Under the pieces are notes generated by a model. That model had not been told where the DNA came from, did not search any database, and saw only the letters and a program-made list of their open reading frames with translations. Position numbers and translations under genes: made by a program. Of a stretch of DNA of 64,000 nt, positions 1 through 64,000 are shown one piece after another. This stretch comes from Granulicella sp. dw_53 (GTDB lineage Bacteria > Acidobacteriota > Terriglobia > Terriglobales > Acidobacteriaceae). Where the stretch lies: the NCBI RefSeq assembly GCF_018449545.1, contig NZ_JAAVUR010000011.1, positions 1 to 64,000 on the forward strand, read 5' to 3'. Each line of letters starts with the position of its first letter. Position 1 is the stretch's first letter.

Positions 1-1834
1 CGGGCGGGGGGGGGGGAGGGCTGGGGGGAAGGTGGCGGCGGGGGTGGGGCGGGGGGGGTCGGGGTCGGCGGTGGGGGGGCGGGTGAGGCGGGGGCGGGGG
101 GGGATGGAGGAGGTGGCGGAGGCGTTTCATCTGGGCGGTGTGGGTGCGGAGGGGGGCTTCGATGGGGGGAAGAAGCATGCGCATGAGCATGCCTTGAATG
201 AGGCTCAGATGGAGGCGCTGGGGACGATTGCGGCGGCGATGGCGAAGGGGGGCTTTCGGCCGCACTTGTTGTATGGGGTGACGGGTTCGGGGAAGACGAC
301 GGTTTATTTTGCGGCGATGCAGCGGGCTCTGGATGCGGGGCGGAGCGCGCTGCTGCTGGTTCCGGAGATCGGGCTGACGCCGGCGATGACAGGGCAGATG
401 GTGGCGGCGTTTGGGGGCGAGGTGGCGTTATTGCACTCGCAACTTACTCCGGATGAGAGGGCGGAGCAGTGGCACAGGATTCGGCGGGGCGAGGCGCGGG
501 TGGTGGTGGGGACGCGGTCGGCGGTGTTTGCACCGATGGTGAAGCTGGGACTGATCATTGTGGATGAGGAGCATGATTCGAGCTATAAGCAGGAGGAGAC
601 ACCGCGGTACCACGGGAGGGATGTGGCGGTGATGCGGGCGAAGTTCAATGAGGCGGTGGTGGTGCTGGGGTCGGCGACGCCGTCGCTGGAGAGCTGGTCG
701 AATGCGGAGAAGGGGCGCTACGCGCGGGTGGAGATGCTGACGCGGGTGATGGATCGTCCGCTGCCGGCGGTGGAGCTGGTGGATATGCGGGCGGAGTTTC
801 AGGCGGTGGGGAAGGAGGAGCTGTTCTCGCGGCGGCTGGTGGAAGAGGTGCAGGCGACGATCGATCGGGGGGAGCAGGCGATTGTGCTGCTGAATCGGCG
901 AGGGTACTCGTTCGTGGTGATGTGCCGGAGTTGCGGGGAGAAGATTCAGTGCGAGAACTGCGCGATCTCGATGACGTACCACAAGCAGGGGACCAGCGAT
1001 ATTGCGCAGCCGGGGCAGCGGCTGGAGTGTCACTACTGCGGATTTCGGAGGAATGTGCCGAAGGTGTGTCCGAAGTGCGCGAGCGAGCACTTGTACTACA
1101 TGGGGGCGGGGTCGCAACAGGGGGAGGAGAGGCTGCAGGAGATCTTTCCGGGGGCTCGGATTGGGAGGATGGACCGGGATACGGTGCGGGGGCGTTCCGA
1201 TATGGAACGGCTGTTGACGAGGCTGCATGCGGGGGAGATCAATCTGCTGGTAGGGACGCAGATGATCGCGAAGGGGCATGACATTCATGGGGTGACGCTG
1301 GTGGGGGTGGTGGGGGCGGACTTTGCGTTGGGGCTACCGGATTTTCGGGCGGCGGAGCGGGTGTTTCAGTTGCTGACGCAGGTGTCGGGACGGGCGGGGC
1401 GGGGGGAGCTGCCGGGGAAGGTCCTGGTGCAGACGTACTATCCGGATCACTATGCGGTGAAGTTCGCGGCGGAGCACGACTATCCGGGGTTTGTGGCGAA
1501 GGAGATGCAATACCGGCGGTGGATGCACTATCCGCCGTATGCGGCGCTTGCGAATGTGGTGGTGCAGAGCGAGAAGCTGGAGGAGGCGGCAGGGTGGTCG
1601 GCGACGCTGGGCCGGTGGTTCGAGCAGAGGCGTCTGGAGAAGATAAGGGTGCTGGGGCCGGCTGCGGCCCCGATTGTGCGGCTGAAGAGGATCTACCGCT
1701 ACCACTTCGTGCTGAAGGCGGAGAAGCGGCAAGGGTTAGGTGAGTTGTTGCGGGCGATGCTGGGATTTGCCGAGGCGCAGGGGATCCCACGACGCGGCCT
1801 GGTGGTCGATGTGGATGCGGTTCACTTAATGTGA
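1..1834 (+). CDS. priA: Primosomal protein N' (replication restart helicase PriA), 5' end outside window
   Basis: PriA is a 3'-5' superfamily 2 helicase that restarts stalled forks by loading the replicative helicase. Visible: Walker A GVTGSGKT, Walker B-type DEEH followed by DSSYKQEE, GSATPS motif, paired zinc-binding Cys clusters (CRSCGEKIQCENC and CHYCG...CPKC), then the C-terminal helicase lobe with GTQMIAKGHD and QVSGRAGR. The frame is open to base 1 (in-frame GTG at 32 is probably not the start), and only a Gly/Arg-rich stretch precedes the helicase core at about residue 45. The usual N-terminal DNA-binding domain must therefore lie upstream of the window or be lost. The first 120 bases are extremely G-rich. 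It converges on the HU gene. Confidence 0.95.
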   Translation, partial: GRGGGRAGGKVAAGVGRGGSGSAVGGRVRRGRGGMEEVAEAFHLGGVGAEGGFDGGKKHAHEHALNEAQMEALGTIAAAMAKGGFRPHLLYGVTGSGKTTVYFAAMQRALDAGRSALLLVPEIGLTPAMTGQMVAAFGGEVALLHSQLTPDERAEQWHRIRRGEARVVVGTRSAVFAPMVKLGLIIVDEEHDSSYKQEETPRYHGRDVAVMRAKFNEAVVVLGSATPSLESWSNAEKGRYARVEMLTRVMDRPLPAVELVDMRAEFQAVGKEELFSRRLVEEVQATIDRGEQAIVLLNRRGYSFVVMCRSCGEKIQCENCAISMTYHKQGTSDIAQPGQRLECHYCGFRRNVPKVCPKCASEHLYYMGAGSQQGEERLQEIFPGARIGRMDRDTVRGRSDMERLLTRLHAGEINLLVGTQMIAKGHDIHGVTLVGVVGADFALGLPDFRAAERVFQLLTQVSGRAGRGELPGKVLVQTYYPDHYAVKFAAEHDYPGFVAKEMQYRRWMHYPPYAALANVVVQSEKLEEAAGWSATLGRWFEQRRLEKIRVLGPAAAPIVRLKRIYRYHFVLKAEKRQGLGELLRAMLGFAEAQGIPRRGLVVDVDAVHLM

Positions 1835-1916
1835 TGTTTCCGACGAAAAAGGGGCCCGATAGACCTGAAGCTGCTGCTGGCTGAGTGTCAGCGATGTGCG
1901 GGGGCCCGGAGAGGTA

Positions 1917-2186
1917 TTACGTGAGCAGGTGGAGCTCTTTGCCAGGCTTGAAGCGAACGGCCTTCCCGGGGGCGATGGTGACTTCGGCGCCGGTGCGGGG
2001 GTTGCGTCCGATTCCAGTCTTGCGAGGCTTCACGGTGAAGACGCCGAATCCGCGGAGTTCTATGCGGTCACCGGCGACGAGGGACTGCTTCATGCTGTCG
2101 AAGATCGCGTCGACAGCGGCTTCCGCTTTGGTTCTGGGAAGCCCGGTGCGTTCGACAACCCGCTGTATTAGATCCTGCTTTATCAT
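1917..2186 (-). CDS. HU/IHF-family DNA-binding protein
   Basis: An 89-residue histone-like protein that bends and compacts DNA as a dimer. The N-terminal helices (MIKQDLIQRVVERTGL...) are followed by the beta-arm region with the signature FGVFTVKPRKTGIGRNPRTG and the C-terminal KAVRFKPGKEL, which matches the length and order of the HU fold. A well-placed sigma-70 type promoter precedes it. It is a single-gene unit transcribed away from dcd and convergent with priA. HU alpha, beta or IHF subtype cannot be assigned from sequence alone. Confidence 0.95.
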   Translation of the reverse strand: MIKQDLIQRVVERTGLPRTKAEAAVDAIFDSMKQSLVAGDRIELRGFGVFTVKPRKTGIGRNPRTGAEVTIAPGKAVRFKPGKELHLLT

Positions 2187-2234
2187 CTGGCGCGTCCTTG
2201 AATGAAGTCGAAGAAAAGATCGAGTGTTGTGCAG

Positions 2235-2263
2235 ATGGTAGAAAGAGGGAGAGAGATTGTCAA
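2235..2263 (-). promoter_or_regulatory. Sigma-70-type promoter of the HU gene
   Basis: On the minus strand a perfect -35 TTGACA (2258-2263) is separated by exactly 17 bases from a -10 TACCAT (2235-2240). It lies about 50 bases upstream of the HU start codon. Confidence 0.6.
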
Positions 2264-2426
2264 CGTCATAGCACTACCGTAAGATGAAGAAACTAATGGT
2301 CGATCGAATTGCCTACCAAGGTATCATGCCTTGTCGCCTAAGCGGCGAACTTGTGTGGCAAAACGTAGCCTAACAGTGTTCAGAGTGCTTGTCGTCAAAT
2401 GTTTTTTCAGGAAGGAATACAACAAA

Positions 2427-2981
2427 GTGGCCATCAAAAGTGACCGTTGGATTCGCGAGCAGGCGATGGACCACGGAATGATCTCTCCGTTTAGCGAAAA
2501 GCAGGTAAAGGATGGCGTGATTTCTTACGGGCTTTCCTCTTACGGATATGATCTGCGGGTCTCGGACGAGTTCAAAATTTTTACGAATGTTAACAGTGCC
2601 ATCATCGATCCGAAGGCGTTCGACGAGCGCTCGTTTGTGACGGTGCAGGCGGCGAGCGTGATCGTGCCGCCGAACTCGTTCGCGTTGGCGCGGTCGATTG
2701 AGTACTTCAAGATTCCTCGGGATGTGCTGACGATCTGCGTTGGCAAATCGACGTATGCGCGGTGCGGCATCATCGTGAATGTAACTCCCTTTGAACCGGA
2801 GTGGGAGGGCTTTGTAACGCTGGAGATCTCGAACACTACGCCTTTGCCGGCGCGGATCTATGCGAACGAAGGCCTGTGCCAGATCCTGTTCTTTCAGTCC
2901 GACGAGGTGTGCGAGGTTAGCTATGCGGACCGAAAAGGGAAGTACCAAAATCAGCAGGGAATTGTTTTGCCAAAGCTTTAA
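2427..2981 (+). CDS. dcd: dCTP deaminase
   Basis: Deaminates dCTP to dUTP in pyrimidine nucleotide supply. The 184-residue protein shows the trimeric dUTPase-fold motifs [10 protein letters not shown] (residues 106-115), TPFEPEWEG (120-128), and TLEIS with Glu133 in the position of the catalytic Glu. The open frame extends upstream to 2331, but the GTG at 2427 is chosen: it has a CAGGAAGGA ribosome site about 10 bases upstream and gives the family's normal N-terminus (MAIKSDRWI). Whether the enzyme is mono- or bifunctional (deaminase plus dUTPase) cannot be settled here. It stands alone between HU and a LuxR-type regulator. Confidence 0.93.
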
Positions 2982-3047
2982 TTAGTTCCGTCGGAGTAGC
3001 ATTTCTACTACTTGCATGAGATCGGGCGTCTGGGCCGGGTAGTGATT

Positions 3048-3716
3048 ATGAATGAGGAACGGTCGTCGGAGGGACGTGTGCGGATCGGTCTGGTGGCGAC
3101 CGATCCGCTGCGATTGTTGGGGCTCGAGACGATCTTCGCCGACGATGCGAGGCTGGAGCTGGTTCCGGTGGCTGAGTCGGAGACTCTGGAGCTGACGGGA
3201 TATGCGCTGGTGGTGATCGACGCCGGGTACACGGACCATCTCTTCGAGCTGCTGACCGTGATTCGGGCGCGGTACTCCAGGTTGAAGGTGATCGTGGTGG
3301 GAATAGAGTCCGATCCCAGTTACATTCAGCGAGTGATCGGAGCGGGAGCCAAGGGCTACCTGACCCAGATGGCGAAGGAGAGCGAGATCCGGATGGCGAT
3401 CGATATCGTGCTGGACGGATCGGTATGGGCTCCGAGGAAGGTGCTGGCGAAGCTGCTTGAATCGTCCGAGTCTTCGGGAGGTTCTGGGGCTTTAGAGACG
3501 CCGAAGATTACGAGCCGGGAGCTGGAAGTGCTGCGGCTGCTGGTGGCGGGACGGCCGAACCGGGATATCGCTCTCTCCCTGGGAATCGATGCTGGTTCCG
3601 TGAAGGCGCATGTGGGGCGGCTGATGCGGAAGGTTGGGGTTGACAACCGCATTGCCCTGACGATGCAGGCCGTGGAGCGGAAGATGTTGGGGAATGAAAG
3701 CTCCGATTCCGAGTAA
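3048..3716 (+). CDS. LuxR/NarL-type response regulator with atypical receiver
   Basis: Residues about 10-120 resemble a receiver domain: IGLVATDPLRLLGLETIF start, an Asp in LVVIDAGYTD at the phospho-acceptor place, and GAKGYLT near the end. The C-terminus (SRELEVLRLLVAGRPNRDIA ... GSVKAHVGRLMRKVGV) is a clear LuxR-type helix-turn-helix. The conserved receiver Lys after GYLT is Gln here, and the N-terminal acidic pair is reduced to one Asp, so phosphorylation may be altered. The ATG at 3048 is preferred; an in-frame ATG at 3012 adds 12 residues and neither has a strong ribosome site. No histidine kinase lies nearby, so the signal and targets are unknown. Confidence 0.8.
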   Translation: MNEERSSEGRVRIGLVATDPLRLLGLETIFADDARLELVPVAESETLELTGYALVVIDAGYTDHLFELLTVIRARYSRLKVIVVGIESDPSYIQRVIGAGAKGYLTQMAKESEIRMAIDIVLDGSVWAPRKVLAKLLESSESSGGSGALETPKITSRELEVLRLLVAGRPNRDIALSLGIDAGSVKAHVGRLMRKVGVDNRIALTMQAVERKMLGNESSDSE

Positions 3717-3764
3717 ATCGAGTGAGATGGAGCTATTAACTGAAGGGTAAACATGTCTGCTCAA

Positions 3765-3795
3765 AGGTATATATACCTCCGTACCGTTGTACGGA
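3765..3795. other. Palindrome plus hairpin between regulator and SYLF gene
   Basis: A perfect 14-base palindrome AGGTATATATACCT (3765-3778) runs directly into a 7-bp hairpin, TCCGTAC (3778-3784), loop CGTT, GTACGGA (3789-3795). The palindrome could be a protein-binding site and the hairpin part of a transcript. It lies 50-80 bases after the LuxR-type regulator. Confidence 0.5.
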
Positions 3796-3841
3796 TCGGA
3801 GAAGTCGGGCAAAGTTGGCTAGTAACAAACTACCTGGGAGA

Positions 3842-3899
3842 GGGCTATAGAGGTTGGGTCAGGCTTGCCTGACACGATGTCTATAGCCCCTATTTTTTT
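3842..3899 (+). terminator. Nested-hairpin rho-independent terminator
   Basis: A 10-bp outer stem, GGGCTATAGA (3842-3851) with TCTATAGCCC (3880-3889), encloses a perfect inner hairpin, GTCAGGC-TT-GCCTGAC (3858-3873), and is followed by a T7 run (3893-3899). It either ends the regulator transcript or is the 3' end of a separate short RNA starting near 3745. Confidence 0.7.
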
Positions 3900-4137
3900 G
3901 TCCTGTGGAACGCCGGGTCGGATAAGGACGGCTAAAGGTCCGGAAACAAGCAACTTTGAATCGAAAGGCCACATCCTACAGGCTAGTTAGGTTGTTTGGG
4001 CCCATGAAGTTATGTGCAGCAAAAGGGCAAAGGTCTCTGGAGCAACAATCAAAAAAGTCTGTCACGCTCTAAGAAATTAGAATCGTCTCGCAAAAAAACA
4101 GCATGGCTTCATAGCCTAGAAATCAAGGACGGAGATT
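3900..4137 (+). other. Gene-free leader of the SYLF gene, possibly structured
   Basis: Holds no open frame I would call. CCTGT (3902-3906) can pair with ACAGG (3978-3982), enclosing CCGG at 3913-3916 and 3940-3943, which can pair with each other. This suggests a folded 5' leader or small RNA of about 80 bases. It does not match the riboswitch consensus sequences I know. AAGGACGGAG, about 4 bases before the ATG at 4138, is the ribosome site of the next gene. Confidence 0.35.
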
Positions 4138-4836
4138 ATGAAACAGATTAAGGCACTTGGATTAGGGTTGGCCCTCGCAGCAAGCTCGCTCATGGCATTT
4201 GGAGAAGACGTGAACGCCAAGTTGGCGGAGCGGTTGACGAATGCTACGTCCGTCATCAATCAGATTATGTCGGTCAGCCCCGATAAGACGATTCCGAACA
4301 GCATTCTTTCGGGAGCCTCCTGCGTCGTGGTGATTCCGAGCTACAAGAAGGGCGCATTCGTTGTTGGCGCTCAGTACGGCCAAGGCGTCGCGACCTGCAG
4401 AACCCCCAAGGGCTGGAGCGCGCCGGTGTTCGTACAGCTTGCAGGCGGTAGTTTCGGATTCCAGATCGGCGGACAGGCGACTGACCTGGTCTTGATCGCG
4501 ATGAACGACCAAGGGCTGCAGGACATGTTGAAGAACAAGTTCAAGATTGGCGCGGATGCGGCTGCTTCTGCCGGTCCAGTTGGCCGCAACGCTCAGGCTG
4601 GTACGGACTGGAAGCTCAATGCAGAGTTCCTGACCTATTCCCGCAGCAAGGGCCTGTTCGCGGGTATCAACCTGGATGGAACAGTTCTCTCACAGAATGA
4701 GGATGACACCCGCGCGATGTACGGCGCGAACGTTCCCTACACTGCTGTGCTGAAGGGCAACCAGGCGACTCCTCCTCCGGCGCGTCCGTTTGTTTCCACG
4801 GTGGCTCGCCACTTTGTGGGCGCACGCAACCAGTAA
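4138..4836 (+). CDS. SYLF (Ysc84-like) lipid-binding domain protein, exported
   Basis: The 232-residue protein starts with a signal peptide (KQIKALGLGLALAASSLMAFG, cleavage near residue 22). It continues with a SYLF/Ysc84 domain: SGASCVVVIPSYKKGAFVVG, GQGVATCR, GWSAPVFVQLAGGSFGFQIG and SRSKGLFAGINLDGTVL. Members of this family bind phosphoinositides or other lipids in eukaryotes; the bacterial role is poorly understood and the location is probably periplasmic. The C-terminus is Pro/Ala-rich. It is a single-gene unit with a leader of about 240 bases behind a terminator and its own terminator downstream. Confidence 0.85.
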   Translation: MKQIKALGLGLALAASSLMAFGEDVNAKLAERLTNATSVINQIMSVSPDKTIPNSILSGASCVVVIPSYKKGAFVVGAQYGQGVATCRTPKGWSAPVFVQLAGGSFGFQIGGQATDLVLIAMNDQGLQDMLKNKFKIGADAAASAGPVGRNAQAGTDWKLNAEFLTYSRSKGLFAGINLDGTVLSQNEDDTRAMYGANVPYTAVLKGNQATPPPARPFVSTVARHFVGARNQ

Positions 4837-4860
4837 TTGGATTGCAACGTTGTTGCAGAG

Positions 4861-4890
4861 AAGGGATGGCCTCGCAGCCATCCCTTTTTT
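4861..4890 (+). terminator. Rho-independent terminator of the SYLF gene
   Basis: AAGGGATGG (4861-4869) pairs with CCATCCCTT across an 8-base loop and runs into a T6 tract, 25 bases after the SYLF stop codon. Confidence 0.85.
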
Positions 4891-4988
4891 GCGTCTGCTC
4901 GCTGGTTCTTTCTATGGGCTGACGAGAGCGGGAGTGGCGCGTTATTCCTCAGGTCGTTTTTTGAAGGTAACCCCGGTAAACTAGGGAC

Positions 4989-5933
4989 TTGAGCACAGAA
5001 CAGGTACGAAAGATCAAGACTCAGAGGGTGACGCTCCGGCAGGCGCTGGAGTTTGGCGCCGTTTGGGTATTCGTCAACGCGCTGCGAGTGCTGCCGCGAG
5101 GGCTGGCACGTTGGGCAGGGGCGAGGGTGGGTTGGGTGAGCTATCTGTTGCTGGGGCGGCTGCGACAGGTAGGGGTGCGGAATCTGAAGCTGGCATTTCC
5201 GGAGAAGAGCGACGCCGAGCGTGAGGCGATTCTACGGCGGGAGTATCGCAATCTTGGCTGGCTATTGGCGGAGTTCTGCCAGATGCAGGATTACTCCGCG
5301 GAACGAGCGAGCGAGTTTATCCGGTACGAGGGGTTGGAGAACTATCAGAGGGCGCGGGACAAGGGGCGTGGGGTGTTGGTGTTGACGGGACACCTGGGTG
5401 GGTGGGAGCTTTCCAGCTTTTATCACTCGCTGATGGGGATGCCGATGGGGATGGTGATTCGGCGGCTGGACAATCCGCTGGTGGATGCCTATGTGAACCG
5501 GATACGGTGTCTGCATGGAAACCGGGTGATCCACAAGGATGACTTTGCGCGCGGGCTAATTGCGTCGATGCGCTCGGGAGAGACGGTGGGAATCCTGATG
5601 GATACGAATATGACTCCTCCGCAGGGGGTGTTTGTTCCGTTCTTCGGAGTCCCGGCGTGCACAGCCTCGGGGATGGCGCGGGTGGCGCAGAAGACAGGCG
5701 CGGCGGTGGTGCCGGGATTCCTGCTGTGGGATGAGCAGGAGCAGCGGTATGTGCTACGGTTTGGCGAGGAGATCGCCACGGTGGATACGGGAGATACAGA
5801 GGGCGATTCGGTAAGGAACACGGCCTTGTTTACAGCGATGCTGGAGGAGTATATCCGGGAGTATCCTGACCAGTGGCTGTGGATGCACCGCAGGTGGAAG
5901 ACTCGGCCTGCGGGCGAGACGGGGATTTATTAA
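4989..5933 (+). CDS. LpxL/HtrB-type lipid A late acyltransferase
   Basis: The 314-residue protein belongs to the lysophospholipid/lipid A acyltransferase family, which adds secondary acyl chains to Kdo2-lipid A at the inner membrane. Visible: an N-terminal hydrophobic segment, the catalytic H-x4-E motif as HLGGWE (about residue 136), [13 protein letters not shown], the [17 protein letters not shown] region, and a C-terminal [10 protein letters not shown] that is typical of the family. The start is TTG. Its stop overlaps the lpxD start by one base (TAATG), so the two genes are probably co-translated. The acyl-chain specificity is not readable. Confidence 0.85.
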
Positions 5934-6859
5934 TGGCGAATCTGGAGCAGGTTGCGGAGTGGGTGCATGCGGAGGCTCCGGCGATCGGGGTGGAGATCCT
6001 GCGGGTGGCGAGTCTTGAAGGCGCTACGGCGGATTCGATCGTGTTTGCGGTGGACAGGACGACCCTGGAGCTTGCGTTGCGGTCTCAGGCGGGCGCGGTG
6101 CTGGCCAATGTGAGGCAGCGCTCGGAGGAGCTGGAGTCAAATCCGAGGGTAGTGTGGGTGGCGGACCCTCGCTATGCGTTTGCGGTGGTGGCGCAGCAGT
6201 TGAAGGGACGCCGGGAGGCGGGTGGGGTCCATCCGACGTCTGTGGTGGCCGGGAATGTGGTGCTGGGGAGTAGGACGAAGGTCGGGCCGGGTGCGGTGCT
6301 CGAGGATGGGGTCGTGGTAGGGGAGGACTGCTCGCTGGGGGCGAACGTCACGGTGTATGCCGGGACGGTGCTGGGCGACCGCGTTGTGGTGCAGGCGGGT
6401 GCGGTGCTGGGATCGACGGGGTTTGGGTATGCGCGGGATGCGGAGAGCGGGAGGTATCTGCTGTTTCCGCAGCAGGGGACGCTGGTGGTGGAGGACGATG
6501 TCGAGATCGGCGCGAATACGACGATCGACCGAGGGGCTCTGGGGGAGACGCGGATTGGACGGGGAACGAAGATCGACAACCTGGTGCATATCGCGCATAA
6601 CTGCACGATCGGCCAGGATGTGATCATCGCGGCGCAGACCGGGATCTCAGGGTCGAGCGTGGTGGAGGATGGAGCGATTCTGGGGGGGCAGGTGGGGATC
6701 GGCGAGCATGCGACTGTGGGCACTGGGGTGATTTTGGGGGGCGGCGCGGGCGTCTTGAGTGGGAAGAAGATGCGCGGGGTGGGAGAGGTGTTTTGGGGGC
6801 GGCCAGCGCGGCCTCTGAAGGAGTATCTGAAGGATCTGGCGCGGTTAAAGCGGCAGTAG
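5933..6859 (+). CDS. lpxD: UDP-3-O-(3-hydroxyacyl)glucosamine N-acyltransferase LpxD
   Basis: Transfers a 3-hydroxyacyl chain from ACP to the 2-amino group of UDP-3-O-acylglucosamine, the third step of lipid A synthesis. The 308-residue protein has a short N-terminal uridine-binding domain, then hexapeptide repeats forming a left-handed beta-helix from about residue 100. [14 protein letters not shown] (214-227) carries the catalytic His (His222 by position), and the C-terminus is helical. The ATG at 5933 overlaps the acyltransferase stop. The lpxA and fabZ genes that often flank lpxD are not here, so this is a separate acyltransferase/LpxD pair. Confidence 0.93.
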
Positions 6860-6895
6860 TCTCTGGCGGGAGGCTTTCGTTTCGATTTGGGAAAA

Positions 6896-6932
6896 ATGCC
6901 GGAGCGGCTCGATGCTTTGGGGCTGCTCCGGC
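6896..6932 (-). terminator. Terminator of the ferritin-like operon, between convergent genes
   Basis: GCCGGAGC (6898-6905) pairs with GCTCCGGC (6925-6932). Read on the minus strand the hairpin is followed by ATTTTTC. It lies between the lpxD end and the ferritin-like gene end. Confidence 0.6.
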
Positions 6933-6966
6933 TGATTGATTGGAAGTGGAACTACTGTTCTATCGG

Positions 6967-7974
6967 CTATTTGATGAGACCGTTCATCCCATTCGGAAAG
7001 AAAACTCCCTTGGCGGGGCTGATGGTGGCGGAGCCGGAGATGGCTCCTCCGCCGGTGACGATGTTGAGTACCTGTGTCGTATTGCGGCTGAAGGCGATGA
7101 CGTGGGCATCGGAGTCGACGAGGGTCGTCGCGCTGAGGCTGGCTCCGCCGGCGAGCGAGACGCTCTGGGTCTGAACGCCGAAGTCGTCGGGGTTTGCAGC
7201 GGAAGAGAGAGCGGCGAGGGAGAGCTTGGCGCGAAGGGCGGAGACCTTCTGGGTGAGGCCCTGGTAGCCGAGCGCGCCGGTGGGGTCGAGCGTGTTGATC
7301 GTGGTACGGATGAGGCCGGCGTGATAGGCCTCGACGGCTAGGATACCGGCTGCCGCAGAGAGATATGCCTTACCGGTTGCTGTAGTGCTGAGCAGGGGAG
7401 CCGCTCCTTTGTAGGCGGTTACTCCTACGTCCTCGAAGATGTAAGCGCCGATGAGGAAGTTTGCATCGCTGGCAAAGGGATCGAATGAGGGCCCGATGAG
7501 CGCAGCGCCAGCCAAGGTGTTGAAGGCCGTGTTCAGGTCGATTGCAGGTTGAGCGACGGCGGCAGAACCGAGGGTAGTGCGCAGGAATCCGACGTGCTTG
7601 CCCTCTTCGATGGCGGTCTCGACTGCGTAGGAGCCGACGGCGATGCTGGTGAAGGGCACCTTGGGACTGCTCTTGACCGAGACGGTTCCCTGCGTGCCTG
7701 TGCCGGTGAGGGCGTAGGTCGAAGCGCCAGCAGCGGAGGAGGCGGAGTTGGATACGTCGATGGTGGTGCCGAAGGCGGCGAGGTAGTAGAAGTTGGCCTC
7801 AAGGTATTCGAGGTTGAGGGCGAAGTTGAGGATGTCGTTATCGGTGACGGAGGTGGACTGGGCCTTGGCTGTGCCTGCGAGTGCGAGGCCTGCGAGGGCG
7901 GTTCCACCGAGCATCATCATGGCTCGGCGGCCGGAGATTATTGCGTCTATTTTTTGGGTCTCTGAAGTTGCCAT
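6967..7974 (-). CDS. Tat-exported ferritin-like domain protein
   Basis: The 335-residue protein has a twin-arginine-like leader (GRRAMMMLGG, then a hydrophobic Ala/Leu/Gly stretch ending AKA, about residue 38). The following domain is ferritin-like: DNDILNFALNLEYLEANFYY, EEGKHVGFLR and VEAYHAGLIR place Glu and His in the spacing of a four-helix diiron protein. Iron binding is inferred. Proteins of this family are common in soil bacteria and mostly uncharacterised. It lies 11 bases downstream of a paralogue, and the two form one operon. Confidence 0.8.
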   Translation of the reverse strand: MATSETQKIDAIISGRRAMMMLGGTALAGLALAGTAKAQSTSVTDNDILNFALNLEYLEANFYYLAAFGTTIDVSNSASSAAGASTYALTGTGTQGTVSVKSSPKVPFTSIAVGSYAVETAIEEGKHVGFLRTTLGSAAVAQPAIDLNTAFNTLAGAALIGPSFDPFASDANFLIGAYIFEDVGVTAYKGAAPLLSTTATGKAYLSAAAGILAVEAYHAGLIRTTINTLDPTGALGYQGLTQKVSALRAKLSLAALSSAANPDDFGVQTQSVSLAGGASLSATTLVDSDAHVIAFSRNTTQVLNIVTGGGAISGSATISPAKGVFFPNGMNGLIK

Positions 7975-7985
7975 GGTTTTTATCC

Positions 7986-8948
7986 TTATGCCGCTGTGAC
8001 TTTGATGGTTCCGTTCAATCCGGAGGGGAAGAAGGCTCCCTTGGCTAGACCTGAGCCTCCGCCTGTGCCGTAGACGATGTGCAGGACCTGGTCCGTGCTG
8101 CGGGAGAAGGCGATTGCGTTGGTCGTATCGGCAGCGACGATGGAGCTGGCAGTGGCGGTGGTTGTGGGGAGCTTCAATGTGGTCTCGTTGCCGCCACCGA
8201 CTGAGGCGCGAAGCGCGGAGATCGAGTTGGCGAAGCCGAGGTAGGGATAGGCGGTTGCGGGGGAAGCCGATGCTGCGGCGATCGCTCGTCCGGTCAAAGC
8301 GGTGCGGACGTAGGCGGCGTGATATGCCTCCACGGCGAGGATTCCCGCTGCTGCCGTGAGATAGCCGGCGGTGATGCCCGCAGTGCTGATGAGAGGAGCA
8401 GCACCGTGGTAAGCGGTGACGCCAACGTCTTCAAAGATAAAGGCGCCTACGAGAAAGCTGTCGAAGTCGGCGAACGGATTGAAGGTGATGCCGGTGATCC
8501 CGGCCGCGGTAGCGAGTGCGGGGAAGGAGCTGGTGAAGTCGATGGTGGGCCGAGCTACCGCGGAGGAGCCCAGGGCGCTGCGCAGGAACTGAACGTGCGC
8601 CTGCTCGTCGTAGGCTATCTCGTTGAGAATCTGTTGTTGGGCCGCGGTGAGATTAGGGACCTTTGACCCGCCGGTGACCGCACCTGCTCCGGTTCCGGCA
8701 TCGGCGGTGGCAAGGCCGGATCCGGTTGCGGCGCGGAGGTAGAACTCGGCCTCGAGATACTCGAGGTTGAGGGCGAAGTTGAGGATGTCCGCGTCTGTGA
8801 AGGTAGTCGTAGCAGGAGTGGCGGGGATGGCGACGCCGTTATCGCCACATCCGACCAGAACTGCGGCGGCTGCCGTGGTGCCTGCTCCCGCAAGGAAGTT
8901 GCGGCGTGAGATTGCCTTCTTGTTAATGAACTCGTCCAGTAGTTCCAT
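7986..8948 (-). CDS. Tat-exported ferritin-like domain lipoprotein
   Basis: The paralogue of the next gene in the same operon, 320 residues from the ATG at 8948. That start has AAGGAG upstream and gives a clean leader; an upstream in-frame start adds 57 unrelated residues. The leader contains SRRNFLAGAG (Tat motif) and then a lipobox LVGC near residue 31, so the mature protein is probably a lipid-anchored extracytoplasmic protein. The ferritin-like domain shows DADILNFALNLEYLEAEFY, YDEQAHVQFLR and VEAYHAAYVR, the Glu/His positions of a diiron bundle. The second copy lacks the lipobox, so one partner may be anchored and the other soluble. Confidence 0.8.
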   Translation of the reverse strand: MELLDEFINKKAISRRNFLAGAGTTAAAAVLVGCGDNGVAIPATPATTTFTDADILNFALNLEYLEAEFYLRAATGSGLATADAGTGAGAVTGGSKVPNLTAAQQQILNEIAYDEQAHVQFLRSALGSSAVARPTIDFTSSFPALATAAGITGITFNPFADFDSFLVGAFIFEDVGVTAYHGAAPLISTAGITAGYLTAAAGILAVEAYHAAYVRTALTGRAIAAASASPATAYPYLGFANSISALRASVGGGNETTLKLPTTTATASSIVAADTTNAIAFSRSTDQVLHIVYGTGGGSGLAKGAFFPSGLNGTIKVTAA

Positions 8949-9120
8949 GTTTTGACTCTCCTTAAGGCAGCGACAATATGCAGGTTCACTAACATGACGT
9001 GGGCTATTGAGAGTTGGATTTAGGGAGAGAACAATAAATCTGGACGCGGGATCAAACCGCCTTCGAGAGTGTGGCGATCGTTCGATTGGTTCGAAGGCGG
9101 GAGATTTGGGTGCTATCAAC

Positions 9121-9153
9121 GCAAAACAGCGGACCTCGATGAGGTCCGCTGTT
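9121..9153 (-). terminator. Strong hairpin terminator of the propeller lipoprotein gene
   Basis: A perfect 13-bp stem, AACAGCGGACCTC (9125-9137) with GAGGTCCGCTGTT (9141-9153), has a 3-base loop and ends in TTTTG on the minus strand, directly after the stop codon at 9171. Confidence 0.8.
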
Positions 9154-9170
9154 CGATGGAGGGCGTCGGG

Positions 9171-10652
9171 TTAGTTTGCGGCGTTGGTGATGGCGTCCAT
9201 ATAAGCGACGTCGAGCGCCGTGCCTTGAACGGTGATGTTGCTGTTATTGATCTCAGATCCGTCGGCTGTCATGAATGCGTGGACCTGGCCACCATAGGCG
9301 GTGTAGACCTTGTGAAGGTTCTGAACCCAGCACAGGCCGGTGAGACTGCCGTAGTAGTAGGGATTGTTATCTGTGTTCGGAAAGGGAACCGTGGCCGTGG
9401 GTGAGCCCGGGGTGACGTTGGGGATGATGCTGGCCACTTTAGCGCCGAGGTCGAAGCGGGTGAGGCAGTTGTAGTTCTGGCCAAGCTTGGCGCGTTCACC
9501 GGTGGCGCAGAACTGAGAGCCGATCCAAAGGGTGTTGTCGTCGGCGAAGAGGATCTTGGAGTGGTTGCCGTCCGAGATAGAGTATTTGCCGGTAACTGAG
9601 TTCGAAGCGAGCGCGATGGTACTGAGATTTCCCGCGAAGAGTCCATCCGGCAAGAGTTGTTGCCCGGCCACGTAGAGCGTGGTGCCGTCCGAGACCGCGG
9701 TGGTAGCACCTCCTGGGACGGGAATCGTCGCGGTCACTGGCGAGGGATAGGGAGTAGAGGTGGGGATGACATCGATGGTGAGCAGGCCCTGCTGGAGAGC
9801 GCTGACGCTGGCGGTCGCGCCGCCACACTCCGGTCCACAGTTGAGGACGTAGGCGGTGGTGCCATCGACGGAGAAGTAGGCCGTTGTGGGCCGGTCGTAG
9901 TTTCCAGGGACAGGGACGACGCAGTAGACGGGCAGATTCAGAGGCTGGCAGTCGATGTAGCCCGGGGGAAATGGTGCATTGATATTGAGCTTGAGGATGC
10001 GATAGAGAAGGTTCGAGTTACGGACCGTCGCGAGGATGACGGTACCACCCTGATTGATCGCGATGTTTTGCACGTTGGGCAGTTGCAAGAAGAAGGTGCT
10101 GCCTGTCGCATTGTCGAGGACTTCGATCTCACTTTGGTTCTGCAAGCCGGCGACGATGCGTGCGAAGCTCTCGGAGATACCGATGGAGGTTGCTTTGGCA
10201 ACGAAGGTTCCAACTGCGCCGGTGGAGGCCTCTGTCCCGTAGTTGATTTTGGTGAGCGAGCCATCGGAGTCAGACAAGACGTAGCCGGTTATCTGCTCGG
10301 GGAAGTTGAAGATCTGGTCCGGATATCCGCCGGAGAAACCGGAGATGGCGAAGGACTTAATGGTGTTCTGGATGTTGCTGCGAATGTCGCGGTTGCCGTC
10401 GAGAATCGCGAGCGAGCCAGTGCTGGTGCCGTTGGCGGTCACTCCCACCATGACGCGGTTCGCGAGCAGGCTGGGAGGGATGGGGCGGTTCGCGAAGGTG
10501 AACTGCGGAAATTTATAGAGATTCTGAGAGCAGGACGTGAGAGTCAAGGTCACGATCGCGAGTAGGAGGCCGGAGAGGGCGCGGGCACAAAACTGGCTGG
10601 ACCAGGACGACTGGCTCCAGATCGGCTGGGGGAACACACTTCGATTCTTCAA
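9171..10652 (-). CDS. Lipoprotein with beta-propeller-like repeats, function unknown
   Basis: The 493-residue protein runs from a TTG at 10652 with GGAG nine bases upstream; an upstream in-frame start adds 40 unlikely residues. A signal peptide with lipobox LTSC lies about 40 residues in. The rest is beta-rich with repeated units that resemble YVTN/NHL-type propeller blades: GSLAILDGNRDI, SEIEVLDNATGSTFF, GTVILATVRNSNLLYRI, GTTAYVLNCGPECGG and GTTLYVAGQQLLPDG. Such proteins are usually extracytoplasmic and bind proteins or sugars; no catalytic motif is evident. It is divergent from the homocysteine methyltransferase gene. Confidence 0.65.
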   Translation of the reverse strand: MKNRSVFPQPIWSQSSWSSQFCARALSGLLLAIVTLTLTSCSQNLYKFPQFTFANRPIPPSLLANRVMVGVTANGTSTGSLAILDGNRDIRSNIQNTIKSFAISGFSGGYPDQIFNFPEQITGYVLSDSDGSLTKINYGTEASTGAVGTFVAKATSIGISESFARIVAGLQNQSEIEVLDNATGSTFFLQLPNVQNIAINQGGTVILATVRNSNLLYRILKLNINAPFPPGYIDCQPLNLPVYCVVPVPGNYDRPTTAYFSVDGTTAYVLNCGPECGGATASVSALQQGLLTIDVIPTSTPYPSPVTATIPVPGGATTAVSDGTTLYVAGQQLLPDGLFAGNLSTIALASNSVTGKYSISDGNHSKILFADDNTLWIGSQFCATGERAKLGQNYNCLTRFDLGAKVASIIPNVTPGSPTATVPFPNTDNNPYYYGSLTGLCWVQNLHKVYTAYGGQVHAFMTADGSEINNSNITVQGTALDVAYMDAITNAAN

Positions 10653-10865
10653 CGTAAACAACTCCAACCTGAGCACTGCGGCAAGTTTCGTGGCCACTGT
10701 TATATTCCCGAGTATAACAAAGCCGGTCTGTGGAGCCTCGGGAACGATTGCCTTGACAGGCTCGGCTCCCATGAGCTTGGAGCAGGTGTGCGGGGTGGCA
10801 TAGGATGAGAGGATGTGCCGGATTGGCCAGATCGCTCTGGCGCTGCCGGCAGGACGAGGATCAGC

Positions 10866-12872
10866 GTGGAACAGAAAGCTATTGGAGTGGATATACAGAC
10901 AGATGTAGCCGAGGAGTCGTTAGGCGCTTCCACTGGCGCGAAGAGACTCTTCAAGAGCTGGACGAGCGCGGCTGGCGCGGTTTTATGCGATGGCGCCATG
11001 GGTACGATGCTGTATGCACGGGGTGTCTTTATCAACCGGTGCTTTGACGAGTTGAATCTGTCGCAGCCGGAGCTGGTGAGGACGGTTCATGCGGAGTACC
11101 TTCAGGCGGGCGCGGTCGTCATTGAGACTAATACCTTTGGAGCGAATGAGTTTCGGCTGGAGCGCTACGGGCTGCGGGACAAGGTTGCGGAGATCAATGT
11201 CGCCGGTGTGAAGCTGGCCAGGGAGTGCGTAGAGCAGATCCGGGACAAGCAGGCCAGCGAGGCGTTTGTCGCGGGTGCGATAGGGCCCCTGGGAATTCGG
11301 TTGGAACCGTTGGGAAAGGTGAGTTTAGGCGAGGCTCGAGCGGCGTTTGCCGAGCAAGTAAAGGCTCTGGCACGCGGCGGCCCGGGCGTGGGTGCGGATC
11401 TGATTGTGATCGAAACCATGACCTCGTTGTCGGAGGCGGAGCAGGCGATCAAGGCGGTGAAGAGCGAGGCGCCCGAGCTTCCGCTGATGGTGATGGTAAC
11501 CGTCGACGAAGAGGGCAACTGTCTGGACGGAGCATCGGCGGAGACGGCAGCCGAGCAACTGACCGAGTGGGGTGCGGATGCCGTGGGTTGCAACTGCAGC
11601 GCAGGACCCGCGACGGTGCTGAGCGTGATTGAGCGGATGCGGGAAGTGACGACGCTTCCCTTGGCTGCGATGCCGAATGCGGGCATGCCACGATCGGTGG
11701 AGGGCCGGAATATCTATATGGCCTCGCCGGAGTACATGGCGAGCTTTGCGCGGAAGTTTGTGAAGGCAGGCGCGACGTTTGTGGGTGGATGTTGTGGAAC
11801 GACTCCAACGCATACGCGAGCGATGAAGAGCGCCCTGCGAGCGATTGAGGCTCAGGAACTGAGCATCGAGGTGATGGAGCGGCCGGGCCAACAAGGCGGC
11901 GTGCGCCCCATTCCAACCGCGCACGGTGAGCAGGAGAACAAGGTGGCTCCTCCGGCGCTTGCGGAGCGCTCGAAGATCGGGGCAAAGATTGCAGCGGGCG
12001 AGTTCTGCACGCTGGTGGAGATTGTCTCTCCGCGTGGGATCGATTGCAGCAAGGAGATCGAGGGCGCTGCGATGTTGTACCGGCTGGGCGTCGATGCGAT
12101 CAACGTCCCGGATTCTCCCAGGGCAAGTGCGCGGATGAGCGCGCAGAGCCTGTGCGTTCAGATTCAGCAACAGGTGGGCATCGAGACCGTCCTGCATTAC
12201 ACCTGTCGCGACCGCAATGTGTTGAGTATTCAAAGTGACCTGTTGGGTGCTTCGTCGATTGGGTTGAAGAATATTTTGTGTTTGACCGGCGATCCTCCGA
12301 AGCTGGGGAACTACCCGGATGCGACAGCGGTGTTCGACGTGGATGCGATTGGGCTGGTGAATATCGTCCGCAATCTGAACTACGGTTTGGACATTGGGAA
12401 GAACTCGATCGGAGAGACGACCGGTTTCACGATCTCTGTGGCAGCGAATCCTGGGGTTCCGGACATCGACCAGGAAGTTCGTCGATTTGCCTTCAAAGTA
12501 GAGGCGGGCGCTGAGTATGCGATTACGCAGCCAGTCTTCGATCTTCGGTTGCTGGAAGACTTTCTGAAGCGGATCGAGCAGTTCAGGATTCCGGTGATTG
12601 CGGGCATCTGGCCGCTGACGAGTCTGCGGAACGCGGAGTTCATGAAGAACGATCTGCGCGTCAGCATGCCGGATGAGATTATGGCGCGGATGGCGGCTGT
12701 CGCTTCGCCAGAGGCCGCTCGCGCGGAGGGTGTGAAGATTGCCCAGGAGATGCTGGCCGATTCACGCGCATTGAGTGCGTTGGGCGTGCAGGGCGTACAG
12801 GTCAGTGCTCCGTTTGGCAAGTACGGTGCGGCGGCTGCGGTGCTCGGTCTGGTGGAAACGGGAGGCAGCTAG
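10866..12872 (+). CDS. Bifunctional homocysteine S-methyltransferase / methylenetetrahydrofolate reductase
   Basis: The N-terminal half (about residues 20-310) is a zinc-dependent homocysteine methyltransferase: GAVLCDGAMGTML at the start, GCNCSAGP, and the Cys pair GGCCGTTPTHT near residue 308 as zinc ligands. The C-terminal half (about 370-668) is an MTHFR domain: GEFCTLVEIVSPRG, HYTCRDRN, LCLTGDPPKLG and YAITQPVFD. The fusion makes methyl-THF and a methionine synthase activity in one chain, like YitJ-type proteins. The GTG at 10866 has GACGAGGA upstream; a GTG at 10815 is an alternative. No cobalamin or SAM riboswitch was recognised upstream. The xseB start codon abuts its stop. Confidence 0.9.
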   Translation: MEQKAIGVDIQTDVAEESLGASTGAKRLFKSWTSAAGAVLCDGAMGTMLYARGVFINRCFDELNLSQPELVRTVHAEYLQAGAVVIETNTFGANEFRLERYGLRDKVAEINVAGVKLARECVEQIRDKQASEAFVAGAIGPLGIRLEPLGKVSLGEARAAFAEQVKALARGGPGVGADLIVIETMTSLSEAEQAIKAVKSEAPELPLMVMVTVDEEGNCLDGASAETAAEQLTEWGADAVGCNCSAGPATVLSVIERMREVTTLPLAAMPNAGMPRSVEGRNIYMASPEYMASFARKFVKAGATFVGGCCGTTPTHTRAMKSALRAIEAQELSIEVMERPGQQGGVRPIPTAHGEQENKVAPPALAERSKIGAKIAAGEFCTLVEIVSPRGIDCSKEIEGAAMLYRLGVDAINVPDSPRASARMSAQSLCVQIQQQVGIETVLHYTCRDRNVLSIQSDLLGASSIGLKNILCLTGDPPKLGNYPDATAVFDVDAIGLVNIVRNLNYGLDIGKNSIGETTGFTISVAANPGVPDIDQEVRRFAFKVEAGAEYAITQPVFDLRLLEDFLKRIEQFRIPVIAGIWPLTSLRNAEFMKNDLRVSMPDEIMARMAAVASPEAARAEGVKIAQEMLADSRALSALGVQGVQVSAPFGKYGAAAAVLGLVETGGS

Positions 12873-13118
12873 ATGGCTACGTTTGAGGAGCAGTTAGCGG
12901 CTCTGGAGTCGGTGGTGGAGCGTTTGGAGCGGGGGGAGCTGGCGCTGGATGAGTCGGTGCAGCTCTTCGAAGAAGGGGTGCAGCTCTCCAACGCCTGCAA
13001 GAAGGTGTTGGATGCGGCGGAGGGCCGGATTCAGGTGCTGATGGACGATGGTGTGGGAGAGCAGGATTTGGTGCTCGAGGCGGAGGAAGAGGTGGAGCGG
13101 GAGGAAGACGAGGAGTAA
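12873..13118 (+). CDS. xseB: Exodeoxyribonuclease VII small subunit
   Basis: The 81-residue protein has the XseB signature: FEEQLAALESVVERLERGELALDES, then LFEEGVQLSNACKKVLDAAEGRIQVL. This is followed by an acidic tail. It partners XseA to degrade single-stranded DNA to oligonucleotides. The ATG follows the TAG of the methyltransferase gene without a gap, so the two are co-transcribed. xseA is not in the window. Confidence 0.92.
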   Translation: MATFEEQLAALESVVERLERGELALDESVQLFEEGVQLSNACKKVLDAAEGRIQVLMDDGVGEQDLVLEAEEEVEREEDEE

Positions 13119-13127
13119 GATTTGAGC

Positions 13128-13286
13128 ATGGACACTCACATCGATGTCGAGACGTTCGATATTGAGAGATTTGGCGAGAGCATCGCGAAAGCTGCACGCG
13201 AGGGTGTGAAGTGGGAACGCCGGAAGCTCCAGTGGATATTGGAAGAAGAGAAGAGACAAACTGAGCGTGAGAGCGAAGTTGCTTGA
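13128..13286 (+). CDS. Small charged protein, putative antitoxin of a zeta-type module
   Basis: A 52-codon frame (MDTHIDVETFDIERFGESIA..., ending SEVA) is rich in Glu, Arg and Lys and predicted helical. It starts 9 bases after xseB, and its stop overlaps the TTG start of the kinase gene (TTGA, 13283-13286), the coupled arrangement typical of antitoxin-toxin pairs. The antitoxin role is inferred only from position, size and coupling; I do not recognise the sequence family. Confidence 0.55.
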   Translation: MDTHIDVETFDIERFGESIAKAAREGVKWERRKLQWILEEEKRQTERESEVA

Positions 13287-13857
13287 GCCGTCCTCTTCTG
13301 ACCATCATCGCCGGTTCAAACGGATGCGGGAAAAGTACGTTGACATCCTTTGCCCGGGACAAATTTCAACAAAATCCATTGCTGGATCCAGATGCGATTG
13401 CAAAATCTCTTCAAGAGACTGTCGGCTCCCATAGCTCCCCTATCGAAGCCGGAAGACGGGTTTTGGAATTGGCTGAGGAGCTTATCTCTGCTCGACAGAG
13501 TTTTACTGTTGAGACAACTCTTTCTGGAATCACTTATTTAAAATGGTTGATCGAGCGAAGGCGGTCGGATTCAATCTCATGGTTGTCTTCGTAGGGACAA
13601 CATCCGTCGAAATTAACGTTGAAAGAGTGAAGGCTCGCGTCAAAAAAGGCGGTCACGATGTCCCTGAAGAAGACCAGAGACGCCGCTATCCGCGAACTTT
13701 AGCTCATATGAAGAGGCTCTTACCACTCGCGGACCTGGCGATATTTTTAGATAACTCCAGCGAGCGCGGACCCATTTTGGTGGGCTTTGGTCGTCACGGA
13801 AAAGTGAACTGGAACGAGCCTGTACCTTTGTGGGCTATGCCGTTGCAGGGTCTTTAG
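13283..13857 (+). pseudogene. Zeta-toxin-like P-loop kinase, split by a -1 frame change
   Basis: Two overlapping frames together make one protein of about 190 residues. The first (13283-13594, TTG start) carries the P-loop AGSNGCGKST, DPDAIAKSL and FTVETTLSGITYLK. The second (13543-13857) continues with DRAKAVGFNLMVVFVGT, ERVKARVKKGGHDVPEED and RRYPRTLAHM. Joining them by a -1 step at TTTAAAA (13537-13543) gives YLK-MVDRAKAVGF, which fits the family pattern residue for residue. Either a one-base loss in an A run has inactivated the gene, or the site is a programmed frameshift. GC content is lower than that of its neighbours. The 3' end overlaps the polyprenyl synthase gene on the other strand by 4 bases. 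Confidence 0.75.
13537..13543 (+). other. Heptamer T TTA AAA at the zeta kinase frame change
   Basis: In the zero frame the codons are tat-tta-aaa-tgg, so the bases form X XXY YYZ, the canonical -1 slippery arrangement. After slippage the next codon is ATG at 13544-1, in the downstream frame. I see no strong downstream stem. An A5-to-A4 deletion at the same spot explains the same data. Confidence 0.4.
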
Positions 13858-14858
13858 CGATCTCTTGTGGTGACGAAGCCGGGGACCCAGAGGAGGGCGC
13901 GTTTGGCTTCGGTGTCGGGCAGGTCGGCGATGGAGAGGCGAGCGGCTTCGGCATAGGCGCAGGCTGTGTCCATGGCGTACTCGATGGAGCCGTGGCGCTG
14001 AAGGATCTCCAGGATCTGCGGGTGGGAGATGCGGTCGAAGCTACGGTCGGCGAGGACGGTTCGGATGGCTTCGCGGTCCGCTCCGGTTCCGCGTTCCAGG
14101 GCGTGAATGACAGCTAGAGTGGCCTTGCCCTCGCGGAGGTCGGATGCGACGGGTTTGCCCAGGACTTCTTCGGCTGCGGTGAGGTCGAGGACGTCGTCGA
14201 CGATCTGGAAGGCGAGTCCGAGATTGCGGCCATATTCACCGAGTTGTGCGTCGATGTCTTCGGCGTTGCCGAGGCCATGTTGCGGCGTGATTGCGGCTCC
14301 GAGCTGCATGGAGACCTTGAAGAGGCAAGCAGTCTTGCGGAAGATGAGGTCGAAGTACTCTTCCTCGTTGATGAGATGACCGAGCTTCTGCATCTGGAGG
14401 AGTTCGCCTTCGACCATCTGCTGCGTGAGCGAGATGAGGAGGTCGAGGACGCGGAAGTTACGCTCTTCGAGGGCGACGGAGAAGGACTGCATGTAGAGCC
14501 AATCTCCGGCTAAGACACATTTTGCCGCTCCCCAGGTGGTGTTGGAGGAGGGACGGCCGCGGCGGGTGTCGGCTTCGTCGATGATGTCGTCGTGGACGAG
14601 GGTCGCAGTGTGGAGCATCTCGACTACGGAGCCGAGGCGGATGCGGCTGTGGGCGGTGCAGCCGAGCGCTTTGGCGGAGAGCAGCAGCAGCGTGGGACGG
14701 ATGCGCTTGCCGCCGCCAGCCATGAGGTAGGTGGCGATGTCGGTGATGACCTCGACGGGCGAGGAGGACTGTACGGCGAACTCCTGCTCGATGGCCGCGA
14801 GGTCGTCGCGGAGCAGATCGAAGACCTCTTTCGCAGTCGCTATGGAGATAGTACTCAC
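13854..14858 (-). CDS. Polyprenyl diphosphate synthase (long-chain trans-prenyltransferase)
   Basis: The 334-residue protein condenses isopentenyl diphosphate to a long-chain polyprenyl diphosphate for quinone side chains. Both Asp-rich motifs are present: LVHDDIIDEADTRRGRPS (about residues 92-109) and FQIVDDVLDLTAAEEVLGKP (about 218-237). GGGKRIRPTLLLLS gives the IPP-binding Lys/Arg. A small residue pattern before the first Asp motif (EMLHTATLVHDD) fits octaprenyl/heptaprenyl enzymes rather than short-chain ones, but the chain length is not certain. Its 3' end touches the zeta-like gene. Confidence 0.9.
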   Translation of the reverse strand: MSTISIATAKEVFDLLRDDLAAIEQEFAVQSSSPVEVITDIATYLMAGGGKRIRPTLLLLSAKALGCTAHSRIRLGSVVEMLHTATLVHDDIIDEADTRRGRPSSNTTWGAAKCVLAGDWLYMQSFSVALEERNFRVLDLLISLTQQMVEGELLQMQKLGHLINEEEYFDLIFRKTACLFKVSMQLGAAITPQHGLGNAEDIDAQLGEYGRNLGLAFQIVDDVLDLTAAEEVLGKPVASDLREGKATLAVIHALERGTGADREAIRTVLADRSFDRISHPQILEILQRHGSIEYAMDTACAYAEAARLSIADLPDTEAKRALLWVPGFVTTRDR

Positions 14859-14942
14859 TCGCTCCTAGAGTATCAGCAGCAGTCCTGTGCTATTGGTGCG
14901 GTGGCGATTTCCGCACAATGAAGATGATGCAGTCAAAATGGA

Positions 14943-15443
14943 TTAGCTTGAGCGGAAGTTGACGAACTGTAGTTCAACGCCGATGTCCTTGCCGCGAAGC
15001 AGAGCCATAATCTCCTGGAGGACGTCGCGATCCTTGCTGACGACGCGGACGGTGTCGCCCTGAATGGAGGCGTTGGCCTTTTTCTTGGAGTCTTTGATGG
15101 CGGCTACGATGATCTTGGCTTTGTCGGAGGGGATTCCCTGGACGAGCTTGATCTTCTGGCGGACGGAGGAGTTGGAGGCGGGTTCGACCTTCTCGAACTC
15201 GAGGTTCTTGAGGGAGACTCCGCGTTTGACCAGCTTCTGGGAGAGGATCTCGATGACGGCTTTGAGGGTGTAGTCGTCCTGGCTGGCGAGCTGGATGGTC
15301 TCGGTGCCTTCGAGGTCGATCTTCGACTTGGAGTTCTTGAGGTCGAAGCGGGCGTTGACCTCTTTGGTGGCCTGGTCGATCGCGTTCTTGACTTCCTGAA
15401 GTTCTACTTTGCTGACTACGTCGAAGCTGTTATCGGATGCCAT
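14943..15443 (-). CDS. YajQ-family nucleotide-binding protein
   Basis: The 166-residue protein starts MASDNSFDVVSKVELQEVKNA and contains the family blocks RFDLKNSKSKIDLEG, KRGVSLKNLE, KAKIIVAAIKDSKKKANASIQGD and LRGKDIGVELQFVNFR. YajQ proteins bind nucleotides, and some members act as cyclic-di-GMP effectors. It is a single gene between the polyprenyl synthase and tatD on the same strand, with spacings of about 85 and 110 bases. Confidence 0.93.
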   Translation of the reverse strand: MASDNSFDVVSKVELQEVKNAIDQATKEVNARFDLKNSKSKIDLEGTETIQLASQDDYTLKAVIEILSQKLVKRGVSLKNLEFEKVEPASNSSVRQKIKLVQGIPSDKAKIIVAAIKDSKKKANASIQGDTVRVVSKDRDVLQEIMALLRGKDIGVELQFVNFRSS

Positions 15444-15552
15444 GATGTATTCCTTCGCTATTTATTATGCAGGAGATTGAACGGCTTAACACCGATGTTC
15501 GCGGATGACACCGATTTTAAGAGGCAGCGCGAGTGCTGGCGCCGGGGTCTCC

Positions 15553-16383
15553 TTATGACTGGGTCGTGGGGAAGAGTTGGTGGAAGTTTTGGGTGGTGAG
15601 GGCGGCCAGAGCTTCGGGTGAGATGCCGCGGAGGGTGGCGAGGGCCGCGGCGGTGTGGGCTACGAGGGCGGGCTCGTTTTGCTGGCCGCGGAAGGGGATT
15701 GGGGCGAGGAAGGGCGCGTCGGTTTCGACGAGGATGCGGTTGGCGGGGGCCTGGGTGGCGGCTTCGCGGATGTCGGTCGATTTGGGGTAGGTGAGGTTGC
15801 CGGCGAAGGAGAGGTGGAAGCCGGCGGCGATGGAGCGGGCGGCCTGATCGGGGGTTCCGGAGAAGCAGTGCATGATGCCACCGAGGGCGTGCGGGGTCCA
15901 GTGCTCGGCGATGAGGGCGAGGAGGTCCTCCCAGGCGTCCGCGGAGCCGAACTTGGCCTTGGCTTGCGGGGTGGCGAGCTCGCTGGTGCGGCAGTGGATG
16001 AGGATGGGCTTGCGGGCGGAGGCGGCGATCTTCATCTGGGCGATGAAGGCGGCCTGCTGGATGGGGGGAAGGTGGTTTTCGGCGTGGTAGTAGTCGAGGC
16101 CGATCTCGCCGATGGCGATGCATTTGGGGCTGTCGGCGAGGGTGGCGAGCTTGCTGAGGTTCTCTGGCGTGGCCTGGTGGGCCTCTTCGGGGTGGATGCC
16201 TACGCTGGCGTAGATGTTGGGGTGCTGGGCGGCGATGTCCAGGGCTTGATGCATCGTCTCTGGGCCGTGGCCGATGCCGATGGCGAGGATGGTCTGGACT
16301 CCGGCGGCGCGGGCGCGGGCGAGGACGGCTTCCAGGTCTTCGGTGTAGAAGTCCAGGTGGGCGTGTGAGTCGATGAGGGCCAT
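15553..16383 (-). CDS. tatD: TatD-family metal-dependent deoxyribonuclease/hydrolase
   Basis: The 276-residue TIM-barrel hydrolase has all metal ligands in place: DSHAHLDF at the N-terminus, GEIGLDYY (Glu), ILIHCR (His), IMHCFSG (His) and LVETDAPFL (Asp). TatD enzymes have 3'-5' exonuclease or AP endonuclease activity in DNA repair. The ATG at 16383 has AAGGAACC just upstream. It is the last minus-strand gene before a long gene-free region. Confidence 0.93.
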   Translation of the reverse strand: MALIDSHAHLDFYTEDLEAVLARARAAGVQTILAIGIGHGPETMHQALDIAAQHPNIYASVGIHPEEAHQATPENLSKLATLADSPKCIAIGEIGLDYYHAENHLPPIQQAAFIAQMKIAASARKPILIHCRTSELATPQAKAKFGSADAWEDLLALIAEHWTPHALGGIMHCFSGTPDQAARSIAAGFHLSFAGNLTYPKSTDIREAATQAPANRILVETDAPFLAPIPFRGQQNEPALVAHTAAALATLRGISPEALAALTTQNFHQLFPTTQS

Positions 16384-16430
16384 GGTTCCTTTCTATGGTT
16401 GTGCCGGGGGTACCCGCCCGGGGTATTTGG

Positions 16431-16577
16431 GCGTAACCGATTTTGAATCAATCGGTTACGCTGAGGCTAGTGCCGTAAGCCGCTGATTCGAAAGCGGTTG
16501 TGTCTAAATACTTGAGCCAGCTTGGGTTACGGCGATTTTCCAAGAGAAAGGCCCGGCCGGTGGGCCGGGCCTTTCTC
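16431..16577 (+). ncRNA. Candidate structured RNA ending in a GC-rich terminator
   Basis: A perfect 12-bp hairpin, GCGTAACCGATT (16431-16442) with AATCGGTTACGC (16450-16461), is followed by CCGCT...AGCGG (near 16480-16496). A 15-bp terminator-like stem ends the region, GAGAAAGGCCCGGCC (16544-16558) with its exact complement at 16563-16577. Three hairpins in 150 bases with no open frame suggest a small RNA, but the strand is a guess because the stems are symmetrical. It does not fold as a tRNA. The last stem could also terminate transcription arriving from either side. Confidence 0.4.
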
Positions 16578-17129
16578 CTGTTTGATCTCTAGTTCTATTT
16601 TACGGGTTTGGCAGAAACTGAAGTGCCACTTTTATTTGCTTGTGGATCAATGGGTTAGGTCGTTTTGGGGGTTGACATGGGATTTTGCTGGGAAATTTGA
16701 AGGTATTTGCGGGCGATAGAGGGCGTTTGCCTTCTGGGCCTACTTCTATCGGGCTCCAAAGCGGTGATGCGCGTACTTGAGTCGTTGGCTGTAACCAACA
16801 GGTTTCTGCCAGTGTTATGCGAGGAGTGGTTGCCATGAAATAAATCTCTAATTTATTCGTTGGCGGAGTCTGCTTCTTGCATTAGCCAAAAGTGGGTACA
16901 TTACGTTTAAACCGACCAGTCGAAAATATTTCATTAGCTCCAGTGAATTTAATCTGCAGATCATGGCATTTCTCCGTTTCGATACTTGCCCAAGTGCGAT
17001 GCATGGAAGATGTAGAACTGCCTTGGTCATTCCCTTAGCGCACCAAGCTCGTTGCATCTGTCCGATACTAGAGGAGAAGGCGTTTTGCATACGGCGTTTG
17101 AATATAACGAAGGCCAAAGAGGACAGTAG
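16578..17129. other. Gene-free region upstream of the TetR-type regulator
   Basis: No open frame with a convincing start or composition is present. GC content is lower than in the flanking genes. I see only short inverted repeats (for example GTTGG...CCAAC near 16783-16800) and the upstream region of the TetR-type gene. Confidence 0.5.
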
Positions 17130-17741
17130 ATGGCTAGATCGATCGAAGGTTTATCGAAAGGGGAGAAGAGTCGCCGCCTGATTATCGAGAAGGCGGCTGT
17201 GCTCTTCAACCAAAAAGGATATGAGGGCTGTTCCATGCAAGACGTCGTCAAGGTCGTTGGTCTCGAAAAGGGCACAATCTATGGCCATTTTGAGAGCAAA
17301 GAGCAACTTGCGCTGGAGGCGTTCGACTTCGCATGGTCGGAGACCCGTAAGAGACGTTTTGCGAAGCTGGACACGGTCGCGAATGCAATCGACAAGTTGA
17401 AGTTGCATATCCGCAACTTCATCATCATTCCGGATTTTCCGGGCGGCTGTCCTCTCCTGAATACTGCGATTGATGTTGACGATGGCAGTTCTCCGCTTAA
17501 GCGTGAGGCAAAGAAGGCGTTTCGGGGCTGGCGCGATTATCTCGTGGGCATCCTTCATGCTGGCCAGGAGGCAAAGGAGGTCCGTATGTCTGTCGATCCG
17601 AGAAAGGTGGCGACGCTGATTATTTCCATGCTTGAAGGAGCTTCCGCTATGCAAGAGCTGGATCGTCAGAGTAATGCTTTGGCTGACGCGGAAGAGCATC
17701 TTGTGTTTTATTTGGAGTCTGTTGTTCGTTATAGGAAGTAG
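17130..17741 (+). CDS. TetR/AcrR-family transcriptional regulator
   Basis: The 203-residue protein has an N-terminal helix-turn-helix: SRRLIIEKAAVLFNQKGYEG, SMQDVVKVVGLEKGTIYGHF and ESKEQLALEAF. The C-terminal ligand domain includes PGGCPLLNTAIDVDD, which resembles the TetR_C subgroup that carries a Gly-Cys-Pro motif after the second helix set. The effector and targets are unknown. No partner gene is adjacent: gene-free DNA flanks both sides, with a repeat block starting 40 bases downstream. Confidence 0.88.
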   Translation: MARSIEGLSKGEKSRRLIIEKAAVLFNQKGYEGCSMQDVVKVVGLEKGTIYGHFESKEQLALEAFDFAWSETRKRRFAKLDTVANAIDKLKLHIRNFIIIPDFPGGCPLLNTAIDVDDGSSPLKREAKKAFRGWRDYLVGILHAGQEAKEVRMSVDPRKVATLIISMLEGASAMQELDRQSNALADAEEHLVFYLESVVRYRK

Positions 17742-17779
17742 ATTTGTCTGGTGGGGGCCTATGTGGATCGTTGCTAATA

Positions 17780-17945
17780 GCAACGGCAACGGTGAAATAC
17801 AGGGATCCTTCACTTCGTTCAGGATGGCGGCTTAAAACAAGCAACTGCAAGTGCAAAGACAACTGCAAAAGCAAATGCAACCGCAGGTCCTTCGACTGCG
17901 TAACTCGCGATGAAGCTGCGAGTTACTTCGCTCAGGATGACAAAT
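17780..17945. repeat. Composite palindromic repeat, left copy
   Basis: Order: caacggcaac, gtgaaatacaggg, ATCCTTCACTTCGTTCAGGAT, a purine-rich spacer with repeated 'gcaa', then ccgcaggtccttcgactgcg, GTAACTCGC...GCGAGTTAC and gctcaggatgaca. The same order recurs at about 19245-19435, so this is a long, partly diverged direct repeat. Units of this kind are dispersed in Acidobacteriaceae intergenic DNA. Confidence 0.75.
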
Positions 17946-18272
17946 TTGTGGGGGGTCGCGCGACAAAATTGTGTGCGGGCTTGTGACAAAATTGTGCAGG
18001 GGCTTGTGACAAATATGTGGGTATTTGTGACAAATTGTGGGTGCTTGCACAAAATTATGCGGGTGTTTGTGACAAGGTTTGTTGGGGTACCTGTACAGAA
18101 TTGTGTGGGTGTTTGTGGCAAGGTTTGCGGGGTACTTGTGACGAAGGTGTGTCGGGTCAGTGCTCGGCTATGAGGGCGACGAATTTGTATTCGTACTTGT
18201 GACAAATTTATGTGCGTGTTTGTGGCAAATTTGCGGGTGCTGTGCGAATTTTTCGGGGTGCTTGTGACAGAT
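17939..18272. repeat. Degenerate tandem repeat with 23-bp period
   Basis: Units of the form TTGTGACAAATTTGTGGGTGC recur with the core GACAAA (or one-base variants) at 17939, 17962, 17985, 18008, 18029, about 18048, 18071, 18094, 18117, 18140, 18178, 18201, 18224, about 18244 and 18266. Most steps are exactly 23 bases. Each unit contains the dyad ACAAATTTGT or a decayed form of it. There is no constant repeat plus unique spacer, so it is not CRISPR. The open frames crossing it on either strand are translations of the repeat. Confidence 0.8.
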
Positions 18273-18416
18273 GAGGGATCTGGGCCGTGTGTGTGTGTTT
18301 TCAGGAATAAAAGGTTGGTGGGAGGTTTCTCTTTCAGAGATCTTGTAGAGGATGTTCCGGAGAGTTTTCCCGGGATGGCTTTTGGGGCAGTGCGTCGGCA
18401 GAGTTGAGGAGATTTT

Positions 18417-19106
18417 ATGCCACTACCAGAGGAGATGAGTGAGCGGTCCAAGGCGTTGTGGCGGAGAGCAGTCACGAAGGCTCTTAGAGTGACCGAAGGT
18501 AGCTTCCCGGGAAGCAGGACGATACAACCAGACTACTTTCTGGAGCGGCTGGATCCGATGCACCATTCCATCCTGGACCTGAAACCTTTGTTTCGGCAGT
18601 TTCAGCAAGATCGAACCTTCACCGGAGGTGATTTTTTTGAATGGATGGAGGCCAGGCAAAACGAACCAGATCTGATGGTGGAGTACTTCGATGCCGAAAG
18701 GCTAAGGGGGCAAAGGATGCATTTTGATGGACTCCGGGTCACTTTTCCTAAGGCCAGAGACTTTGAGGAGTATCTGGCGTCGCTAAGAGAAGAAGAAGTG
18801 ATCTTTGTTCTCGACAAGGACGATCGATTCTACGGAGATGTAAAGCTAGAAAAGCAGTTACACCACTCTTCTTTCCTTGGGGGAAGGCCGGTTGCAGGCG
18901 CCGGTACGATTGTGGTGAGATCCGGCCTTATCCGAGTGATCAACGACCATAGCGGGCACTATCAACCGGGTTCGGATCAAATGCTACGTGTGGCGCGTGC
19001 GTTGGCTGGAAATGGTGGGAACCCGAATACTATTCGAATGCGCTTTACTCTTAATGGCCGACGTCGCGAACTAACGGCTGCAGAGTGGATCAGTGGGAAT
19101 CACTAA
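18417..19106 (+). CDS. Orphan protein of unknown function between two long repeats
   Basis: The 229-residue protein is soluble, charged, without signal peptide or membrane segment. I do not recognise the N-terminal 140 residues (GSRTIQPDYFLERLDPMHHS, FEEYLASLREEEVIFVLDKD). Residues about 150-190 contain RSGLIRVINDHSGHYQPGSDQM, where the short SGHYxP motif is seen in various bacterial proteins of uncertain, sometimes effector-like, role. Codon use is less GC-biased than in its neighbours. Flanked by the 23-bp tandem repeat on the left and composite repeats on both sides, it looks like acquired cargo. Confidence 0.6.
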   Translation: MPLPEEMSERSKALWRRAVTKALRVTEGSFPGSRTIQPDYFLERLDPMHHSILDLKPLFRQFQQDRTFTGGDFFEWMEARQNEPDLMVEYFDAERLRGQRMHFDGLRVTFPKARDFEEYLASLREEEVIFVLDKDDRFYGDVKLEKQLHHSSFLGGRPVAGAGTIVVRSGLIRVINDHSGHYQPGSDQMLRVARALAGNGGNPNTIRMRFTLNGRRRELTAAEWISGNH

Positions 19107-19131
19107 TAGGCTTGAAGTAGGTGGGTGCTTC

Positions 19132-19435
19132 GAGAAAACCGCAGGTCCTTCGACTGCGCCACTCGCGATGAGGCTGCGAGTGGCTTCGCTCAGGATGACA
19201 ATCTTTGAGGGTGTTTGTGTTTGGGGCGTTGTGGCTGGGTGAGGTTGTGATCAACGGCAAAGGCGAAATACAGGGTCCTTCACTTCGTTCAGGATGACGG
19301 GGTAAAACAGGCAACGGCAAGTGCAAGGACAACAGCAAGTGCAAGGCAACAGCAAGTACAACCACAGGTCCTTCGACTGCGTAACTCGCGATGAAGCTGC
19401 GAGTTCCTTCGCTCAGGATGACAGATTTTAGGTGG
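19132..19435. repeat. Composite palindromic repeats, right copies
   Basis: Three units: 19140-19200 (ccgcaggtccttcgactgcg, CCACTCGC...GCGAGTGG, gctcaggatgaca), 19271-19303 (cagggtccttcacttcgttcaggatgacgg) and 19363-19432 (cacaggtccttcgactgcg, AACTCGC...GCGAGTT, gctcaggatgaca). Units 2 and 3, with the gcaa-rich spacer between them, repeat the left copy at 17780-17945 in the same orientation. Confidence 0.75.
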
Positions 19436-19606
19436 GTTTAGGGTAGGGTTCAGGTAGTTTTTAGTAAGTTGTTTGTAAATATTATGTAAGTCAATTTCTT
19501 ACAATTTCTTTATTCTTACAAACGTTCAAACCCATTCACTTTCTGTGAGTATCTTTCTATTTGATACAGAATTTGATGCGTACTCTTTGGAGGGCTATGT
19601 CTCCTT
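19436..19606. other. AT-rich gene-free stretch
   Basis: A low-GC island without a gene. GTTTGTAA (near 19471) and TTACAAAC (near 19516) form an inverted repeat about 40 bases apart. It lies downstream of both the orphan gene and the SDR gene, so it is an intergenic, possibly terminator or recombination, region. Confidence 0.4.
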
Positions 19607-20605
19607 CTAGGAGACTAGGCTTTCGATTCTTGCTCCGGTGAGTTCTTCACTTAGGGTCCAGAGGCGTTCGGCGGCTTGTGGGTCGATTGCGTAAGGCCGT
19701 ACTCCGACGGGGCTTTCGACTTCCGAGTAAAGGATGGGGGCGATGTCGGCGTCCTGGCAGTAGACGCCGCCCATGCCGGTGAGTTGGGGGCTGGTGGCGC
19801 ACCAGACGGAGGTGGCGGCGCCTTGTTCGAGGGTTTTGAACTCGCCGCCTTCGGCGATGGATTGGCCGGCGGGAGCAGAGCCGTGGGAGTCGTTGCGGGA
19901 GAGGCTGTAGTGTTTGAGCTCGTCTTCGGTCATGGTGCGGATGAGGCCGGTGACGACGGGGCCGGGGTGGACGGCGAAGGCGCGGATGCCGGAGGCTGCG
20001 CCGCGACGGTCGAGGGCGACGGCGAAGAGCGAGGTTGCGGTCTTGGCCTGTCCGTAGGCGACGTAGCGGTCGTAGGGGCGGTGGTTGAAGTTGGGATCGT
20101 CGAAGTCGACTCCGGCGCGCTGGTGGCCGCGTGAGGAGAGGGCGATGACGCGGGCTCCGTCGGCGTTGGAGAGTGCGGGCCAAAGGCGCATGGTGAGTTG
20201 GAAGTGGCCCAGGTGGTTGGTGGAGAGCTGGGACTCGTTGCCTCGAGCGTCGCGGGTGAGGGGATTGGCCATGATGGCTGCGTTGTTGATGAGGATGTGC
20301 AGGGGGCGGCCGCTGCGGAGGAACTCGTCGGCGAAGGCGTCGATGGAGGCGGGGTCGAGGAGGTCCAGGGTGGTTTGTTCGACGCGTGGGATGGTGCCTA
20401 GGGCTTTGTGAGCTTTGTCGGGGGTGCGGGCGGGGACGATGACGGTTGCGCCTGCTTCGCTGAGGGCGCGGGTGGTGGCGAGGCCGATGCCGGAGTATCC
20501 GCCGGTGACGATGGCGACTTTGCCGGTGAGGTCGACGCCTTCTAGGACCTGCTGGGCGGTGGTGGCTGGGCCGAAGCCGGAGGGAATGGGGGCTTGTTTT
20601 GTCAT
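19607..20605 (-). CDS. Short-chain dehydrogenase/reductase (SDR)
   Basis: The 332-residue protein has the NAD(P)-binding motif TGGYSGIG, NNAAIM, and the catalytic Ser (LSSRGH) and Tyr-x3-Lys (YGQAK). The C-terminal extension is like that of plant/human WWOX- and retinol dehydrogenase-like SDRs. The substrate is not readable. It is divergent from an AraC-type regulator, which probably controls it; the intergenic region of about 100 bases contains both start regions. Confidence 0.88.
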   Translation of the reverse strand: MTKQAPIPSGFGPATTAQQVLEGVDLTGKVAIVTGGYSGIGLATTRALSEAGATVIVPARTPDKAHKALGTIPRVEQTTLDLLDPASIDAFADEFLRSGRPLHILINNAAIMANPLTRDARGNESQLSTNHLGHFQLTMRLWPALSNADGARVIALSSRGHQRAGVDFDDPNFNHRPYDRYVAYGQAKTATSLFAVALDRRGAASGIRAFAVHPGPVVTGLIRTMTEDELKHYSLSRNDSHGSAPAGQSIAEGGEFKTLEQGAATSVWCATSPQLTGMGGVYCQDADIAPILYSEVESPVGVRPYAIDPQAAERLWTLSEELTGARIESLVS

Positions 20606-20705
20606 ATTCAGAGATTTCTCCTTGTTCTCTCGATTCGATGGTGTCCATAGTGAGATGATCTATTGAGATATGCCTAGTTTTTATAGCGATCGTCCTGGAG
20701 TCGCG

Positions 20706-21617
20706 ATGGATCCGATCTCGGATGTTTTGTCGCTGCTCAATCCCCGGGCGTCGATCTCGGCGAGCCTGACGACGGGTGGGGATTGGGCGGTCTCTTTTCC
20801 GGCGCATGAGGGATTGAAGTTCGTCGCGGTGGTTCGGGGGTTGTGCTGGCTGGCTGTCGATGGAGTGACGGAGCCGATCGAGGTGAGGGCGGGCGATTGC
20901 TATCTGTTGACGACGGAGCGGGCGCACCGGCAGGGGAGCGATCTTTCGTTGGAGGCGGACGATGTGCGGGCGGTCTTCGCGGAGGCGGTGGATGGGCGGG
21001 CGCAGTATGGGGAGAGTCAGGAGACGATGCTGATCGGGGGGCGATTCAGTTTCGACAGGGAGCAGGTCTCGATCCTGGTGGACTCGCTGCCGCCGGTCAT
21101 TCTGATTCGGGCGGGGTCTTCGCATGCTTCGACGATTTCGTGGATTTTGGAGCGGTTGGGTGAGGAGCTGTCGGTGGGGGAGCCGGGGGCTTCGCTGATG
21201 GTGGATCATCTGGCGCATATGCTGCTGGTGCAGGTGCTGCGGGCTCATCTTGCTTCTGGGGAGAGGCTGCTTACGGGGTGGCTGGGGGCGCTGGCGGATG
21301 CGAAGGTCGGGCTGGCGCTGAAGCTGATGCATGGGAGTGTGGGTCGGAGATGGACGCTGGCGGATTTGACCAGGGCGACGGGGATGTCGCGGTCGGCGTT
21401 TTCGTCGCGGTTCAAGCGGCTGGTGGGTACAGGGCCTCTGGATTATCTGCTGCGTTGGAGGATGCAGGTGGCGGCGAAGAGGTTGAGGGGCGGGGCGGAG
21501 TCGATTACGGAGATTGCGGCTTCGTTGGGGTATGAGTCGGAGAGTGCGTTTGGGAGTGCGTTCAAGCGGGTGATGGGGAGGGCTCCGAAGCGCTATCAGC
21601 GGGCTCAAGGGGAGTAA
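20706..21617 (+). CDS. AraC-family regulator with N-terminal cupin domain
   Basis: The 303-residue protein runs from the ATG at 20706, which has CTGGAG five bases upstream; an ATG at 20670 is also in frame. The N-terminal half is an AraC-type cupin sensor (FVAVVRGLCWLAVDG, VRAGDCYLLTTERAH). The C-terminus has two helix-turn-helix units: WTLADLTRATGMSRSAFSSR and ITEIAASLGYESESAFGSAF, ending KRVMGRAPKRYQRA. It is divergent from the SDR gene and upstream of two cupin genes, the usual layout of a local activator. Confidence 0.9.
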   Translation: MDPISDVLSLLNPRASISASLTTGGDWAVSFPAHEGLKFVAVVRGLCWLAVDGVTEPIEVRAGDCYLLTTERAHRQGSDLSLEADDVRAVFAEAVDGRAQYGESQETMLIGGRFSFDREQVSILVDSLPPVILIRAGSSHASTISWILERLGEELSVGEPGASLMVDHLAHMLLVQVLRAHLASGERLLTGWLGALADAKVGLALKLMHGSVGRRWTLADLTRATGMSRSAFSSRFKRLVGTGPLDYLLRWRMQVAAKRLRGGAESITEIAASLGYESESAFGSAFKRVMGRAPKRYQRAQGE

Positions 21618-21655
21618 CGGTTGCCGGAGGGGTGGGGTGTGGGTAAGATGGCGGC

Positions 21656-22135
21656 ATGAAAAATCTGGATGGTTTGAATCGTCGTGAGGTGTTGGTGGCG
21701 CTGTCGGCGTTTGCGGCGTTGGGTGGTTTGACGGCGGAGGCAGAAGCACAGGCGCAGCCGGGGGAGACGGTGTTGTCGGCTTCGCGGACGTTTGTGTTCG
21801 AGAAGCTGCCGGTGAAGCCTTCGGACAATGGTGGAGCGAGTCGGGCGGTGGTGCAGGGGGCGTTGACGACGGGGGAGTTTGTCGAGGTGCATGAGACGAC
21901 GCTGCCGGCGGGGAAGATGCCGCATCCGCCGCATAAGCATCGGCACTCGGAGTTCATCATGATTCGCGAGGGATTGATTGAGTTCAATAACGATGGCAAG
22001 CTGACTCGGGTGGGTCCGGGTGGGGTGAACTTCAACGCGTCGGATGTGATGCATGGGATGACGAACGTTGGGGATACGACGGCGAATTATTTTGTGGTGG
22101 CGGTGGGGCGGGCTTCTGGCGTGACGAAGGTTTAG
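21656..22135 (+). CDS. Tat-exported cupin-domain protein
   Basis: The 159-residue protein has a Tat-type leader ([18 protein letters not shown], cleavage near residue 32) and one cupin domain with metal-type ligands in [11 protein letters not shown] and a closing His in DVMHGMTN. It starts 38 bases after the AraC-type gene and 9 bases before a second cupin gene that is clearly related to it, an old tandem duplication. The function is unknown; an extracytoplasmic small-molecule-binding or oxygenase role is possible. Confidence 0.8.
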
Positions 22136-22144
22136 GGGCTACCA

Positions 22145-22510
22145 ATGGCGGAGATGCTGGGGGAGTCGAAGACGTACGCGCTGGCGGAGATGCCGGTGCG
22201 GAAGATGGCCAATGGGGGCGAGAGCAGGGATATTCTGTGGGGGACGCTGGCTACGGGGGAGGCGATTGGGGTGCATGCTTCGATGCAGCCGGTGGGGATG
22301 GCTCCGAATCCGCAGCACCGGATCGAGCACTCGGAGGTGATCTGTGTGTTGGAGGGGGAGTTGGAGTTTCAGCGGGGCGAGAGTAAGGAGTTGGTGGGGC
22401 CGGGGGGTGTGATCTATGTTGCGTTGGGGACCTTGCATACGGTGAGGAATGTGGGGGCGGTTCCGGCTCGGTATGTGGTGGTGGCGGTGGGTGGGGATGT
22501 GAAGGGGTAA
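22145..22510 (+). CDS. Cupin-domain protein, paralogue of the preceding gene
   Basis: The 121-residue single cupin domain aligns with the preceding protein throughout (GGESRDILWGTLATGEAIGVH against [21 protein letters not shown]) but lacks the Tat leader. The first His cluster is changed: NPQHRIEHSEV keeps two His and the Glu, and LHTVRNVG keeps the last His. One paralogue is exported and one is cytoplasmic. They are probably co-transcribed. Confidence 0.75.
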   Translation: MAEMLGESKTYALAEMPVRKMANGGESRDILWGTLATGEAIGVHASMQPVGMAPNPQHRIEHSEVICVLEGELEFQRGESKELVGPGGVIYVALGTLHTVRNVGAVPARYVVVAVGGDVKG

Positions 22511-22568
22511 AACGACCGCACTTGTAGGTTGTGGGTTGAGGCGTAAGGATGGAGTTACGCTTTGGCGA

Positions 22569-22952
22569 TCAGCTGCGGAGGTAGGCGTCGTCGCCGGTGA
22601 TCCAGTCTTCGCGGGGCGGGGAGAAGATGTCGAGGTTGATGGAATCTTCGAGTGCGAAGACTTCGTGCGGAACGTTGGGTGGGATGACCAGGACTTCGTC
22701 GGGATTGAGGATGGTCTCGATCGGAGTTTCGGAGCCGGGGTGGTGCAGGAGGAATTTGAGTTTGCCGATGAGCAGGCAGGCTACCTGCTCGTTGTGGTGC
22801 TGATGCAACGGCACATGCGCTCCTTTGCTGAGGGTGATGCGGGCGACCATGACGTGGGCGCCGGCGATGAACTGGCGGCCGAGGAGCGGGTTCATGGGTT
22901 CGATGGGAAGGTCGGACCAGCGGGTATGGGCATTGTTCATTGAATCTGGCAT
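22569..22952 (-). CDS. Cupin-domain protein
   Basis: A third cupin in the cluster, 127 residues, convergent with the other two and not closely similar to them. Metal-type ligands are in PLHQHHNEQVACLL and the closing PPNVPHEVFALED. It ends in a conserved-looking DIFSPPREDWITGDDAYLR, typical of small quercetinase-like cupins. The start may be the second Met (four residues in). The substrate is unknown. Confidence 0.8.
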   Translation of the reverse strand: MPDSMNNAHTRWSDLPIEPMNPLLGRQFIAGAHVMVARITLSKGAHVPLHQHHNEQVACLLIGKLKFLLHHPGSETPIETILNPDEVLVIPPNVPHEVFALEDSINLDIFSPPREDWITGDDAYLRS

Positions 22953-22968
22953 CGGTTCTCCTTCGACT

Positions 22969-23005
22969 TAAGCGAGCAAAGACAGATCCTTCGCTTTGCT
23001 CGGAT
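22969..23005. repeat. Short palindromic repeat
   Basis: AGCGAGCAAAG, then gatccttcg, then CTTTGCTC and ggatgac: the same family of 'tcctt...ggatgac' elements as at 17.8 and 19.2 kb. It lies between the third cupin gene and metG. Confidence 0.6.
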
Positions 23006-23061
23006 GACAAATTGATTCAGATGGTCTGAATCAACGACGGATAATGGCTACCCGGCGTGCT

Positions 23062-25551
23062 TTAGCGGAGGCGGGAGCCCAGGGCTATGTCTTCGGCGAA
23101 GGTGGCGAGGATGGGTTTGCCGTTTTCGCCGTGGGAGGCGGCCAGGAGCATTCCGTGGGATTCGAGGCCGCGCATCTTGCGGGGGGCGAGGTTGGCGATG
23201 ATGACGATGCGGCGTCCGATGAGGTCTTCGGGGGTGTACCACTCGGCGATGCCGGAGAGGATCTGGCGCTTCTCGTAGCCGAGGTCGACCTCGAGGCGGA
23301 GGAGTTTGTCGGCCTTGGGGATGCGTTCGGCGACGATGATCTGGGCGACGCGGAGGTCGATCTTGACGAAGTCGTCGATGGCGATCTGGGGGGTGTCGGG
23401 GATGTCGGACTGGGCGGCGGCGTTGGCGAAGAGGCCGGAGGCGGGGGCTTCTTGGTGGGGTGGGGTGCCGGGGCGCTCGGTGGTGAGGGCGTGGCTGCCG
23501 GCTACGGAGACTCCGGGGTTGGGGGCTCCGATGGAGCTGGTGCGGGGTGGGGCGGCGGGGTGGGTGGGGTCTTCGACGATGGGAGCGGTGTGGGTGGTCT
23601 TCTCGTCCACGAACTTGGAGGGCGTGGGGCTCGGTGCGCCGTTGGTCTCTGCGTCAGTCATGATCTGGATGAGTCCTTTGTCGGCTCGGGGGAAGATGGG
23701 GGAGAGTGGGCCTAGCTTTGTGCCGGGCTTCAGGCCGCCCCATTCTAGGTTTTTTAGGTCGCCGTTGCGGGCGGATTCTTCTATGTCGCCTAGGCCGAGT
23801 TGTTGCCAGACTTTGGCTGTGGCGTAGGGGAGGATGGGATAGAGATATGCCGTGATGACACGGATTGATTCGCATGCGTGATAGAGACTTGCGGCTAACT
23901 TCAACCTGTCTTCGGGTAAGTCAGATTTAGCAAGTTTCCATGGTGCATCTGACGAAATTTTCCCATCTACTACTCCGATGAAGCCCCAAATATCTTTCAA
24001 TGCGCCAAAGAAATCGGTGCCATTTGCTTTCGCTTCGAAAATAACGCTGAGTGGTAGCGATTCAGGTTCGGTTGGTGGATCGTATTCGGGAATAGAACCT
24101 GAGAAGTTCGAGCTGACCATCGCGAGCGTGCGGCTGACTAGGTTGCCGTAGCCGTTGGCTAGGTCGCTGTTGTAGCGCTGGACGAGGGCGTCGAAGCTGA
24201 AGCTGCCGTCCTGGCCGAAGGGGATCTCGCGGAGGAGGAAGTAGCGGAGGACGTCGGAGGCGAAGAGGTCTTGTTCGTGCTTCCAGGCTTCGTCACTTAG
24301 GACTGCGCCGGGGAGGTCGGCGGGTTTGGGAAGGAGGGTGCCGAAGGCGTCGAGGATGGTCTCGGTGCGGACTACGTTGCCGCGGGATTTGCTCATCTTC
24401 GATTCTTCGAAGAGGAGCCAGCCGTTGGCTACTACGGCTTTGGGAAGCCACTTGGTTGCCCATTCGGCGTGTTCGGCGGGAGTAAGTGTTGGGGCGGGCT
24501 TGTCGGTGTCTGGTTCGCGCTGGAGCTTTGGGTTCAAGGCCAGGAGGAAGGCGGGCCAGTAGATGCAGTGGAAGCGGGTGATCTCTTTGCCGACGAGGTG
24601 GAGGTCGGCGGGCCAGTATTTTTCGAACTTGGCTTGTTCGGCGGGGTCTTCGGAGCCGTAGCCTACGGCGGTCATGTAGTTGGCGAGGGCGTCGAGCCAG
24701 ACGTAGATGACGTGCTTCTCGTTGCCGGGGACGGGGATGCCCCAGGTGAAGCTGGTGCGGGAGATGGAGAGGTCTTTGAGGGCTCCGGGGACGTAATACT
24801 CACCAGTTTTGCTCTTCGAGAGCCTTGAGTCGGTCTCCGCTAGCGCGACGACTTTTTCGCGGTCATAACTTATTGGGAGAACTTTGCCGATAGGTGAAGC
24901 CTCAATTTCAGGACTTTCAAGGACAACCTTGTCTCTAAGTTCTGTCAGGATCCCATTCACATCCCCGCGCAGGAAGCTGAGGACTTCGTTGCGGATGGTC
25001 TCGGGTTGGATTTGGAGTTGGTTGCTTTCGATGAGGTCGATGAGGGGGAGTTGGTAGTCAGAGAGGCGGAAGAAGTAGTTCTCTTCGGTGATGGTCTCGG
25101 TGGGTTTGCCGTCGGGGCCGATGGTGCCGGGGGGACCGTCGACGAACATCTCTTCGCCGATGCTGTACTGGCCGGTGTAGGAGCTGAGGTAGATGGCTCC
25201 GCGCTCTTCGAGGTGTTTCCAGAGGGTCTGGACGCCGCGGTGATGGCGCTCCTCGGTGGTGCGGATGTAGTCGTCGTTGGTGATGCCCATGCGCTTCCAG
25301 AGATTGCGGAAGGTGTCCGAGACCTGGTCGGTGAACTGTTGCGGGGGGATTCCGGCGGCGGCGGCGGAGCGCTGGACCTTCTGGCCGTGCTCGTCGGTTC
25401 CGGTGAGGAAGAAGGTGTCGTCGCCGAGAAGGCGGTGGCGGCGGGCGATGACGTCGGCCGCGATGGTGGAGTACGCGTGGCCGATGTGGGGGCGCGCGTT
25501 CACGTAGTAGATCGGGGTGGTGAGGTAGAACTTTTTATTTGTTTCAGACAT
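23062..25551 (-). CDS. metG: Methionyl-tRNA synthetase
   Basis: The 829-residue class I synthetase has HIGH as PHIGHAYS (residues 21-28), the KMSKS loop (SKMSKSRGN, about residue 385), the anticodon-binding helical domain, a Pro/Thr-rich linker (about 670-725), and a C-terminal EMAP/Arc1p-type tRNA-binding domain (DFVKIDLRVAQI ... ANLAPRKMRGLESHGMLLAA). It charges tRNA-Met in the cytoplasm. Two internal segments, about 23855-24115 and 24795-24960, are clearly lower in GC and use different synonymous codons than the rest, as if patched by recombination. The frame is intact. Confidence 0.95.
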   Translation of the reverse strand: MSETNKKFYLTTPIYYVNARPHIGHAYSTIAADVIARRHRLLGDDTFFLTGTDEHGQKVQRSAAAAGIPPQQFTDQVSDTFRNLWKRMGITNDDYIRTTEERHHRGVQTLWKHLEERGAIYLSSYTGQYSIGEEMFVDGPPGTIGPDGKPTETITEENYFFRLSDYQLPLIDLIESNQLQIQPETIRNEVLSFLRGDVNGILTELRDKVVLESPEIEASPIGKVLPISYDREKVVALAETDSRLSKSKTGEYYVPGALKDLSISRTSFTWGIPVPGNEKHVIYVWLDALANYMTAVGYGSEDPAEQAKFEKYWPADLHLVGKEITRFHCIYWPAFLLALNPKLQREPDTDKPAPTLTPAEHAEWATKWLPKAVVANGWLLFEESKMSKSRGNVVRTETILDAFGTLLPKPADLPGAVLSDEAWKHEQDLFASDVLRYFLLREIPFGQDGSFSFDALVQRYNSDLANGYGNLVSRTLAMVSSNFSGSIPEYDPPTEPESLPLSVIFEAKANGTDFFGALKDIWGFIGVVDGKISSDAPWKLAKSDLPEDRLKLAASLYHACESIRVITAYLYPILPYATAKVWQQLGLGDIEESARNGDLKNLEWGGLKPGTKLGPLSPIFPRADKGLIQIMTDAETNGAPSPTPSKFVDEKTTHTAPIVEDPTHPAAPPRTSSIGAPNPGVSVAGSHALTTERPGTPPHQEAPASGLFANAAAQSDIPDTPQIAIDDFVKIDLRVAQIIVAERIPKADKLLRLEVDLGYEKRQILSGIAEWYTPEDLIGRRIVIIANLAPRKMRGLESHGMLLAASHGENGKPILATFAEDIALGSRLR

Positions 25552-26097
25552 GAAGGGTGGCCAGGGCTCAGTTTAGCAGGGGTGGGGAGTTGTGAGGATA
25601 TTCGGGCGGGGGAGAGAGGCGGGTTCTCTGCTGTGGCGGCAAGTCCCTGTCTTCGGTCGAAATGACGAATTTGGGGTGGGTAAAGGAGGGCGGTTCGGAC
25701 TTTTGTGATCCCACCCTTCGCGAGAGACAAAGGCGAGAAGGATGGGGCACCAGGGCGGCTGGGTTATGCGAGGAGAACGTCGAGACTGTCGTACTGCGTC
25801 CAATCGACTGGGAGTTTGGGGCCAGGGTAAGGAAGGCGGTCGGGCTTTGCCCGATACCCCACCCTATTTGCGATGAGACTGCAAAAAGGATGGGGCACCC
25901 GCTTTTGTGCCGGCTCGGTTGGGGCTCCTCCGCCGGTCGGGTGGGCACGCGCTCACAGGTCTGTGCTGGGGTCGGTGAATTCGTAAAGGAGGTTGCAGAA
26001 GTAGGACATGTTTTGGCGTCAATCCCTCAGTTCGCTGTGCAATAGACCTGAGCGGTTAGACTAAATCCACAGTTGGATTCCTGGTCTCTGGAGCCCA
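25552..26097. repeat. Gene-free region with dispersed palindromic repeats
   Basis: Elements seen: 'ccctgtcttcggtcgaaatgacg' (25645-25671), and two copies of a 'cccaccct...aggatggggcacc' element at 25707-25752 and 25857-25901, each with an inverted pair in the middle (tcgcgagag...ggcgaga; tttgcgatgagactgcaaaa). Open frames crossing it on both strands are repeat translations. The final 50 bases are the upstream region of the membrane protein gene. Confidence 0.65.
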
Positions 26098-27681
26098 TTG
26101 AGTCACGTCGTATCAACCCAAGCTGAGGCTCGCACGCTGGCAATGAATGGAAAAGTTGAAGAGAACCGTGACCTCAATCGGGGTAGAGGCTGGCTTTATT
26201 TGCTCTTTCTCATTGCGATTCCGTCGTACTTGTATTTGAACTTGTTTACGTTCCCAAACGTGCCTTTCTTTCTGCTGGGCGACCAGAATTTTTTCTGGGT
26301 GTATGCCATGCGCATGTTTCATGGGGAACGAGGGTATCAAGATTTTTTTCAGTTCACCCCGCCGGGAACTGACCTCTTCTATCTGGCGCTCTTTCGAATC
26401 TTCGGTCTCCATCTATGGGTGACGAACGCGGCGGTGTTTATCCTTGGCGTCGCCTTATGCTGGATCTGTTTTCATGTGGCACAACGGCTCATGGAACGGG
26501 ATCTGGCGGTGCTCACCAGCCTGCTCTTTCTCGTTTACATCTACGGAGATCGGCTGGACGCCACCCATCATTGGTTCGGCCTGTTCGTTGGATTGTCTGC
26601 CCTCAGCGTCGTCCTGACTGAGAGGACTCTTCCCAGGATCGCTATCGCTGGCTTGTTGCTTGGCGTCGCCTCCTTTTTTACGCAGACGACGGGCGTTGCT
26701 GGTGTGGCCTCTCTCGTCGCTGCGCTTGCATGGGAGCGTTTCTCCAGGAACAGATCGTGGCAGAGCATGCTGGTGCAACAACTTTTGTTGTCCGTGACCT
26801 TTGCGCTGACACTGAGCGTTCTAAGCACGCCGTGGTTGCTGCATGTTGGGTGGAGACAGCTCTGGTATCTGCAGGTCACATACCCACTGCACTATGTTGT
26901 TCCCGAGCATAATTTTTGGCTCTCCGATATCAATGCTCCACACAACCGAAGTCCGTTGTTGCCCCTGATTCGACGCCAGTTTCTCTATCTGTTGCTCCTG
27001 GTGATCTATCCGTCCATTTTGTGGCATTGCTGGAGGCGACGCAGGGAGATTGCAGCGCGGTACACGATGCAACTGGTTCTTATCTGCTTGTTTGGATTGT
27101 CCTTGCTGCTGGTGATCATCACCAGGCCGGACTTGAACCGCATTCATGCCGCTTCGATGCCGGCCATCCTCTTGATGATGTGGGCTGTGAGCCGTCTCGA
27201 CAAGCGGCGCAGCGTTGCCACCGCTGCAATTTGGGTCGTCATCGCATTTCTAGCTGTAAAGCAGATCCGTTTTAACCAACATTCGCCTCATCAAACCATA
27301 CTGCTACCGGCCGGAAAAGTTGCTGTTTCTCCTTTGTTCGATGAGAAGTTCTCCTGGATCATGCAACATACTCGGCCAGAAGATCTTTTCTTTCAGGCAC
27401 AGGGAGCCGTGGTGTACCTTCCCTTGCAGTTGTTCAGTCCCGCCTTTGTGGACTACCTGTGGACGGGCGAACCGACCCGCCCGGAGTACATCGACCGGAC
27501 CGTACGAGAGCTTGAGCGTCAGCCGGCGAGGTATGTTCTTTGGTCGCAGCAGCATATCTCTCGTTCAGATGGATATCACGCTGGACAGAATCGCCTCGCC
27601 CCTTTTTACGGCTTTCTGATCACCCACTACAGGAGAGAGCATGTCTTCTCCGATGGGGATGAGGTCTGGGAACGACCCTAA
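26098..27681 (+). CDS. Polytopic membrane protein, GT-C glycosyltransferase-like
   Basis: Up to 527 residues with about ten hydrophobic segments from residue 32 onward, and a soluble C-terminal part of about 130 residues. An acidic loop after the first segment (LLGDQNFFWVYAMRM) and a following FQFTPPGTDLFYLALFR resemble the first periplasmic loop of GT-C / PMT-type glycosyltransferases, which use polyprenyl-phosphate sugars. The start is uncertain (TTG at 26098 or ATG at 26143). GC content is lower than in neighbouring genes. No other glycan genes are adjacent, so the substrate is open. Confidence 0.55.
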   Translation: MSHVVSTQAEARTLAMNGKVEENRDLNRGRGWLYLLFLIAIPSYLYLNLFTFPNVPFFLLGDQNFFWVYAMRMFHGERGYQDFFQFTPPGTDLFYLALFRIFGLHLWVTNAAVFILGVALCWICFHVAQRLMERDLAVLTSLLFLVYIYGDRLDATHHWFGLFVGLSALSVVLTERTLPRIAIAGLLLGVASFFTQTTGVAGVASLVAALAWERFSRNRSWQSMLVQQLLLSVTFALTLSVLSTPWLLHVGWRQLWYLQVTYPLHYVVPEHNFWLSDINAPHNRSPLLPLIRRQFLYLLLLVIYPSILWHCWRRRREIAARYTMQLVLICLFGLSLLLVIITRPDLNRIHAASMPAILLMMWAVSRLDKRRSVATAAIWVVIAFLAVKQIRFNQHSPHQTILLPAGKVAVSPLFDEKFSWIMQHTRPEDLFFQAQGAVVYLPLQLFSPAFVDYLWTGEPTRPEYIDRTVRELERQPARYVLWSQQHISRSDGYHAGQNRLAPFYGFLITHYRREHVFSDGDEVWERP

Positions 27682-27693
27682 TGAACTCTTGCG

Positions 27694-28467
27694 CTATTGG
27701 GTGATGGAGTCGGGGTTGGGGTCTGGGGGTGGGGTGGGGATGGGTGGGTGGTCGGATTCGGCGTCTTCGGCCCGGCGGGCTTCGTTGAGGTGTTCTTCCA
27801 TGGTTCGGCGGGCCTGGAGGGGGTTGCGGGAGCGGATGGCGCGGAAGATCTCGCGGTGTTGTTCGGCGGACTCTTTGAGGTTGCGGGAGTTGGAGACGGT
27901 GCTGAGGCGGGCGTCGTAGAGGTTGGCGGTGATGGTCTCCATCAGGGCTCCGAGGATGGGGTTGCCGGAGGCGCGGGCGATGGTCCGGTGGAAACGGACG
28001 TCGTGGATGAGGTACTCCTCGGGGTTGTCAAGGGCGGCGTACATCTCGGCGACCTCTTCGGCGAGCTCGGCGACGTGCTCGTCGGTGGCTCGCTCGGCGG
28101 CCAGGGCGGCGACGTTGGCCTCGAGGACGAGGCGAGCCTCGAACATCTGCCAGGGGAGGAAGCCGTGGAGGGCTCCGAGGACAGTGAGGGAGCTGGAGTC
28201 GAGCGCCGGGGGGCCGGAGGAGACGAAGGTTCCCGCGCCGTGGCGGCTCTTCAGGACGCCCATGGCGGAGAGGAAGCCGATTCCGGCGCGGAGGCTGGAG
28301 CGGCTGATCTTTAGTTTGCGGGCGAGCTCGCGCTCCGGGGGGAGGCGGTCGCCGGGGTGGACCTCACCGGAGCTGATGAGGGCGCGGACGTGCTCGACGA
28401 CCTGCATGGTGAGCTGGCTGTGGCCAGTAACCTCGTCCTGCGACTCTTTTGGGAGCTCTTTTTTCAA
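27694..28467 (-). CDS. FadR-subfamily GntR transcriptional regulator
   Basis: The 257-residue protein has an N-terminal winged helix (GDRLPPERELARKLKISRSS, GVLKSRHGAGTFV) and an FCD ligand domain with the expected metal-site residues (EARLVLE, HDVRFHRTIARASGNP, EQHREIFRAI). The C-terminus is Pro-rich. FadR-type regulators next to hexuronate transporters usually respond to uronates or their products (UxuR/ExuR/KdgR-like). It lies 122 bases downstream of the ExuT-type transporter on the same strand. Confidence 0.88.
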   Translation of the reverse strand: MKKELPKESQDEVTGHSQLTMQVVEHVRALISSGEVHPGDRLPPERELARKLKISRSSLRAGIGFLSAMGVLKSRHGAGTFVSSGPPALDSSSLTVLGALHGFLPWQMFEARLVLEANVAALAAERATDEHVAELAEEVAEMYAALDNPEEYLIHDVRFHRTIARASGNPILGALMETITANLYDARLSTVSNSRNLKESAEQHREIFRAIRSRNPLQARRTMEEHLNEARRAEDAESDHPPIPTPPPDPNPDSITQ

Positions 28468-28589
28468 GCGGCGGATCGCTCCTGGGTGAATTTTGGAGCC
28501 AGACTAACACAGCGTTGGTAGTGCTGGTCGAGTGGGAGTTATCGGTGACCCCCAACGATGAAGAAGACCATCGTTGGAGGCTACCGGGG

Positions 28590-29984
28590 CTAGGCGGGCT
28601 GGGCGGCTGCTTTGACGCCGAGGCGCGGAACGAGAAGCTGGAAGATGGCGAGCGAGGTCAGGTAGGCCATCGCCGCCATGCTGAAGATGAGCATGGGGTG
28701 GAGCGAGAAGTAGTGCTTGACGATCCAGGTAAAGGAGGCTCCGCCGACGGCTCCGATGGCTCCGCCGAGTCCGACGACGGTGGAGACGGCGGTGGAGGGG
28801 AACATGTCCGTCGGCGTGGAGAAGAGGTTGGCGGACCAGCCCTGATGCGCAGCGGCGGCCAAAGCGAAGAGGGCGACGGCGGGCCAGGCGCTGTGGGGCG
28901 ATAGACGGCCCATCATGGGAACCAGAACGATCGGCACGACGCAGAGGGCGCAGGTGAGCATGGCGATCTTGCGTCCGGCGTTGGTGCTGTAGCCGCGCTT
29001 CATGAGGAAGCCGGAGAGTCCGCCACCGGCGATGGAGCCGACGCTGGAGACGGCGTAGACGGCGACGATCTCCCAGTAGGCGTGGGCCAGGTCGAGGCCG
29101 TAGTTCTCGTTGAGAAACTTGGGGAGATAGAAGAGATAGAACCACCAGATGGGGTCGGTGAGGCCCTTGCAGAGGGCGAAGGCGTAGAGGCCGCGGTGTT
29201 TGGAGAGCTCACCGAAGAGGGCGAAGAAGCCCTTGTTGGCGTTGGGGGAGACGACCTCCTGCAGGTTGATCTGGGTCTGGGTGGAGGCGCGGCGGAGACG
29301 GTTGTAGGGGAAGAGGAGCCAGACGACCAGCCAGACGAGTCCCAGGGAGCCGGTGGTGACGAAGGCGGCCTGCCAGCCCCAGTGGTAGGTGACGTAGGCG
29401 ACGAGGGCGGGGGCGATGAAGGCGGAGGCGTTGGAGCCGGAGTTGAAGATGCCGGTGGCGAGGGCGCGCTCTTCGGTGGGGAACCACTCGGTGGTGGCCT
29501 TGATGGCGGCGGGGAAGTTGCCGGACTCGCCGAAGCCGAGGAGGGCGCGGGCGATGCCGAAGCCCATGACGGAGCTGACCAGGGAGTGGCCCATCGAGGA
29601 GAGAGCCCAGACGGTGATGGCGATGGCGTAGCCGATTTTGGTGCCGAGCTTGTCGATGATGCGGCCGGCGGTGAGCAGACCGACTCCGTAGGCGACCTGG
29701 AAGCAGATGATGATGTTGCCGTAGTTGTTGTTGAAGACGTCCTGGTGGGCGGCGTCGAGGGAGAAGTCCCAGCCCATGAAGGGGAGGTTGTGGAGGAGCG
29801 GCTCGATCAGGGAGAGGACGGAGCGATCCATGTAGTTGATGGTGGTGGCGGCGAAGAGGAGCGCGCAGACGAACCATCGGCTACTGGCTTTTTCAGGGGC
29901 TTCGCTGGAGAATCCTTCGCGAGAGAGTGTGGCGGGCTTCGTCGACATAAGCGGAGGCGCTCCGGAGTGCAAGTGGTTGGACAT
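28590..29984 (-). CDS. MFS transporter, hexuronate (ExuT/GudP) type
   Basis: The 464-residue protein has 12 predicted membrane spans and anion:cation symporter signatures: TTINYMDRSVLSL at the first helix, GRIIDKLGTKIGYA between helices 2 and 3, ARALLGFGESGNFPAAIKAT, and WFPTEERALATGIFNSGS. Such proteins take up galacturonate/glucuronate by proton symport across the inner membrane. A second Met 12 residues in is an alternative start. With the FadR-type regulator downstream and the pectinesterase divergent, it forms a pectin/uronate uptake locus. Confidence 0.87.
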   Translation of the reverse strand: MSNHLHSGAPPLMSTKPATLSREGFSSEAPEKASSRWFVCALLFAATTINYMDRSVLSLIEPLLHNLPFMGWDFSLDAAHQDVFNNNYGNIIICFQVAYGVGLLTAGRIIDKLGTKIGYAIAITVWALSSMGHSLVSSVMGFGIARALLGFGESGNFPAAIKATTEWFPTEERALATGIFNSGSNASAFIAPALVAYVTYHWGWQAAFVTTGSLGLVWLVVWLLFPYNRLRRASTQTQINLQEVVSPNANKGFFALFGELSKHRGLYAFALCKGLTDPIWWFYLFYLPKFLNENYGLDLAHAYWEIVAVYAVSSVGSIAGGGLSGFLMKRGYSTNAGRKIAMLTCALCVVPIVLVPMMGRLSPHSAWPAVALFALAAAAHQGWSANLFSTPTDMFPSTAVSTVVGLGGAIGAVGGASFTWIVKHYFSLHPMLIFSMAAMAYLTSLAIFQLLVPRLGVKAAAQPA

Positions 29985-30196
29985 CCCTGCTGAAGCTTAG
30001 GGGTTGGCAGATCGTTTAAGGGGCGAAATTAATATCAGTCGAGACGAGGATGAGGATAGCTGCTGGTGGGATATAGGTGTCAAGCGTGTCTGCCGCCCGG
30101 GTGGAAATTGGTAGAGCCACAGGAGGAGAGCTTCCTGGTTTGGGATAGGAGCTGGGAGGGGTTATTGTTTGTTTCGCGAAGATTTTCGGAGGATGG

Positions 30197-31201
30197 ATGC
30201 AATTGAGACTGGCGGCTGCGGTTCTGGCGATGGCGTGTGGGGTGGCGGGGGCCAAGGGGCCAGCGGTCAAGACGATTACGGTGGGGGCTTCCGGGGCGGA
30301 GTTTACGACGATCCAGGCGGCGGTGAATGCGGCTCCGGAGACAGGAGCGGTGATTCGGATCAGGCCGGGGGTGTACCGGGAGGTGGTGCATGTGGATAAG
30401 CCGGGGATCCAGTTGCGGGGGGATACGGACGATCCGGCGAAGGTAGAGCTGGTGTTTGGGAACAGCGCGGCCTCGACCTGTGGGACGGGGTGTTCGGCGA
30501 CGCTGTTTGTGACGGGCAAGGACTTCTTTGCGGGGATGATGACAATTGCGAACGACTACAGCAAGACGAGCGATGTGCCTTCGCAGGCGGTGGCGGTCTC
30601 GGTAAGGGCGGACCGGGCGGTGTTCCGGCGGGTGCGGCTGCTGGGGGCGCAGGACACGCTGTATGCCTCCAGCATGGGCTGCATGAAGGAGGGAGGTGAG
30701 TGCGTGACGGGGCGGCAGTTCTACTCGGACTGCTATATCGAAGGGCATGTCGACTTCATCTTCGGGGATGCGAAGGCGGTGTTTGAGGGGTGCGAGATTC
30801 GGAGCATCGCGCATGCGGCGGGTGGATATCTGACGGCGCAGAGCAATACGCGGACGGGGCAGGATGCGGGGTATGTCTTCAACCACTGCAAGTTGACGGC
30901 GGATGCAGGGATGGGTCCGGTGTATCTGGGGCGGCCGTGGCGGGATTACTCGACGGTGATCTTCCTGAATACGGAGATGGGGGCGCATATTCTGCCGGAG
31001 GGGTGGTCGGAGTGGAAGAGCGCTCCGGCGCCGAGGCTGCCTACGGCGACGTACGCCGAGTTCCACTCCAGCGGGCCGGGGGCGAATGCGGCTGCGCGGG
31101 AACCGCTCGCGAAGCAGCTCTCGGCGGAGGAGGCGAAGCGGTATGAGACGAAGACCTATCTGCGGGGTGCGGATGGGTGGGATCCGGAGAAGGTGAAGTA
31201 G
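30197..31201 (+). CDS. Pectinesterase, secreted
   Basis: Removes methyl esters from homogalacturonan. The 334-residue protein has a signal peptide (cleavage near residue 19) and the CE8 right-handed beta-helix signatures: LLGAQDTLYA (Gln and the first catalytic Asp), GHVDFIFGDAKAVFEGC (second Asp) and YLGRPWRDYSTVIF (Arg). It is divergent from the ExuT-type transporter, about 210 bases away. Together with KduI/KduD/KdgK/KdgA at 52-56 kb it supports growth on pectin. No pectate lyase or polygalacturonase is in the window. Confidence 0.92.
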   Translation: MQLRLAAAVLAMACGVAGAKGPAVKTITVGASGAEFTTIQAAVNAAPETGAVIRIRPGVYREVVHVDKPGIQLRGDTDDPAKVELVFGNSAASTCGTGCSATLFVTGKDFFAGMMTIANDYSKTSDVPSQAVAVSVRADRAVFRRVRLLGAQDTLYASSMGCMKEGGECVTGRQFYSDCYIEGHVDFIFGDAKAVFEGCEIRSIAHAAGGYLTAQSNTRTGQDAGYVFNHCKLTADAGMGPVYLGRPWRDYSTVIFLNTEMGAHILPEGWSEWKSAPAPRLPTATYAEFHSSGPGANAAAREPLAKQLSAEEAKRYETKTYLRGADGWDPEKVK

Positions 31202-31302
31202 CGGATGTTAGGCTTGTCTCTTCAGATATGAAGTGTTTCGTCTGGCGTTAGCTCGGCCAGGGGAATTTTTTTGCTGAAATGGTTTCTTAAATAGTGACCA
31301 AT

Positions 31303-32007
31303 ATGCCTTCAATTTCTTTTTTGACCTCCTCCGTTCGTCCTGCGCGATCTGCTGCGCGTCGTTTCTTTAGCCTTAAATTCAGCGGAGTTGCGGGGATGGT
31401 CTGTGCCGCGGTGCTGCTGCTGTCGGCTACGGTGCTTCATGCGGAGCCTCCAACGGCGGAGGAGCAGGCTGTACTGGCTCCGGCGCAAGCGCTGCTCGAC
31501 GGCATCGCGAAGCGTGACAAGGATCTGAGGCGGGCGCAGCTTCTGCCGGGTGGCATGGCGACTCTGATCAGGAACGGGCAGACGCTGCAGCTTCCCTTCA
31601 ATGAGTTTCTCGACCGGCTGGAGAAGATGTCCGGCGGGACGCAACGGCTGGAGGAGCGTCTCTACGAGCCTGTGATCCGAATCGATAACGACATCGCGGT
31701 CATCTGGGCTTCGTATGATTTTTTGATCGACGGCAAGGTCGACCATTGCGGCTCGGATATCTTCAATATGATTCGCCGCGATGGCCGCTGGCTGATCTCA
31801 GGGGTTGCCGATACCAGCAGGAAGAGCTGCCAGCCCCGGGGCTCGGGGCTGGGTGAGTTAGAGGGTCTTCAGGACGAGGACGGTGGCGATTGGATCCAGC
31901 GCTTTGTTGGGGAGCTGAATGTCCAGACCGTTAGCCGACCGAGTCAGCTTGAGCGGCGTGTGAGAGGGATCGGCGAGAAGGTAGGCACCGGTAACGTTGC
32001 GGGGTAG
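31303..32007 (+). CDS. Exported NTF2/SnoaL-like protein, C-terminus antisense to fucosidase gene
   Basis: The 234-residue protein has a signal or anchor segment (FSGVAGMVCAAVLLLSATVLHAE) and an NTF2-like fold (ALLDGIAKRDKDLRRAQLLPG ... VIWASYDFLIDGKVDHCGSDIF ... DGRWLISGVADTS). Family members are usually about 150 residues after the signal; here the natural end seems to be near TSRKSCQP. The last 50 residues lie antisense to the 3' end of the fucosidase gene, so the original stop has probably been lost. The ATG at 31303 is preferred to the GTG at 31294. The function is unknown. Confidence 0.7.
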   Translation: MPSISFLTSSVRPARSAARRFFSLKFSGVAGMVCAAVLLLSATVLHAEPPTAEEQAVLAPAQALLDGIAKRDKDLRRAQLLPGGMATLIRNGQTLQLPFNEFLDRLEKMSGGTQRLEERLYEPVIRIDNDIAVIWASYDFLIDGKVDHCGSDIFNMIRRDGRWLISGVADTSRKSCQPRGSGLGELEGLQDEDGGDWIQRFVGELNVQTVSRPSQLERRVRGIGEKVGTGNVAG

Positions 32008-33309
32008 CTTGTCGAGGTGGAAGGTGCCGTTGGGCCAGGTTAAGAGCTCGATGTAGATCTTGTCGGCGGCGGTAGTGGAGCGCCAGTCCCAGGCGGCGAC
32101 GAATTTAGGCTTGCCGTTCTTGTCTTTTTCGGTAGAGCTGAAGGAGCCCGCTTCGCCGCCAAAGAGGGTGGACTTGGTGTTGTAGATGGCTTCGCCATTG
32201 ACGGCCAGCCACTTGCCCATCTCGTGGAGCCGGTCGATCTCGGGGGTGGGGACGTTGCCCTTGGAGTCGGGGCCGATGTTGAGGAGATAGTTTCCGCCCT
32301 TGCTGGAGATGTCGATGAGGTTGCGGAGTAGGGTCTGGGTGGACTTGAAGTTGGTGTCGAAGGACTTGAAGCCCCAGGTGTCGTTCATGGTCATGCAGGA
32401 CTCCCAGTCCTGACCGGGGAAGCCTTGCGGCGGAATGTATTGCTCGGGGGTTTCGGTGTCGCCTTTGTAAGTGCCTCCGAGGCGGTTGTTCCAGATGAGG
32501 TTGGGGTGCTGGTTGAGGAGGGCGACGATCTCCGCGGCGCGGGCGGGGGTCATGTTGGCAGTCGGGGTGTCGAACCAGATGACGACGGGGTAGTCCTTGT
32601 AATTGGCGAGGAGTTCCTTGATCTGGGGGATCGATTTGGTGTGGAGGTAGGTGTCGAAGTCTCCGTCCTGAGCTGCGTCCCAGTGATGGGTGGGAAGGTC
32701 GTGATTGCCGGTCTTGTAGGCGGAGCCGCCGGGCGCGGTCCAGTCCTGATCCTGGGAGTAGTAGAAGCCCAGCTTCATCCCTTGTCTGCGGCACTCTTCG
32801 GCGAGCTCTTTGAGCGGATCGCGTTTGAAGGGGGTGGCGGCGACGATGTTGAAGGGGTTGACCTTGGAGTCGAACATGGCGAAGCCGTCGTGGTGCTTGG
32901 CGGTGATGACGATGTACTTCATGCCGGAGGATTTGGCGAGGGCGACGATATCGTGGGCGTTGAAGCCGGTGGGGTTGAAGTTCTTGGCGAGGGCCTTGTA
33001 GTCGGCGACGGGGATGGAGAGGTCGTTCATTATCCATTCGCCGACGGAGGTGGTGCGCTTACCGTTCCAGGTTCCTGCGGGGATGGAGTAGAGCCCCCAG
33101 TGGATGAACATGCCGAAGCGGGCTTCGCGCCACCACTCCATGCGGGCGTCGCGCTGGGCGGAGGTCTCGGTGTCCTGGATGGCCGGGACCGGATGGCTGG
33201 TGGGGGTGGTGTCGGCTTTGCTGCCTTCGAGTTGGGCTAGCGAGTGGGTCGGGCTAAGGGAGGTTGCGGCGAAGAGGAGGGCGGCGATGCTGCGGTGAGC
33301 TAGATTCAA
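31858..33309 (-). CDS. Alpha-L-fucosidase, GH29, secreted
   Basis: The 483-residue enzyme has a signal peptide (cleavage near residue 25) and the GH29 catalytic barrel: WWREARFGMFIHWGLYS, ITAKHHDGFAMFDS, and YPVVIWFDTP with the Asp at the nucleophile place near residue 247. LLNIGPDSKGN and a C-terminal beta domain follow. It hydrolyses alpha-L-fucosides, for example on xyloglucan or glycoproteins, which fits the plant cell-wall context. Its 3' end overlaps the NTF2-like gene by 150 bases, tail to tail. Confidence 0.93.
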   Translation of the reverse strand: MNLAHRSIAALLFAATSLSPTHSLAQLEGSKADTTPTSHPVPAIQDTETSAQRDARMEWWREARFGMFIHWGLYSIPAGTWNGKRTTSVGEWIMNDLSIPVADYKALAKNFNPTGFNAHDIVALAKSSGMKYIVITAKHHDGFAMFDSKVNPFNIVAATPFKRDPLKELAEECRRQGMKLGFYYSQDQDWTAPGGSAYKTGNHDLPTHHWDAAQDGDFDTYLHTKSIPQIKELLANYKDYPVVIWFDTPTANMTPARAAEIVALLNQHPNLIWNNRLGGTYKGDTETPEQYIPPQGFPGQDWESCMTMNDTWGFKSFDTNFKSTQTLLRNLIDISSKGGNYLLNIGPDSKGNVPTPEIDRLHEMGKWLAVNGEAIYNTKSTLFGGEAGSFSSTEKDKNGKPKFVAAWDWRSTTAADKIYIELLTWPNGTFHLDKLPRNVTGAYLLADPSHTPLKLTRSANGLDIQLPNKALDPIATVLVLKTL

Positions 33310-33363
33310 GTGGCTTCCTCACGCGAGATGGACTCGCGTTGAGATTGTAATTTGACGGACGCG

Positions 33364-34008
33364 CTACAGGTAGCGGCCGAGGAACTGAGCGATCGAGGCG
33401 AAGATGCGCAGACGGGCTCCAGGGGAGAACCAGTGGCCCTCCGCGGGGAAGAGCTGGAGCTGGTGCGGAGTGCCGAGCTGGTTGAGGAAGGTGTTGAGGG
33501 CGTGGGCCTGGGCGACGGGGACGACAGTGTCGGCCTCTCCGTGGAGGATGAGGGTGGGCGGGAAGCTCGAAGTGGCCTTGGCCGCGTATGGAGGGACGAG
33601 GCCCCCGGAGATCTCGACGATGGCGCGAATGTTTTTGGCGGTAGAGGCAAAGGCGAGGGAGAGGAAGGCTCCGAGGGAGATGCCGAGGAGGGCGATGCGG
33701 CGGGAGTCGATCTTGGGTCGGGCGGAGATATAGGCGAGCGCGTCGGAGATGGTCTCAAGCCAGAGGGGAACGTGGTGGCCGTCGCGGAGGATGGTGTCGT
33801 CGGCGTGGGTGGTTCCGGTGCGCTCGAAGTAGTGGATCGCGTAGAGGGCGATGCCCAGGCGGGAGAGGTAGGGAGCGATCGGGTCGAACCACAGGCTGAC
33901 GTTTCCGCCTGCACCGTGGAGCAGGACGATGGCGGGAAAGGGACCCGGACCGGAGGGCTCAAGCTGCTGGATGTGGATGGTCTTGCCTCCACTGACAAAG
34001 TTAGGCAT
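33364..34008 (-). CDS. Dienelactone-hydrolase-like alpha/beta hydrolase
   Basis: 214 residues from the ATG at 34008; the longer open frame upstream is antisense to the MeaB gene and is not used. Visible alpha/beta-hydrolase elements: IVLLHGAGGN (oxyanion region), LLGISLGAFLSL (nucleophile Ser in G-x-S-x-G), HGEADTVVP (Asp) and AEGHWF (His). The substrate is unknown. It is divergent from the MeaB-epimerase gene with a 40-base gap. Confidence 0.85.
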   Translation of the reverse strand: MPNFVSGGKTIHIQQLEPSGPGPFPAIVLLHGAGGNVSLWFDPIAPYLSRLGIALYAIHYFERTGTTHADDTILRDGHHVPLWLETISDALAYISARPKIDSRRIALLGISLGAFLSLAFASTAKNIRAIVEISGGLVPPYAAKATSSFPPTLILHGEADTVVPVAQAHALNTFLNQLGTPHQLQLFPAEGHWFSPGARLRIFASIAQFLGRYL

Positions 34009-34048
34009 GGCGATGAGATGCGGCTGGGGGCGCGATATCATCGCTGAC

Positions 34049-35242
34049 GTGAATGGAAATACGTCGGAGCGGATGTTGGCGCGGCTGCGGGCGGGGGAGA
34101 CAAGGGCGCTGGCGCGGGCGATTTCGCTGGTGGAGGACGGTGGCGCGGGCTCTGCGGAACTGGTGGCGGCTTGCAGGCTCTCAGGCAGGCGCGGCCTGCG
34201 GATTGGCGTGACGGGGCCTCCTGGCGCGGGAAAGAGCACGCTGGTGGACCAGATGGCGCGCTGGGTTCGCGGGCAGGGACAGACGGTAGGAGTGATTGCG
34301 GTCGATCCGTCCAGCCCCTATACGGGAGGTGCGCTGCTGGGGGACCGCATCCGGATGCAGGGGTTTGAGGGCGACGCGGGGGTGTATATCCGCAGCATGG
34401 CTTCCAGGGGCAGGATGGGGGGACTGGCGCGGGGAGTGGAAGAGGTTTGCACGGTGATGGAGGCGGCGGGGCGGCAGACGATCCTGATCGAGACGGTAGG
34501 AGTGGGGCAGGATGAGGTGGATGTGGTGGCGGTCGCGGATGTGACGGTGCTGGTGCTGGTCCCGGGGATGGGCGACGAGGTGCAGAGCATGAAGGCCGGG
34601 GTGATGGAGGTCGCGGATGTGTTCGTGGTGAACAAGGGGGATCGCGAGGGGGCCGAGCGGCTGGAGGCGGAGGTGCGGGCGATGCAGGGGCTGGGTGCGT
34701 CTGAGGCAGACAGCGTGCCGGTGGTCCGGACGGTCGCGACGACAGGTGAGGGTGTGGGGGAGTTGATGGGGTCGGTGTTGGAGGTGGCTGCGCGGGAGCA
34801 GAAAGGCGTGGGACGGGAGTTGCGTGGGCTGGCAGAGGCCGGGTTGCGGCTGGATCACCTGGGAGTAGCCGTGCGGAGTATCGCTGCGGCGCGGGGGTTC
34901 TATGAGTTGTTGGGAATGAGCGTTGGGGCGGAGGAGACGGTAGAGCACGAGCAGGTTCGAACTGCCATGCTGCCGTTGGGTGAGAGCCGGATCGAGCTGC
35001 TGGAGGCTACGGCGGAGGATTCCGTGATTGGAAGGTTTGTGGCGAAGCGGGGCGAGGGCCTGCACCATATCGCGGTGAAGGTGGATGGAGTGGATGCGAT
35101 GTTTGAACGGCTGAAGGGCGAGGGAGTGCGGTTGGCAAGCGATGCTGTGCGGGTCGGGGCTGGGGGGCATCGATACTTCTTTGTGCATCCGGCGAGTACG
35201 GGCGGGGTGTTGGTGGAGATCGTCGGCGGGGGTTCTGAGTGA
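34049..35242 (+). CDS. MeaB-type GTPase fused to methylmalonyl-CoA epimerase
   Basis: A 397-residue fusion. The N-terminal part (to about residue 270) is the MeaB/ArgK G3E GTPase that protects and loads methylmalonyl-CoA mutase: GVTGPPGAGKST, VDPSSPYTGGALLGDRIRM, IETVGVGQDEVDV and VVNKGD. The usual C-terminal dimerisation helices of MeaB are missing, and residues about 272-395 form a VOC-fold epimerase with the metal ligands in LDHLGVAV (His), RIELLE (Glu), LHHIAVKV (His) and VLVEIVG (Glu). The start GTG at 34049 lacks a clear ribosome site; ATG 34073 is an alternative. The mutase is not in the window. tsaB overlaps its stop. Confidence 0.9.
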   Translation: MNGNTSERMLARLRAGETRALARAISLVEDGGAGSAELVAACRLSGRRGLRIGVTGPPGAGKSTLVDQMARWVRGQGQTVGVIAVDPSSPYTGGALLGDRIRMQGFEGDAGVYIRSMASRGRMGGLARGVEEVCTVMEAAGRQTILIETVGVGQDEVDVVAVADVTVLVLVPGMGDEVQSMKAGVMEVADVFVVNKGDREGAERLEAEVRAMQGLGASEADSVPVVRTVATTGEGVGELMGSVLEVAAREQKGVGRELRGLAEAGLRLDHLGVAVRSIAAARGFYELLGMSVGAEETVEHEQVRTAMLPLGESRIELLEATAEDSVIGRFVAKRGEGLHHIAVKVDGVDAMFERLKGEGVRLASDAVRVGAGGHRYFFVHPASTGGVLVEIVGGGSE

Positions 35243-35925
35243 GCCGATTTTTGTTGATCCATACGGCTGGCGCCGAGGGGACAGTGGCGCTAGCCGCGGT
35301 TGAGGGCGGGGATAGGACGGTCGTCGCGGAGGGAGTGCTGCCCGGTCGCAGTGCCTCGGAGCGGCTGGTGCCGGAGATTCGGCGGCTGTTAGAGGGCGCG
35401 GGCTGGCGGCTGGCGGAGTTGGCGGCGGTAGTGGTGGTGCACGGGCCCGGATCGTTCACCGGGGTGCGTGTGGGGTTGAGCGCGGCCAAGGGGCTGAGCG
35501 AGGCGGGTGGAGTGGCGTTGATCGCGGTCTCGCGGCTGGCCTTGCTGGCGAATGCTGTTGGCGAGGCCGGGTTGGTTCATGCGGTGCTGGATGCGGGCCG
35601 TGGGGAGTTTTATTACGGGGCTTACGAGGGTGGGCGGTGTCTGCGCGAGGCTCTACTGACCGGAGCGGAGGTGGCGGCTGCGGTGGTCGGCTCGGGCGTC
35701 GTGGTGGCTTGCGAGGCGAAGGTTGCGGAGGGCTTGCCGGGGCTGAAGATTTCGATGGTGCCCGAGCCAGTGGCGGCTTCGGCGTTATCGATCGCACTGG
35801 AGCGGCTGGAGCGCGGAGAGGTCGACGATGCGGCGGTGGTGGATGCGAACTACCTGCGGCGGACGGACTTCGAGATTCAGCAGAGGCTGGAGAGTCGTGC
35901 GGCGATGGGGCGCGGCGCGGAGTGA
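35239..35925 (+). CDS. tsaB: tRNA threonylcarbamoyladenosine biosynthesis protein TsaB
   Basis: The 228-residue ASKHA-fold partner of TsaD in making t6A37 of ANN-decoding tRNAs. The signature VVHGPGSFTGVRVGLSAAKG is intact, followed by LDAGRGEFYYGAY. The GTG start overlaps the stop of the MeaB fusion (GTGA), and its own stop overlaps the rimI start in the same way, so the three genes form a translationally coupled operon. Confidence 0.92.
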   Translation: MSRFLLIHTAGAEGTVALAAVEGGDRTVVAEGVLPGRSASERLVPEIRRLLEGAGWRLAELAAVVVVHGPGSFTGVRVGLSAAKGLSEAGGVALIAVSRLALLANAVGEAGLVHAVLDAGRGEFYYGAYEGGRCLREALLTGAEVAAAVVGSGVVVACEAKVAEGLPGLKISMVPEPVAASALSIALERLERGEVDDAAVVDANYLRRTDFEIQQRLESRAAMGRGAE

Positions 35926-36386
35926 GGATTCGTACGGGTGGGGTGGAGGATGTGCCTGCAGTGCTGGAGCTGGAGAGGGCAACGCCTGAGGCTCCGCACT
36001 GGGCTGAGGGTGAGTACCGCGCGGCAGTCGCGGATGGGAACGGTGGGGTCCGGCGGTGTCTGCTGGTGGCGGAGATAGAGGGGCGGATCGTCGGCTTTGT
36101 AGTGGGCAAGAGAGCCGAGTGCGGGGACGAGGTGGTGGGGGAGTTAGAGAGTGTGGCAGTTTCGGGAGCGGTGCGTCGGCGAGGGGTGGGAAGGGCTCTG
36201 TGTGAGGCGGTGGTGGAGTGGTGCCGGAGCGAAGGAGCGCGTGCGGTGGAGTTGGAGGTTCGGGCGGAGAGTGCGGGTGCGATCGCTCTGTATGAAGGGT
36301 TAGGATTCGTAACGACGGGGCGGCGGAGAGGGTATTACCGGGAGCCGGTGGAGGATGCGTTGTTGATGGCGGTGGAGTTGAGTTAG
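35922..36386 (+). CDS. rimI: GNAT N-acetyltransferase, RimI-type
   Basis: 154 residues from a GTG that overlaps the tsaB stop. GNAT motifs: VVGELESVAVSGAVRRRGVG (motif A, acetyl-CoA binding R-R-x-G-x-G region as RRRGVGRAL) and ESAGAIALYEGLGFVTTGRRRGYY (motif B). RimI acetylates the N-terminus of ribosomal protein S18; the pairing with tsaB is widespread and supports this assignment over a generic GNAT. The longer open frame starting inside tsaB is not used. Confidence 0.88.
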   Translation: MRIRTGGVEDVPAVLELERATPEAPHWAEGEYRAAVADGNGGVRRCLLVAEIEGRIVGFVVGKRAECGDEVVGELESVAVSGAVRRRGVGRALCEAVVEWCRSEGARAVELEVRAESAGAIALYEGLGFVTTGRRRGYYREPVEDALLMAVELS

Positions 36387-36541
36387 GCGATCTCAAGGCG
36401 ATCGCTCAGTCGTATTTTCGGCAGTGCAAGTGGAAAAATGGGCTTTGCCAGCGATGGTAGGGGTATGGTACGGTGTGCGCGTTCGGCGAGACTCCGGCTC
36501 GTGCTCTGTGGGGGTCTGGCCCGACGCCGGAGGTGTGCCTG

Positions 36542-36775
36542 ATGCAAACCGCCAAGATGAGTGTTCTCCCGGATCCCTCAATCTTCCAATCCATCCATCG
36601 GCTGGAGCTGGAACATGGTCTGTATGCGCGGCGGCTGGATACGCTGAACTGCAAGCCGTATCTGACCGAGACGGAAAAGCTGGAGGAGATCCGGCTGAAG
36701 AAGTTGAAGCTTTATTTGAAGGATGAGATGGAGCGTCTTCGCCGGGTGGGCTTCGGTCCTTCACGAATCTCCTGA
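36542..36775 (+). CDS. DUF465 (YdcH-like) small protein
   Basis: 77 residues, helical hairpin type: FQSIHRLELEHGLYARRLDT, then LTETEKLEEIRLKKLKLYLKDEMERL, matching the DUF465 pattern of a conserved RLKKxKLxLKD block. The function is unknown; such proteins are common in proteobacteria. The ATG at 36542 or 36557 is the likely start. It is a separate unit between rimI and psd. Confidence 0.75.
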   Translation: MQTAKMSVLPDPSIFQSIHRLELEHGLYARRLDTLNCKPYLTETEKLEEIRLKKLKLYLKDEMERLRRVGFGPSRIS

Positions 36776-36903
36776 ATCGATTCGAACCTGGGTTGCGATA
36801 GGCAAGGTGGGGCGGGGGCTTCGGTTGAAGTGTCTCCGAGCCACCTCCTATTCATGAAGTGAGCGAAGTCCAGTATCTGCAAGGCCTTATAATCGGGATA
36901 CCT

Positions 36904-37536
36904 ATGGTTCGAGATGGATTTTTTTATGCGTTGGGGTTGGGGGTGGTCGCTGCCATCCTTTGGAAGCTGACCCACTCCTACAGCTTGACCGCTGTGCCGC
37001 TCGTGCTGGCGGTGTTTTTTCTGTGGTTCTTTCGCGATCCCACCCGGGCGATTCCCACCGGCGTGGGACAGGTTGTGTCGCCTGGAGACGGCGTTGTGAC
37101 GTCGGCGGAGTTGATCGACACGGTGGCGGGCAGCCAGATGCGGATGAGCATCTTTCTAAACGTCTTTGACGTGCATGTGAACCGTACGCCGGTAGGCGGG
37201 ACGGTGAAGGTCGTCGAGTTTCACAAGGGCGGCTTCCTGAACGCGATGAAGCCCGAGTCGGCCTTGTCGAATGAGCAGACGCTGATCGTGATCGATGCGG
37301 GCGGCTACGATGTCGCCTTCAAGCAGATCGCCGGTCTGCTGGCGCGGCGCATTGTGTGCAATCTGAAGGTAGGCGACAAGGTAGAGCGTGGGCAGCGCAT
37401 GGGCCTGATCAAGTTCGGATCGCGTGTGGATGTTCTGATGCCCGCGGAGGCGCGGTTGAAGGTCAAGATCGGAACGCGGGTCAAGGGCGGAAGCACAGTT
37501 CTGGCGGAGCTACCCGGCTCGGCAGTGGTGGCCTGA
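36904..37536 (+). CDS. psd: Phosphatidylserine decarboxylase proenzyme
   Basis: Converts phosphatidylserine to phosphatidylethanolamine at the inner membrane. The 210-residue protein is the short archaeal/Bacteroidetes-like type: N-terminal hydrophobic segments, [36 protein letters not shown], and the self-cleavage site GGST near the C-terminus, where the Ser becomes the pyruvoyl group. The ATG at 36904 follows GGGATACCT. The pssA start overlaps its stop (TGATG). Confidence 0.93.
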
Positions 37537-38387
37537 TGGAGCTCGAAGAGGGACAACTGGACCCGGGAACGGGCAAGCTGAAGCGGCAGCCGAGCCGCGG
37601 CATGTACATTCTGCCGTCGGTGTTTACGGCGGGAAATATCGCGGCGGGATACTACGCGATCGTGCAGGCGATCCAAGGATCGGCTGCAGACCCGGACCAC
37701 TTCGACCGGGCGGCGCTGGCGATTGGGTTCGCGGTATTGTTCGACGGCGTGGACGGGCGCGTCGCGCGGATGACGAGCACGACGAGCGACTTCGGCAGGG
37801 AGTTGGACTCGCTGGCGGATGTGATTACGTTCGGCGTCGCGCCAAGTCTGCTGGCCTACATCTGGGGCTTCCGAATGCTTCCCATGATGCCTGCGCACGC
37901 CGCGCTGCGCGGTCAGTTGGTGCATGCGGGTGTCTTTGTCTGCTTCTTGTTCCTGATCTGCGGGGCGAGCCGGCTGGCGCGCTTCAACATCAGCATCAAT
38001 CCACAGCCACGGAATCCGGGACGTCCCGGGCACAAGTATTTCGTCGGAATGCCGATTCCCGCAGGGGCCGGCGTGATCGCTTCGATCATTCACTTTCGCG
38101 ACGGTTGGCCGATCGATAACGAGTGGGTCGCCCTTGGCTGGCTGTGCCTCATCATCTTGACGGGCTTCCTGATGGTGAGCAGTTGGCGGTTCTGGAGCGG
38201 CAAGGAGATCGGCCTCGGCAACAAGCAGCCCTTCCAGATGGTGGCATTGATCGCGGTTTTAGGCGTGCTCATTGCGCTCTACTCGGAGTACATGCTGCTT
38301 ATCATCGCCATCGGATATCTGATCTCGGGGGTGCTGGCGCGGCTGGCGTACTCGTGGAGCAGAGAGCGGCGGGTCCCCCGGGTCTGA
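37536..38387 (+). CDS. pssA: CDP-diacylglycerol-serine O-phosphatidyltransferase
   Basis: 283 residues, polytopic. The CDP-alcohol phosphotransferase motif D-G-x2-A-R-x8-G-x3-D-x3-D is present as LFDGVDGRVARMTSTTSDFG followed by RELDSLADVITFG. It makes phosphatidylserine, the substrate of the preceding Psd, and the two genes overlap by one base, so they act as one unit for phosphatidylethanolamine synthesis. The N-terminal 20 residues are polar. Confidence 0.93.
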   Translation: MELEEGQLDPGTGKLKRQPSRGMYILPSVFTAGNIAAGYYAIVQAIQGSAADPDHFDRAALAIGFAVLFDGVDGRVARMTSTTSDFGRELDSLADVITFGVAPSLLAYIWGFRMLPMMPAHAALRGQLVHAGVFVCFLFLICGASRLARFNISINPQPRNPGRPGHKYFVGMPIPAGAGVIASIIHFRDGWPIDNEWVALGWLCLIILTGFLMVSSWRFWSGKEIGLGNKQPFQMVALIAVLGVLIALYSEYMLLIIAIGYLISGVLARLAYSWSRERRVPRV

Positions 38388-38482
38388 GTGATAAGAACTG
38401 ATTTCAGCAATCCGACATCTAAAGTGTTCCGAGCCTGTGTGCGCGGGCCTGGCAGTGAAGAGGGAAGGTAGGTCCGTCGCTT

Positions 38483-39544
38483 ATGGCGAAGACAACATAT
38501 CGAATTGGAATTGTGGGAGCGACATCGCTGGCGGGCAAGGAGCTGAGCGATGAGTTGCATGAGTCGCTGCTGGCCGCCTCCGAGTTCGTGCTGCTCGACG
38601 ACGATGAAGAGGCTGCCGGGCAGATGACCGCGGCAGGCGATGAGCCTCTGTTTATCCGTCCGGTCGAGACGGCTTCGTTCGATGGGATGGACTTTGTCTT
38701 TTTTGTGGGCGATGCCTCCGGGACGAAGAAGCACTGGCAGCAGGCGAGGCGGGCAGGCGCGAGCATTGTGGACCTGACCTATGCGCTGGAGTCCGAGAAG
38801 GACGTTCTGGTGCGGTCTCCGATCGCCGAGGCAGGGTTGGATGGAGTCGCGGCTGCCGAGAGGGCAGGCGGTCCGGATTTGAAGACCCCGGCGGTGGTTG
38901 CGGGACATCCTGCGGCGGTGATGTTGGCGGTGGTGGCTGGACGGCTTAAGGCGAAGCTACAACTAAGCTCGGTGGCGGCGACGATCATGGAGCCGGCCTC
39001 GGAGCATGGCCGGGCGGCGATGGATGAGCTGCACCAGCAGACGGTGAACCTGCTGTCGTTCCACAGCGTGCCGCAGGAGCAGTACGACGCGCAGGTCTCC
39101 TTCAACCTGCTGCCGGAGCTGGGCGAGGCCGCGAAGATACGGCTGACCGAGGTGGGGCAGAGGATTCGGACGCACTATGGCCTGCTCTCGGGTGGTGCGT
39201 TGCCGAAGCTGGCGCTGCAGATCGTGCAGGCTCCGGTCTTCCATGGCTATGCGGGATCGGTGCTGATCGAGCTGGAGCAGACGGCGACCGTCGAACAGGT
39301 CGAGGCGGCCCTGGCGGGCGAGCCGATCGATGTGGTGGACCGCGAGGCCGATCCACCCAGCAATGTAAGCGCGGCGGGACAGCAGAACGTGATGGTCCGC
39401 GTCAGCGGTGAGGGCGCGGAGGGTGAGAGCTCGACGCGGTTCTGGTTGTGGCTTGCAGCCGATAATCTAAAGCTGGCGGCGGTGAACGCGATTGCGTGCG
39501 CGCTGGAGCTGAGGCGACTGCGGCCTTCAGGGAAGGTACAGTAA
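38483..39544 (+). CDS. Aspartate-semialdehyde dehydrogenase-like protein (Usg type) without catalytic Cys
   Basis: 353 residues. The N-terminus is an NADP-binding fold ([19 protein letters not shown]) and the rest aligns in outline with the Asd/Usg family (dimerisation domain with [12 protein letters not shown], and a late [16 protein letters not shown]). Where Asd has the catalytic Cys (Asn-Cys-x-Thr), this protein reads [13 protein letters not shown], so dehydrogenase activity is unlikely. Usg-type paralogues of E. coli are known and unexplained. It lies 95 bases after pssA; a ROK kinase gene follows after 46 bases. Confidence 0.7.
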
Positions 39545-39590
39545 AAAGAGCATAGGAGTGAAAGTGAAGCAAGGGATGAAGGACGCAGCG

Positions 39591-40493
39591 ATGCGTATCG
39601 GGATCGATCTGGGTGGGACAAAGATTGAGGCGTTGGCGATCGATAAGGATGGAAAAGAGCTGCTGCGGTACAGGGTCCCGACGCCACGCGAGGACTACGA
39701 GGGAACGATCGCCGCGATGGTGGGGCTGGTCCAGCGGATCGAGAAGGAGACGGGCGCTGTAGGAACGGTGGGTGCCGGGATTCCTGGAAGCGTCTCCAGC
39801 CGCACGGGGCTTGTGAAGAATGCCAACTCAACCTGGCTGAATGGAATGCCCTTTGATAGGGATCTCTCGGCTGCGATGGGACGCGAGGTGCGGGTAGCCA
39901 ACGATGCGAACTGCCTGGCGGTCTCGGAAGCGACAGACGGAGCAGCGGCTGGAAAGCGCGTGGTCTTTGCCGTGATCGTGGGAACAGGCTGCGGCGGTGG
40001 AGTTGCTCTGAATGGACAGGTCCACGCCGGAATCAACGGCGTAGGCGGAGAGTGGGGGCATAATCCGCTGCCCTGGGCGAGCCCGGAGGAGTATCCCGGG
40101 CCGGTCTGCTACTGCGGCAAGCGAGGGTGCCTGGAGATGTGGATCTCGGGGACCGGCGTAGCGCGGGACTTCCTTGAGGTAACGGGACGAGCGCAGAGTG
40201 GCCCGGAGATCATGGCGGCTTGCGAGGCCGGGGTTCCGGATGCCGTCGCGGCGGTGGAGCGTCTGGAGGACCGACTGGCAAGGGCTTTGGCGCATGTGAT
40301 CAACATTCTGGACCCGGATGTATTTGTGTTTGGCGGCGGGCTTTCGAAGGTGGAGCGAATCTACCGCGAGGTGCCGAAGCGTCTGTCACGGTACGTCTTC
40401 GGAGGCGAGACCGAGACTCCGCTGCTGCAGGCAAAGTTTGGGGACTCCAGCGGAGTGCGTGGGGCCGCTTGGCTGTGGCCTAACCTGGATTGA
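39591..40493 (+). CDS. ROK-family sugar kinase
   Basis: 300 residues from the ATG at 39591, which has AAGGA seven bases upstream; an in-frame GTG at 39558 is an alternative. ROK signatures: [16 protein letters not shown] (ATP), [13 protein letters not shown] with the catalytic Asp, and the zinc site GEWGHNPL plus [23 protein letters not shown] follows. The pattern is that of fructokinase/N-acetylglucosamine kinase types; the sugar cannot be told from sequence. It is the last gene of a plus-strand run and convergent with pabBC. Confidence 0.87.
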
Positions 40494-40554
40494 GGACGGC
40501 GTAACGGTGATCCTTGGGATCAAGGCTTGATAAGAGCGGTTCCGGGATTCGTGG

Positions 40555-42429
40555 CTACGGACGAATTGTTGTGTCGAGTCTTACTTCGTTTATGCCACGC
40601 ACAGAGTTACAGATCAGGAGGGCGTCTGCAGTGTGGAGGTCCTCTAGCGTGAGGGTGCGCTCTTCGGCGTTGGGGTTGGTCTCGAGCAGGTAACGGCGGT
40701 AGATGCCGGGGAGAACTCCTGCGCTTATTGGTGGGGTGAGGAGGCGGTCTCCTCTGCGCAGGAAGAGGTTGCTGATGGCGCCTTCGGTGAGCTCTCCGCG
40801 TTCATTGATAAAGAGGGCTTCGTCGAAGCCATCGGCGACCGCCCGGGCGTACTGCTGGTCGTAGAGCGTGCGGCGGGTGGTCTTGTGGCGAAGAAAGCGG
40901 TCGGTGGAGTCGGTGTGCTGGGTGGCCAGCCGGACGCGGCCAGTTGGCGGTCTTGGGGTGAAGGGTGTCGCGGTGATGGTGGCGGCACCAGTCGAATCCA
41001 GGAGCAGGCGGATGCGGTGTGGGGTGGATGCGTTCAGCGTATGGATGTACTCGATAAGCTCCGCGCCGATGACTTCGCGTTGGCAGGGGAAGCTGAAATA
41101 GGCGGCAGAGGCTTCTAGACGGTCCAGATGGAGTGGCAGAAGGTAGAGGCCGTCGTCCTGCAGGATCGCAGGATTCCAGAGGATCGTCTCAATGAGTTGA
41201 AAGTCGTTGGGAGCGCGGGTCAGGAAGGCCGTCTTGAGCAGGCACTCGCGGTACTCGTCTGCTGGCTCCGAGTCGGCGACGATTCCGCCGCCTACGCCCA
41301 TGTGGGCTTTGCCATCCTTTAGGACGAGCGTACGGATAGCTACGTTGAAGGTGGCGTCGCGATTGGGCGCGATATGGCCGATGGCCCCGGTATAGATGCC
41401 GCGTGGCGCGGACTCCAGCTCGTGGATGATCTGCATGGTGCGAATCTTGGGCGCGCCGGTGATGGAGCCGCCGGGAAAGAGCGCGCGGAAGATCTCGTAG
41501 AAGGACAGGCCAGGACGCAGGTCGCCGGAGACCGTGGAGGTCATCTGGAGCAGCGTCTCGTAGCGCTCGATGGTAAACAGATCGTCAACGCGGACATTGG
41601 TGCAGACGCGGCCAAGATCGTTGCGCAGCAGATCCACGATCATGACGTGTTCGCTGCGGTTCTTCTCATCGTTCTGGAGGGCGAGAGCAGCGCGTGCGTC
41701 GTCTTCGAGGTCGAGGCCGCGCGGCATGGTGCCCTTCATGGGACGCGTAAGAATCTTGTCGGCCTCGATCTTGAAGAAGAGCTCCGGCGAGAGGGAGAGG
41801 ATATGGTGACTGCCGAGGTTGAGGAAGGCTCCGTAGCTTACGGGCTGCTGACGAGAGAGGACCGCGAAGGCATCGGCGGGCGAGAGACCGGTCTCTACGA
41901 TGAGCCTGTCGGTAAAGTTGACCTGGTAGGTATCGCCGGCTGCGATGAGCTCTTTGATCCTCAGGATCTGCTGGTGGTAGTGATCCTCGGAGATCTGCAG
42001 GTGAATCTCCGACGCGAAGGGCCGGGCCGGAGATTCAGCAAGAGTCTGCGGCGTCGGTGGTGGCGAAGTGAATCTCCCGGTGATGTGGTCGAAGGCGATC
42101 GGTGCTGCGTAGATACCGAACCAGGCCAAGGGAAGGTCGGCAGGGGGAGCGCTCTCAATCTTCGTGGAGGTAGAGGGCTCGAAGTGATAGCCGCACTCGT
42201 AGCCGAGGTAGCCGGCAGCGTGGTGGCCTTGAGCCAGCGCGGACTCGATACGACCGAAGAGCGCAGGCAGGTCTTCAAGGGTCTGAACGGTGAGAATCTC
42301 GATGGGATCGAGGAAGAGATAGCTGGTGTGGTTGGCGGGATCGGGGCGCGCAGTGTGGAGGAGGAGGGAGCCGGGGTTTTCAGCGACGAGGGCAAAGATC
42401 GATTGCGGAAGCGGATACCACGGGGCCAC
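40555..42429 (-). CDS. pabBC: Aminodeoxychorismate synthase component I fused to aminodeoxychorismate lyase
   Basis: 624 residues. The N-terminal two thirds is chorismate-binding (PabB): DTYQVNFTDRL, SLSPELFF, TRPMKGTMPRG, SEHVMIVDLLRNDLGRV, FPGGSITGAPKIR and the final VGGGIVADS. The C-terminal third is a fold-type IV PLP enzyme (PabC): HKTTRRTLYD with the PLP-binding Lys near residue 515, INERGELTEGAISNLFL and GVLPGIYRRYLL. It makes p-aminobenzoate for folate from chorismate, with an amidotransferase (PabA) elsewhere. It starts 20 bases after the sulfite exporter gene and may be read from the cys operon. Confidence 0.93.
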   Translation of the reverse strand: MAPWYPLPQSIFALVAENPGSLLLHTARPDPANHTSYLFLDPIEILTVQTLEDLPALFGRIESALAQGHHAAGYLGYECGYHFEPSTSTKIESAPPADLPLAWFGIYAAPIAFDHITGRFTSPPPTPQTLAESPARPFASEIHLQISEDHYHQQILRIKELIAAGDTYQVNFTDRLIVETGLSPADAFAVLSRQQPVSYGAFLNLGSHHILSLSPELFFKIEADKILTRPMKGTMPRGLDLEDDARAALALQNDEKNRSEHVMIVDLLRNDLGRVCTNVRVDDLFTIERYETLLQMTSTVSGDLRPGLSFYEIFRALFPGGSITGAPKIRTMQIIHELESAPRGIYTGAIGHIAPNRDATFNVAIRTLVLKDGKAHMGVGGGIVADSEPADEYRECLLKTAFLTRAPNDFQLIETILWNPAILQDDGLYLLPLHLDRLEASAAYFSFPCQREVIGAELIEYIHTLNASTPHRIRLLLDSTGAATITATPFTPRPPTGRVRLATQHTDSTDRFLRHKTTRRTLYDQQYARAVADGFDEALFINERGELTEGAISNLFLRRGDRLLTPPISAGVLPGIYRRYLLETNPNAEERTLTLEDLHTADALLICNSVRGINEVRLDTTIRP

Positions 42430-42449
42430 ACGTTCTCCGGATGCGATGG

Positions 42450-43202
42450 CTACTTCGTGGCTGCCTGGTAGCAGAACTGCAGCCCGATGAAGAGCAGCCA
42501 GAGAGAGAGCGCAAAGCGCAGGTTGCGATTAGGAATCTTGGGGGCGGCGCCGCTGCCGATCAGGCCACCGACGACTCCTCCTGCAGCCAGTTTAGCAAGC
42601 AGGATCGCGTCGTAGTGTCCGCCGATCAGATGAACGCCAGTTCCAACAACGGCGATGACCAACCCGAAAGCCAGATCCGTCCCAACCACCTGAGTGGCGG
42701 TAAGGGATGTAAGCCCCAGCAGGGCCACCGTTCCAAGCGCACCAGCGCCCGCCGAGGAGAAGCCGATCTCCGCCCCGATAGGAAACGTGATGGCGGCGAG
42801 CCACTTGGAGCGCTCCGCCCCGGCGCGAACGATGTTCGCTGGGCGGAAGTGGCGGTAGAGATGCCACGCCGCGGTGAAGAAGATGATGAGTCCGAGCGCC
42901 AGGGTCAGCGCTGTCTTCGGTCCATGTGCGGCGACGTGTTTGAAAAAGACCGAGCCCGAGATGACACCCGGAACTCCTCCCAGCAGCATGATGCCGAGGA
43001 TCCGATAGTTGATCTGACGGCGCACGACCTGGAAGGGGACGACGATGAGCTTCACAATGGCCGAGTAGGCCAGGGTGGTGCTGACGGCGATATCCACCGG
43101 CACCTTGAGGAAGAGGATGAGCAACGGCGCGGTGACGACGCTGGCCCCGACACCCGTAAGGGCGATGACGATGGCTACGACGAAACCGATAAGAAATTCC
43201 AT
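42450..43202 (-). CDS. TSUP-family (TauE/SafE) sulfite/organosulfur exporter
   Basis: 250 residues with about eight hydrophobic spans and the two half-repeats of the family: FLIGFVVAIVIALTGVGASV near the start and FPIGAEIGFSSAGAGALGTV in the second half. TSUP proteins move sulfite, sulfolactate or related anions across the inner membrane. Position at the end of cysDNH suggests sulfite or sulfate handling, which is inference. The gap to cysH is 135 bases. Confidence 0.87.
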   Translation of the reverse strand: MEFLIGFVVAIVIALTGVGASVVTAPLLILFLKVPVDIAVSTTLAYSAIVKLIVVPFQVVRRQINYRILGIMLLGGVPGVISGSVFFKHVAAHGPKTALTLALGLIIFFTAAWHLYRHFRPANIVRAGAERSKWLAAITFPIGAEIGFSSAGAGALGTVALLGLTSLTATQVVGTDLAFGLVIAVVGTGVHLIGGHYDAILLAKLAAGGVVGGLIGSGAAPKIPNRNLRFALSLWLLFIGLQFCYQAATK

Positions 43203-43337
43203 GCGGACGAACCTTCTGGTGGTGCTGGTGGCTAATGAGAGAGGCCCTGCTCAACTCTCTCAACGAATATTTTTCTTGGGGTCGGAAGCCTCGCCCTCGT
43301 TGCAGGCAAAGCCGAAGTCAAAAACACCGCGAGGCAG

Positions 43338-44072
43338 CTAGGCGGCCTGGATGTGGATGCCACACTCCTGCTTCTGTCCGCCCCAGCGCCCGGAGCGCGG
43401 ATCGTTCGGGTCGAGGGGAAGGCTGGTGCACGGCTCGCAGCCGATGCTGGAGTAGCCCTTGTCATAGAGCGAGAGCAGCGGAATGTCGTGCTGGCGGGCG
43501 TAGGTCCAGACGTCCTTGGTGGTCCAGTCGGCCAGCGGACTGACCTTGCGGATGCGCGTGCCAGTCGGCAGAGCGAAGGCTTCCGTAAGCTGCATCGCAG
43601 CGCGGCTCTTGGCCTGTTCGCGGCGCATGCCGGTGAACCAGAGCTTGTAGTTCTCGAGCGCGCTGAAGAGCGGCTTGACCTTGCGGATACCGCAGCAACG
43701 GCCCGGATCCGTCTGGTTGAGGATGCCGAACTGCGACTCCTGCTCCGCAACAGTGATCTCGGGCAGCAGGTTGATCAGGTTGAGGGACCAGTCGCGGGCC
43801 ATGCGGTCGCGGTACTCGTAGACCTCGGAGAAGTGGTATCCGGTGTCGAGGAAGATGACAGGGACGTTGGGTAGGGTCTGGCGGACGATGTGGAGGACGA
43901 TGATGTCCTCGGACTGGAAGCTGCTGGTGACGGTGACGTCGGTCGATTGTGCAGCGAGCTCCTGGGCGATGAGGGCGCGGGCGTCGCGAATCTTGTCTTC
44001 AGTAGATGCGGCGGGGAGGACTATGGCCGGGGGCGGTGCAGCGTCGGGTTCGGGAGTGATGGTGTGACTCAT
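43338..44072 (-). CDS. cysH: Assimilatory adenylylsulfate (APS) reductase, CysH family
   Basis: 244 residues. Reduces APS to sulfite with thioredoxin-type donors in the cytoplasm. It has SSFQSED, the iron-sulfur Cys set Cys126-Cys127 (RCCGIRK) and Cys212/Cys215 (GCEPCTS), and the catalytic ECGIH (Cys237). The 4Fe-4S Cys set marks an APS-type rather than a PAPS-type enzyme, which fits the lack of an APS kinase gene. Its start overlaps the cysN stop (ATGA). Confidence 0.93.
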   Translation of the reverse strand: MSHTITPEPDAAPPPAIVLPAASTEDKIRDARALIAQELAAQSTDVTVTSSFQSEDIIVLHIVRQTLPNVPVIFLDTGYHFSEVYEYRDRMARDWSLNLINLLPEITVAEQESQFGILNQTDPGRCCGIRKVKPLFSALENYKLWFTGMRREQAKSRAAMQLTEAFALPTGTRIRKVSPLADWTTKDVWTYARQHDIPLLSLYDKGYSSIGCEPCTSLPLDPNDPRSGRWGGQKQECGIHIQAA

Positions 44073-45715
44073 GGCTGATTCTCTTGATGCGCGGGAAGCA
44101 CTTCGGTTGCGCGAAGGTGACTTAGGAAGCCTTCCACTGCGTTTGGTTCGGCGCTGTCAAGCGTATGAAGTTCAAGGCCGGCGAACTGCTCCACAGGAGT
44201 CTCTTCGAGGATGACCAGCAAACCAATGCTGAGCAGCGAACGCAGGATCGACTCCGACTGAACGCGTGTCTTGACCACAGGATGACTCTGGCTAAGCAGC
44301 GCGGACTCGACAGCAGCAGCCTGCTCCGGGTTAGGAACGACGAGCAGCGCCGGCTTGTGAGTCGGAGTGACAGAAGCGGCTGCGAGCGGACGGCGGATCA
44401 TGCCAGCAGCAGCAGTATGGTTCGTCTGCGCGTCGATGAGGATGAAGCTGCCCGTAGCGCGGTTCTCGGCGTAGGGATCGAAGAACAGAGCGCGGGTGGA
44501 CTCGATCTCGACGACGCCGATATCGTTCATCCCGAGGGAGTTCACAGCTTCTTCCTGCAGCGTCTGAATGTTGGTGCGATGGATCACGCGAGTGACACGC
44601 GCACTGACAGTCTGGGTGCCGTGCTTCAGCAGATAGGGGCGATGCGTCTCAAGACGATCTCCGTCAAACCACACCAGCGAAGCCTCAATAGCAGTAGAGT
44701 GCTGCGGCGGAGCGGAGGCGATGGAGATAACATCGCCACGGCTGATATCCAACTCGTCCTCAAGCGTAAGAGCGATGGAGAGCGGCGCACTGGCCTGCTC
44801 AAGGTCGCCATCGAACGTAGTGATAGAAGCGACGCGGCTGGTGCGGCCCGAGGGCAGAGCGACGATGGTGTCCCCACGACGTACAGTTCCGGCTGCTATC
44901 TGGCCCGCGAAGCCACGATAGAACTGATCCGGACGAATCACGCGCTGCACAGGCAGGCGGAAGGGAGCAGTCGCCTCTTCGGTCCAGACCGGAACCTCTT
45001 CCAGATGCTCAAGCAGCGTAGGGCCGGTGTACCACGGCATGCGAACGCTGGACTCGACGACGTTATCTCCGTCAAGCGCGCTGACAGGGATCGTAACAAG
45101 GTTGGCATTACCAAGCTGGCCGACGAGATCGCGAAGATCGGAGGCGATGGTGTTGTACACATCCTCGGAGAAGTCGACGAGGTCCATCTTGTTGATGGCC
45201 GCGACCAGGTGCCGAATGCCAAGCAGCGAAGCAATATAAGCATGGCGACGCGACTGCGTAAGGATGCCTTTGCGGGCATCGATCAGGATAATGGCGAGGT
45301 CCGCAGTAGAAGCCCCAGTAGCCATGTTGCGCGTGTACTGCTCGTGGCCTGGAGTGTCGGCGATGATGAACTTGCGCCGCTGCGTAGAGAAGAAGCGATA
45401 AGCCACATCGATGGTGATGCCCTGCTCGCGTTCAGCGCGAAGACCGTCAGTAAGCTGGGCGAAGTCGATGGCGGGCTGCTTCTGGCCCGGAGCGATGGTG
45501 GTGCCGGTAACGGCCCGGACCTGATCCTCGTACACATTGCGCGAGTCGTAGAGCAGACGCCCGATGAGCGTGGACTTGCCGTCATCCACGCTGCCAGCGG
45601 TGGAGAAGCGAAGTAAGTCCTTCTGCTGCTCGACGGCCAGAAACTCATCGATCAAAAAATCTGCATCTTCTTCAAGCACAAGAGAGGTAGGCGGGATAGG
45701 AGCCAAGGTCGACAT
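44069..45715 (-). CDS. cysN: Sulfate adenylyltransferase large subunit (GTPase) CysN
   Basis: 548 residues. An elongation-factor-like GTPase: GSVDDGKST (residues 41-49), DTPGHEQYTRNMATGAS, NKMDLVDF. It couples GTP hydrolysis to ATP sulfurylase with CysD. After the usual end of the beta-barrel domains (VEIESTRALFFDPYAENRATGSFILID) there is an extra segment of about 120 residues with no P-loop and no APS-kinase motif. In CysNC proteins this place holds an APS kinase; here it may be a decayed or unrelated domain. The start abuts the cysD stop. Confidence 0.93.
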   Translation of the reverse strand: MSTLAPIPPTSLVLEEDADFLIDEFLAVEQQKDLLRFSTAGSVDDGKSTLIGRLLYDSRNVYEDQVRAVTGTTIAPGQKQPAIDFAQLTDGLRAEREQGITIDVAYRFFSTQRRKFIIADTPGHEQYTRNMATGASTADLAIILIDARKGILTQSRRHAYIASLLGIRHLVAAINKMDLVDFSEDVYNTIASDLRDLVGQLGNANLVTIPVSALDGDNVVESSVRMPWYTGPTLLEHLEEVPVWTEEATAPFRLPVQRVIRPDQFYRGFAGQIAAGTVRRGDTIVALPSGRTSRVASITTFDGDLEQASAPLSIALTLEDELDISRGDVISIASAPPQHSTAIEASLVWFDGDRLETHRPYLLKHGTQTVSARVTRVIHRTNIQTLQEEAVNSLGMNDIGVVEIESTRALFFDPYAENRATGSFILIDAQTNHTAAAGMIRRPLAAASVTPTHKPALLVVPNPEQAAAVESALLSQSHPVVKTRVQSESILRSLLSIGLLVILEETPVEQFAGLELHTLDSAEPNAVEGFLSHLRATEVLPAHQENQP

Positions 45716-46654
45716 TTAGAAGTAGCCCTCGCGTTTCTTGATTTCCATGGAGCCGTCCTGATCGTGGTCGATGACGCGGTTCGCGCGCTCGGAGGAGCGG
45801 AAGCTGACCAGCTCCGCGATGATCTTGGGGATGGTGTCGGCATCGGAGCGAATCGCTCCGGTGCAGGGGCTGCAGCCCAGGGAACGGAGGCGGGAGCGGA
45901 CCCACTGCTCTTCGCCCGGCAGTGATTTGACGAAAGACTGTTCGACGGGGATGAGAGAGTCGGCGCGAACGATCATGCGCCGCTCCTTCGCGAAGTAGAG
46001 CGGGACGATCGGAATGTCTTCGAGCAGGATGTAGTGCCAGATATCCAGCTCAGTCCAGTTGGAGAGTGGGAAGACCCGGATGCTCTCGCCGGGGGCGATG
46101 CGGGAGTTGTAGAGATTCCAAAGCTCAGGGCGCTGATTCTTCGGGTCCCACTGGCCAGCCTTGTCGCGGAAGGAGAAGATACGCTCCTTGGCGCGAGACT
46201 TCTCTTCGTCCCGTCGCGCTCCGCCGAAGGCGGCGTCAAAACCATGCTCGCGCAGTCCATCGAGGAGGGCTGTCGTCTTTAGCAGACCGCAGCAGCGCTG
46301 TGTGCCGAGTGTGACCGGATTGGCTCCATCGGCGAGCGCCTGCTCGTTGCGCCACACCCGCAGATCGAGGCCGAGCTCCTTGGCAAGGTTATCGCGGAAG
46401 GTGATCATCTCCTTGAACTTATAGCCGGTATCGACGTGCAGCAGCGGGAAGGGAATAGGCCCAGGGAAGAAGGCCTTCTGGGCGAGGCGCAACATGACGG
46501 ACGAGTCCTTGCCGATGGAGTAGAGCATCACCGGCTTCTGAAACTCGGAGGCGACCTCACGAAAGATCTGAATGCTCTCGGCCTCGAGCTGTTGAAGATG
46601 GCTCAAGCGGGGGCTGGAAATGGCGTCGAGTTCGGGCATTGCGAGGGTTGTCAT
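45716..46654 (-). CDS. cysD: Sulfate adenylyltransferase small subunit CysD
   Basis: 312 residues. PP-loop ATP sulfurylase subunit: [14 protein letters not shown] (residues 45-58), [34 protein letters not shown] and the C-terminal [20 protein letters not shown] typical of CysD. It forms APS from sulfate and ATP with CysN. It is the first structural gene of the operon; its 200-base leader contains a terminator and a Cys-codon-rich frame, which points to control by attenuation. Confidence 0.95.
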
Positions 46655-46681
46655 GGTTTTGATAGGTCCCGGTGTTTCTCC

Positions 46682-46717
46682 AAAAAAAATCCCACGATCC
46701 AGAGTCTGGAGGTGGGT
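46682..46717 (-). terminator. Leader terminator of the cysDNH attenuator
   Basis: On the minus strand CCCAC (46712-46716) pairs with GTGGG (46691-46695), and inside it TCCAG pairs with CTGGA (46698-46710) with a 3-base loop. A then U8 follow (46682-46689). It lies only 27 bases before the cysD start codon, in the leader rather than after a gene. Its 5' arm is the same segment that GTGGGTG of the leader frame (46778-46784) can capture through CACCCAC (46712-46718), so the two structures exclude each other. Confidence 0.8.
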
Positions 46718-46774
46718 GGCTTGTCTCTTGAGTTAGGGAAGATAGAGGAAATTTGCTATCTAGTGACTCAGAAC

Positions 46775-46861
46775 TTACACCCACGTCTGGACGCAACAGC
46801 AACACGCCATACAACAGGCGTTGCAGCAGGTGCGACAGGCGGTCTGGGTAAAGCTGATCAC
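46775..46861 (-). CDS. Cys-rich leader peptide of the sulfate assimilation operon
   Basis: A 28-residue frame from GTG 46861 to TAA 46775-46777. Nine residues are Cys (positions 9, 12, 13, 16, 17, 20-23), ending MACCCCVQTWV; an internal ATG at 46810 would give just the last 11 residues, with four Cys in a row. The frame is closed by TAA just upstream (46868-46870). No clear ribosome site is seen for either start, so initiation could be leaderless or weak. The Trp-Val codons supply GTGGGTG, the antiterminator arm. A ribosome waiting at Cys codons would leave that arm free, and one reaching the stop would cover it. The role is inferred from this arrangement. Confidence 0.75.
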   Translation of the reverse strand: MISFTQTACRTCCNACCMACCCCVQTWV

Positions 46862-46917
46862 TGTATTTTAAGGGTGAGCCGTTGGGACGGATTTGTCAAT
46901 GTCCCTGGGGTGGGGCC

Positions 46918-48222
46918 TCAGCGTGGCCGAAACACCAACATCTCCACCACCCCCTGGGAAGGAAGGATGACGATGCCGAGTTGATCGCTGAGGCGCTCGA
47001 GAAAGCCGCCCTTAGCGTCTGATGGCGTTTGCAGCTGAAATTGAAACTTGCCGTGCAAATTCGTCTCATTGACGACCGGACGGTCTACGACGCCCTCCAG
47101 CGTGTGGCAGAACTTATCGACGGTTCCGTCCATGTCTATATTCTTCAGCGTATTGATGCTGACTGGTCTGAGGGTTGCGAATGTCTCGTCGGGGGAGCCC
47201 TCCATCTCGAAAAATACGCTGGAAGCTCCAGAAGATCCCATACCCGAGTGAAGGGAAGGGCTCACTGCCGGGAGCTTCGGATGGGGCGCGGTCACGACAT
47301 ACACGTCGACGGAGCGGGTCTCGCGCGAAGCAGTGAGATGAAAGTAATCCAGGAGCCCTTGCTGGAACCGGCGATTCATCTGCTCCCGGTCCTCACTCTC
47401 CGGCAGCACCAGCGCTACATCGAAGCGTTTGTCCAGGTCCAGGGCGGGCGGAAGATCCATACGGATCGAATTGACGTTGAAGATCTCCGTGATGAGTTCC
47501 TTCAACGTATAGCCCTGCAGGCTGCGGTAGTCATTGCTGCTGGAGTTGGCACGCGACTCGCTTTGCGAGGGCGCGACGTGCAAAGTATAGGAGGGTGGAA
47601 ACGACGGCCTGTGGTCATTCGGGCGCGGCATTCTGGGCGATTCGGCATCCAGGACCACTTGGCGGTTTTCAAGAAACGCCTTTAGAGTCGCCTTGTCCGG
47701 ATGAACGGTGGTGATCCTGCCTTCCAGAGCCGCGTGCACTAGGCCTTCGTCCGGTAATGGCGATTGATAGAAGCCAAGAATCCTGCGATCCGAGCCGATG
47801 AGGACGGTCGTTGGTTGTTCCAGTCCGTAAGACCTTCCCGTACGTCCGTCAGGGTCGTAAAAGACCCAACCCTTAATCCGATGTTGGGCAACCCAGGGCA
47901 GGAGTGTGGACTCCTTCTCCCCTGTGATCCACACGAACTGAACAGGACTGCCGGCGAACTGTTCGACCAGCTTGTTCCAAAGCGTGACCGGCTCGAGGTT
48001 TTGCGAGGTGTTAGGAAGGAAGGCGAGGACAGTCAATTGGCCGGAAAGATCGGAGTCACTCCATGAAGCCGAGCCGGGGGCGTTCAGCATATTCGTAAAG
48101 GTGATATTTGGAGCGGCATCGCCAGCTTTCGGGTAGGTTGTGATTGACCCATAGAAACCAATCTGTCCGACAGCGCCGGGAACGGCAAAAGTGAGAAGAG
48201 TCAGCAGGGATCGGACGCTCAT
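46918..48222 (-). CDS. TIGR03435-family protein with thioredoxin-like N-terminus
   Basis: 434 residues with a signal peptide (cleavage near residue 19). The N-terminal half resembles a TlpA/AhpC-type thioredoxin fold (GDAAPNITFTNML, LTVLAFLPNTSQN, YGLEQPTTVLIGSDRRI) but has no CxxC. The C-terminal half has the features of the TIGR03435 family, found mainly in Acidobacteria: YRSLQGYTLKELITEIFNV, ALDLDKRFDVALVLPE, VDKFCHTLEGVVDRPVVNET and LHGKFQFQLQTP. The function is unknown, probably envelope. It lies upstream of the cys leader on the same strand; the gap holds the cys promoter. Confidence 0.7.
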   Translation of the reverse strand: MSVRSLLTLLTFAVPGAVGQIGFYGSITTYPKAGDAAPNITFTNMLNAPGSASWSDSDLSGQLTVLAFLPNTSQNLEPVTLWNKLVEQFAGSPVQFVWITGEKESTLLPWVAQHRIKGWVFYDPDGRTGRSYGLEQPTTVLIGSDRRILGFYQSPLPDEGLVHAALEGRITTVHPDKATLKAFLENRQVVLDAESPRMPRPNDHRPSFPPSYTLHVAPSQSESRANSSSNDYRSLQGYTLKELITEIFNVNSIRMDLPPALDLDKRFDVALVLPESEDREQMNRRFQQGLLDYFHLTASRETRSVDVYVVTAPHPKLPAVSPSLHSGMGSSGASSVFFEMEGSPDETFATLRPVSINTLKNIDMDGTVDKFCHTLEGVVDRPVVNETNLHGKFQFQLQTPSDAKGGFLERLSDQLGIVILPSQGVVEMLVFRPR

Positions 48223-48397
48223 GCAAAAGCTCCTGCCGGCCAGCCTACAGACAAGGCATTAACTGGGCAAGAATTTAAGGTGCCCATGCTTGTGGGCTGT
48301 AATGGACGACGGTTGCGGTAGGTCTCAAATTGATGTTGACTGAGGTTTGAGGATGAATGGATGAACCGCTGTTCAATGCCACACACCGGAGGGCGAT

Positions 48398-50866
48398 ATG
48401 ACGGCGATTGACGAAGCTCAAAACGAGGTTCATATCGATCCGGTCTGTGGGATGAAGGTGTTGCCTGCGAAGGCCGCCGGCTCCACGGAGCACGCGGGCA
48501 AGACCTGGTACTTCTGCGGGAAGGGATGCCTGGCGAAGTTCGAGGCGGACCCCGGGAAGTACGACGGCAGCCGTCCGAATGAACCTGTGCTGCTAAAGAT
48601 GCCGGATGCTCCTCCTTCTCCTACTATCGCTCCGGCGCGGGGAGGATACATCTGCCCGATGCACCCCGAGGTTCGTAGCGAGAGGCCCGGCGACTGTCCG
48701 AAGTGCGGCATGGCGCTGGAGGCAGCAAATCCCGGGCAGACCGCAAAAGTGCAATATACCTGCCCGATGCATCCGGAGATCGTGAGGGATGGGCCGGGTC
48801 AGTGCCCTATCTGCGGAATGGCGTTGGAGCCGATGACTCCTCAAGTGGACGAGGGGAATCCAGAGCTGGAGAGCATGACGCGGCGATTCTGGGTGGGAGT
48901 GGTACTGACGCTGCCGCTGCTAGGAATTATGGTCGCCGACATGCTGCCCGGACATCCCTTGGAAGGCTTCCGGCAGGCCGGATGGCTGGGATGGGTCGAG
49001 TTTTGTTTCGCCACACCGGTGGTCTTGTGGTGCGGATGGCCGTTCTTCGTGCGCGGTTGGGCCTCGCTCGTTCATCGCAGCCTAAACATGTTTACGCTGA
49101 TCGCGCTGGGGGCGGCGGCAGCGTATCTGTACAGCGCCGCGGCGGTGATCGCGCCCGGGTTGTTCCCTGCGGCCTTCCGCGATATGTCCGGTGGGCTCGG
49201 ACTGTACTTCGAAGCCGCAGCGATAATCGTGGTGCTGGTGCTGCTAGGCCAGGTCCTGGAACTGCGGGCGCGGAGCCAGACAGGATCGGCGATTCAGGCG
49301 CTACTAGGCCTGGCTCCCAAGACGGCTCTGCGGGTCTACGACGACGGCCATGAGGCCGAAGTCCAACTGGCGACGATCCACGTCGGCGAGCGGTTCCGGG
49401 TACGGCCGGGCGAGAAGGTCCCCGTAGACGGAGCGGTCGTCGACGGACATAGCTCGGTCGACGAGTCGATGGTGACGGGCGAGGCGATGCCGGTAGAGAA
49501 GTCGGCAGGTGCAAGCGTAGTCGGTGGAACGGTCAATGGTACGGGCACCTTCGTCATGCGGGCCGAGCGCGTAGGGTCGGATACCCTGCTGGCCCAGATC
49601 GTGCAGATGGTGAGCGACGCGCAAAGGACCCGTGCCCCCATCCAAAGCCTCGCCGACAAGGTCTCGGGATACTTCGTGCCGGCGGTCCTGCTGGCCTCGG
49701 TGGTGACGTTCGTGGTCTGGCGTCTGGTTGGTCCTCAGCCACAGGGAGCCCACGCGCTCATCAACGCTGTGGCAGTGCTGATCATCGCGTGCCCCTGCGC
49801 GTTGGGTCTCGCGACCCCAATGTCGATCATGGTCGGGATGGGCCGTGGCGCGGGCGAAGGAATTCTCGTCCGCAGCGCCGAGGTCCTCGAGACGATGGAG
49901 AAGGTCGATACCCTGGTCGTCGACAAGACCGGCACCTTGACCGAGGGCAAGCCGCAGGTGGTCTCAGTAGTAGCCGCAGAGGGCTGGGACGATTCGAGGC
50001 TGATGCGCATCGCCGGAAGCCTGGAGCGGGCCAGCGAGCATCCTCTTGGCGCCGCAGTGCTGGGTTGGATGAAGCAGAAGAACCTCGCTACAGCCGAGGT
50101 CGCACGCTTCGAGGCGATGACCGGCAAGGGCGTCACCGGAGAGATCGACGGCAGACGCGCCGGGATCGGCAGCGAGGGCCTGCTAGCAGATCTGGGAGTC
50201 ACTTCACCCGATCTGGAGTCCTGGAAGACGCGCGCCGACAACCTGCGCAGCGAAGGGCAGACAGTGGTGCTGGTCTCCGTTGACGGAAAGGTCGCGGGCA
50301 TCATCGGGGTAGCCGACCCGGTGCGAAGCACAACGGTAGAGGCGCTGTCACAACTGAAGCAAGCCGGAGTCCGCGTAGTCATGGCGACCGGTGACAACGA
50401 AAAGACCGCGGCAGTGATCGCCACGCAGTTAGGAATCGAGTTCTACGCCGGCATGACTCCCGCAGGGAAGGCCGAGCTGGTAAAGCGTCTGCAAGGCGAG
50501 GGCCGCGTGGTCGCGATGGCAGGCGACGGAATCAACGACGCGCCAGCGCTCGCCCAGGCCAACGCAGGCATCGCCATGGGAACAGGGACCGACGTAGCAA
50601 TGGAGGCCGGTGCAGTGACCCTTGTAAAGGGCGACCTGCGTGGAATCGTGAAGGCGATTCGCCTAAGCCGCGGCATCATGAAGAACATCCGCCAGAATCT
50701 CTTCTTCGCATTTTTCTATAACGCAATCGGAGTGCCGGTAGCGGCGGGCGTCTTATATCCCTTCTTCGGACTGCTCCTGAGCCCGATGATCGCGGCAGCC
50801 GCCATGAGCTTCAGCTCCGTGACCGTCATCGCCAACGCTCTACGTCTGCGAAGCGCCCGCCTCTAG
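48398..50866 (+). CDS. copA: Copper/heavy-metal-translocating P1B-type ATPase with YHS and double HMBD
   Basis: 822 residues. Order: YHS domain ([10 protein letters not shown] ... [13 protein letters not shown], about 10-50), two heavy-metal-binding domains with YICPMHPEV...CPKCGM and YTCPMHPEI...CPICGM (about 83-145), eight predicted membrane helices, phosphatase TGEAMPVEK, metal-site [10 protein letters not shown] (about residue 464), phosphorylation DKTGTLTEG (about 508), and [10 protein letters not shown] (about 709). CPC in helix 6 fits Cu(I)/Ag(I) export. An alternative symbol is silP. There is no CsoR or CueR gene nearby. It is a single-gene unit. Confidence 0.9.
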
Positions 50867-50910
50867 CCAGTAGACTGGGAGAAGAGTCGAATCGACGGAG
50901 GAGATGCAGG

Positions 50911-51981
50911 ATGGATTTGCAGCAGGTGATGCGGGACGCGGTAGCTCCGCGGCCCAGGGTAGCGCGGCCGATTATCTTGATTGGAGCGGGTGGCATCGTT
51001 CATGACGCGCATCTTCCGGCGTACGCGAAGGCCGGATTTCCAGTATTAGCAGTCGTTGATCCGGACCAGGAGAAGGCCCACGCTCTGGCCGCCAAGTTCG
51101 GCATCGCAAAGGTAGCGCAAACCATCGAAGAGGCGATTCGTTACGCCCCGAAGGATGCAGTCTTCGACTGCGCCGCACCCTCTCCCGCACACCCCGCGAT
51201 CCTGGAGCAACTCCCCGACGGCGCAGCCGTGCTAACCCAGAAGCCCATGGGCGAGACCTTGGCCGAGGCCGAAGCGATCCTGGCCATCTGCCGCCGCAAA
51301 GGGCTCACCGCCGCCGTGAACTTCCAGCTACGCTATGCACCCAACATGCTCGCCGCGAAGGCCCTCTTCAATACAGGCGCACTAGGCGAGCTGCACGACA
51401 TAGAGGTGGCGCTAAGCTGCCACATGCCCTGGGAGCTCTGGAGCTTTCTCAACAAGGCTCCTCGCCTGGAGATCCTCTATCACTCGATCCACTACGTAGA
51501 CCTGGTGCGTTCGTGGTTTGGAAACCCGCTGGGCGTCTACGCGAAGACAGTGAAGAGCCCCCGCACCGCCCACCTCGCCGCCACTAAGAGCGTAATTACG
51601 CTGGACTACGGCGAATCCAGGCGAGTCTTTATCGCAGCCAACCACAGCCACGACTTCGACCCAAAGATGCAGCGCAGCTTCGTCCAGTGGGAAGGCCTCA
51701 ACGGTGCGATGCGCGCACAGATGGGCGTGAATCGCAACTACCCTATCGGCCTTCCGGACACACTCGAATACATCGTTCGGGGCGACGGCGGATGGAAAGA
51801 CGCTCCGGTGAGCGGCAACTGGTTCCCGGACGCATTCCTGGGTTCGATGGGATCGCTGCAAGCCTACGTGCAGGGCGAGGCACCAACACTACCCACCAGT
51901 GTCGAAGACGCCATCGACACGATGCGAACAGTAGAGGCCGCGTATCTCTCAAGCGAACGAGGCGGAGTGCCACTGCCGTAG
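50911..51981 (+). CDS. Gfo/Idh/MocA-family oxidoreductase
   Basis: 356 residues. N-terminal Rossmann fold (ILIGAGGIVHDAHLPAY, VDPDQEKAHALAAKFG) and the family's E-K-P-like motif as LTQKPMG, followed by NFQLRYAPN and a C-terminal domain with LYHSIHYVDLVRSWFG, where the His-x2-x-His/Asp spacing fits the catalytic region. It probably oxidises a sugar or sugar acid with NAD(P). It lies 44 bases after the P-type ATPase but next to the uronate genes, which suggests a link to sugar acid catabolism by context only. Confidence 0.87.
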   Translation: MDLQQVMRDAVAPRPRVARPIILIGAGGIVHDAHLPAYAKAGFPVLAVVDPDQEKAHALAAKFGIAKVAQTIEEAIRYAPKDAVFDCAAPSPAHPAILEQLPDGAAVLTQKPMGETLAEAEAILAICRRKGLTAAVNFQLRYAPNMLAAKALFNTGALGELHDIEVALSCHMPWELWSFLNKAPRLEILYHSIHYVDLVRSWFGNPLGVYAKTVKSPRTAHLAATKSVITLDYGESRRVFIAANHSHDFDPKMQRSFVQWEGLNGAMRAQMGVNRNYPIGLPDTLEYIVRGDGGWKDAPVSGNWFPDAFLGSMGSLQAYVQGEAPTLPTSVEDAIDTMRTVEAAYLSSERGGVPLP

Positions 51982-52000
51982 AAAGCCGTAAAGATCAAAG

Positions 52001-52035
52001 CCCTTCGCTCTCCCGTGGAACGAGTGAGCGAAGGG
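52001..52035. terminator. Hairpin between convergent genes
   Basis: CCCTTCGCTC (52001-52010) pairs with GAGCGAAGGG (52026-52035), a perfect 10-bp stem with a 15-base loop, between the ends of the Gfo/Idh gene and the His-rich gene. It resembles the dispersed 'cttcgct...agcgaag' elements of this genome and may act as a bidirectional terminator. Confidence 0.55.
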
Positions 52036-52044
52036 CGGTACAGG

Positions 52045-52257
52045 CTAAGACTTAGCCTCGTCGCTAGCCGCCTTGCCATGCTTAAGTGAAGCCTTCTGCG
52101 AGTGCTCATGAGCCAGAGTGGAGTGCTCATGTGCCTTGCGAGACTGTTCGTGTGCCGAGAGATGATCCTCCTTGCCATGAGCCGCTGCGGCAGCAAGGTG
52201 AGCGTGAGCGGCAAGGTTGTGAAGCTCTGCCGCGCGTTGGTGATCGTTCGTTTCCAT
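52045..52257 (-). CDS. His-rich small helical protein
   Basis: 70 residues from the ATG at 52257, which has CAGGAGAAC upstream. It contains 12 His and many Ala, Glu and Lys in a periodic AHxHxxxA or AHEH pattern (AAHAHLAAAAAHGKEDH, SRKAHEHSTLAHEHSQ). Such sequences form an amphipathic helix with a His face and could bind metal or act as a stress-related protein. Similar His-rich, Ala-rich small proteins occur in other bacteria without known function. It lies between the P-type ATPase region and kduD. Confidence 0.65.
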   Translation of the reverse strand: METNDHQRAAELHNLAAHAHLAAAAAHGKEDHLSAHEQSRKAHEHSTLAHEHSQKASLKHGKAASDEAKS

Positions 52258-52313
52258 ATCGTTCTCCTGATGGCGATGCATGAGCCAACATCTCGTTGGA
52301 TGCCGTTAGTCAA

Positions 52314-53096
52314 CTAGCGGCCCATCCAGCCCCCATCCACGGTAAGTACAGTACCGGTAACATAGTCGCTGGCCGGGGAGCAGAGAAACAGAGCCGCGCC
52401 CACCAACTCCTCCGGCTGACCCCATCTCCCCGCAGGAATGCGTTCTAGGATCTGGCGGCTGCGAGTTTCGTCCGCCCGCAGAGGAGCCGTGTTCGCAGTC
52501 TCGAAGTACCCGGGCGCAAGCGCGTTGACCTGGATACCCTTCGAGGCCCACTCGTTGGCCAGTGCCTTGGTCAGTTGAGCCACTCCGCCCTTGGACGCGG
52601 CGTAGGCCGGAACGCGAATCCCTCCCTGAAAACTAAGCAGCGAGGCGATGCTGACGATCTTGCCTGGCGCATTGCGGCTGATCATGTCGCGGCCCGCAAG
52701 CTGCGAGAGCTGGAAGACGCTGGTGAGGTTCACCTGGATCACCTCCTGCCAGGCTTCGAGGGTGAAGTCGACGGCCTCGTTGCGGATAATCGTGCCTGCA
52801 TTGTTGAAGAGAATATCCACGCGTCCGAACTTCTCTTTCACCTGCTTGAAGAGGGTTTCAGCCCCAATAGTGTCGGAGAGGTCCGCCTGGAAGGCAGCCG
52901 AAGTGCCTCCAGCGGCGTTGATGGCAGCGGCGGTCTCATCAGCAGGATGGCGGTTGCCGTGGACTGCAACGGTGGCTCCCGCCTGGGAGAGCGCCGTGGC
53001 CACGGCTGCACCCAGACCGGCTGTTGCGCCCGTCACCAGGGCGATCTTATTGTCGAGACGGAAGAGGTCCAGAACGGAGTGCATTGTGTTTTGCAT
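52314..53096 (-). CDS. kduD: 2-dehydro-3-deoxy-D-gluconate 5-dehydrogenase (KduD-type SDR)
   Basis: 260 residues from the ATG at 53096 (an upstream in-frame start adds 14). SDR motifs TGATAGLG, NNAGTI, the catalytic Ser in SIASLLSFQGG and Tyr-x3-Lys in YAASKGG, with the C-terminal GTVLTVDGGWMGR. KduD reduces 2,5-diketo-3-deoxygluconate to KDG. The head-to-head position with kduI supports the assignment over a generic SDR. Confidence 0.88.
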   Translation of the reverse strand: MQNTMHSVLDLFRLDNKIALVTGATAGLGAAVATALSQAGATVAVHGNRHPADETAAAINAAGGTSAAFQADLSDTIGAETLFKQVKEKFGRVDILFNNAGTIIRNEAVDFTLEAWQEVIQVNLTSVFQLSQLAGRDMISRNAPGKIVSIASLLSFQGGIRVPAYAASKGGVAQLTKALANEWASKGIQVNALAPGYFETANTAPLRADETRSRQILERIPAGRWGQPEELVGAALFLCSPASDYVTGTVLTVDGGWMGR

Positions 53097-53261
53097 GGTT
53101 CTGCCAATGTACCGGGCGCAGGGCGGCGGAGCAAACATCGAGCCACCGCCGGGGTGTGGAGAGAGATTCGCTTATCATGGTGGAGCAAAGTTATCGCCTG
53201 TTCGGTCGCTGTCTAGCAGCCGGAGTAGAGTTTCTCAAACCAGCAGCAAATGGAGACGAGT

Positions 53262-54092
53262 ATGAGGCTGTATCAGATGGCAGACCCGGTGCGTTACGAG
53301 ATGATGAACACCGAGGAGCTGCGCGAGACGTTTCTCCTGGAGGAGCTCTTCCAGCCCGGTGAGATCGAGTTTGCCTACGTCGACCTGGATCGCACGGTCA
53401 TCGGCTCCGCAGTCCCGACCAGCGAAGCACTGACACTCGAATCGGACCCCGATCTCCGCGCGGACTACTTTCTGGAGCGTCGCGAGCTCGGCGTCCTCAA
53501 CGTAGGCGGCGCCGGATCGGTCCTGGTAGACGGCAAGACCTTCGAGCTGAACAAGCTCGACTGCCTCTACGTCGGACGGGGCAGCAAAGAAGTCTCGTTC
53601 ATCAGCGCAGACGCCGCAGACCCGGCAAACTTCTACCTGCTCAGCTACCCGGCCCACAAGGAGTACCCGACGGCGATGGTGAAGTTCGCCGACCTCAAGC
53701 CCGTCGAGCTCGGATCGCTCGAGACCTGCAACAAGCGCCGCATCTACAAGGCCATCTTCAAGGATGGCCTGCAAAGCTGCCAACTCGTCATGGGCTTCAC
53801 GCTGCTCGAGTCCGGCAGCAACTGGAACACCATGCCTCCGCATACCCACATGCGCCGCTCCGAGGTCTACTTCTACTTCGACATCGACCCAGCCCACCGC
53901 GTCCTGCACCTGATGGGGCCGCCGGAGGCCACCAGCCACATCATCGTGGCGGACAAAGAGATCGTGGTCTCTCCAGGCTGGTCGATCCACGCAGGCGTCG
54001 GCACCAAGAACTACGCCTTCTGCTGGGGCATGGGCGGCGAGAATCAGGCGTACGACGATATGGACGGCGTAACCATCGCCGATCTCCGCTAA
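53262..54092 (+). CDS. kduI: 5-dehydro-4-deoxy-D-glucuronate isomerase
   Basis: 276 residues from the ATG at 53262, which has GGAG six bases upstream (the ATG at 53250 adds four). It isomerises 5-keto-4-deoxyuronate, made from unsaturated pectin or alginate oligomers, to 2,5-diketo-3-deoxygluconate. Visible: the double cupin fold, FQPGEIEFAYVDLDR near the start, and the zinc-site MPPHTHMRRSEVYFYFD, plus SPGWSIHAGVGT. The length equals that of the family. The kdgK start directly follows its stop. Confidence 0.95.
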   Translation: MRLYQMADPVRYEMMNTEELRETFLLEELFQPGEIEFAYVDLDRTVIGSAVPTSEALTLESDPDLRADYFLERRELGVLNVGGAGSVLVDGKTFELNKLDCLYVGRGSKEVSFISADAADPANFYLLSYPAHKEYPTAMVKFADLKPVELGSLETCNKRRIYKAIFKDGLQSCQLVMGFTLLESGSNWNTMPPHTHMRRSEVYFYFDIDPAHRVLHLMGPPEATSHIIVADKEIVVSPGWSIHAGVGTKNYAFCWGMGGENQAYDDMDGVTIADLR

Positions 54093-55190
54093 ATGAGTGG
54101 CAGTGCAGGCTTGAGCCTGCGGGCAAAGGCAGAGTGTCGTTGGGATCTGGTCAGCCTGGGCGAGGTGATGTTGCGCTTCGACCCAGGCGAGGAGCGCATC
54201 GCCGTCACGCGCAACTTCCGCGTCTGGGAGGGCGGCGGCGAGTACAACGTCGCCCGCGGGCTGCGCCGTTGCTTCGGCCAGCGCACCTCCATCGTCACCG
54301 CACTGGCGGACAACCCCGTAGGCCGCCTGCTCGAAGACCTCATGCTGCAAGGCGGCGTCGACCTCTCGCACCTGCGCTGGGTCGACTACGACGGTATCGG
54401 CCGCGAGGCCCGCAACGGCGTCTACTTTCTCGAGCGCGGCTTTGGCCTGCGCGGCGCAATGGGCATGATGGACCGCGGCCACACCCCCATCTCGCAGCTA
54501 AAGCCCGGCCAGGTCGATTGGGACGCCATCTTCTCGCAGGAAGGCGTCCGCTGGTTCCACACCGGAGGCGTACTGGCCGCGCTCTCCACCGACTCCGCCG
54601 CCGTGGCCCTCGAGGCGATGCAATCCGCCTCACGGCACGGCGTCATGGTCTCCTACGACTGCAACTACCGCCCCTCGCTATGGAAGAACGCCGGAGGACG
54701 CCAGGGAGCCTGCGATGTAAACCGGCGGCTCGCCCCTTACGTAGACGTGCTCTTCGGGCACGAGGGCGACGTCGCCGCCGCGCTCTGCGAAGCCTCGCAG
54801 GGTCCGCCCTGGTACGACGACGCAAGCTACGGACCGATGGCCGAGCGCATCCTCGCCGAGTTCCCGAACATTAAGGTCATCGCCACCACAACACGCCGCC
54901 CCAGGACCGCGAACCGCAACGACTGGGGAGCCTTCGCCTACGCCGAGGGCCAGGTCACGCGTAGCCTCGACTTCAACGACCTGGAAATCTTCGACCGCGT
55001 CGGCGGAGGAGACTCCTTCGCCGCGGGCCTCATCTACGGCCTCATGGAAGGCAAGGGAATCAAGTGGTCCCTCGACTGCGGCGTGGCCCACGGCGCGCTC
55101 GCCATGACCACCCCGGGAGATAGTTCGATGGCGACGCTAAGCGAGGTCGAGAAGCTGATGCTGGGCGGGTCGGCGGCAGTACAACGTTAA
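54093..55190 (+). CDS. kdgK: 2-dehydro-3-deoxygluconate kinase (PfkB family)
   Basis: 365 residues. PfkB sugar kinase: SLGEVMLRFDPGEERI at the start, EGGGEYNVARGLRR, and the C-terminal catalytic loop DRVGGGDSFAAGLIYG, where the Asp is the general base. It phosphorylates KDG to KDPG. The start codon is immediately after the kduI TAA, so they are co-transcribed, and kdgA follows after 33 bases. Confidence 0.9.
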   Translation: MSGSAGLSLRAKAECRWDLVSLGEVMLRFDPGEERIAVTRNFRVWEGGGEYNVARGLRRCFGQRTSIVTALADNPVGRLLEDLMLQGGVDLSHLRWVDYDGIGREARNGVYFLERGFGLRGAMGMMDRGHTPISQLKPGQVDWDAIFSQEGVRWFHTGGVLAALSTDSAAVALEAMQSASRHGVMVSYDCNYRPSLWKNAGGRQGACDVNRRLAPYVDVLFGHEGDVAAALCEASQGPPWYDDASYGPMAERILAEFPNIKVIATTTRRPRTANRNDWGAFAYAEGQVTRSLDFNDLEIFDRVGGGDSFAAGLIYGLMEGKGIKWSLDCGVAHGALAMTTPGDSSMATLSEVEKLMLGGSAAVQR

Positions 55191-55223
55191 AATAGGTCTA
55201 GGAAGAAAAGAGAGGCAAGGACG

Positions 55224-55877
55224 ATGGATAAGGCTGCGGTACTGTTGGAGTTGAAGCAGATTGGGTTGGTTCCCGTGTTGCGGGCAGACAGCGTTAAAGA
55301 GGCGCTGGCGCTGGCAACGGCGATTGCAGCCGGAGGCGTGACGGTCCTCGAGATAACGATGACCGTCCCCGGCGCGATTCACGTCATGCGCAAGCTCGCC
55401 GAGGAGCGCCCCGACATCCTCATCGGCGCAGGAACCGTCCTCGACCCCGAGACGGCGCGGATGTGCATCCTCGAAGGAGCGAAGTTCGTCGTCAGCCCCG
55501 CCCTCAACCTGAAGACCATCGAGATGTGCCACCGCTACACCGTCGCCGTGCTGCCCGGAGCACTGACGCCCACCGAGATCGTCACGGCATGGCAGGCCGG
55601 CGCGGACGTCATCAAGGTCTTCCCGGCCAGCGCGATGGGCGGAGCCAAATACCTGCAATCCATCAAGGCGCCTCTGCCCCAGGTAGAGCTCATTCCAACC
55701 GGCGGAGTCTCCCTCTCCACCGCGAAGGACTTCCTGGAGGCGGGCGCATTCGCCTTGGGCGTAGGAGCCGATCTCGTCAACGCCAAGGCGATGGCCGAAG
55801 GCAAACCCGAGATCGTCACCGAGAGCGCCCGGAAGTATCTCGCCATCGTAAAAGAGTTCCGCGCGGCAAAGGTCTAA
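55224..55877 (+). CDS. kdgA: 2-dehydro-3-deoxy-phosphogluconate aldolase
   Basis: 217 residues, class I aldolase of the KDPG/KHG type. It has ALATAIAAGGVTVLEITMTV with the Glu, IGAGTVLDPE, and FVVSPALN. IKVFPASAMGG carries the Schiff-base Lys, and LIPTGGVS follows. It splits KDPG to pyruvate and glyceraldehyde-3-phosphate, the last step of uronate breakdown. The symbol eda is equally valid. A strong terminator lies about 160 bases downstream. Confidence 0.94.
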   Translation: MDKAAVLLELKQIGLVPVLRADSVKEALALATAIAAGGVTVLEITMTVPGAIHVMRKLAEERPDILIGAGTVLDPETARMCILEGAKFVVSPALNLKTIEMCHRYTVAVLPGALTPTEIVTAWQAGADVIKVFPASAMGGAKYLQSIKAPLPQVELIPTGGVSLSTAKDFLEAGAFALGVGADLVNAKAMAEGKPEIVTESARKYLAIVKEFRAAKV

Positions 55878-56033
55878 AGCGAGGGTCTTGGATCAGGCTT
55901 GTCCTCAAACTCTGTCAAGCCCTCAAACACCGTCTGAACGCCCTAACCCAATAGAACGAAACGGGATAATAAATAAATCAAAGTGGCATGTTAGTTATGG
56001 ACCGCTTAGTAAAATAGAAACAACAGAATCAAA

Positions 56034-56069
56034 AGAACACAACCCCGGCCAACCGGGGCTTCGTTCTTT
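56034..56069 (+). terminator. Terminator of the kduI-kdgK-kdgA operon
   Basis: CCCCGG-ccaa-CCGGGG (56043-56058) is enclosed by AAGAAC...GTTCTT and ends in a short T run. The rest of the 342 bases between kdgA and the alginate-lyase-like gene holds no gene I would call. Confidence 0.7.
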
Positions 56070-56219
56070 AACCCACGAAACGCCTAACTCCAACTGCTGC
56101 ACGTACTTGGACGCAAGCCGTTTCTTTAGAAGAATTTGCAGCGCGGCACCTGGCCTATCTGTTGCAATATCTACGCTTAGACGCGGGCAAGGGGGGCACC
56201 CCCCGGCACCTGCCGAAAG

Positions 56220-57455
56220 CTAGAGCGCCGGAGCCCGCCTCACCCACAGCAGAGGCTGCCGGATAGGGAAGGTACGCTGGAGCACGATGTCCGGCGGATC
56301 GGGAGTGAGCGTCTTCCACAGGTCGACGTACTCGGGACGGCTGTACGCCCGGCCCGCGAGAAGCAGACTAGGCTGGCGCAGCGGGAGCACCGTAAAGCGG
56401 TTGCCATCGGCACGGTACGGCCAGGAGCCGCGGCTGACGATGTAAGGGAAGTGATGCGCAACAGCCACCCGCATCCCCGGACCATCCTGAAGCTCGTACT
56501 CCCACGCGCTCTCAAAGCGCGTCGAGAGCAGGTCGCAGATGCCAGCCAGCATATCCAGCGTGAACAGGGAGTTGCGGTAAGGAAGCGGCGAGGCGATCTC
56601 GCGCGGAAAGCTGCCATCCGCGACGATCTGGGCGCGGATGGTCATCGTCCGGTACTGATGCCGAAGCTGCGTAAGCCCGATGATCTCGTTCGGCGGCGGA
56701 GCCTCAGCCTGCGCCGCAGGAACTGGTACCTTGCGCGTCCCGCCAGTAGGCTGCGGCGCAAGCCGCGCAAACGCCGCAGCCTGCAGGAGCCAGGAGACGC
56801 CGTGGTGATCCCGCTGGTCCCGAGCCAGCAGAGCGACGCGAGCCGTGCCCAGCCACTCCAGGTACGCGGCGAACCACGCGTAGAGAGCCGTCAGGTCTTC
56901 AGCCGCAAGGCTCTCCGAGCGGACCAGGAAGCTAACCGCCTGCGCGACCTCGGCGAGATGCACCGTCTCGAGAACGCCCTGAAAGCGGCTGGCAGTCGTT
57001 CCCGGAACCAGTTGCGCATACGCAAGGCTAGGCGTCATACGCTGCGCCGGATCGATGAACCACGCACGGAGATGGCGGATAGCGTGGTCGGCGTAGCGCG
57101 GATCGCCGGTCAGGACGAAGGCAGCGGTAAGCGCAGGAACCTGGATGCTGAAGTTGAGCAGAGCATCGCTATGGCCAGTAAACGGAGGAGACTTCTGAGC
57201 GCTGGACTCCGCCTCCGAGTAGAACTCCTGCGGAGTACCCGGGCTGCCGGGAGCTGGAATGGCGCTAAGCGGAGCAGGAGCCTGGGCGAGAAAGCGATTC
57301 GCCGCAGCCAGAATACGGTCATGATCGATCGCAGCGACATCGGCCCGCGCACTGGAGCTGCCCGGCGCAACTGGACGTGCCTGACCACAAAGAAAGCTCG
57401 GCGAGAGCAGAGCGAGAGCCGTATTGGAGCAGAAGCTTCTGCGGCTGATGCGCAT
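56220..57455 (-). CDS. Alginate-lyase-family protein, Tat-exported
   Basis: 411 residues from the ATG at 57455; the longer open frame gives an unlikely N-terminus. A Tat leader (MRISRRSFCSNTALALLSPS) is followed by an alpha/alpha-toroid domain of the Alginate_lyase family: TGHSDALLNFSIQVPALTAA, DPRYADHAIRHLRAWFIDP, LAYAQLVPG, ARDQRDHHGVSWLLQAAAFA and YELQDGPGMRVAVAHHFPYI. Members cleave or bind polyuronates, which fits the KduI/KdgK/KdgA genes next door. The exact substrate (alginate, pectin or other) is not readable. Confidence 0.8.
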   Translation of the reverse strand: MRISRRSFCSNTALALLSPSFLCGQARPVAPGSSSARADVAAIDHDRILAAANRFLAQAPAPLSAIPAPGSPGTPQEFYSEAESSAQKSPPFTGHSDALLNFSIQVPALTAAFVLTGDPRYADHAIRHLRAWFIDPAQRMTPSLAYAQLVPGTTASRFQGVLETVHLAEVAQAVSFLVRSESLAAEDLTALYAWFAAYLEWLGTARVALLARDQRDHHGVSWLLQAAAFARLAPQPTGGTRKVPVPAAQAEAPPPNEIIGLTQLRHQYRTMTIRAQIVADGSFPREIASPLPYRNSLFTLDMLAGICDLLSTRFESAWEYELQDGPGMRVAVAHHFPYIVSRGSWPYRADGNRFTVLPLRQPSLLLAGRAYSRPEYVDLWKTLTPDPPDIVLQRTFPIRQPLLWVRRAPAL

Positions 57456-57593
57456 GGCTGCGAAGGTGCGTTCGCCGGAAGAGTAACACGCCGCACGGAG
57501 AGATGGGACGAAACACATGAAGTCGCCCGATAGGACGCAGTATCGAGCCCGATTCATCGGTTGCTGCGACTTTATATGCCGGACCAACGTACC

Positions 57594-57608
57594 TTATGCT
57601 CAGCATAA
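57594..57608. promoter_or_regulatory. Palindromic operator-like site
   Basis: TTATGCT-c-AGCATAA is a perfect 7-bp inverted repeat around one base, about 45 bases before the TonB-dependent receptor start and 140 bases before the divergent lyase-like gene. Size and place fit a repressor operator shared by both genes, for example for a GntR- or LacI-type regulator. The regulator is not known. Confidence 0.4.
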
Positions 57609-57652
57609 ACAAGGCATAGCTTGGGCGGGATATGCTGGTTCACGTACAAACA

Positions 57653-59926
57653 ATGAAAAACTTCTGGCGTTGGGGCATCTCCGTGTCGCTCTTGGGCAGT
57701 CTTGCCCCGTTCGCCTGCGGGCAGCAACGCGCTCTCCAGATCTGTGCCCGCGACCCAAGCGGACGCGCAATCGCAGAGGCTCATGTCCGTGTAGCCAATG
57801 CGACTCCGGCAGAAGCCATAAGCGACGCAAGCGGCTGCGTCCACCTGACGATCGACCCAACAGCTCCAACGACCGTCCAACTGACTCGGCAAGGATTCGG
57901 CACCATTACGCAGCCGCTGGGAACCGCACCGGAGCTGACGATCGTCATGCAGCCCGCGACGCTCCGCGAGGTCGTAGAAGTGACGGCAGCGCGAACGCCA
58001 CTGGCCCTCGACGCCACCGCTAGCAGTGTCCGCTCTCTCACCCAGACGCAGCTCGCAGAGGCTCCCGGTCTGGCACTCGACGACAAGCTGCGTCAGGTCG
58101 CCGGATACCAGTTGTTTCGCAGGACCAGCTCATGGGTCGCAAATCCGACCACGCAGGGAACCTCGCTGCGCGGCCTCGGATCGACGGCCGCAAGCCGGAC
58201 GCTGGTGCTGAGCGATCAGGTTCCACTGAACGACGCCTTCGGCGGATGGATTCACTGGAACGAAGCTCCGCAACTGGCCGTAGCCGGAGTAGAGCTGATG
58301 CGAGGCGGAGCCTCCGATCTCTATGGATCGAGCGCCATAGGCGGCGTGATCGACGTGACTCCCGTCCGTCCGGAGGGCAACAGCTACGCATTCGACCTCT
58401 CCGGTGCGAATCGCAACACTTCGCTCCTGAATGGACTGGTGACGGCAGGAGCAGGACCGACGAAGGTTCTGGTGGCCTCCACGCTGTTTCGGACCGACGG
58501 ATACATCCTCACCGCGCCCGAAGTACGAGGAGCGGTAGATGTTCCCTCGAACGTGCACTCCCAGAGCGGACGCATCGAGCTTCGCCGCGAACTCGGAACC
58601 GATGATGGAGTCTTTCTTCGCGGCAACATCTACAACGAAGCGCGCAGCAACGGAACACCAGTGACCACCAACGCGACGCGGCTTTGGCGCTACGTCGGAG
58701 GCGGAGACTGGGTTCTGCCGAAGGCCAGCAGGCTGATGTTTCGCGTCTACGGAACCCAGCAGGGATATCGCCAGAGCTTCTCTTCCATCGCGGCGAATCG
58801 TGCCACCGAAAGGCTGACGCGGTTGCAGCGCGTCCCGACACAGCAGCTGGGCGGAGCCGTCCAATGGGCCCAGACCTACAAGACTCTAACCTTCGTCGCC
58901 GGCGGAGACCTGATGGATACACGCGCCACCGACGACGAGACGCCCGTAACCAACAACGTCAATCAGGCGACGATAAGCATCAGCGCCAGGCAGCGGCAGG
59001 GAGGTGTCTACGGCGAGGTGCTGTGGCAGCCCCAGAACTGGTCGATCGCACTCTCGTCACGGGTAGATCGCTTCCACAGCTTCGATGCAAGGCAGGTGAC
59101 AAGCGGCGTGGGAACTACGCTTCCAGCGACAGACGAGTTCGTCTTCGATCCGAGGCTAGGCGTGGTCAGAAAGCTGCGCGGCGGTATATCGCTAACGGCC
59201 TCGGGCTTCCGTGCCTTTCGTGGACCGTCGATGAACGAGCTCTACCGAACCGGACAGGTAGGGCAGCAGACGACGCAGGCCAACGCCAACCTGCGGTCAG
59301 AGCGTGCGACGGGATTTGAGGTTGGAACCTTGCTGACGCGCGCGCGGCTGGGTTCGCTGCGGGCAAGCTACTTCTGGACGCAGGTGAATCGGCCTGTCGC
59401 CGCGGTGACGTTGAGCTCCACTCCGACGAGCGTACTGCTGCAAAGGCAGAACCTCGGCCAACTGACCAGCAAGGGCTTCACGGTAGAGGCAGACGCAAGA
59501 CCAGCGTCGTGGTTGAACCTGAGCGCAGGCTATCAGTACGCGGATTCGACCGTGACGAAGTTTCAAGCCGATCCGACTCTGGTAGGGAAGTGGACCGCGC
59601 AGGTGCCGCGCAATACAGCATCCGCGCAGGCCCGGATGGAGCGCCAGAGGCTGGGCGTCTTCGCGGTGGATCTGCGTACCAGCGGACAGCAGTTTGACGA
59701 CTCCGCGAACGTCTTCCGCTTGGCTGGCTACGCGCAGGTAGATCTCTACGGAGAGCACAGCTTCGCCATCGGAGCGAAGAACAGGCTGCGAGTCTATGGA
59801 TCGGTACAGAACGTCTCGGGAGATCCGGTCCAGGCAGGGCGAACGCCAATCTTGACCTTGGGAATTCCACGGACCGTCTCCGTCGGAATCAAGATAGGAG
59901 CCGAGGGGATGCGCCGCAGCCAATAG
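57653..59926 (+). CDS. TonB-dependent outer-membrane receptor with N-terminal regulatory-like domain
   Basis: 757 residues from the ATG at 57653, giving a normal signal peptide (MKNFWRWGISVSLLGSLAPF); an ATG seven codons upstream is possible. Domains: a carboxypeptidase-regulatory-like beta domain (about 25-100), a plug (LDDKLRQVAGYQLFRRTSSW ... TTQGTSLRGLGST ... VELMRGGASDLYGSSAIGGV), and a 22-strand barrel. It imports a ligand across the outer membrane with TonB-ExbBD. Divergence from the lyase-like gene suggests an oligouronide ligand, but the plug type also resembles vitamin B12/iron receptors. Confidence 0.85.
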   Translation: MKNFWRWGISVSLLGSLAPFACGQQRALQICARDPSGRAIAEAHVRVANATPAEAISDASGCVHLTIDPTAPTTVQLTRQGFGTITQPLGTAPELTIVMQPATLREVVEVTAARTPLALDATASSVRSLTQTQLAEAPGLALDDKLRQVAGYQLFRRTSSWVANPTTQGTSLRGLGSTAASRTLVLSDQVPLNDAFGGWIHWNEAPQLAVAGVELMRGGASDLYGSSAIGGVIDVTPVRPEGNSYAFDLSGANRNTSLLNGLVTAGAGPTKVLVASTLFRTDGYILTAPEVRGAVDVPSNVHSQSGRIELRRELGTDDGVFLRGNIYNEARSNGTPVTTNATRLWRYVGGGDWVLPKASRLMFRVYGTQQGYRQSFSSIAANRATERLTRLQRVPTQQLGGAVQWAQTYKTLTFVAGGDLMDTRATDDETPVTNNVNQATISISARQRQGGVYGEVLWQPQNWSIALSSRVDRFHSFDARQVTSGVGTTLPATDEFVFDPRLGVVRKLRGGISLTASGFRAFRGPSMNELYRTGQVGQQTTQANANLRSERATGFEVGTLLTRARLGSLRASYFWTQVNRPVAAVTLSSTPTSVLLQRQNLGQLTSKGFTVEADARPASWLNLSAGYQYADSTVTKFQADPTLVGKWTAQVPRNTASAQARMERQRLGVFAVDLRTSGQQFDDSANVFRLAGYAQVDLYGEHSFAIGAKNRLRVYGSVQNVSGDPVQAGRTPILTLGIPRTVSVGIKIGAEGMRRSQ

Positions 59927-60143
59927 GCAAACCCTGAGACCGCAAGAAATCTGCGTCTCAAGAAGCCGGTCGCACTGAGAGGTGCGACAGCCAGAATCGC
60001 GCGAAGTGGAATAAATCATCGGCTGAGTTGTTCATTCAAATACGTCGGAGACCTTCTCATGTTTTTCTGCATTGAGGCCTCTCCGGTGAAGTGCAAGGTC
60101 GCCCTCGAAGTTCAAGGCGCCTTAAGAACACTCAGGAGACGAC

Positions 60144-61439
60144 TTGGCTCACATTGGATTCTTCGCGCTCTACGCATCGGGACATCTAAATCCCGCGCTC
60201 TCATTGGGTCGTGCACTTCACGATCGCGGCCATAAGGTGACCTTCTTCAACATCCTCGACGTGCGGGATGAGGTGCTTCATGCAGGCCTGAATTTTATCC
60301 CCTTTGGGGAGAGCACCTATCCGCGGGGCTCCGCGCCAGAGATGATGAAAGTTACAAGTACACTCCAAGGAGCCGCCGGACTACAGAACTTCATCCAGCG
60401 CATGCTTACGCTCGCGGACCTGTCCTTCAAGGAACTGCCGCAAATTGTTCGGCAGCAGAATCTCGACGCCTTGGTCATCGATCAGTTCTACCCAGGAGGA
60501 GCAACGATAGCTCACTATCTCAAGCTTCCCTATGCGCTCCTCGCAAACGTGGTGTTTTCGCATCCGGACTCCAGCGTTCCTCCACCGTCCTTTCCGATGA
60601 ACCATGATCCGAGCGACCAAGGGAGAGCGCGCAATCAGATGGCTTGGGAGAAAATCTATCAAGCTTTTACTCCATGGCAGAATGCAGATAATGCCTATCG
60701 AGAGCGCTGGGACCTGCCGCAATATGAACACATACTGCAGGACAGCTTGTCTCCCTTGGCACAGATTACGACTATGCCGTCTGACTTCGATCTTCCCCGT
60801 CAGAATGCTCCGGCAAGTCTCCATCATGTAGGACCATTCGTGTCTTCGGCAGCTCTGAAGGCTGTACCTTTCCCTTGGGAGAGACTCAACGGAAAACCCC
60901 TCGTCTACGGCTCCCTGGGAACGCTTCATACAGGAATAGGTTGGATCTATCGCACGATCATGGATGCATGCTCGACGCTGGATTGTCAGCTTGTCCTGAG
61001 TCTCGGAAACAGCCACCTGGAAGCAGCATCTCTTGGGGAGATTCCAGACAACGTCATACTCGTCTCGTATGCACCACAGAACGAGCTTCTAGCCAGAGCA
61101 GCTCTGTGTATAACGCATGCAGGCATGAACACAACCCTGGATGCCCTGACGTTCGGTGTGCCTCTAGTTGCACTTCCCATTGGAAGTGATAACCAAGGCG
61201 TAGCCGCCCGCATTCAGTACACGGAGACGGGCGAGGTCATCCAACTCGATCAGTTGAACGCAGAGAGTCTGCGTAACGCGGCCTCCAAGGTCTTGGAGGA
61301 TCCGCGTTACAAGGCGAACGCTCAACGGCTTCAGCACTCGATCGCACAGCTGGAGCCCCTCGTTAGAGCCTGCGAGATCATTGAAGCCCAGGTGCTCGTA
61401 AGTGAGTTGGATAGCGTGTCTCGAAGCCAGGAAGTTTAA
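60144..61439 (+). CDS. GT1-family (MGT/CrtX-like) UDP-glycosyltransferase
   Basis: 431 residues from a TTG with CAGGAG seven bases upstream. GT-B fold: N-terminal FFALYASGHLNPALSLGRAL, C-terminal donor-binding region ITHAGMNTTLDALTFGVPLV with LPIGSDNQGVAARI. This matches the macrolide/zeaxanthin glucosyltransferase group, which glycosylates small lipophilic acceptors. The acceptor is unknown; there are no carotenoid or polyketide genes nearby. GC content is visibly lower than in the flanking genes, which suggests transfer. A terminator follows. Confidence 0.85.
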   Translation: MAHIGFFALYASGHLNPALSLGRALHDRGHKVTFFNILDVRDEVLHAGLNFIPFGESTYPRGSAPEMMKVTSTLQGAAGLQNFIQRMLTLADLSFKELPQIVRQQNLDALVIDQFYPGGATIAHYLKLPYALLANVVFSHPDSSVPPPSFPMNHDPSDQGRARNQMAWEKIYQAFTPWQNADNAYRERWDLPQYEHILQDSLSPLAQITTMPSDFDLPRQNAPASLHHVGPFVSSAALKAVPFPWERLNGKPLVYGSLGTLHTGIGWIYRTIMDACSTLDCQLVLSLGNSHLEAASLGEIPDNVILVSYAPQNELLARAALCITHAGMNTTLDALTFGVPLVALPIGSDNQGVAARIQYTETGEVIQLDQLNAESLRNAASKVLEDPRYKANAQRLQHSIAQLEPLVRACEIIEAQVLVSELDSVSRSQEV

Positions 61440-61472
61440 GACGGTTTTTCGTGGAAGAGAAGAGACTATGCT

Positions 61473-61518
61473 TCGGCAAAAAGGCAGCTCCTAAGAGCTG
61501 CTTTTTTTGACGAAGCAT
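61473..61518. terminator. Bidirectional terminator between convergent genes
   Basis: GCAGCTC (61484-61490), loop ctaa, GAGCTGC (61495-61501), then T7; on the other strand the stem is followed by CTTTTTG. An outer pair TGCTTCG...CGAAGCA extends it. It serves the glycosyltransferase and the Oar-type receptor. Confidence 0.85.
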
Positions 61519-61526
61519 AATGAGGA

Positions 61527-64000
61527 CTAAAAGTTAAAACGTCCGCTGAACTGAAGCGTCCGTGTATTGCCGAAGGTTGTGATGTAGCCGAACGTACTGC
61601 TGGCAGCGGTTGCGGGTGTGGGTACTGTAGCGTTAGGGTTGGTCGTGAGCTGAGGATGATTCAAGAGATTGAATGCCTCGACGCGAACCTGGAACTCACT
61701 CTCACGATGGACGTGAAAACCGCGGAACACGCTTGCATTGACCGTTGTCACGCCAGGTCCTCGGAACTGGTTGCGATGGGTGTTGCCGAAGTGCGGTGCT
61801 ACAGCGGTAGGATTTCCGGCCAGTGTCGCCGCTGGCTCAACTGGGTCCTTGAATGAAGCAGGATCGAACCAAGGCAAGCCTCCGCTGACGGCGCTGTTCC
61901 CCACTGTGCGGTTGTGGCCGCCGAGTTGACGGTACGGTGCGACGAGATCCGCATACTCTGTATTGCCCGGAGAGTTGATCGCCGAGGCCGATGGGCTCAC
62001 CGAGAATGGTGCGCCGCTGGTGTGGCTGAGTTGGCCATTCAGTTGGAAGCCTCCTAAGATGGCGCTCGTGATGCCGTGATTCGCCAGCATCTGGTTACGG
62101 CCGAAGGGTAGATGATAGATGCTCCAGAACTGCAGATTGTTGGTGCGATCATATCCAGCGGTGGCGCGGTTCAACTTGAAGTATGCAGGATAAGAGAACT
62201 TCGTACCTTCGGAGCCAGAGCCGCCTCCGTTGTCTTCGTAGTTGAACGCATGCGACCAGGTGTAGATCAGACCGAACTGAGCCAGACGGCCCGCGTTCCG
62301 CGTCAACTGGCTCTGCATGCCGTTGTAGTTCGAACTAAAGAGCGGCTCGTTCATGGTGATACCGCCGGTGTTGTAGCAGGCATAGCCAGTGGTCGCGTTA
62401 CAGTGTTGTTGATTGATAATCTGGTTGACCGCATAGCCAGGCAGGCCTGTACCGACGCAGGGACCCGTAAGTCCGGAGGAGGGATTGTACTGTCCGTTGG
62501 CCATGCAAGTCGTGGAGGCGCTGGGCAGCGGCGCCGCATTGAGAGTGACACCGGCGAGTTGGCGGATCTGGTGCGTTCCGACGTAGCCGATGTTCGCTAC
62601 AAATTTGTTGCCAAGGTCCTGCTGGATGAACAGATTCCAGCTCTCGATATATCCGCGGCGGTAATTTGCTGGAGCGGTGTTGGTAGATCCGCTGACCGGG
62701 AGTGATGTAAAGCCGCTGGAGAAGTCGGGGAAGACAGAGGCAGGAATACCGACACTGAGCGGCAACGCCCGATTGCCGTTCGCAGAATCAACCGCGATGG
62801 TTCCGGCGGCGGTTCCACTATAGTTCTGAGCCAGGTCGACAGGAAACGTGTCACGTAGAAAACGTTGGCTATCCGGATCCGACGTGATACCGCCACCTGT
62901 GCGAATCACCGTCCGTTCCGTGATGCGGTATGCGATCCCGATGCGCGGAGCCACCATCCCCTTGCCTACGTCGATACCAGCGTTTTGCGGGTTCCCATTA
63001 ATGCCACCCGCCTCGACGTTCGCGGTCTGCGGTAGCGTGGGATCCAGACGGAACACGCCTTGTTTATCGCGGTACGGCGCAGGGTAGAACTCGTAGCGAA
63101 GGCCGTAGTTGAGCGTGAGTTTGGATGTCAGAGTCCATTGATCCTGTGCGTAAGCAGCATACTCCGACCAACGCAAGGAGTTGGGATTGGTCAACTGCGT
63201 TGCCTTTGCTACTGCCAGACCTCCGCCGTTGTTTGGCAGTCCGAGGAGGAAGTCGGCCAGAGCATTGTAGGAATTTTGTGTGGCACTGTTCGTCGTCATA
63301 CCACCTTGAAAGCGAAAGCCGCCACGAGGAGTATTGATGTCGGATCCGCTTGTCGGCTGAAAATGATTCAGAAGGAAGTGGTAGTAAGTAACTCCATACT
63401 TCGTCGCATGCCGACCCTTAGTCCAGCTTAAGTTCACATCGGCAGTGAACTGGTTATCGCGGAACAAGAACGGATTACCGCCGTTTGCATTACCGAGAGA
63501 TGAAAAGCAGTTACCGTTTGTGCTGCCAGTATTGCAAAAAGCAAAGACCGGTTGTCCGGCCTGCTGAAGGGACGGACCGTTGGTTCCCGGGATGCCAAGA
63601 GTCGTTAGGCCGAAGTTGCCCGAGGCGATGTCAATTGCGGACTGCGCTCCCGAGACCTGACGGGTGTAGCCAGCATCCGCGTCGATGACCAAGCTTGGGG
63701 TGATGACGTGCGAGAAACCAAGTCCAACGTTCTGAATACGGCCTACCGCCGCGCCGGGTTGTCCGCCGTCGAACGTGCCGCCACCCGCAGCGCCCAGTTC
63801 TTGCGGATCTGTAACGGTGAACGGCTCGACGCTGTAGCGCCCGAAGACACTCGTGCTATCCGAGGGGTTGTAGGTGACCTTCGAGTCCGAAGTATTGCGA
63901 TTGTAGGCGAGGGTGCCGGCGCCGTTATAGTTGTTGATCAATCCACCAGCGAGGGCAGTCGCGTTTGGAGCAGGTAAGGACGCCGAGATCGGTTGGAGAA
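61527..64000 (-). CDS. Oar-like TonB-dependent receptor, 5' part outside window
   Basis: At least 820 residues of the C-terminal barrel; the frame is open to base 64000 and the apparent TTG start at 63941 is internal. Typical Oar-type features: NNYNGAGTLAYNRNTSDSK, VFGRYSVEPFTVTDPQELGA, YGLRYEFYPAPYRD, VAPRIGIAYRITERTVIR, RRGYIESWNLFIQQDLG, VRVEAFNLLNHPQLTTN and a terminal aromatic-ended strand LQFSGRFNF. The missing part should hold the signal peptide, CarboxypepD_reg-like domain and plug. Acidobacteria carry dozens of such proteins, probably for polysaccharide or oligopeptide uptake. Confidence 0.9.
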   Translation of the reverse strand, partial: LQPISASLPAPNATALAGGLINNYNGAGTLAYNRNTSDSKVTYNPSDSTSVFGRYSVEPFTVTDPQELGAAGGGTFDGGQPGAAVGRIQNVGLGFSHVITPSLVIDADAGYTRQVSGAQSAIDIASGNFGLTTLGIPGTNGPSLQQAGQPVFAFCNTGSTNGNCFSSLGNANGGNPFLFRDNQFTADVNLSWTKGRHATKYGVTYYHFLLNHFQPTSGSDINTPRGGFRFQGGMTTNSATQNSYNALADFLLGLPNNGGGLAVAKATQLTNPNSLRWSEYAAYAQDQWTLTSKLTLNYGLRYEFYPAPYRDKQGVFRLDPTLPQTANVEAGGINGNPQNAGIDVGKGMVAPRIGIAYRITERTVIRTGGGITSDPDSQRFLRDTFPVDLAQNYSGTAAGTIAVDSANGNRALPLSVGIPASVFPDFSSGFTSLPVSGSTNTAPANYRRGYIESWNLFIQQDLGNKFVANIGYVGTHQIRQLAGVTLNAAPLPSASTTCMANGQYNPSSGLTGPCVGTGLPGYAVNQIINQQHCNATTGYACYNTGGITMNEPLFSSNYNGMQSQLTRNAGRLAQFGLIYTWSHAFNYEDNGGGSGSEGTKFSYPAYFKLNRATAGYDRTNNLQFWSIYHLPFGRNQMLANHGITSAILGGFQLNGQLSHTSGAPFSVSPSASAINSPGNTEYADLVAPYRQLGGHNRTVGNSAVSGGLPWFDPASFKDPVEPAATLAGNPTAVAPHFGNTHRNQFRGPGVTTVNASVFRGFHVHRESEFQVRVEAFNLLNHPQLTTNPNATVPTPATAASSTFGYITTFGNTRTLQFSGRFNF

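Follow-up and report, generated by a model that had tools for sequence, protein, structure and literature searches.

The question raised by this locus is whether the sulfate assimilation operon cysDNH of Granulicella sp. dw_53 is preceded by an attenuator that responds to cysteine. The window, that is, the whole 64-kb stretch of DNA that was analysed, holds the operon on the minus strand, and an earlier note on this DNA had proposed that a short Cys-rich frame and a terminator lie ahead of cysD and form a ribosome-mediated switch. The frame, the hairpin, their complementarity, the recurrence of these features in other genomes, the position of the promoter, and the change in predicted pairing of the terminator arm with ribosome position were computed. 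From the sequence evidence described below, we consider it highly probable that the cysDNH leader is a cysteine-responsive, ribosome-mediated transcription attenuator.

The features of the leader, the regulated genes and their neighbours are collected in Table 1. The gene for a TauE/SafE-type exporter that follows cysH is possibly part of the operon, judging by its strand and spacing. CysD is 84-88% identical to the protein of a number of other genera and 72-80% identical to that of eight of the ten other matched genomes of the same genus. This identity pattern hints that the cysDNH operon may have been transferred or replaced.

Table 1. Features of the cysD leader and of the genes around it (positions in the window)
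Feature	Position	Strand	Basis
DUF3738/AhpC-TSA gene, upstream of the leader	46918-48222	-	same strand as cysD
-35 hexamer TTGACA, 17 nt ahead of the -10	46894..46899	-	sequence reading; TTGAC is the best -35 in 46/67 leaders
Probable -10 hexamer CACCCT (weak), 9 nt ahead of the GTG	46871..46876	-	aligns with GATTCT/CAATCT/GATCCT of relatives
Alternative -10 TAAAAT, without a well-spaced -35	46865-46870	-	sequence reading
Leader peptide frame, GTG start, 28 codons, nine Cys codons, TAA stop	46775..46861	-	re-read from the sequence
Run of four Cys codons TGTTGCTGTTGC, proposed stall site	46793..46804	-	frame reading
Antiterminator 5' strand GTGGGTG, final codons of the leader frame	46778..46784	-	81-nt fold, sequence reading
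Linker with inner hairpin AGATAG...CTATCT, predicted to bring the antiterminator strands together	46719..46774	-	81-nt fold, z -3.3
Antiterminator 3' strand CACCCAC; bases 46712-46716 double as the base of the terminator 5' arm	46712..46718	-	folds, sequence reading
Terminator hairpin CCCACCTCCAGACTCTGGATCGTGGG, -12.4 kcal/mol	46691..46716	-	fold prediction
T8 run of the terminator	46682..46689	-	sequence reading
cysD, sulfate adenylyltransferase small subunit, first regulated gene	45716..46654	-	PF01507 (PAPS_reduct, CysD-type)
cysN, sulfate adenylyltransferase GTPase subunit	44069..45715	-	Pfam, CysN-type GTPase
cysH, APS/PAPS reductase	43338..44072	-	PF01507 (PAPS_reduct, CysH-type)
TauE/SafE-type exporter	42450..43202	-	PF01925; 135 bases after cysH
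Chorismate-binding/aminotransferase gene	40555-42429	-	begins 20 bases after the TauE/SafE-type exporter gene

The leader frame (46861-46775, minus strand) translates as MISFTQTACRTCCNACCMACCCCVQTWV, followed by a stop, and its Cys codons are five TGT and four TGC. The frame opens 207 bases upstream of cysD and its stop lies 120 bases from the gene. The earlier note's description of a 28-codon frame with nine Cys codons was accurate, as were all of its coordinates when they were re-read. The note also placed four Cys codons in a row at the end of the frame; the four are consecutive (codons 20-23), but "at its end" is loose because five codons, VQTWV, separate the run from the stop. The frame is enriched in the amino acid that the operon makes, with nine Cys in 28 codons. 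How rare such a frame is was determined in the window plus selected stretches of its genome totalling 400 kb (464 kb, both strands, or 928 kb of strand sequence). Closed frames with at least five Cys in 16 codons near the stop numbered 42, those with at least seven numbered five, and the sole frame with at least nine was the cysD leader frame, and of the 42 it alone has a terminator of -12 kcal/mol or better behind it. Runs of four TGY codons were dropped as a genome-wide marker of such leaders, being too common in this genome (89 matches vs 56 for the reversed pattern). When ten leader peptides were compared with NCBIfam, no family was matched.

The terminator hairpin with a T8 run, described previously as lying 27 bases ahead of the cysD ATG (46654), was borne out by re-reading and by the predicted fold. 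An intrinsic terminator is predicted between the leader stop and the first gene, and its helix covaries in 14 related leaders. GTGGGTG (46784-46778) and CACCCAC (46718-46712) are exactly complementary, as had been claimed, and the pairing of TCCAGA in the leader frame with TCTGGA in the terminator 3' arm exists by reading only. Folding of the 81-nt stretch that starts at the frame end and includes the 5' arm gives -21.3 kcal/mol (z -3.3), a value equalled by none of 200 shuffles; the terminator stretch 46675-46730 by itself has a z of -1.2. A 7-nt complement arose by chance in 39 of 2000 shuffles, and the shift in arm pairing discussed below has, at this locus alone, a p of 0.066 in a run of 24 loci and of 0.13 in a run of 73 loci. 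The pairing of the frame end with the arm is thus only moderately unusual taken by itself; the case rests on the Cys content of the frame and on the comparative evidence.

For 67 of the 73 loci, candidate start codons were scored for a preceding promoter of the form TTGACA-N16..18-TATAAT. TTGAC stands at -35 in 46 of these leaders, the spacer is 17 nt in 56, and the distance from the -10 end to the start codon is 6-11 nt in 41 of the 46 leaders with TTGAC. The mean score was 8.96 compared with 6.78 in shuffles treated alike. The cysD leader here scores 8.5, which one of 30 shuffles reached, and the scores of L133, L134, L139, L252, L275, L277 and L279 are no better than those of their shuffles. 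Transcription generally starts about 7 nt after the -10 element, which would put the 5' end of the leader RNA no more than a few bases from the start codon. The leader frames here and in relatives are probably leaderless, and leaderless genes were predicted in three of three acidobacterial genomes according to the available part of PMC3160421.

In the proposed mechanism, transcription would start within a few bases of the GTG, and a ribosome would enter the Cys-rich frame right at the 5' end of the RNA or very close to it. When Cys-tRNA is plentiful, the ribosome would reach the stop and cover GTGGGTG, which would leave CACCCAC free for the terminator hairpin, and RNA polymerase would halt at the T8 run before cysD. 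When Cys-tRNA is scarce, the ribosome would wait at the Cys codons and GTGGGTG would pair with the emerging CACCCAC; the terminator would then not be formed in time and cysDNH would be transcribed. For the cysDNH leader we infer that the frame is translated, that the ribosome stalls in it, that transcription terminates and that the switch responds to cysteine.

The switch was evaluated by the extent to which upstream RNA pairs with the 5' arm of the terminator when RNA polymerase has just made the arm. The ribosome was placed at the Cys codons (first, middle and last) or at the stop in 73 loci, and the linker was shuffled as a control. The mean predicted arm pairing was 0.57 with the ribosome at the Cys codons and 0.22 with the ribosome at the stop, and was higher at the Cys codons in 69 of the 73 loci, with L234, L056, L101 and L256 going the wrong way. 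The shift was 0.35 vs 0.13 with a shuffled linker (Wilcoxon p 3e-11, a significance that kinship among the loci inflates), and single loci were seldom significant. A run made earlier on 24 loci using all Cys codons gave 0.63 at Cys and 0.22 at the stop. At this locus the arm pairing falls from 0.72 to 0.27 across the nine Cys positions and is 0.25 at the stop; a stall at the first of the final four Cys codons protects (0.68) and a stall at the last hardly does so. An exclusive antiterminator that is hidden with the ribosome at the stop and free upon stalling is thus predicted for the loci as a group only. Equilibrium folding was replaced by this calculation as a switching test, as just four of 27 loci switch in it, the cysD leader here among them, and in most loci the terminator remains dominant despite a stalled ribosome. 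Because the terminator dominates at equilibrium in most loci, the attenuator model depends on the RNA folding as it is transcribed. The energy of the duplex formed by frame end and arm was also set aside; it gave a Fisher p of 1e-6 over 27 loci, yet most single loci were not significant.

The comparative evidence comes from several collections. A search for CysD gave matches in 63 of 150 genomes of the family (66 places, all read) and in 38 of 199 genomes of the phylum, at 41 places (10 already read, 21 newly read, 10 unread). A collection of named genomes gave 80 cysD loci that were kept, of which 35 were counted, 34 of them under acidobacterial titles and one, L027, under the title Victivallales. 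Loci were then classified by an automatic rule, at least four Cys in 16 codons and a terminator of -9 kcal/mol or better 5-115 nt past the frame stop. Both frame and terminator were present in 30 of the 87 sampled cysD loci and in eight of the 35 named-record loci, whereas one of 172 shuffled regions, with one shuffle per region, passed the rule; 57 of the 87 sampled loci lacked the frame or the terminator under this rule. When the terminator condition was dropped, 60 of the 87 cysD loci, 11 of the 35 named-record loci and 39 of the 50 loci ahead of the sulfite reductase gene sir had the frame. Among 40 cysD loci of other phyla, a similar rule found frame and terminator in none and the Cys frame alone in six. 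At least four Cys without a terminator is a weak criterion because six of these 40 loci satisfy a similar one. The opposite strand was rejected as a null, since six of its 10 matches in 172 regions (four of the 10 with at least five Cys) probably represent genuine leaders of a divergent gene. The duplicate rows L001, L025 and L029 (= L085, L130 and L136) were removed, and L005 and L036 were left out for too little upstream DNA. Some genomes are possibly counted twice (L033/L202 and L023/L196 are alike, and L186/L187 have identical upstream DNA), and the 73-locus set keeps at least two automatic picks with implausible hairpins, L103 and L140.

Many of the closer relatives have a short frame rich in Cys ahead of cysD, and its peptide varies while the Cys codons stay, as in MASTLCTFACRIECRCC... 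of Acidobacterium sp. S8 (L001/L085) and MVPTLCPCACCCC... of L017. An alignment of eleven close leaders has TTGACA in 10 of 11 and shares a start codon, CR and CC codons and the following hairpin. The nearest relatives, both of the same genus, are G286 (CysD 92% identical) and G254 (90%). By reading, the region upstream of cysD in these two keeps the promoter spacing, a frame rich in Cys that has GTGGGTG close to its end, and a hairpin of the form CCCAC...GTGGG. G286 has a GTG start at the same place as the frame here, and in G254 the T-run past the hairpin is degraded and was not called a terminator by the scan. Beyond this pair, the Cys codons, the following hairpin and the complementarity recur despite the fast change of the peptide. 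Over the 73 loci, 427 Cys codons fall in the leader frame vs 113 and 76 in the other two frames. The leader Cys codons are not mere TGY repeats, since 159 of the 427 stand without a Cys neighbour. In L265-L278 the leader tails share a recurrent peptide end like (S/T)GAGRLL, with exceptions, and its codons are the antiterminator strand; RNA pairing apparently shapes this peptide motif.

Compensatory changes, which had been named as a check on the model, are present in the terminator stem, where six pairs changed on both sides in an alignment of 14 sir and cysD leaders, a number reached in none of 500 shuffles. The antiterminator helix is paired in 81% of cells in the same alignment vs 35-49% when slid, and two of its well-populated pairs have both sides changed (C-G/U-A and U-A/A-U). 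Its covariation is weak: 16 of 500 shuffles attain the score, and 323 of 500 attain the count of pairs changed on both sides. In a second alignment of 11 rows, with L266, L022 and L030 left out, 86% of cells are paired, the score is reached by 30 of 500 shuffles and the pair number by 302 of 500; the slid controls of both alignments lie at 34-49%.

Not every leader has a terminator. Between leader and cysD none was detected in nine loci with a nearly fixed peptide of the CCRLSNIFDGC type (L003, L006, L007, L009, L107, L113, L115, L116 and L117). In these, five pairs between GGGTG in the frame and CACCC are identical in 9/9, AGGT ahead of the cysD start is able to pair with GCCT next to the Cys codons (each pair possible in eight or more of the nine), several pairings compete, and the pairs of the consensus fold are conserved with almost no covariation. 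A terminator before cysD was likewise not detected in L185-L188, loci of the same genus with Cys leaders of the MRISCQLRCCC type, and in the folds of L185, L186 and L188 a GGAG lies inside an ACTCC...GGAGT hairpin just ahead of the cysD start. The leaders of the CCRLSNIFDGC type and those of L185, L186 and L188 look like translational versions, as far as pairings with almost no covariation behind them can suggest. Because some relatives, even within the genus, have no detected terminator, the output of the leader need not always be termination.

The leaders are found ahead of other genes as well. The same genome has a second leader (L168/L230, G000:C5, about 184.4-184.6 kb), MVASRMQYLANCCICCHDAARHCLCRPSMTI, ahead of a 577-aa NIR_SIR sulfite/nitrite reductase. 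Its promoter is TTGACG-N17-TAACCT, its hairpin GCCCACGAAAAACGTGGGC is followed by TTTGTTAT, and the arm-pairing shift of L230 is no better than that of shuffles (p 0.20). A search for sir gave matches in 74 of 120 genomes of the family at 78 places, of which 50 were read and 28 are unread, and 35 of the 50 had frame and terminator by the automatic rule. In one set of 20 sir places, 19 come from genomes that gave no CysD match in the family search, and many of these have a strong leader, e.g., MSGSQNFRQMCRCTCCCCCCCC... (G059). One sir match, in G044 (G044:C11:250890-252572), has one in-frame TGA. A Cys frame near CysK in the genome studied here (L175) was set aside as a chance occurrence without a good terminator. 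At L085/L001, L092, L093, L087, L089 and L091, a divergent gene that lies upstream of cysD on the other strand comes with a Cys frame and a terminator of its own. It was typed in L001 alone, where it encodes a CarboxypepD_reg domain and an outer-membrane beta-barrel domain; at the six loci the gene is probably an outer-membrane receptor, and it may import a sulfur source. The sequences thus point to a small regulon of cysDNH, sir and, in six loci, probably an outer-membrane receptor. The proposal that Acidobacteria use attenuation for sulfate assimilation holds up, with a wider scope that also covers sulfite reductase. We give an even chance to a broader model in which Acidobacteriota have a cysteine regulon run by RNA leaders. 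In this model cysDNH, sir and the outer-membrane beta-barrel receptor would each have a fast-evolving, leaderless, Cys-rich frame, and the output module would be interchangeable (a terminator or a hidden cysD start region), so that transcriptional and translational control would be switched even within one genus.

Several other explanations of the locus were weighed. A real Cys-sensing leader could act mainly on the translation of cysD or via Rho, as proposed for Actinobacteria. The available parts of PMC9031893 and PMC13236596 present the polycysteine leaderless ORFs of mycobacteria as attenuators of translation, and in the available part of PMC1262725 the cys leaders of actinobacteria are without terminators. 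The Acidobacteriaceae leaders without a detected terminator, including L185-L188 and the CCRLSNIFDGC type, speak for the same explanation, as does the GGAG within the hairpin before the cysD start of L185, L186 and L188. However, this leader has a hairpin and T8 run 27 bases before cysD, and related leaders show covariation in the terminator helix; we regard control mainly through translation or Rho as unlikely here.

It is far less probable, and in our view scarcely credible, that the hairpin is the ordinary terminator of the upstream DUF3738/AhpC-TSA gene and that the TGY-rich frame arose by chance. The gene is on the same strand and four-TGY runs are common in this genome (89 vs 56 reversed), but the hairpin lies about 200 bases past the stop of that gene and behind a TTGACA-N17 promoter. 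In addition, the two nearest relatives have both the hairpin and the Cys frame, and Cys-rich frames with terminators recur before cysD and sir, with the Cys codons concentrated in the leader frame, whereas the combination is rare or absent in the rest of the scanned genome sequence, in shuffled regions and in cysD loci of other phyla. A structured leader with a terminator ahead of metabolic genes would also suit a riboswitch for a metabolite or a metal, the small frame then being incidental. No Rfam family, whether riboswitch or T-box, was matched at the gathering threshold in the 64-kb window, the two matches in the leader region are at chance level (E 2.7 and 5), and the aligned relatives diverge in sequence while their Cys codons persist; a riboswitch is accordingly given a very slight probability. 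The reading as a ribosome-mediated attenuator is supported by the Cys frame, the recurrence of the terminator and the predicted shift in arm pairing of the group.

No description of cysteine attenuation in Acidobacteria was found in the literature searched, a search that left subscription journals largely outside. The kind of attenuator is already known, none was found described for Acidobacteriota, and the regulon is wider than first claimed. In a survey of premature terminators, almost no predicted attenuators in phyla such as Acidobacteria have associated functions, according to the available part of PMC2965389. A sizeable group of acidobacterial attenuators would gain a specific function, the sensing of Cys-tRNA for the control of sulfate and sulfite reduction. 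Cysteine attenuation would be extended past the cases in Actinobacteria and Rhodobacterales and tied to classical terminators and probable leaderless translation. The leaders also provide a natural series in which the peptide is rewritten and the RNA pairing is kept, and they could act as readable sensors of cysteine starvation in an abundant group of soil bacteria.

The trp, his and leu operons have the classical leader-peptide transcription attenuators. The leader here resembles them in having a frame rich in the regulated amino acid, an exclusive antiterminator and terminator, and a biosynthetic operon downstream; unlike them, it would sense cysteine and appears to be leaderless. In the cys/cbs leaders of actinobacteria (PMC1262725, 2005), short frames ahead of cys operons likewise have Cys codons in runs close to the stop; in the available part of that paper no conserved terminators were found and the authors suggested Rho. 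The uORFC-8-2 motif, which precedes cysS in Rhodobacterales and usually has its tandem Cys at codons 14-15, is also a predicted Cys-codon leader with an intrinsic terminator (available part of PMC8632094). That motif has two tandem Cys codons and precedes a cysteinyl-tRNA synthetase gene in Alphaproteobacteria, whereas the leader here differs in gene, layout and phylum. The polycysteine leaderless short ORFs of mycobacteria (Canestrari et al. 2020, as recounted in the available parts of PMC9031893 and PMC13236596; precursor PMC4633059) also place a frame with a Cys run at the 5' end of the RNA, ahead of sulfur and cysteine genes. As recounted there, they act on translation and belong to Actinobacteria, whereas the leader described here has a predicted intrinsic terminator, belongs to Acidobacteriota and precedes other genes. 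Because of its predicted T8 terminator it is not classed with the mycobacterial translational type, and it may work much like one.
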